From positions 1 through 20,184 of IMG/VR virus record IMGVR_UViG_3300013103_000077: 20,184 bases of DNA. One strand, 5' to 3'. A program made the translations under genes and the position numbers. Of this stretch, positions 1 to 20,184 are shown in pieces; position 1 is the first letter of the stretch; each line of letters opens with the position of its first letter. The stretch comes from a virus. Under the pieces are notes generated by a model. That model worked only from the letters and a program-made list of their open reading frames with translations. It made no database searches and had not been told where the DNA came from.

Positions 1-946
1 TGCCTGAAACAGTAGAGCTAGGTGTATATCCAGTGTCTATATAACTACTACTACCATTAAATACCCCAGCATCTCCAAACTTACCAGCACTATATGTTAC
101 ATCAGTAGCCACACCATTATAATTTCCACCTAAATCATTAGCATTACCATTTAACTGATATGTAGCTACTGCACTTCCATCACCAAATATATCGTGGGTG
201 TCAACAGTGCTCCCACTACTCTCACCATTAAACACCCCAGCATCTCCAAACTTATCACTTTCATAAGTTACATCTGTAGCATCACCATCATAGTTACCAC
301 CTAAATCTGTAGCATCTCCATCTAGTTGATATGTTGCTACAGCTGAACCATCACAGAATATATCATGTATGTCTACAGTACCAGTCGTAGTGGTAGTAGT
401 CTCACCCAATACAACTTCATCACAACTATTATCAGCGTTAATTAATATAACATTATCGCCTTCAGCTACCGCATTAAATGTCTTTAACGCTGTACTTGTA
501 GAATCATCTTCTATAATTATCTCTTTAGGTAAGTACTCAACATCTAACTGACTATCACACCAATCAGCTTCTAAGTCTGTTAATCCTCCACTAAGCGTAT
601 CGTCAGTAACTATGAAATTACTATCTATTGTATACGCATTACCAGTTTCTCCAGTAACTCCATACACTATTCTCATAGTATCTGAACCTATATTACTATA
701 TGTAGCTTCACTTGGTAGTGCTTCTGTAAGCAAGTTATTGATTGCTTCATTTGCATCTGCACCCACTTGTACATCATTAGCTACATCTGGCGTATCTCTA
801 TATGTAAATGTAGTTCCATTCAATACTATATTATGCCCATCTGCTGGTACTGTATCAAACAATACATCAGCACTCGCTTTTATATATGTTCCTTGTGCTT
901 CTAATGGACTTATCCATTGACTATTATCTTTACTTGCTTTTATCAT
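1..946 (-). CDS. Tail-tip/adhesin protein with tandem LamG-like repeats (partial, 3' end outside window)
   Basis: The ORF is open from an ATG at 946-944 to the left edge: 315 codons seen, C-terminus missing. An SD-like GAGG lies about 9 nt upstream, and the start overlaps the previous stop as TAATG. Residues about 30-75 contain a motif of the type G-H-N-I-V-L-N-G-T-T-F-T followed by a VGADANEAINNLL helix, common in phage structural proteins. From residue 191 there are two consecutive 57-residue units, each with GSAVATYQL, a D/N-rich NDLGGNY-like turn and KFGDAGVFNG. This is the usual signature of concanavalin/LamG-like carbohydrate-binding domains in phage tail proteins. It is the last of three genes downstream of the tail tubular genes, so I infer a role in receptor or glycan binding. 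The exact virion position is not known. Confidence 0.75.
   Translation of the reverse strand, partial: MIKASKDNSQWISPLEAQGTYIKASADVLFDTVPADGHNIVLNGTTFTYRDTPDVANDVQVGADANEAINNLLTEALPSEATYSNIGSDTMRIVYGVTGETGNAYTIDSNFIVTDDTLSGGLTDLEADWCDSQLDVEYLPKEIIIEDDSTSTALKTFNAVAEGDNVILINADNSCDEVVLGETTTTTTGTVDIHDIFCDGSAVATYQLDGDATDLGGNYDGDATDVTYESDKFGDAGVFNGESSGSTVDTHDIFGDGSAVATYQLNGNANDLGGNYNGVATDVTYSAGKFGDAGVFNGSSSYIDTGYTPSSTVSG
35..376 (-). repeat. Two tandem 171-bp (57-codon) in-frame repeats
   Basis: Copy 1 covers 376-206 and copy 2 covers 205-35. The spacing is exactly 171 bp, and both copies encode the same V-D-x-H-D-I-F-x-D-G start and the same G-D-A-G-V-F-N-G end. The units are highly similar at DNA level, with differences such as FCDG/FGDG and QLDG/QLNG. 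This suggests recent in-frame duplication of one binding domain; further copies may lie beyond the left edge. Confidence 0.9.
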
Positions 947-1449
947 TATATTACCTCAAATCCATCATTTAATTCACTATCATCTTCTGATAGGTTGTCT
1001 ACATAAGCATCATCTGCTTCTATTGGTGCATATACAATAACCATAGCTGCTGTATCTGTTTCACTTTTAAGTTCTCCAGCCTTAGTTGCATAAGCACTTA
1101 TTGTATCTACTTCATCTGCATCAGTTGTTACATCATGTGCAACAAAGTCAAATGTTTTACCACTAGTATTGTGGTTTGTAATTGTACCATTGATACAAGT
1201 TATTGTAACATCAGAACCAGTTGAAGATGTATAACTACCTTGAGTAGTTGAACCTTCATTAACTGATTGACTTATTGTTATGATTGGTTCTATTGTTAAT
1301 GTTCCACCAACTCTAACTCCACCTACAGTTGTTCCATCATGCAACTTCAATGTCTTATTTGTTGTATCAACTGTTAACTCTCTATTGGCTCCAGTAAAAC
1401 TATTATGTTCAGCTTCTGTTCCACCTCTTAATTGTAATTGCTTACTCAT
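946..1449 (-). CDS. Small tail/receptor-binding protein with Mtd-type N-terminal domain
   Basis: This is a 167-aa product. Residues 2-47 (KQLQLRGGTEAEHNSFTGA, then a TVDTTNKTLKLHDGTTVGG stretch) match the motif shared by phage tail-fibre attachment domains such as the N-terminus of the major tropism determinant (Mtd_N-like): R-G-T-xx-E/Q-H-xx-F, E-x-T-V-D-T, L-x-L-H-D-G-T-T-x-G-G. The remainder is Thr/Ser/Asp-rich with beta character and an acidic tail. A clear AGGAGG at 1458-1463 lies 8 nt before the ATG. The gene begins one base after the fibre gene's stop and its own stop overlaps the next start. I infer an accessory fibre or fibre-tip subunit. Assignment of the N-terminal motif is firm; the function of the C-terminal part is unknown. 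Confidence 0.75.
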   Translation of the reverse strand: MSKQLQLRGGTEAEHNSFTGANRELTVDTTNKTLKLHDGTTVGGVRVGGTLTIEPIITISQSVNEGSTTQGSYTSSTGSDVTITCINGTITNHNTSGKTFDFVAHDVTTDADEVDTISAYATKAGELKSETDTAAMVIVYAPIEADDAYVDNLSEDDSELNDGFEVI

Positions 1450-1450
1450 C

Positions 1451-3313
1451 TCATAAACCTCCTAAGTCTAAATCTAATGCTTCATCTAAAGCATCTTGTA
1501 CATTTGTAGCTGAGCTACCACTTGTTGCATTGTCATAACCAATACCATTTGCTTGTGTAGATACATCATAACTACTTGATGAAGCTATAACTACTTTAAA
1601 AGTATCCAAACTATAACCAGTATCATCAGCAACTATTTCAAATCTTACAGTTAAATCAGCATTTGGAATAGCATTTTTCCCCACTGTTAATAAGAATGTT
1701 GGTGCGATTGTTTCAGTATCTCCATTTGGGATAGCTAATGTTACATCAAATGATTTTAGTACGGTATCATCAGCAACATTTATAACTTTAACAGATACTA
1801 CCCTTGCTTGGTTTATATCACTTGTAAAGGTCATCGCAGAATAAAAATTAATACTTGCATTTGTTTTAAATGTTACTGTATCATTTTCATCGCTAATATC
1901 AAATATATCTGTGTCAGTTGATGGTGTAGTTGAATTGATACTTATAGTTTGTTGTGTTGTAGTAATAGCTATTGAATCATCTTCTTCTATAACTGCTTGA
2001 GCTGTAGCTAAATTTGCGATTGATTCTGCATTAGAAATACAACAACCTTGAACAGTTTCAATACTTGTATCTACTTCATCTTTGCTGTAAACACTTAAGT
2101 TGGTTCTACTTGCTTCAATATCTGTAACATCACTTAAATTATTATCTTGGGCTAAAAAATCTCCAGATGTTGCACTTGCTTTTTCAGCCCAATGTTTAGA
2201 TGAATATTCAGCTGTATCCGTTGCAGTAAAATTACCATCTCCATTTGAAGTATAAGTCTTAACAAAAACATCTTCAGCTTCAGTAGCATAACTATCTGCT
2301 GTCATTTTAAATGCTTCTGCTTCCCATACTTTAAGTTGAGCATTAGTTACACTTGTTGATGCTTGTCCTGCTGAACCTGAAGCTGAATTTGCACTTGCTA
2401 AGGCTTCAGCAGCTTTAATTGTAGCTATTTCTGCTTTTGCAGTAGCAATATTAGCATTTTCTTCTGCATTTTGTATATCAAGTATATTGTCTGCATTAGT
2501 ATTGATAGCATTTATGTTTGAAGCATTAGTATTAATACTATCTATATTGGTTGCATTAATATTTATATTGCCTATACCATCTGCAACTATTCCAATTTTT
2601 GATGTACCTTCTCCACCTTCAACTTCTTCTGTAATGCTTCCATTATCTTCTATGTAAGAATATTGATTTGATAAATCATTTCCAACTATTTCTGCAAGAG
2701 TTAAACCATCAAATACAGCATCAAGTTTTACTTTATCAGCATACAAACTATCAAGAGTAATTTTGTCAGCAAATATTGAATCAAGAGTTTCTTTATCAGC
2801 AAACAAACTATCTAGTGTAGCCTTATCTGCATATAGACTATCTAATGTAGCTTTGTCTGCATAAATACTGTCAAGAATTGTTTTATCTGCATACAGTGAG
2901 TCTAATGTTACTTTATCTGCATATAGACTATTTATAGCAGTCTGCATACCTACTACTGTCACTATGTATGTTATATTAGTAGCATTAGTGTTAATGCTTT
3001 CAATATTATTTGCATTAGTATTAATATCATCTATATTCGCAACAATAATATTAATATCTGATGGATTCTCATCTAATTCATCAAGACCATCTGCAACTCT
3101 AACTTCTATTTTTTTTACTTCTGTTGATGCTATTTCATCATTAAGAATTAATGTATTATTTATTAAGTCATAATCATCATACCGAAATTGCTCCCAGCTA
3201 TCATCAACTGTTAGTTGTTTATATATAGCACAATGTTGTTTTGTAGGTATATGTCTGCTTGAAACAAATTTTTGAGCAGTTGTTGTGATTACAAAATACT
3301 GTGAACTAACCAT
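1451..3313 (-). CDS. Tail fibre protein (T7 gp17-like N-terminal architecture)
   Basis: This is a 620-aa product with strong SD GGAG before the ATG. The first ~80 residues look like the beta-rich attachment domain of T7-type fibres. They are followed by heptad-like NINTNATNI repeats (about 92-118 and 248-275), seven 10-residue LYADK-TLDS repeats (129-198), and an Ala-rich helical region (283-345). The typical fibre motif YSSKHWAEKA is at 370-379, then NNLSDVTDIEASRTNL (391-406) ending in VYSKDEV. The C-terminus is a Ser/Thr/Val-rich beta domain with GYDNATSGSSATNVQDALDE, a common fibre tail motif. It follows tail tubular protein B with a 10-nt gap. The fibre shaft is presumably trimeric; receptor specificity cannot be read from sequence. 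Confidence 0.85.
   Translation of the reverse strand: MVSSQYFVITTTAQKFVSSRHIPTKQHCAIYKQLTVDDSWEQFRYDDYDLINNTLILNDEIASTEVKKIEVRVADGLDELDENPSDINIIVANIDDINTNANNIESINTNATNITYIVTVVGMQTAINSLYADKVTLDSLYADKTILDSIYADKATLDSLYADKATLDSLFADKETLDSIFADKITLDSLYADKVKLDAVFDGLTLAEIVGNDLSNQYSYIEDNGSITEEVEGGEGTSKIGIVADGIGNININATNIDSINTNASNINAINTNADNILDIQNAEENANIATAKAEIATIKAAEALASANSASGSAGQASTSVTNAQLKVWEAEAFKMTADSYATEAEDVFVKTYTSNGDGNFTATDTAEYSSKHWAEKASATSGDFLAQDNNLSDVTDIEASRTNLSVYSKDEVDTSIETVQGCCISNAESIANLATAQAVIEEDDSIAITTTQQTISINSTTPSTDTDIFDISDENDTVTFKTNASINFYSAMTFTSDINQARVVSVKVINVADDTVLKSFDVTLAIPNGDTETIAPTFLLTVGKNAIPNADLTVRFEIVADDTGYSLDTFKVVIASSSSYDVSTQANGIGYDNATSGSSATNVQDALDEALDLDLGGL
2720..2929 (-). repeat. 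Seven tandem 30-bp repeats in the fibre gene (10-aa LYADK-TLDS units)
   Basis: Residues 129-198 of the fibre contain seven successive decapeptides of form S-[LI]-[YF]-A-D-K-x-x-L-D. The period is exactly 30 bp at DNA level. Such periodic segments usually form rod-like coiled coil in fibre shafts, and repeat number can vary by slippage or recombination. Confidence 0.9.
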
Positions 3314-3323
3314 TTAATCTCCT

Positions 3324-5375
3324 TTAAATTGTATTGCTTCTATTATTAAGCCTACTTTCATAAGCCACACCATTTATCTCGAAACCATTGTCCTCCTTAT
3401 TAATTATAGTAAGCCTAGTATCTTTAGCTTTTCCCATAATATAAGGCTTTCTTCCAAGAACATATTGACTTCCAATAACTCTTTCGTGGTTTCTAGTAGT
3501 ATTCAATATCTTCAATTCAAAGATACTATCATAATTTGCTTTAACATATACAGTCTTTAAATTGACCTTATCGCTAATTCTTGTTTGACCTTGAATTGAT
3601 GGTAAATACTCACTTAAAGTAACTGTTGATTCAAAATTAGATATACCACCATCTAAGAAAGATTCAGTTATTGGTTGTGGTGCTATAACCAATGAACCTA
3701 AACTTGAAGTACCTTCCCAAGTTCCAAGTATAAATAATCTATCTTCAGTTGTAAAAACAGAATGTATATCACTTTGAAATTGCCATTTGAACCAAGATGA
3801 TTGTATCAGCTTTCCTAAGTCATCTAAATATTTATACACATAGAGTGTATTTGTTTCTGTCTTACTCTTAAAGAACAAAACATTATTTACTGATGAACCA
3901 ACAATTTGAGATATGTCTGCATCAATATATCTTGGAATGTGCATTGTAATACTATCTGCTGAACTAACTGAATCTTCTAATCTATCTTTTCTGAATACAT
4001 AAACTGTATTGTAGTTATGATTTAATGCCATAAAGAAAATCTTATTGTCAATAGTTATTGGCTGCACTCTTGTATTGTAATCATACTCAGAAATTAATGT
4101 TGCAGATATTGTTCTTGCAGTTAAAATTCCTTCGTGAACTATTGAAAACTGACTCTTATCTCCAAAGATAATTAAATCATTTTGTAAGAACTCAACATAG
4201 TGCAATCTAATAGCTTTCTTTGCATCAATATCAATATCAATTCTCTCAGAATCTAATTCAGTAACCTGAGTAGTTTTCCAAAAATTATAATACTCTCTAA
4301 CCTCACTAAATAAAATACTATTTGGAGTTAATAATCCAAGTCTATTTTTAAAGAAAAATATATCAGTAATTCCAGTGCCTACAAAACTTGGTTTTTTAGA
4401 GTTGTCTTCATCTCCAACTTCTCTGCTGTTCCAAACAATAGGACCAAAAGTAAATGAACCATTAGCTTCTCTAACTAATTTATGTGGCATAGTTGAGGCA
4501 TCTAAAGTCGTAAGTGTATCTTTGCCAACTGTTTCTGCCCATCTTGAATCAATACTTGTCAGCCAATAAGTAGCATCAGAGTTATTTTGTCCACCAACTT
4601 CTACAATAGTATTATAAGGCATTGAGCTTGGTAAATCTTCTTCTGTTGGAACTGTATTAAAAATATAACCTATGGCTTTATCTCCATAACTATCTGAAGT
4701 AAAAATGCTTGTAACAGATGTAATCTTTATTATATTGCCATCAAATACTGAATTTGGTATCTTTCCACTCATTAGCTCTGCAACACCAGTTGTTGTTAAT
4801 GCCTTTTTCTCTTCATCTGTTGGCTCTGCTGGGTCAACTGGACTATATTTAACTTCATACTTAGTTCCATTAACTGTGACATAATATTCGTATCCATCTA
4901 TTGGGTCTGCTCTTTTGACCCAAACAAATGCTTCATCAGTTATTGCACCAGTAGTAGCAGTTGTCATCTCAACAACTTTATTTCTATTAGTAATAAATGT
5001 AACATCTTTTACTGTTGAAGCACTATAGCCAGTATCACTTGAGAATGGTTCTAAGTATCCTGCTGAGTTGTCAACAACCGTAACTGCAAGTCCAGTATTA
5101 AGGTCAATAACTTTTAAGCCACTCTCGTCATAAACTACTGTATATTTTTCATTAAGTTCACCTGCTAAACCTCTATCATAAGAATATGTCCAACAGTTTG
5201 CAGAAACACCAGTATTATCATTAATTAATTCAACGGGATTTCTTCTTCTTAAACCAGAATCAATAGTGTGATAACAATTTGTACTCTCTTCAACTTGTTG
5301 AGCAAGTCTAAGTGATACATCTTGTTGTGAAACTCCACCGTGAAACGAGATTAACTCATTAACTACTTCCGACAT
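3324..5375 (-). CDS. Tail tubular protein B (T7 gp12-like tail nozzle)
   Basis: This is a 683-aa product with SD AGGAG (GTTAGGAGTCGAT) before the ATG. The N-terminus, with F-H-G-G-V-S-Q-Q-D at 11-19 and a GLRRRNP element at 41-47, matches the gp12 family pattern N-L-x-G-G-I-S-Q-Q-P...G-L-x-K-R-P. The central signature is present as TMPHKLVREANGSF (295-308), then PSFVGTGITDIFFFKNRLGLL (329-349) and YYNFWKTT. In T7 this protein forms the tail nozzle below the gp11 adaptor and carries the fibres. Length is somewhat shorter than T7 gp12 (about 790 aa). It follows the tail tubular A gene by 8 nt and precedes the fibre, as expected for the module. No frameshift was seen. Confidence 0.92.
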   Translation of the reverse strand: MSEVVNELISFHGGVSQQDVSLRLAQQVEESTNCYHTIDSGLRRRNPVELINDNTGVSANCWTYSYDRGLAGELNEKYTVVYDESGLKVIDLNTGLAVTVVDNSAGYLEPFSSDTGYSASTVKDVTFITNRNKVVEMTTATTGAITDEAFVWVKRADPIDGYEYYVTVNGTKYEVKYSPVDPAEPTDEEKKALTTTGVAELMSGKIPNSVFDGNIIKITSVTSIFTSDSYGDKAIGYIFNTVPTEEDLPSSMPYNTIVEVGGQNNSDATYWLTSIDSRWAETVGKDTLTTLDASTMPHKLVREANGSFTFGPIVWNSREVGDEDNSKKPSFVGTGITDIFFFKNRLGLLTPNSILFSEVREYYNFWKTTQVTELDSERIDIDIDAKKAIRLHYVEFLQNDLIIFGDKSQFSIVHEGILTARTISATLISEYDYNTRVQPITIDNKIFFMALNHNYNTVYVFRKDRLEDSVSSADSITMHIPRYIDADISQIVGSSVNNVLFFKSKTETNTLYVYKYLDDLGKLIQSSWFKWQFQSDIHSVFTTEDRLFILGTWEGTSSLGSLVIAPQPITESFLDGGISNFESTVTLSEYLPSIQGQTRISDKVNLKTVYVKANYDSIFELKILNTTRNHERVIGSQYVLGRKPYIMGKAKDTRLTIINKEDNGFEINGVAYESRLNNRSNTI

Positions 5376-5383
5376 ATCGACTC

Positions 5384-5965
5384 CTAACTAAGTATATTAA
5401 ATGTGTTTGCGTGGTCACTATCAAGCATATTAAACTCTCCAAGATAACCATTAGAATTTTTAGCTCTTACAAGAGCTGTTGACTCATCTTCTTTTGTAAA
5501 ATTATACATAGCTTTATCACTAATCATTCTTGCTTGAAATATTCTTGCAGCATAAATAGTTATGTAATATCTTAATGCGTGAGGTAATGTTTCAAAACCA
5601 AGATTCCAAGTAACTGAACAACTAACTGGTGCATCAAAAATTCTTGAATGAGTAGTCTTATTATACAACTGCCAATCTCTAAGAATTATATTCTTCCCAG
5701 ATTTGATTTCTAAACAATGTGGTGGTACTGGAATGAATCCATTTGTGTCAGGCAAGAATGGATAATTGACATCAGTATTAACTTCCCATCCTTCAGACAA
5801 TATTGTTTGCTTTGCTTCAAAGATAACTTTTTGAGCAATCTGAGCTTCTAAGATATTATCAACATCCTCTAATGAAGTAATTGGTAATTCACCTATTGTT
5901 TGTAAAAGTATATTGATTGAGTCAGCTAAAAAATGTAGTGAATCATATTGCTCTTCGATTGCCAT
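5384..5965 (-). CDS. Tail tubular protein A (T7 gp11-like portal-tail adaptor)
   Basis: This is a 193-aa product, close to T7 gp11 in size. Family hallmarks are the N-terminal D-S-I-N-I-L-L-Q-T-I-G-E-L-P-I-T-S-L helix-turn (about 16-33), A-x-x-x-L-S-E-G-W-E-V-N-T (about 52-64; equivalent to the family's Q-S-R-G-W-x-F-N) and an IPVPPHCLEIK strand. SD AAAGGA lies 6 nt before the ATG. It sits directly downstream of the capsid-distal terminator and immediately upstream of the gp12-like gene, exactly as in T7. It should form the dodecameric ring joining portal and nozzle. Confidence 0.9.
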   Translation of the reverse strand: MAIEEQYDSLHFLADSINILLQTIGELPITSLEDVDNILEAQIAQKVIFEAKQTILSEGWEVNTDVNYPFLPDTNGFIPVPPHCLEIKSGKNIILRDWQLYNKTTHSRIFDAPVSCSVTWNLGFETLPHALRYYITIYAARIFQARMISDKAMYNFTKEDESTALVRAKNSNGYLGEFNMLDSDHANTFNILS

Positions 5966-5980
5966 TTGAATCCTTTGATT

Positions 5981-6029
5981 ATTATCTTAAAGCCAACACC
6001 GAAGGAGTTAGTGTTGGCTTTAAGATAAT
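5981..6029 (-). terminator. Perfect 19-bp inverted repeat between capsid and tail genes
   Basis: Arms 5981-5999 and 6011-6029 are perfectly complementary over 19 bp around an 11-nt loop (6000-6010). The long, uninterrupted stem lies in the gap between the capsid stop and the gp11-like start. T7 places its strong late terminator at the same point (after gene 10). There is no long U-tract after the stem on the leftward transcript, so termination may be partial; an RNA-processing or stabilising stem is the alternative. Confidence 0.75.
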
Positions 6030-6060
6030 AACAAAAGGGAAGTTAATCCCTTGTTATTAT
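6025..6060 (-). terminator. Second hairpin over the capsid stop codon, followed by a T-rich tract
   Basis: On the leftward transcript, ATAATAACAAGGGA (6060-6047) pairs with TCCCTTTTGTTATTAT (6040-6025), leaving a 2-nt bulge and a 6-nt loop. The GGGA/TCCC base followed by TTTT gives a terminator-like shape. It includes the capsid stop codon (6059-6057) and shares 5 nt with one arm of the neighbouring 19-bp stem, so the outermost pairs of the two compete. Confidence 0.6.
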
Positions 6061-6992
6061 GCTTGTGCTTCTGCTGCGATAGCTACTGCACATTCAGGTC
6101 TAAGAACTCCACAACCAAGTGCATATCTACCAGAGATAAGTGTTGCAAATTTGTTGAAGTCATAGTTTGACTCTGTTTGTAATCCAATTAAGTTTACAAC
6201 ACCAACTGCTTCTGAAGTAAATACTAATCCAGCAATACCTTCAATGTTAGAAGCAGATGCTAAATGGTTTGTAGTTACAAGATTTGCACCAGCAACTTTT
6301 TCTACCACACCAGAATCTAATCCACCATTACCATTTGTGTAATCTTTGTTGATTAAATCAGACTGAGCTAAGTATGAGTACATTAATTGACCAACAGCAA
6401 TAACTGGGTCACCATATACATCATTTGTTCTCATTTGTGCTACTGCTTCAAAAGCTGCTGCTACAAATGCGTCACCTTTAGCTTTAGCTGTTGCTCCACC
6501 TACAATATCAGTATCAACAACAACTGCTGCTGCATCTGGGTTACCTGCAAGTCCTGCTGCTTCACAAGCTAAACCTAATTGTGCAACAATAGTTTTATCA
6601 ATTTTCTGTGCAAGTACAGTTCCAATCATTTTTGTAATTGGTCCTCTTACATCATAATGAGCAATTTTTTCTTCTTTACCATCAATTCTTCTAGCATCAT
6701 AGATTAAGTTATCAATAGCTATGATTCTTTCATCCATATTAACTGGATTAACTGAAATATCTGTTCCAACTTGTGTATCGTTACCAACATCTCTACCTTG
6801 AGTTAAAGCTAATGTATCATTATCTTTACCACTAATTACAAATTGTGCTGAACTACCGTTTTCGATTGTTTTTGATTCTACCAATGGTAAGAAAATATTT
6901 ACTCTATCAAAAGCTTCTTTTACTTCCATAAAAATTTCTTGAGATAAATCTCCACCTGATGTTGAACCTGTTAAAATTAATCCTGCTGACAT
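6057..6992 (-). CDS. Major capsid protein (T7 gp10-like)
   Basis: This is a 311-aa product, near the T7 gp10A length. Family features are an N-terminal arm, F-D-R-x-N-I-F-L-P-L-V (28-38), SSAQFVISG (47-55), ERIIAIDNLIYDARRID (88-104) and AHYDVRGPITKMIG (111-124), the hallmark I-x-I-D-x-x-L-x-x-x...H-Y-D-V-R pattern. It builds the HK97-fold icosahedral shell. SD AAGGA is 7-8 nt before the ATG. The gene lies between scaffold and the adaptor as in T7, is preceded by a 182-nt structured leader and followed by a terminator pair, both consistent with high, separately tuned expression. No frameshift-extended gp10B-like form is obvious. Confidence 0.93.
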   Translation of the reverse strand: MSAGLILTGSTSGGDLSQEIFMEVKEAFDRVNIFLPLVESKTIENGSSAQFVISGKDNDTLALTQGRDVGNDTQVGTDISVNPVNMDERIIAIDNLIYDARRIDGKEEKIAHYDVRGPITKMIGTVLAQKIDKTIVAQLGLACEAAGLAGNPDAAAVVVDTDIVGGATAKAKGDAFVAAAFEAVAQMRTNDVYGDPVIAVGQLMYSYLAQSDLINKDYTNGNGGLDSGVVEKVAGANLVTTNHLASASNIEGIAGLVFTSEAVGVVNLIGLQTESNYDFNKFATLISGRYALGCGVLRPECAVAIAAEAQA

Positions 6993-7099
6993 ATTTTATC
7001 CTTGTGTGTGTTTGTTTTTTGTTATCTGTTTGTATGGTTAATACCTAAAGACTCTGACAAAAAACAATCTAGGACTCATCGTAGATGTTTGTGTAGAAA

Positions 7100-7159
7100 T
7101 TAGCTAGGCAAAGCCTAACTAACAAATAAGTTACTGGAAGTATAGCATAACAGTAACTT
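7100..7159 (-). promoter_or_regulatory. Structured leader of the capsid gene: two hairpins and an extended -10-like site
   Basis: The 182-nt gap between scaffold and capsid genes (6993-7174) has no ORF worth calling. On the leftward strand AAGTTACTG (7136-7128) mirrors CAGTAACTT (7159-7151) with a 14-nt loop. Downstream is a 10-bp stem 7122-7113/7109-7100 with an AAA/TTT loop and one G-U pair. Inside the first loop is TGCTATACT (7147-7139), a good extended -10 without a clear -35. The rest of the leader is A/C-rich and looks unstructured, as in strong phage capsid leaders. The site could be a promoter, an RNA-processing stem, or both. Confidence 0.45.
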
Positions 7160-7174
7160 AAAGCTTGATTAAGT

Positions 7175-7939
7175 CTATTGTTTACCAATAGAACTTTTTG
7201 ACAACTTAGCACTAATCTTAGTCATCATCGCTGTTCTTGCAGTCCCAGTAAGCTTATCAGCAGCTCTCTTGTCAGAGAAGTATTCAGCTTCAGTCTTGTA
7301 AGAACCAGTTGTAGTTGCTGCGTTACTTGCACTTGGAACAATTCTATTATCAACTTGTCCACCATTACTAAGCTTGACATAATCAGCTTGTAAACCTTTT
7401 ACAGCATACTCACTTAGATTTGAATCAGTTACACCTTTAGTATAATCTGCTTTTTGAGCATCAGTTAAATGTTCACTCATAAAATCCATCATAGTGTCAT
7501 ATTGTTCTTTTCCACCAACTACACCGTGAACTCTATCAATATTTTCTTTTGACTTGTATGCAGCCAATTCAATTTGCTCAGGAGATATTCCGTGTTTTGC
7601 AGCTTCTTCAATTTGTTCAGGTGTTGCAACCATTCCATTTTCAATAAAGCTATCTAAATTTGCAGTGATGAACTCTTGTTTTGCAGATTCAGTTTCTTTA
7701 ACTTTATCAGCTTCAATATCATCTCTTTTATTTTGACTCTTTTCATCTTTAAGTTTTTTTGCAATCTCTTCTGCACCTAAGTTTTTAGTTTCAAGTTCAG
7801 CATATTTTGCTTTCCACTCTTCTACTGTTAATTCAGGTTCTTTATTTGCAATATCACTTGGAAGTTGAACTCCATCATCAGCAGGTGGAGTACCACCATC
7901 TCCTTCAGGTACTACTGGTGGGATTACTTCATCTGCCAT
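7175..7939 (-). CDS. Capsid scaffolding (assembly) protein (T7 gp9-like)
   Basis: This is a 254-aa, strongly acidic, Lys/Glu-rich and mostly helical product. Typical gp9-family layout is visible: a Pro/Gly/Asp-rich disordered N-terminus (1-35), a charged coiled-coil region (about 38-90), a helical segment with EQIELAAYKSKENIDRVHG, GGKEQYDTMMDFMSEHLTDA (142-161), and a basic C-terminus (RTAMMTKISAKLSKSSIG) expected to bind the capsid protein. It is placed between portal and major capsid genes as in T7. The start is separated by 2 nt from the upstream stop and its SD-like GAGGG lies in the end of the upstream gene. It guides procapsid assembly and is absent from mature heads. Confidence 0.88.
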   Translation of the reverse strand: MADEVIPPVVPEGDGGTPPADDGVQLPSDIANKEPELTVEEWKAKYAELETKNLGAEEIAKKLKDEKSQNKRDDIEADKVKETESAKQEFITANLDSFIENGMVATPEQIEEAAKHGISPEQIELAAYKSKENIDRVHGVVGGKEQYDTMMDFMSEHLTDAQKADYTKGVTDSNLSEYAVKGLQADYVKLSNGGQVDNRIVPSASNAATTTGSYKTEAEYFSDKRAADKLTGTARTAMMTKISAKLSKSSIGKQ

Positions 7940-7941
7940 AA

Positions 7942-8253
7942 TTATTTACCACCCTCTAATAGAACTTTTAAATCTTTTGTCTTTGCATTTTTCTTATAGT
8001 CGATACCAGCAGTATCTAAATCAGCCATTACTTGTTGTCTTTCAGTCAGTGGTTTTGGTTCTTTAGTTTCTGTCTTAACTTCAGTTTTTACTTCTGTTTT
8101 AACTTCATCTTTTTTAACTTCAGTTTTTGGTGCATCAACTTTTTTTGCTGAACCTTTGCTTCTGAAATCTTTTACCCAATCCATAAGATTAACTTTCTTA
8201 TCTGTCTTCTTATATTCTGCCATCTCTCTTTTTGTTGCTGTAATTGTTGCCAT
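7942..8253 (-). CDS. Small basic protein with C-terminal HeH/LEM-like motif
   Basis: The preferred start (8253) has AAGAAGGA 7 nt upstream and gives 103 aa; a longer in-frame version from 8340 would overlap the portal gene and lacks a comparable SD. Residues 1-40 are basic, 43-65 are near-repeats of K-T-E-V-K, probably a flexible linker. Residues 72-100 read Q-Q-V-M-A-D-L-D-T-A-G-I-D-Y-K-K-N-A-K-T-K-D-L-K-V-L-L-E, which fits the HeH/LEM helix-extended-helix pattern (L-D-x-x-G-I-x-Y-x-x-x-A-K-K-x-x-L-x-x-L-L). Such motifs occur in small phage head-gene products and may bind DNA or protein. T7 has no equivalent between gp8 and gp9. Likely a minor head or assembly protein; function not known. 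Confidence 0.7.
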   Translation of the reverse strand: MATITATKREMAEYKKTDKKVNLMDWVKDFRSKGSAKKVDAPKTEVKKDEVKTEVKTEVKTETKEPKPLTERQQVMADLDTAGIDYKKNAKTKDLKVLLEGGK

Positions 8254-8320
8254 TTGTTTTTCCTTCTTTAAATAGTTACTGGTTGGACTTACAACACGGA
8301 TTGTTTGCCTACTATACTTA

Positions 8321-9826
8321 TTATTGTTGTGGTTGCCCACCTTGACTTGCTACTGATGAACCTGCTGTTTCACCTGCACTTTTTGCTGCACTCATACCCA
8401 TCTCATTCATAGCAGCTTGTTTCTGAGCTTCAGCTCTTTCTGTTTGAACTTCTTTTGGAGTCTTAATAAGATTAGTTACATTAATACCATCATAAGCTGC
8501 ATATCTTGTAATTAACTCTGGTTCTTTAATCCAAGTTCTTAACTCAAGTGCTGCCATTCTTTGCATAAACGCATCTAACTTTTGTGATTCAATATTTTTA
8601 CCAAGTGCATCTAAACCAGTAATAACATTTACATCAATAGTTTCAAATGTTATCTTTAGCTCACCCATTATCTGAAGTATCAACCATTTAGAAAACTTCT
8701 TAGACATTATACTATAAATTCCAGCTAGATTTTTCTCTAACTCTTGTGCATCACGATTAATTTCTTCAGCAGTAACTCTCTCAGCTTGTCTTTGAGTACC
8801 TTGTCTTGATAAAAATGCTCTATCAATTTGCTGCTTCAATTCATTTCTAAGTTCCATTGGAATTTGAAAGTCATAATTTTTACCAAGTTGTAATGCTGTT
8901 ACATCATCAGCTCTACCATCAACTACTGCTCCATTTTTACTATCAGAAACATCTTTTTTCTTAGTTGAACCAAGTGGATTAACCATTAGTAAAACTTTAG
9001 ATGCAACAATACTTCCTTCAACCAAGACTTTATTCATAGCTGCATAATCTTCAAGTAAACCTTGAAATTGCTCTGCAAATGGTCTATGATAAGTATCGCC
9101 TTGTTGTCTTGTCCAACCAAGATATACATAAGGTAAATTATCTTTTTTAAATGTTGATTCTCCACCTACAATTTCATCACCTTTTGATTGAGTAACTGTC
9201 CACTTATCATCTTCCCAATGACATAATGTATATAACTCAACTTCTTTTTCACCTTCATCTGCTTCAATACCATCAGGTAAATTATTTCTATCAAGAGTTT
9301 GTTTAGTAACTATTTGTAATGGGTCACCTACATCATTAAGTTTTACAGCAAAACTTCTTAAACCATACCACTTAATACCATTATCTTTAACTTTTTCCAC
9401 TACAACTGGTGAAACGGCAACCATAGTTTGAAGAAATGCTCCAAATTGAGGTCTAATAGATTGATTTTCAATCTCTTTATTAACTCTATCACTTGCTTCA
9501 CTTAATAAAGCACTTGTTTGAGCTAATGAATCTGCATCACCTTGAGTAAATTCAGCTAAAGCTTGAGCATCAGGCTCGAATCTAAAACTTGAACCACTTG
9601 CAGGAAGTAATGTTAATTCCATTTGAGCAGCCAATGAATTAATTGCTATTGCAGAATATCTACTTGCATATCCATCTGTCATTGCATCAGAACTACTAGC
9701 TCCATCTTTAGGGAATAGGGCAGGAATAGTTAGCTTCGCTAACTCTTCTGCCCGTGTTTCGTAATCACTTCTAGTAGTAATCAACTCTTCATATATTGTT
9801 TTTGGATTTAATTGTGTATCAGCCAT
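8321..9826 (-). CDS. Portal / head-tail connector protein (T7 gp8-like)
   Basis: This is a 501-aa product; T7 gp8 is 536 aa. Family features: N-terminal Y-E-E-L-I-T-T-R-S-D-Y-E-T-R-A (12-26), L-T-I-P-A-L-F-P (32-39), YASRYSAIAINSLAAQMELTLLP (53-75), Y-V-Y-L-G-W-T-R (233-240), and the signature ERVTAEEINRDAQELE (349-364) in the stem/crown region. A Gln/Ala-rich C-terminus follows. SD AGGA lies upstream of the ATG, and the gene starts one base after the gp7.3-like stop. It forms the dodecameric ring through which DNA is packaged and ejected. Confidence 0.93.
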   Translation of the reverse strand: MADTQLNPKTIYEELITTRSDYETRAEELAKLTIPALFPKDGASSSDAMTDGYASRYSAIAINSLAAQMELTLLPASGSSFRFEPDAQALAEFTQGDADSLAQTSALLSEASDRVNKEIENQSIRPQFGAFLQTMVAVSPVVVEKVKDNGIKWYGLRSFAVKLNDVGDPLQIVTKQTLDRNNLPDGIEADEGEKEVELYTLCHWEDDKWTVTQSKGDEIVGGESTFKKDNLPYVYLGWTRQQGDTYHRPFAEQFQGLLEDYAAMNKVLVEGSIVASKVLLMVNPLGSTKKKDVSDSKNGAVVDGRADDVTALQLGKNYDFQIPMELRNELKQQIDRAFLSRQGTQRQAERVTAEEINRDAQELEKNLAGIYSIMSKKFSKWLILQIMGELKITFETIDVNVITGLDALGKNIESQKLDAFMQRMAALELRTWIKEPELITRYAAYDGINVTNLIKTPKEVQTERAEAQKQAAMNEMGMSAAKSAGETAGSSVASQGGQPQQ

Positions 9827-9827
9827 C

Positions 9828-10133
9828 TTAGAATCCTAACCCAACTCTACCAGAGCCAGAACCAAATGAACTTGTAGTTCTTGGTATTAATAAATCACTT
9901 GCAACTTGTTTTTTTCTAGTCTTTTGGTCTGTACCATAAGCTGTTGTAGCTGATTCAGATGTATCTATATTCATTCTTCTTGCCTTATCTCTCTTATCAG
10001 CCTCATCTTGAGCTACTCTTTGAGCTGTCTGAGTTTCTTCGTGCTGTTTAGCTGCTGCTTTTCTATTCTTTTTCTGTTCTTCACTCGACACAAATGCCGA
10101 TACTACTACTGCTGCTGCTGCTGTCCAACCCAT
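9828..10133 (-). CDS. Small virion protein resembling T7 gp7.3/gp6.7 class
   Basis: This is a 101-aa product. A short hydrophobic N-terminus (W-T-A-A-A-A-V-V-V-S-A-F-V, 3-15) precedes a highly charged helix (18-53). The end carries K-K-Q-V-A-S-D-L-L-I-P-R-T-T-S-S-F-G-S-G-S-G (74-95), like the G/K-K-x-L-x-I-x-R...G-x-G terminus seen in gp7.3-type tail-assembly/ejection proteins located just before the portal. SD AAGG is upstream. Position (immediately upstream of portal) supports the assignment more than sequence alone. It may act in tail assembly or membrane contact at ejection. Confidence 0.6.
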   Translation of the reverse strand: MGWTAAAAVVVSAFVSSEEQKKNRKAAAKQHEETQTAQRVAQDEADKRDKARRMNIDTSESATTAYGTDQKTRKKQVASDLLIPRTTSSFGSGSGRVGLGF

Positions 10134-10143
10134 ATCTTAACCT

Positions 10144-10716
10144 TTATAAGTAAAAATCATCTGGAACTTTAGTATCTAAAAGATTCTCATTATAAGTTTC
10201 TCTCAGTCCTATAATGTCAAATACCAAATGTATTCTGTCACTGTCACCATTGACAACAGAGTGTTCAACCATATTATTCAATTCAAACACTTCTCCTTCT
10301 TTGAAATGCCTACTCTCACCACCAACAATGAACTTGCAATCTTCATTAGTTGTGATTGGTATGTGTATTCGATGTGCTATGTCATAAATTCCCCCTGAGT
10401 CGATATGTGTATCTATTATTTTATTAGCTTCAAGCTTAACAAGTACCAAAGATTGAAATTGAATATGCTTATATCCATAATGTTTTTTTATTTTTTCAAC
10501 AGCATCTTCTAGTAGTGGATGATATTTCATAAAAACTTCTGCATCCATAAATCCATCAACATCGTGAAGGACATTATATAGTCCTACAACAATTCTTGTA
10601 AATCTTTGGTTGAGCAAAAGCTCCCTCATACTTCTTTTTGAGAAGTCTTCTTGTTTTGCTAAGTAAGAAATCTCTTCAAAGCTATCTGTTTTACCAAATT
10701 CAACAAAGTTACCCAT
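10144..10716 (-). CDS. Aspartyl/asparaginyl beta-hydroxylase-like 2-oxoglutarate/Fe(II) oxygenase
   Basis: This is a 190-aa product. The C-terminal half matches the Asp/Asn hydroxylase fold: T-H-I-D (103-106) gives H104 and D106 as metal ligands, R-I-H-I-P-I (116-121), GGESRHFKEGEVFELNN (132-148), then H152 in the E-H-S-V-V-N motif and R161 in D-R-I-H-L-V-F-D as the likely 2-oxoglutarate anchor. All key residues are present. The N-terminal ~85 residues are unassigned. Its ATG overlaps the GNAT stop (TAATG), so the two are translationally linked, ahead of the virion genes. The target (protein side chain or small molecule) is unknown; related oxygenases occur in several marine and aquatic phages. 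Confidence 0.85.
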   Translation of the reverse strand: MGNFVEFGKTDSFEEISYLAKQEDFSKRSMRELLLNQRFTRIVVGLYNVLHDVDGFMDAEVFMKYHPLLEDAVEKIKKHYGYKHIQFQSLVLVKLEANKIIDTHIDSGGIYDIAHRIHIPITTNEDCKFIVGGESRHFKEGEVFELNNMVEHSVVNGDSDRIHLVFDIIGLRETYNENLLDTKVPDDFYL

Positions 10717-11171
10717 TACTTTAACCTTTTAGAATAGATAACTTCAGCTACACCATATCCCATTTTCTCAAGGAATCTACCAAAGTTATTACTAACCTTA
10801 GTATGTTGTAAAATATTATCTACATTTCTAAGTTTCAACTCTTCTTCACACTTTTTTAATAGTTTCATAGCAATTCTAGTACCTCTTTTACCATCAACTA
10901 CATAAAATACATCTTGATGTGCATCAATAAAATCCATACAGTGCATATTTGGACTGACAAACCAAGCTGAATAACCAACAATAGTATTATTATCATCTCT
11001 TGCAACCACTATAAATGCTTGTTTTGATTTTTCCATTAATAAATATTTAGCTATATATGGATTTAAGTGCATATCTTTTCTATTTACTAACTCAAGTCTT
11101 TGTGTTTCAAGCACTGCCCACATCTCATCGAATAGTTTTTCTGTTATTGGTTCTACTTCATACTTAATCAT
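10716..11171 (-). CDS. GNAT-family N-acetyltransferase-like protein
   Basis: This is a 151-aa product. GNAT landmarks: an N-terminal beta-alpha unit (IKYEVEPITEKLFDEMW), a central strand pair (A-F-I-V-V-A-R-D and T-I-V-G-Y-S-A-W, 52-70), the acetyl-CoA motif region D-V-F-Y-V-V-D-G-K-R-G-T-R-I-A-M-K-L-L (87-105) where R96-G97 and A101 occupy the R/Q-x-x-G-x-G/A loop, and a C-terminal N-N-F-G-R-F-L-E-K-M-G-Y element (128-139) typical of GNATs. It overlaps the 62-aa gene upstream by 8 nt and the oxygenase downstream by 1 nt. Phages with T7-like heads often have a GNAT here; the substrate is unknown. Confidence 0.8.
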   Translation of the reverse strand: MIKYEVEPITEKLFDEMWAVLETQRLELVNRKDMHLNPYIAKYLLMEKSKQAFIVVARDDNNTIVGYSAWFVSPNMHCMDFIDAHQDVFYVVDGKRGTRIAMKLLKKCEEELKLRNVDNILQHTKVSNNFGRFLEKMGYGVAEVIYSKRLK

Positions 11172-11352
11172 TTTTACAAAGTCCTTCCATCAAATCTATT
11201 AACTCAAACTTTCCAGTGGTCTTATCTAGTTCTCTAACAGTAACCTCTTCTCGTGGAAACTTATCAGGAACAACCTGCTTTAAATACTGAACTACTACTG
11301 ACAATGGTGTACTTGCACCTATATCCTCTTTTTTTACTTCTACTGAACTCAT
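11164..11352 (-). CDS. Small acidic protein, first gene of the leftward late block (unknown function)
   Basis: ATG at 11352 was chosen because GAAGGAG sits 7 nt upstream; an ATG 30 nt earlier has no SD and would leave almost no leader after the promoter. The 62-aa product has S-V-V-V-Q-Y-L-K-Q-V-V-P (18-29) and a C-terminal F-E-L-I-D-L-M-E-G-L. No known domain is recognised. It overlaps the GNAT gene by 8 nt and is the promoter-proximal gene of the leftward block. Confidence 0.65.
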   Translation of the reverse strand: MSSVEVKKEDIGASTPLSVVVQYLKQVVPDKFPREEVTVRELDKTTGKFELIDLMEGLCKND

Positions 11353-11380
11353 ATTAACTCCTTCACAGTCATATTGCAAC

Positions 11381-11409
11381 ATTATAACCTATTAATTCTT
11401 TAAGATAAA
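11381..11409 (-). promoter_or_regulatory. Sigma70-type leftward promoter for the late gene block
   Basis: A perfect TATAAT (plus strand 11386-11381) is preceded by a 17-nt spacer and TTTATC (11409-11404), a weak -35. The extended core TAGGTTATAAT (11391-11381) recurs exactly at 12421-12411, upstream of another leftward gene. Predicted start is about 11374, giving a leader of about 20 nt that contains the SD of the 62-aa gene. Confidence 0.6.
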
Positions 11410-11415
11410 CTTAAC

Positions 11416-11421
11416 TATACT
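11416..11421 (+). promoter_or_regulatory. -10-like TATACT five bases before an SD-less start codon (possible leaderless transcript)
   Basis: TATACT at 11416-11421 is followed by TTCGT and then ATG at 11427, so a start 6-7 nt after the -10 would put the mRNA 5' end at the A of the ATG. No purine-rich SD is seen in the preceding 40 nt. The -35 is weak. The site overlaps the opposing leftward promoter, so the two probably compete. Confidence 0.4.
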
Positions 11422-11426
11422 TTCGT

Positions 11427-11984
11427 ATGAGCATACAAACAAGATTAAAACTAGCAAGATACGGACCAATGAACTATATGATGCCAATAAAAGATGAGGT
11501 AGATAGAGTTATACCAAAGGTTGACCACAACTTTACAAGACATCTTGACCTAAATCAGTTATCTCAAAAAATATTACAAATTTTTTCTAACCCACCACTT
11601 AAAGATAAGTACACCAAGATACATTTGATAGTAATTAATGATTTCAAGAAGCAGCCAAACAATAAAAAGGCACTTATTAAGAATGTGCATCAAAACTTGA
11701 TAAGAAAATTAGTATATTTTTATGAGAATCCACAGTATTACAACCATAATTTTGAACACTTCTGCATTAATTGGATTGTTGGCTGCATATTTCAGATGAG
11801 AAAAACCATAATAGATAATATGTATCAAACTGGGGACATACCATATACTAATCCAAATCATCCTTCATCAAATGGAAGGTATAAATTCTACAAACCTATG
11901 CTAAATAAATGTACTATTGTAATGGCACATAAGATTCACGACCTATTGCAACCATCATTAGATAGATACAAAAAGATTATGTAG
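11427..11984 (+). CDS. Isolated rightward gene of unknown function
   Basis: This is a 185-aa, basic (Lys/Asn/Tyr-rich) product, likely helical, with a Cys/Trp/Phe-rich hydrophobic patch around N-F-E-H-F-C-I-N-W-I-V-G-C-I-F-Q-M. No family is recognised. It is the only rightward gene within a leftward region, begins head-to-head with the late block, and its end overlaps the convergent metalloprotease-like gene by 8 nt. Start choice is uncertain: none of the near-N-terminal ATGs has an SD, and 11427 is favoured by the -10-like TATACT just before it. The long open frame, with composition like its neighbours, argues that it is real. It looks like a cargo gene inserted in the switch region. Confidence 0.65.
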   Translation: MSIQTRLKLARYGPMNYMMPIKDEVDRVIPKVDHNFTRHLDLNQLSQKILQIFSNPPLKDKYTKIHLIVINDFKKQPNNKKALIKNVHQNLIRKLVYFYENPQYYNHNFEHFCINWIVGCIFQMRKTIIDNMYQTGDIPYTNPNHPSSNGRYKFYKPMLNKCTIVMAHKIHDLLQPSLDRYKKIM

Positions 11985-12342
11985 CTTTATATTTTTTTCT
12001 ACAATACTTAATTAGTCTGACAGATAAGTCTTCAATCATATATGCTCTAAATTCAGTTTCATTACATTGTATTCCTATCTCTTCCATTAAAAAATCAATT
12101 ATATGTGTTGATTCGTGAATTATATGCCTATAATTATACTTCTTTTTGTTGACGAACATACAAAATGCTACACCATTATCAATATAGACCTTACTTGCTC
12201 TGGCTACTGAGTGCTTATCCACCTTAAAATCTCCATTATTATCTAAGTCCATTGATTTATTCCAGTGCTTAGGCTTGTCATAAAATGCTACACTAAATTT
12301 AGTGAATAAATGGAAGCTAGCATAATTTGGGTTCTTACTCAT
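11977..12342 (-). CDS. Putative HExxH zinc metalloprotease-like protein
   Basis: This is a 121-aa product. H-E-S-T-H at 76-80 is preceded by Y-R-H-I-I and followed by I-I-D-F-L-M-E-E-I-G (81-90) and E-T-E-F-R-A-Y (95-101). An HExxH helix with a downstream E-x-x-A-Y is the pattern of compact gluzincin-like phage proteins; H76, H80 and E95 or E97 are likely zinc ligands and E77 the general base. No signal peptide is visible, so it is presumably cytoplasmic. SD-like GAGG lies 9-10 nt before the ATG. It has its own promoter (12411) and is convergent with the unknown rightward gene. The protease assignment rests on one motif; substrate unknown. Confidence 0.6.
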   Translation of the reverse strand: MSKNPNYASFHLFTKFSVAFYDKPKHWNKSMDLDNNGDFKVDKHSVARASKVYIDNGVAFCMFVNKKKYNYRHIIHESTHIIDFLMEEIGIQCNETEFRAYMIEDLSVRLIKYCRKKYKAT

Positions 12343-12410
12343 TAGAAAGCCACCTCTTCTTCAAGTTTCCTATTATTATATTGGTCAATACCTTCTTTTA
12401 TCTTGGTTAG

Positions 12411-12439
12411 ATTATAACCTAGTTAATATTAATACAATA
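12411..12439 (-). promoter_or_regulatory. Second copy of the leftward promoter core
   Basis: TAGGTTATAAT at 12421-12411 is identical to the core of the promoter at 11381-11391 and is likewise preceded by an AT-rich TTAA-containing stretch. The 17-nt-spaced -35 is poor (TATTGT, 12439-12434). Predicted start near 12404 gives a leader of about 60 nt for the HExxH gene. Confidence 0.55.
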
Positions 12440-12874
12440 TAAAAGTAACCTAATGGTATATATACAGTAATCACCTTTATATAATATTTTATTATTTTTT
12501 TAAATAGAAACATGATACGCAGTATCAATGTTTCGGCTATACATATTACGATACCAATACCGTTCATCTTGAACCTACGGTTCAGATTCACTTTCTTTTA
12601 CTGCTCTTTTCAAGAAAAGTTTAAGAATTGTTTGAAATAATATAGTCACTTAATATACCTTTTTCTCTATGGACTTGATTACAGTTTCCCCCTATGCCTA
12701 ATTCTAACAGTGTCAATGAACTTAGTGTTTATCGAGTGTGTAGTGATGTTAGTTTTGCTATGATAGAGTGAGATTATGTTTGTGTAAAATGCTTATCTAT
12801 TTGAGCAAAGCCTATAAGGTATCAATCAAGTCAGGTGTAGGTGTGTGAAGAGTTGAGTGTGAATGAGTGTGTTG
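12440..12874. other. Non-coding part of the divergent switch region (AT-rich tract, hairpins, GT-biased stretch)
   Basis: No ORF with an SD was found on either strand. From left to right: a very AT-rich run (about 12474-12506) containing TATATAAT and a T-tract; three short hairpins (12513-12619); then about 12720-12874, where the plus strand is markedly rich in G and T with repeated GAGTGTG/TGAGTGT words, unlike the flanking genes. An AT-rich tract beside hairpins and short repeats between divergent blocks is a common setting for replication origins and regulatory regions, but nothing here proves either. Confidence 0.5.
12513..12619. repeat. Cluster of three short palindromes with 6-bp arms
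   Basis: TGATAC-GCA-GTATCA (12513-12527), TGAACC-TAC-GGTTCA (12570-12584) and CTTTTC-AA-GAAAAG (12606-12619). The first two are 15 bp with 3-nt centres and 57 bp apart start to start. They could be operators for a dimeric regulator or small RNA hairpins. None is followed by a clear T-tract, so simple terminators are unlikely. Confidence 0.5.
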
Positions 12875-12887
12875 AGTATCAACCAAG
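12819..12887 (+). repeat. Direct repeat GTATCAAYCAAG
   Basis: GTATCAATCAAG (12819-12830) and GTATCAACCAAG (12876-12887) differ at one base and lie 57 bp apart. The shorter GTATCAA occurs again at 12522 in the first palindrome. The second copy lies within the inverted duplication described at 12875-13536. Confidence 0.6.
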
Positions 12888-13085
12888 CTATTAAATGTTG
12901 AAAGCTTTTAGCTCTAAGTAACTAAACCTTGTGTATCCATTCACTTAAACCATTTCTAAAGGTAACCAATAACACTCAAGCAATTCCACAGAAATAGTGT
13001 CATATCTATAACCTGCTGTCTTTCAACTCTTCTAAGAATTTGACTACTGGTGTATTTACTATTCCTACCCAATTTATATTTTCAT
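12875..13085 (-). pseudogene. Decayed inverted copy of the first rightward gene (13317-13520)
   Basis: Read leftward from the ATG at 13085-13083, this stretch aligns along its whole length with 13317-13536. Shared blocks are TAAATTGGG-AGGAA (13076-13062 with 13330-13344, 14/15), TGTGGAATTGCTTGAG (12990-12975 with 13415-13430, 16/16), GAATGGAT just downstream, and TTTAATAGCTTGGWTGATACT (12895-12875 with 13516-13536, 20/21). Pieces such as N-W-V-G...K-F-L-E-E-L and F-R-N-G-L-S-E-W still resemble N-W-A-G...K-H-L-E-E and F-R-K-D-L-R-E-W of the intact gene, but small indels put them in different frames with stops between. The SD AAGGAG is degraded to ACGGTG. No intact product is possible. Confidence 0.82.
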
Positions 13086-13092
13086 TACTCTT

Positions 13093-13121
13093 TTCACCGT
13101 GTTTTTTGCAATACCTATAAT
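13093..13121 (+). promoter_or_regulatory. Candidate sigma70 promoter for the rightward block
   Basis: TTCACC (13093-13098), 17-nt spacer, TATAAT (13116-13121). The -10 is perfect and the -35 matches TTGACA at four of six positions. A start near 13128 would give a leader of about 190 nt to the first rightward gene. It lies in the mirrored leader of the decayed copy, so it may be a relic; no better candidate was seen closer to 13317, although a small palindrome ATCTT-GCC-AAGAT lies at 13245-13257. Confidence 0.4.
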
Positions 13122-13316
13122 CGTTCGTACTTGTTCACTACAATTTTGTTCCAAAATCTACTTCACAAACTCTCTAATAACATATTACACTTATACTAAT
13201 ATTACCAAGAGCATAATACTCCTTCGTAAACTCAGTCCGTTTATATCTTGCCAAGATTATTCTAAGCTTAAAAATATGTTATTTAACGGTAATTTCAAAA
13301 AAACAAGGAGAACGAA

Positions 13317-13520
13317 ATGAAAAAGAAACTAAATTGGGCAGGAACAGAAGAATACAAAGCAGTATTCAAACACTTAGAAGAAAGACAACTGGATACAGAT
13401 AATGAATATTTCTATGTGGAATTGCTTGAGAGTCAAGGGTTAGCAGTCTTTAGAAAAGATTTAAGAGAATGGATGTCAAGCTTAAAAGTGACATTAGATG
13501 TAAAATCGTTCAAGCTTTAA
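13317..13520 (+). CDS. First gene of the rightward block (unknown function)
   Basis: This is a 67-aa product with strong SD AAGGAG 7 nt upstream of the ATG. It is charged and probably helical, with N-W-A-G-T-E-E-Y-K-A-V-F-K-H-L-E-E (6-22) and V-F-R-K-D-L-R-E-W-M (44-53). No family is recognised. A hairpin with eight T residues follows immediately, so it may form a short early transcript of its own. A decayed inverted copy lies at 12875-13085, which shows that the gene was duplicated and that its reading frame once existed in both orientations. Position next to the switch suggests an early host-takeover or regulatory role (inference). Confidence 0.75.
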   Translation: MKKKLNWAGTEEYKAVFKHLEERQLDTDNEYFYVELLESQGLAVFRKDLREWMSSLKVTLDVKSFKL

Positions 13521-13543
13521 TAGCTTGGATGATACTTTTTTTT
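13511..13543 (+). terminator. Weak terminator/attenuator after the first rightward gene
   Basis: CAAGCT (13511-13516), loop TTAAT, AGCTTG (13522-13527), then eight T residues at 13536-13543 after an 8-nt gap. The stem is short and the T-run is displaced, so leaky termination is more likely than a full stop. The stem sequence is also retained in the decayed copy, but without the T-run. Confidence 0.45.
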
Positions 13544-13576
13544 GTGTGAGATGTGAAGATGAAAGGAGAAGATAAA

Positions 13577-13951
13577 ATGTTTATATATGTGTTAAATGAA
13601 AAGATTTGGGATGTGAATAAGTTGTTAAAAGGTATTGAGAGTATTGATGAATGTAGATATTTGGATGATATGATTGTTGCAAAAGAAAAGGTAAGTGGTA
13701 CTTGGTATAAATGTAGTCAGAGTGTAAGAGAAGATGAAGTTGAACCTGAGTGGGATAGAGTTAAGAGTTGGGAATTAGACAAAATATTATGTGGAGAAGA
13801 AGTTGATTATATAGATGTTGATGCAAAGGTTAAATCTTTTGATGTTAGTAATGTAGAAGCTTTTGAAAAGTGTAATAGAAGTTATGTTGATGATAATATC
13901 CACGAGGGATTTGAATCAAAAGATTTTTGGAGAGATGGATTTAGTTGTTAA
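13577..13951 (+). CDS. Acidic protein of unknown function
   Basis: ATG at 13577 is preferred because AAGGAG lies 8 nt upstream; a GTG at 13553 has none. The 124-aa product is acidic, rich in Asp/Glu/Val, with scattered Cys (C27, C46, C76, C103 and the last residue) and several Trp (W12, W43, W59, W64). No domain is recognised. The codon choice is unusually rich in GT/GA words compared with neighbouring genes. The stop overlaps the SD of the next gene. Confidence 0.65.
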   Translation: MFIYVLNEKIWDVNKLLKGIESIDECRYLDDMIVAKEKVSGTWYKCSQSVREDEVEPEWDRVKSWELDKILCGEEVDYIDVDAKVKSFDVSNVEAFEKCNRSYVDDNIHEGFESKDFWRDGFSC

Positions 13952-13961
13952 GGAGCTGATG

Positions 13962-14183
13962 ATGTATTATGTTGAATATGATGATGATTATAATAATTAT
14001 TGGAGATTAAGAGTTTATAGTAATGACCATAGATTAGTTTGTAGTCCAACTATATATGCAACTAATCAAACAGAAGCAGTTGAACTTGCAAAAGAGAAGG
14101 CAAGAATTATAGATGCTAGTGAACAAGTAAGAGTTAATGTTAGTGCAAGTCTAACCACAAACAACCACAGTCTAAGGACTTAA
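13962..14183 (+). CDS. Small protein of unknown function
   Basis: AGGAG at 13951-13955 overlaps the preceding stop; ATG at 13962 has 6-nt spacing and is preferred over the ATG at 13959. A longer frame from 13863 would lie inside the previous gene. The 73-aa product begins Y-Y-V-E-Y-D-D-D-Y-N-N-Y-W-R-L-R-V-Y and has T-Q-T-E-A-V-E-L-A-K-E-K-A-like helix (T-N-Q-T-E-A-V-E-L-A), a layout seen in small phage proteins with one beta hairpin and one helix. Function unknown. Confidence 0.65.
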   Translation: MYYVEYDDDYNNYWRLRVYSNDHRLVCSPTIYATNQTEAVELAKEKARIIDASEQVRVNVSASLTTNNHSLRT

Positions 14184-14208
14184 AAAATATTACTCTTAGG
14201 AGAAACAA

Positions 14209-14472
14209 ATGTTTGGAAAAATGAAAGAATTATTTATGAGGGCAATGGCAGGTATAGGTGCAATGATGAATATGGGTACGCAACCAGCAATGAAGATGAA
14301 GAAAGTTAAAGGTAAAAACAGAAAGAGAAGAGTTACAGCATCTTTAGAGTCTTGGAATAAGACAAATGCTATTAGAAGTAAAGCAATTCCATTTCCTGAT
14401 AGTGCTAAGTTAGAAAATGGTAAGCACGAATGGTGTATGAAGAATGGTAGTTTTGAGAGAAGAGCATCGTAA
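14209..14472 (+). CDS. Small basic protein of unknown function
   Basis: This is an 87-aa product with SD TAGGAG 6 nt before the ATG. The N-terminus is Met/Ala/Gly-rich (F-M-R-A-M-A-G-I-G-A-M-M-N-M-G), followed by a strongly basic K-M-K-K-V-K-G-K-N-R-K-R-R-V (29-42). An amphipathic or membrane-active N-terminus plus a basic stretch could bind membrane or nucleic acid. No family is recognised. The stop overlaps the next ATG (TAATG). Confidence 0.6.
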   Translation: MFGKMKELFMRAMAGIGAMMNMGTQPAMKMKKVKGKNRKRRVTASLESWNKTNAIRSKAIPFPDSAKLENGKHEWCMKNGSFERRAS

Positions 14473-14639
14473 TGAGTGATTCATCAGATGAACATTTAAA
14501 AGCTATGAGATATGAGCCAAAGAAGGTTTGGATTAGTCCTGATGAAAAAGATAAGATGGATAAATTCACTAAAGAGTTTGAAGAGAAAAATAAAGTTAAA
14601 CAATATGATGGTAAGGGTAAAGAAATAGATGGCATATAA
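14472..14639 (+). CDS. Small charged protein, 55 aa (unknown function)
   Basis: ATG at 14472 overlaps the upstream stop as TAATG. The 55-aa product is hydrophilic, with K-K-V-W-I-S-P-D-E-K-D-K-M-D-K-F (17-32) and a Lys/Glu-rich helix. It ends 11 nt into the following membrane-protein gene. The tight overlaps on both sides fill a gap of about 200 bp and support it as a gene. No family is recognised. Confidence 0.65.
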   Translation: MSDSSDEHLKAMRYEPKKVWISPDEKDKMDKFTKEFEEKNKVKQYDGKGKEIDGI

Positions 14640-14748
14640 TTTTGATGAACCAAGTAAATGTTTTATTAAGTGGTATATATGTGCAATAGTTGTTGTGGTG
14701 ACTGGTGTTGGTTCATATATAGTTGGAAGTATTGGGATTCAATTCTAA
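14629..14748 (+). CDS. 39-aa single-span membrane protein
   Basis: The ATG at 14629 lies within the end of the upstream gene, and its stop (14746-14748) overlaps the next ATG as TAATG. The product has a short polar N-terminus with two Lys and a hydrophobic span Y-I-C-A-I-V-V-V-V-T-G-V-G-S-Y-I-V-G (16-33). The SD is weak (AAGGG about 11 nt upstream), so translational coupling is likely. It could be a small inner-membrane effector or holin-like protein; the early location argues against a classical lysis role. Confidence 0.6.
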   Translation: MAYNFDEPSKCFIKWYICAIVVVVTGVGSYIVGSIGIQF

Positions 14749-14963
14749 TGACAGATTTATATAAAAATATGTATAAGCTTGAAGTTGAATCACATTTAGT
14801 TACTCAAAAGCAAAATAGATTGCTTAATAGAGAAGTTGAAAAGTTAAAAGCTTTGATTGAAGTTGAACGAGCTGCTAATGAAGAGGCAACCAATTCAATG
14901 AATAATATGATTAGTAGAGTTCAAAGTTATACAAAAGATATTACATTGGAACTTCACGCATAA
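14748..14963 (+). CDS. Coiled-coil protein, 71 aa
   Basis: The ATG at 14748 shares its A with the stop of the membrane-protein gene. An upstream in-frame ATG at 14670 would read through that gene out of frame and give a Cys/Trp-rich N-terminus unlike the rest. Residues 10-50 (K-L-E-V-E-S-H-L-V-T, then Q-N-R-L-L-N-R-E-V-E-K-L-K-A-L-I-E-V-E-R) form a heptad-patterned coiled coil. No family is recognised; coupling to the 39-aa membrane protein suggests the two may act together. Confidence 0.65.
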   Translation: MTDLYKNMYKLEVESHLVTQKQNRLLNREVEKLKALIEVERAANEEATNSMNNMISRVQSYTKDITLELHA

Positions 14964-14974
14964 GGATACATAAG

Positions 14975-15283
14975 ATGAATAGATTAGAAGAACATAACCA
15001 AAAAATAGCTAATTTGAAAGCAGAGTTATCGAAAGTGCTTAGTGGTCAAAGAGTTCCTAGAAAAACTTATTGTGAAAGAATTTGGGAAGAGCCAGAAATA
15101 ACTAAGCTTATTGAGTTAATAGAAGAAGATAATGACATTTCAACACCTGCAATAGCAAAAGAGCTTGATAGAACAAAAGCTAGTGTAGCAGGTGTGATGA
15201 GAAGACTTGGGTTTAAAAAAGTTTGGACAGTATGCCCTATTAAAGCTGCTCAAGAAAAATGTGTAAGAAAAGGAGCTAAATAA
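14975..15283 (+). CDS. Helix-turn-helix DNA-binding protein
   Basis: This is a 102-aa product with SD AAGGA upstream. An N-terminal helix (1-24) is followed by W-E-E-P-E-I-T-K-L-I-E-L-I-E-E (37-51) and I-S-T-P-A-I-A-K-E-L-D-R-T-K-A-S-V-A-G-V-M-R-R-L-G-F (55-80). This fits a trihelical HTH of the GcrA/Myb-like type (I-A-x-x-L-x-R-T-x-x-S-V-x-x-x-x-x-R-L-G). The tail is basic with two Cys. Probably a phage transcriptional regulator or small DNA-binding accessory factor; it is a candidate to bind the palindromes in the switch region (inference). Confidence 0.7.
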   Translation: MNRLEEHNQKIANLKAELSKVLSGQRVPRKTYCERIWEEPEITKLIELIEEDNDISTPAIAKELDRTKASVAGVMRRLGFKKVWTVCPIKAAQEKCVRKGAK

Positions 15284-15573
15284 TGTACCAAGATGAATAT
15301 AATGATGGAATTGATTTAGAAGATACTATGGATAATGCTGACAGACTTAGAGATGAAGCTATTGATGATTTTATGTTCATTGAAAAAGAAGAAGATGCAA
15401 TAAGTGCTGTTAAAAGGTATCCGAGTTTATGCAGATACTTACCAACTAAATGGGAATATGTTTATCAAATTATCAAGCTTGAAAGCATTGGTTCAGCACT
15501 TCATAAAGATGCTGTATATTATCACAAGCAACTTGAAGAGTTGAAAGTTTATATTCGACCAGTAAAGGAGTAG
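15283..15573 (+). CDS. Acidic hypothetical protein
   Basis: This is a 96-aa product whose start overlaps the preceding stop (TAATG) with AAGGAG just upstream. The first 40 residues are strongly acidic (E-Y-N-D-G-I-D-L-E-D-T-M-D-N-A-D), the rest helical with Y-P-S-L-C-R-Y-L-P-T-K-W-E-Y-V. No domain is recognised. Confidence 0.65.
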   Translation: MYQDEYNDGIDLEDTMDNADRLRDEAIDDFMFIEKEEDAISAVKRYPSLCRYLPTKWEYVYQIIKLESIGSALHKDAVYYHKQLEELKVYIRPVKE

Positions 15574-15577
15574 ATAA

Positions 15578-15886
15578 ATGTTTAGAGAACATTATGAAAT
15601 GAATGAAGACCCAAGAGAATTACTAAAGGAATGTAATGAAGAAGAATTTGGGACTAAGAATAGTCAAAAAAAAGAAAAAACTTATAAAATTACCAGCATT
15701 GTTGGAAGAAAAAAGAGTTTTTGCATAACAAAAGAGAATGTAGAAGAGCTAGTTGACTTTGATTATTGGAAAGTTAAAACTGAAGGTGTTAAATTGCATA
15801 AAGCTTATCTTTTAGCTATGAAATATGCAAAAAACGGATATATAAATGGAAGAATTAAAAGATTACTAAGGAGATTATGGTGGTAA
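15578..15886 (+). CDS. Basic hypothetical protein
   Basis: This is a 102-aa product with SD AAAGGAG 8 nt upstream. An acidic N-terminus (1-24) is followed by a basic region (K-K-E-K-T-Y-K-I-T-S-I-V-G-R-K-K) and a very basic C-terminus R-I-K-R-L-L-R-R-L-W-W. It overlaps the next gene by 10 nt. No family is recognised; the end could bind nucleic acid. Confidence 0.65.
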   Translation: MFREHYEMNEDPRELLKECNEEEFGTKNSQKKEKTYKITSIVGRKKSFCITKENVEELVDFDYWKVKTEGVKLHKAYLLAMKYAKNGYINGRIKRLLRRLWW

Positions 15887-16299
15887 AAGCAAAACATAAA
15901 GAATTATTAAGTCTTGGTATGACTTTTCTTCATCAATTTAATGAGGAACATCCTGAAAAAGAATATATGGATGTTAGAGAATCATTAGAAATGCTTGGTA
16001 AACAAGCTAAAGTAACTTTAGGCAACCAAGCAGAAGCAGTGAAATATGGTACAGCTTGTAGTTTAAAACTTACAGAAGTATCTGGTCAAGAAGAAATTGA
16101 TGCAAATCTTTTACTTCTAAGTATTGGTTTAGTTGGTTTGCTAATGGAAGATGATTTCTTCAAAGGAAGTCGAGCTATGACTGTAAAAAGATTATATTGG
16201 GGAATCTATAATAAGATTGAATCATATCATCAATTTACTGACCAGTTCAGAAATTCGAATAAATTAATAGCAAAATTGGAGGACAAATATAATGAGTAA
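15877..16299 (+). CDS. Helical hypothetical protein, 140 aa
   Basis: AGGAG at 15869-15873 places the ATG at 15877, inside the end of the upstream gene. The product is all-alpha in appearance, with L-L-S-L-G-M-T-F-L-H-Q-F-N-E-E and L-L-L-L-S-I-G-L-V-G-L-L-M-E-D-D-F-F (about 98-115), the latter too polar at its edges for a confident membrane span. No family is recognised. It overlaps the zinc-ribbon gene by 8 nt. Confidence 0.65.
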   Translation: MVVKAKHKELLSLGMTFLHQFNEEHPEKEYMDVRESLEMLGKQAKVTLGNQAEAVKYGTACSLKLTEVSGQEEIDANLLLLSIGLVGLLMEDDFFKGSRAMTVKRLYWGIYNKIESYHQFTDQFRNSNKLIAKLEDKYNE

Positions 16300-16657
16300 T
16301 CAATGTATAAATACAGCAATGATTCAGTGCTTTTGGTGTGGAGAAGCAAGTGGTATTGCAATAGGACAAAAGTTAGTTAGTTGTGATAAGAAATGGAAGA
16401 CAAATTATATATTTGGTGGTTATGAACCTTGTGATAAATGTAAAGAGAATAGAGAAAAAGGTTTTACAGTTGTTCAAGCACAAGATAAGCCAGTTAACGA
16501 AGGACAGCCAGAAATACAAGATGGAATTTATCCTACTGGTGTTTGGATAGTAGTTAAAAATGAATCTTTGGTTGAATTATTAGGTCAAGAAACAGTTGAT
16601 TTAGGTATGTGTTTTATGGACAAAGAAATGATGGAAAAAATAGGATTAATAAGATGA
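16292..16657 (+). CDS. Zinc-ribbon phage protein
   Basis: This is a 121-aa product with SD GGAGG 8 nt upstream. C13-x2-C16 (Q-C-F-W-C-G-E-A-S) and C47-x2-C50 (E-P-C-D-K-C-K) form a four-Cys zinc-binding site. The layout that follows, G-F-T-V-V-Q-A (57-63), D-K-P-V-N-E-G-Q-P-E-I, then Y-P-T-G-V-W-I-V-V-K (80-89), recurs in uncharacterised phage proteins with the same order. Its stop overlaps the YkgJ-like start (ATGA). Function unknown; a protein- or nucleic-acid-binding adaptor is plausible. Confidence 0.7.
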   Translation: MSNQCINTAMIQCFWCGEASGIAIGQKLVSCDKKWKTNYIFGGYEPCDKCKENREKGFTVVQAQDKPVNEGQPEIQDGIYPTGVWIVVKNESLVELLGQETVDLGMCFMDKEMMEKIGLIR

Positions 16658-17103
16658 GTTTAAGTTGTGAAGAATGTGTTAAGACAGATAATCATTGTTG
16701 TTTAGCAGATATACCATTGGATGTATTAGAAGGATTATTTCTATCTAAACTTGCAAAAGATATAGGTATAGATGTTATGTTGGTTGAGCATCCAAAGTTC
16801 AATGAAAAGTTAGTGATACTACCAAAAGATACTCCACAAGGAACTGATATTACTCATATACCTTGTGCATTTTTAAAAGATGGTAGATGTAGTGTGTATG
16901 AAAATAGACCATTTATTTGTAGAAGTTATGGAACTGAGTTTATCAAATGCAGATATGAAGTTGCAGGGATTACAGCCAAAGAAGAGATTGAATCACTTTC
17001 AGTAGAAGAAATTAAAAAGTTAGATTCAGATTCTCATCTTGCAAGTGGTGCTAAAAGTCATTTTGATGAAACTCAAATATATAGATGTGGAGTTAAGAAA
17101 TGA
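16654..17103 (+). CDS. YkgJ-family cysteine-cluster protein (metal or Fe-S binding)
   Basis: ATG at 16654 (ATGA with the preceding stop, AGGA about 10 nt upstream) gives 149 aa; an upstream in-frame ATG at 16609 would lie within the previous gene. Cysteines C5-x2-C8, C15-C16, and the block P-C-A-F-L-K-D-G-R-C-S-V-Y-E-N-R-P-F-I-C-R-S-Y-G (70-93, with C71, C79 and C89) plus C99 match the YkgJ/CxxCx8CxxC-type zinc- or iron-chelating family. All conserved positions are present. Biochemical roles of this family are poorly known. It couples to a coiled-coil gene downstream (ATGA). Confidence 0.82.
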   Translation: MSLSCEECVKTDNHCCLADIPLDVLEGLFLSKLAKDIGIDVMLVEHPKFNEKLVILPKDTPQGTDITHIPCAFLKDGRCSVYENRPFICRSYGTEFIKCRYEVAGITAKEEIESLSVEEIKKLDSDSHLASGAKSHFDETQIYRCGVKK

Positions 17104-17282
17104 AACAAGTTGAATTTGAAATACTTGAAGCTAATGAATATGTAGCAAAAAATATGTATAAATCTATTCAAAATAAATATGTTGATTTAAAAAAAGAAAA
17201 AATCAGACAATATTATGAATGGAAAGAGTTGAAAATCAAGCTAGAACAAGAAAGAACTAGAAGAAAAAAAAGAGGATTATAA
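17100..17282 (+). CDS. Small charged coiled-coil protein, 60 aa
   Basis: The start overlaps the YkgJ-like stop (ATGA). The product is helical and highly charged, rich in Lys/Glu/Tyr, ending R-T-R-R-K-K-R-G-L. No family is recognised. Confidence 0.6.
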   Translation: MKQVEFEILEANEYVAKNMYKSIQNKYVDLKKEKIRQYYEWKELKIKLEQERTRRKKRGL

Positions 17283-17283
17283 T

Positions 17284-17394
17284 ATGGGTGTTAAAACTGA
17301 AATAAAAGCATACGACAAATATGTTAAAAAGTGTAAAGCAAAAAAGATTAAGCCAATGGATTTAGTAGATTTTATAATAGAAGTGGAGAGTTAA
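17284..17394 (+). CDS. Small basic protein, 36 aa (unknown function)
   Basis: ATG at 17284 follows the previous stop by one base and has AGAGGA 7 nt upstream. The product is M-G-V-K-T-E-I-K-A-Y-D-K-Y-V-K-K-C-K-A-K-K...M-D-L-V-D-F-I-I-E-V-E-S. It exactly fills the 113-nt gap, ending one base before the nuclease start, and its last codons contain that gene's SD. No family is recognised. Confidence 0.6.
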   Translation: MGVKTEIKAYDKYVKKCKAKKIKPMDLVDFIIEVES

Positions 17395-17395
17395 A

Positions 17396-18337
17396 ATGAG
17401 TACAAAAATAACAAACAATACTGGAATCAGTTTACCAATAGCTGTATGGTTAGCAATAGATGAATATGATTATAGTGACCAAGAAAATTTAATATCAGCT
17501 ACAACATTAATAAAACCAGTAAAGCAAATAGTTTTAGGTAGAAGATATAAAGAAGCTGATAAAGAGATGGATGTAGCTGATTTACTTGCAGTTAAAATGG
17601 GTACAGCTTTCCATAATGATATTGAAAATGCTTGGAAATTAAAAGATAAATGTATTGAAGCTCTTACTGCATTTGGATATAAAAATCCTGAAGCAATATA
17701 TGACAAAATTACATTTGAGAAGAGAAGCTCAAAAGAATTTGGACGATACGAAGTATCGGGAAAATTCGATTTGGTTTTTGATGGTATAGTTGCAGATATT
17801 AAAAGTACATCAACTTGGACATATATATTTGGTTCAAATGATGATGCCTATATAAAGCAATTAAGCATTTATAGAGTTCTTCATCCAGATTTAATTGTAA
17901 ATGATGCAGGCTATATTGAGTTTATCTTTACTGATTGGTCTGCTGTAAAAGCTAAACAAGATTCTCAATATCCACAACAAAGAGTTGCAACTAAAAAGAT
18001 GGAACTTATGAGTGTTACAGACACAGAAAAATGGATTACAGATAAACTTGCATTGGTTGAGAAGACTGAAAAATTACCTGATAATAAGCTCCCAGACTGT
18101 ACTGATGAAGAGTTATGGAAAAAAGAAGACAAATGGAAGTATTATGGTATTAAAGGTGCTAAGAGAGCTATTAAGGTGTTTAATACACAAGCTGATGCAG
18201 AGTTAATGTTATCAGTAAAAGGTAAAGGTGAAGTTAAAAAGTTTGCTGGTGGTGTAAAAAGATGTAAATATTGTAGTTATATAAACTTCTGTGACCAATA
18301 TTCAAGACTACAAATGCAAGGACTTATTAATGACTAA
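17396..18337 (+). CDS. PD-(D/E)XK nuclease, Cas4/RecB-like phage exonuclease
   Basis: This is a 313-aa product with SD GGAGAG 6 nt upstream. RecB-type motifs: M-G-T-A-F-H (68-73, H73), K-F-D-L-V-F-D-G-I-V-A-D-I-K-S-T (123-138) giving D134 and K136 of the D-x-K core, and K-Q-L-S-I-Y-R (154-160, Q155). Then C235 in L-P-D-C-T-D-E-E-L-W, a K-W-K-Y-Y-G-I-K-G-A-K-R-A segment, and C290-x2-C293-x5-C299 at the end. The four cysteines have the arrangement of Cas4/AddB-like nucleases that hold a 4Fe-4S cluster. Such nucleases are usual in the DNA-metabolism block of T7-like phages (host DNA degradation or recombination). Catalytic residues are complete; cluster binding is inferred. Confidence 0.88.
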   Translation: MSTKITNNTGISLPIAVWLAIDEYDYSDQENLISATTLIKPVKQIVLGRRYKEADKEMDVADLLAVKMGTAFHNDIENAWKLKDKCIEALTAFGYKNPEAIYDKITFEKRSSKEFGRYEVSGKFDLVFDGIVADIKSTSTWTYIFGSNDDAYIKQLSIYRVLHPDLIVNDAGYIEFIFTDWSAVKAKQDSQYPQQRVATKKMELMSVTDTEKWITDKLALVEKTEKLPDNKLPDCTDEELWKKEDKWKYYGIKGAKRAIKVFNTQADAELMLSVKGKGEVKKFAGGVKRCKYCSYINFCDQYSRLQMQGLIND

Positions 18338-18530
18338 AAATATATCAATGTCATTTGTTGAATTTGAAGAAATCATCAATAGTGCAATTTCTTTTTCAGA
18401 CTTAATTTCTATGTGTATTAAAGCTGAAAATATAAATAACCCAGAATATCAAAAGTATATGAAAGAAGCTTCTGAGCTTTTTAACTTAAGTATGGTAAAA
18501 ATAAAAAATAAGATAGGAGAAAACAAATGA
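18330..18530 (+). CDS. Small hypothetical protein, 66 aa
   Basis: ATG at 18330 overlaps the nuclease end by 8 nt and has AAGGA 7-8 nt upstream; an earlier in-frame ATG at 18291 lies deep within the nuclease gene. The product is helical, with F-V-E-F-E-E-I-I-N-S-A-I-S-F-S-D-L-I and a C-terminal E-A-S-E-L-F-N-L-S-M-V-K-I. No family is recognised. Confidence 0.65.
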   Translation: MTKNISMSFVEFEEIINSAISFSDLISMCIKAENINNPEYQKYMKEASELFNLSMVKIKNKIGENK

Positions 18531-18823
18531 CCAAAGATGAAATATATTTTATAAGTCAAGTAGAGTTAAATAGAGGTGTAATTAAAAGTGTAAAACATAA
18601 AGATATGTTATGTGATATTCTTGGATTAGGAACAAAAACTATTCAAGATGAATTAACAAATGCAAAGCATCTTGGTATTAAGTTTTATTGGGATGTAGTT
18701 CAAAAGCTAAATCATACTGAACAAAATGATTTAATTGCTAGATTTTCAAGAGGAAGATATAGCAAGGTTGCAGCACAAATAATTTTCAATGATATAGTAT
18801 TGAAACAAACAAAAGGAGTTTAA
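18527..18823 (+). CDS. Hypothetical protein, 98 aa
   Basis: The start overlaps the upstream stop (ATGA) with TAGGAG 7 nt upstream. The product looks helical: I-L-G-L-G-T-K-T-I-Q-D-E-L-T (31-44) resembles a turn between two helices, but no certain HTH is assigned. It sits one base ahead of the AAA+ gene. The order nuclease, small protein, small protein, AAA+ suggests one DNA-metabolism operon. Confidence 0.65.
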   Translation: MTKDEIYFISQVELNRGVIKSVKHKDMLCDILGLGTKTIQDELTNAKHLGIKFYWDVVQKLNHTEQNDLIARFSRGRYSKVAAQIIFNDIVLKQTKGV

Positions 18824-18824
18824 A

Positions 18825-20168
18825 ATGGCAAAAGCAAGTGTAATGAGTTGGGAAAACAAAAAAGTATCAAATGTAAATGAAAATATACAAATGACAGTGG
18901 CTAATAAAAAGTTAGCAGTTTTAAATATAGTTACGTTTGATATTGTTGATACTGATGTTGAAGTAGTTGAAAATGATTTCTTTGGTAATGCAGGTATTCC
19001 TGATGGAAGTGAATCATCAACTCAAAAGTGTATTGCATATTTAATTACAGATAAAAATGGAACAGTATGTGGAAGTAATGACTGGTTAGATGGTTCATCT
19101 AAAAAGTTTGCATTAGAAACTTATCCTGAAGAGATGATTCCAGTTATCAAGAAGTCAATTAATCTAAATAAAGGTATGACAGAAAGTATTGGAGTTGATA
19201 TTCATTATGTTACATTTAATAAGATAGAAGAACTTTCACCTGAAATGTTAGAAGTGCTGCAACCAAAGATTGAGAAGTCACAAGCTGCATATAAAGATTT
19301 AAACAGTCAAATTGCTAAATTCAAAATGGCAGATGGTACATCTGATTTAGATAGCTTTTTGGATAGATATATGTTCAAAAAGCATATTCTTATTCAAGGT
19401 GAAAAAGGTGGTGGTAAAACTTATGCAGTTGATGCAAAGTTAAGAGATGAAGGTATTGATTCAGAGTTTATCTCAGGTCACGAAGGTATTGAAGCAACTG
19501 ACTTATTAGGTTATACATTGCCAAGTAAAGATGAAACTGTTTGGTTAGATGGTGCATTAACAAGAGCATTTAGAAAGGCTGTTGATGGTAAAGTTGCATT
19601 GTTTATTGATGAAACACTTAGAATCCCTGCAAGAGAGTTAAATATCTTGGTTGGTGCAATTACTCCATCTTCTGTTGGTACATATAGACTTAGAACAAAT
19701 AGATTAGTTAATGTTATTGATGGTGTTGGAGAAACTGAAGTAATTGAAGTGCCAATGGGTAATCTATGGGTAATTGGAACAACAAATGTTGGAGCTGGTT
19801 ATGCTGTTGATGAAATTGATGATGCACTTGCAGATAGATTTATTGTGGTAAATAAAATTACAACCAATACAGAATTAGAAACCATCTTGTTAAGCTGTGC
19901 TTCTACAGATGGTATCAGTAATAAGATTGTTTCAGAGTTAATTGAATTTTATACTCAAATGAGAGATTTAGTTCTTGGTGGTGAGATTGAAAAGAATGTA
20001 AACACAAGACATTTATGTGAAGTGTTACAGTTTGCAGAAAGTGATGCTGAGATTAAAAGTTATCTTATGGATAGATTACCAACTTGGACAAGTATTGATG
20101 CAAATGGGAATCCTAACAAGGCAGAAAAAACTATTATCACTAAACTGATTAGACGAATTATTAAGTAG
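18825..20168 (+). CDS. MoxR-type AAA+ ATPase
   Basis: This is a 447-aa product with AAAGGAG 6 nt upstream. An N-terminal ~175-residue domain of unknown type precedes the AAA+ core: Walker A G-E-K-G-G-G-K-T (192-199), E-A-T-D-L-L-G (223-229, the MoxR-type insert), L-D-G-A-L-T-R-A (241-248), Walker B A-L-F-I-D-E (258-263), sensor 1 T-T-N (319-321), and D-D-A-L-A-D-R-F (332-339) with the candidate arginine finger R338. These MoxR/CbbQ-like ATPases act as remodelling machines, usually with a VWA-domain partner encoded next door. A new gene starts 8 nt downstream. Substrate in phages is unknown. The ORF ends in R-R-I-I-K before TAG. Confidence 0.88.
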   Translation: MAKASVMSWENKKVSNVNENIQMTVANKKLAVLNIVTFDIVDTDVEVVENDFFGNAGIPDGSESSTQKCIAYLITDKNGTVCGSNDWLDGSSKKFALETYPEEMIPVIKKSINLNKGMTESIGVDIHYVTFNKIEELSPEMLEVLQPKIEKSQAAYKDLNSQIAKFKMADGTSDLDSFLDRYMFKKHILIQGEKGGGKTYAVDAKLRDEGIDSEFISGHEGIEATDLLGYTLPSKDETVWLDGALTRAFRKAVDGKVALFIDETLRIPARELNILVGAITPSSVGTYRLRTNRLVNVIDGVGETEVIEVPMGNLWVIGTTNVGAGYAVDEIDDALADRFIVVNKITTNTELETILLSCASTDGISNKIVSELIEFYTQMRDLVLGGEIEKNVNTRHLCEVLQFAESDAEIKSYLMDRLPTWTSIDANGNPNKAEKTIITKLIRRIIK

Positions 20169-20176
20169 GAGATGTT

Positions 20177-20184
20177 ATGGAAAA
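20177..20184 (+). CDS. Start of a further rightward gene (cut by window end)
   Basis: AGGAG at 20167-20171, 5-nt spacer, then ATG at 20177, followed by GAAAA. Only the first codons are visible. A VWA-domain partner of the AAA+ ATPase would be the usual neighbour, but the sequence does not show it. Confidence 0.55.

Follow-up and report, generated by a model that had tools for sequence, protein, structure and literature searches.

Beside an N4-type exonuclease gene, in a virus with T7-like virion genes, we find a MoxR-like AAA+ ATPase that is followed by a VWA protein carrying the D-x-S-G-S motif in all 13 close relatives from viral contigs. MoxR-VWA gene pairs are already known from phages, a halovirus pair having been described previously (PMC7911831); what is new here is this distinct, distantly related pair and its place beside the exonuclease. 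Comparison across phage records suggests that it displaces gp24/gp25, the AAA+/VWA pair of N4-like phages, and we lean slightly towards reading it as a remodelling machine that would act on a phage replication or recombination protein.

Gene organization of the exonuclease-ATPase locus

The window, that is, the whole stretch of DNA analysed, is the complete virus record of 20,184 bases (GC 0.32). Its minus strand carries a T7-like virion module (portal phrog_449, tail phrog_446 and phrog_457, head phrog_267), and its plus strand has a series of small genes leading into the exonuclease, two small open reading frames (ORFs), the ATPase and a new ATG at 20177:

16657..17103, plus strand: putative CxxCxxCC metal-binding protein, encoded ahead of the exonuclease in the same run of plus-strand genes (PF03692, 24.0 bits, cutoff 23)
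17396..18337, plus strand: RecB-type PD-(D/E)XK exonuclease assigned to the N4 gp42 family, 313 aa (phrog_2139, 8/8 invariant residues, tblastn)
18330..18530, plus strand: small ORF 1, 66 aa from the ATG at 18330, its best start, with an 8-nt overlap with the exonuclease end (ORF reading)
18527..18823, plus strand: small ORF 2, 98 aa, with a 4-nt overlap with small ORF 1 (relatives in L078 and L080)
18825..20168, plus strand: MoxR/CbbQ-class AAA+ ATPase, 447 aa, after a 1-nt gap (AAA_5 and NorQ/midasin profile matches)
20177..20184, plus strand: beginning of the following gene (ATG GAA AA...) with AGGAG before the ATG, after an 8-nt gap; candidate VWA/MIDAS partner, judged from relatives

Successive junctions from the exonuclease through small ORF 1, small ORF 2 and the ATPase to the next gene measure -8, -4, +1 and +8 nt, and these overlaps and gaps are consistent with one operon of five genes. 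All coordinates held when re-read, confirming the tight linkage that the original prediction had proposed for the nuclease, the two small ORFs, the ATPase and a further gene 8 nt on. Because the record ends at base 20,184, the gene at 20177 is represented by only eight bases (two codons), in which a VWA domain is not readable. The product of 16657..17103 has a 45% relative just upstream of the exonuclease in record G058, which in 42 kb has the same combination of T7-like virion and N4-like replication genes as the window; the window is thus unlikely to be a chimeric assembly.

The two small proteins had been proposed as adaptors, a suggestion that fares poorly when the small ORFs of five relatives are compared (L073, L078, L079, L080 and L083). 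Small ORF 1 has no relative among them, and small ORF 2 has relatives in only two of the five, L078 and L080, where they immediately precede the ATPase (37% over 67 aa and 42% over 59 aa); the small ORFs before the ATPase in L073, L079 and L083 are unrelated to it. There is no room for any small ORF ahead of the ATPase in L074-L076 and L085. By tblastn, small ORF 2 has a match in G060 (1.8e-8), and a scan of viral contigs with this single protein gave zero matches.

The exonuclease

Full-length profile comparison identified the nuclease as phrog_2139, 'exonuclease' (E 6e-106), and tblastn found matches in 468 phage records. All 8 phage proteins aligned have the RecB-type residues H73, E108, D125, D134-x-K136 and Q155-xxx-Y159 without variation. 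By profile match and conserved catalytic residues together, the protein belongs to the N4 gp42 family, and we take the window exonuclease and gp42 (42% identity) as members of one orthologous family. Their surroundings differ: the primase gene comes next in N4, whereas the window exonuclease is followed by the small ORFs and the ATPase.

The nuclease had initially been described as Cas4-like, and this label has to be replaced by the gp42 assignment, since the PADLOC Cas4 match reaches only E 0.069 and the cysteines are placed otherwise than in Cas4. The accompanying claim of a full Cas4/AddB-type cysteine set is right in number and wrong in arrangement. Four cysteines (C235, C290, C293 and C299) are indeed conserved without exception in the 8 phage proteins aligned, but all of them lie C-terminal of the nuclease core, whereas in Cas4, AddB and Dna2 the first of the four precedes it. 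No cas1 or cas2 annotation occurs around three exonuclease homologues, and no Cas family was found among the window neighbours tested.

The ATPase and its expected VWA partner

The ATPase is of the MoxR type, as first proposed. It passes Pfam AAA_5 at 38.9 bits (cutoff 22) and carries Walker A (residues 192-199, GEKGGGKT) and Walker B (D262-E263, in LFIDE) motifs; alignment columns further place a sensor-1-like N321 and an arginine-finger-like R338, and the protein has an N-terminal extension of ~170 aa. NorQ is the nearest solved sequence in a single-sequence search (E 2e-7), and a profile of 11 ATPase relatives ranks midasin best among solved proteins (1.6e-22), followed by NorQ and CbbQ. 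As the CbbQ_C C-terminal domain (Pfam PF08406), present in a Thermovibrio relative, has no match in the window ATPase, we class the protein only as MoxR-like and not as a CbbQ/NorQ member. An AlphaFold model of it built without an alignment had a pLDDT of 34 and was set aside.

Searches with the single ATPase protein gave zero matches in viral contigs; against phage records, tblastn gave zero at 1e-5 and 11 weak records at E <= 10 (best E 3e-3). An alignment-based scan yielded 14 loci, 13 of them close and one (L086, 26% identity) set aside. Also outside the 13 are L066-L071 (21-33% identity), and the handles L060-L065 denote contigs already listed as L074, L075, L076, L079, L082 and L084. The 13 contigs represent about 10 distinct lineages, with ATPase identities of 96-98% among L074, L075 and L076 and of 100% between L077 and L078.

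A VWA partner with a MIDAS motif had been predicted to follow the ATPase; it does so in all 13 close relatives, and in the window itself the gene is cut after 8 bases. A VWA-profile ORF lies downstream of the ATPase on the contig as it stands in 12 of the 13. The thirteenth (L084, record G057) has a direct terminal repeat: its ATPase continues at the other contig end, with a 576-aa VWA protein immediately after. Both D-x-S-G-S and T-D-G are invariant in the aligned VWA proteins (11/11). The ATPase-VWA gap is 0-10 nt in most of the 13 and 116-682 nt in five (L073-L076 and L085), so that the very next ORF in the window could be a small one. Judged from the sequences of these relatives, the gene at 20177 itself probably encodes the VWA protein, and this protein would almost certainly be found within the next two genes after the ATPase. 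Of the seven more distant relatives, four (L067, L069, L070 and L071) have a DxSGS protein after the ATPase; in L066, L068 and L086 no such protein was seen next to it.

Pfam by itself does not pick up these VWA proteins. In a scan of five phage copies, four had no match at E <= 1 and one matched VWA_2 at 13.6 bits (cutoff 27). A tblastn search with the L073 protein, covering 50,697 phage records with a cutoff of E <= 1, gave zero matches. The AlphaFold model of the L073 protein (464 aa; mean pLDDT 59.6, residues 300-462 good) gave 167 Foldseek matches at E <= 0.001, with VWA domains throughout and E values down to 1.6e-6; as modelled, its VWA fold is beyond doubt. After VIA re-alignment the MIDAS domain of Rea1 came first, at Z 14.1 (198 aligned, rmsd 3.7), and NorD, as seen in complex with NorQ, second at Z 13.7 (181 aligned, rmsd 3.1); the margin over ordinary VWA domains, at Z 12.2 and below, is modest.

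The best solved match of the VWA profile was CobT (6.9e-5), which would fit a pair like CobST acting on a host chelatase, whose activation would raise cobalamin and nucleotide synthesis, as has been proposed for viral cobST (PMC8651126). Vibrio phage ICP2 (Zobellviridae), likewise a podovirus, has an annotated CobT-CobS pair of VWA and AAA+ proteins in its replication region. There, however, the order is CobT then CobS, and no N4-type exonuclease is annotated in the ICP2 region examined. The CobT_C domain (PF11775), which ICP2 CobT has and which scored 96 bits in that control, had no match at E <= 1 in five phage VWA proteins (L060-L063 and L064), and the ATPase matches NorQ, CbbQ and midasin far better than CobS. 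We therefore regard a CobST-like role as very improbable.

Association with the replication module

In 9 of the 13 contigs, a nuclease recognized by the exonuclease profile is encoded upstream of the ATPase. Two relatives with T7-type virions instead have a nuclease downstream of the VWA gene (L082/G056, with PDDEXK_1 above cutoff; L084/G057, with a profile E of 1.3e-10), and the remaining two contigs (L077 and L081) have no upstream sequence, as they begin too near or inside the ATPase. A nuclease thus flanks the ATPase-VWA pair in 11 of 13 relatives, which bears out the conserved linkage originally proposed: in these relatives the genes stay together, and the protein after the ATPase has VWA features.

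In the closest relative, L073 (49% ATPase and 53% exonuclease identity), the exonuclease, two small ORFs, ATPase and VWA gene are followed further on by primase (phrog_2135), Sak4 (phrog_2872) and SSB (phrog_743) genes. N4 has exonuclease, primase, Sak4 and SSB in a row, with its own AAA+/VWA pair away from the exonuclease; set against this row, the L073 order places the new pair within an N4-type replication module. Among 17 records, the window-type portal occurs in three (G056, G057 and G058) and an N4-type portal in five (G055, G059, G060 and two control records). As the pair is found with both T7-like and N4-like portals, it moves with the replication module across virion types.

This mobility bears on whether the pair could be a virion-assembly chaperone, in which the ATPase and VWA protein would assist the folding, processing or assembly of capsid or tail proteins. 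Such a role has been proposed for jumbo-phage MoxR-vWA pairs, with an archaeal-virus precedent in Acidianus two-tailed virus (PMC7824862). Some virion proteins of the N4-like phage RPP1 are encoded near its homologues of gp24/gp25 (PMC4193335), an arrangement that would suit a part in assembly and counts against one in replication. The new pair, however, lies on the strand opposite the virion genes, amid replication genes, and accompanies virions of two unrelated types, T7-like and N4-like, so that we consider assembly unlikely.

Apparent displacement of the N4 core pair

In N4-like phages (Schitoviridae), gp24 (AAA+ ATPase) and gp25 (vWFA) are core genes (PMC4193335, PMC7650795), and their function is given as unknown in two N4-like phage papers (PMC4193335, PMC2784036). 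The initial remark that the role of MoxR ATPases in podoviruses is not established therefore stands as regards function, but a MoxR/VWA pair is already part of the N4-like core. N4 gp25 is labelled 'HNH endonuclease' in RefSeq, but Pfam finds the metallopeptidase domain DUF2201_N (293 bits) and the VWA-like domain DUF2201.

The new pair resembles gp24/gp25 as an AAA+/VWA pair in N4-like phages and appears to take the same slot, with no co-occurrence in the records tested. The two are nevertheless distinct: gp24 has 352 aa against 447 aa for the window ATPase, the two show no real BLASTP similarity (E 0.47) and cannot be aligned by it, and they fall on different branches of a tree that carries a long-branch warning. 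The phage VWA partners of the new pair have neither HExxH nor DUF2201 (no Pfam DUF2201 in five), and the N4 pair lies 14 kb from the exonuclease, whereas the new pair is beside it.

The domain of gp25 (DUF2201_N, PF13203) was found in 17 of 18 N4-type exonuclease records without the new pair and in none of 14 records with it. Those 18 are N4 and the 17 longer contigs of 48 exonuclease records, drawn from 49 exonuclease records without the new pair; the window ATPase had no match in the 48 (0/48), and the sole record of the 18 lacking DUF2201 is G036 (48.9 kb). The 14 records with the new pair are mostly fragments, several of them near-identical, and displacement in N4-type virions therefore rests mainly on G055, which is incomplete at one end. 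This N4-like record of 71.7 kb has 15 N4-type protein matches by tblastn, including RNAP1, RNAP2, DNAP, exonuclease, primase, Sak4, SSB, portal, MCP, TerL and part of vRNAP. Neither gp24 nor gp25 has a tblastn match in it, though the DNAP-RNAP2 stretch is present; the record stops inside vRNAP. These distributions suggest that the new AAA+/VWA pair displaces gp24/gp25, and we found no description of such a displacement in open-licence PMC papers.

Proposed function

Models for the mechanism are NorQ/NorD and CbbQ/CbbO, which resemble the new pair in the NorQ and NorD matches given above and in gene order, the ATPase gene directly preceding the VWA gene in two nor loci. They differ in that NorQ, at 269-277 aa, has no counterpart of the 170-aa N-terminal extension of the window ATPase, and in that their targets are bacterial metalloenzymes. 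The VWA protein of NorQD inserts a finger into the AAA+ pore, and a linker of NorD is twisted as ATP is turned over (PMC13036017). NorD MIDAS mutants keep NorQ binding and abolish target maturation, so that the MIDAS probably holds the target (PMC9976466).

By analogy, the operon would supply two of three components of a MoxR-type remodelling machine and, in addition, the nuclease that accompanies it. The AAA+ protein would form a hexamer, as in NorQ, CbbQ and Rea1. The VWA protein, expected from the relatives to be the product of the cut-off gene, would dock in this ring as in NorQD; its MIDAS metal would bind a target, which the ring would then use ATP to pull or twist. Because the pair sits inside a replication module (DNA polymerase, exonuclease, primase, Sak4 and SSB) and apparently replaces gp24/gp25, a phage replication or recombination protein is the most likely target. 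We give somewhat better than even credence to the whole of this reading, in which the new pair is a MoxR-type remodelling machine acting on such a protein and the probable functional counterpart of gp24/gp25. Position is only a hint in its favour, and the pair of N4 is not next to its exonuclease.

A narrower version would make the pair a dedicated maturation or activation machine of the four-cysteine RecB-type nuclease, opening it, as NorQD does with NO reductase, so that its metal or putative iron-sulfur centre could be inserted or the enzyme loaded on DNA, with each phage that has the nuclease keeping one machine, gp24/gp25 or the new one. Consistent with this, 11 of 13 relatives have a nuclease next to the pair, in both gene orders, the divergent nucleases of G056 and G057 also end in four closely placed cysteines, and gp25 accompanies 17 of the 18 tested N4-type exonucleases without the new pair. 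The separation of pair and exonuclease in N4, and the plasmid relatives described below with no adjacent four-cysteine nuclease, argue against it, and we hold it to be decidedly doubtful. Equally doubtful is a part in host takeover or counter-defence, in which a host or defence protein would be remodelled early in infection and the place near the exonuclease would reflect hitch-hiking. The unknown function assigned to gp24/gp25 (PMC4193335, PMC2784036) leaves room for such a part, but neither the window ATPase nor the Variovorax VWA protein has a PADLOC match, and the nuclease linkage survives the inverted gene order of G056 and G057.

Were the replication-remodelling reading correct, a displacing pair that is mobile between T7-type and N4-type virions and lies beside a nuclease would tie a conserved machine to DNA replication or recombination, and a swap test would become possible, with one pair rescuing loss of the other. 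It would also widen the known range of MoxR-VWA remodelling machines to include a phage replication module, the VWA protein of which scored below the Pfam cutoff in all phage copies scanned.

Copies outside viral contigs

Scanning genome contigs with the ATPase returned Variovorax only. Variovorax plasmids encode an ATPase with 40% identity over 257 residues and, 15 nt later, a VWA protein of 563 aa that contains both HExxH and DxSGS; genes for Rad52 and a 3'-5' exonuclease lie nearby. The likeness to the phage pair lies in the ATPase and the close spacing; the differences are that this pair is plasmid-borne, that its VWA protein also has HExxH and that it has no adjacent four-cysteine nuclease. 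In the ATPase tree, which gives supporting weight only, as it has several long branches and includes the two N4 gp24 sequences at full length because they lack a match to the Walker A pattern used for cropping, the phage copies and Variovorax cluster at 99/99. A Thermovibrio plasmid carries a similar ATPase/VWA pair near Rad52 and SSB.

Interruptions and Walker A variants in the ATPase genes of viral relatives

In two viral contigs carrying close relatives of the window ATPase, L082 and L083, the ATPase gene is split by an insertion encoding a NUMOD4-HNH ORF, and L083 has a further group I intron outside that gene:

L083:4103-5094, group I intron with NUMOD4-HNH ORF inside the ATPase gene (Rfam RF00028, 60.3 bits)
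L083:7637-7950, second group I intron, full match (60.1 bits), 3' of the VWA gene
L082:10106-10970, NUMOD4-HNH ORF inside the ATPase gene

The first L083 intron breaks the reading near residues 222/223, and the L082 gene is divided within Walker A itself, between residues 196 and 197 (GEKGG/GKT); at its gathering threshold, Rfam recognised no intron in the L082 interruption. In the ATPases of L083 and two further contigs, L078 and L080, Walker A reads GPSGASKT or GPAGSSKT. With serine at the position of the motif's usual last glycine, ATPases of this branch may turn over ATP differently.

Annotation of the N4 partner protein

L003:11164-12306, phage N4 gp25, annotated 'HNH endonuclease'

Although so annotated, gp25 is by Pfam a DUF2201 metallopeptidase plus VWA-like protein. 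The gp25 homologue of a Vibrio phage also bears the 'HNH endonuclease' label.

Relatives with T7-like virion genes and further genes of the window

Three records of 42-46 kb combine the ATPase/VWA pair with T7-like virion genes (G057, G058 and G056, the last being L082), and none had a match to T7-type RNA polymerase (PF00940). G057 carries a direct terminal repeat and is therefore probably a complete circular map. Further window genes were assigned as follows:

16657-17103, plus strand, putative metal-chelating protein of the CxxCxxCC type (24.0 bits against a cutoff of 23)
1451-3313, minus strand, protein resembling a tail fibre, with consecutive DSLYADK-type repeats (phrog_22284)
10144-11171, minus strand, acetyltransferase-like gene (phrog_1249) and unassigned gene (phrog_32420)

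G058 encodes a 45% relative of the CxxCxxCC protein just 5' of its RecB-type exonuclease gene. The phrog_1249 and phrog_32420 genes adjoin the portal end of the window virion module.
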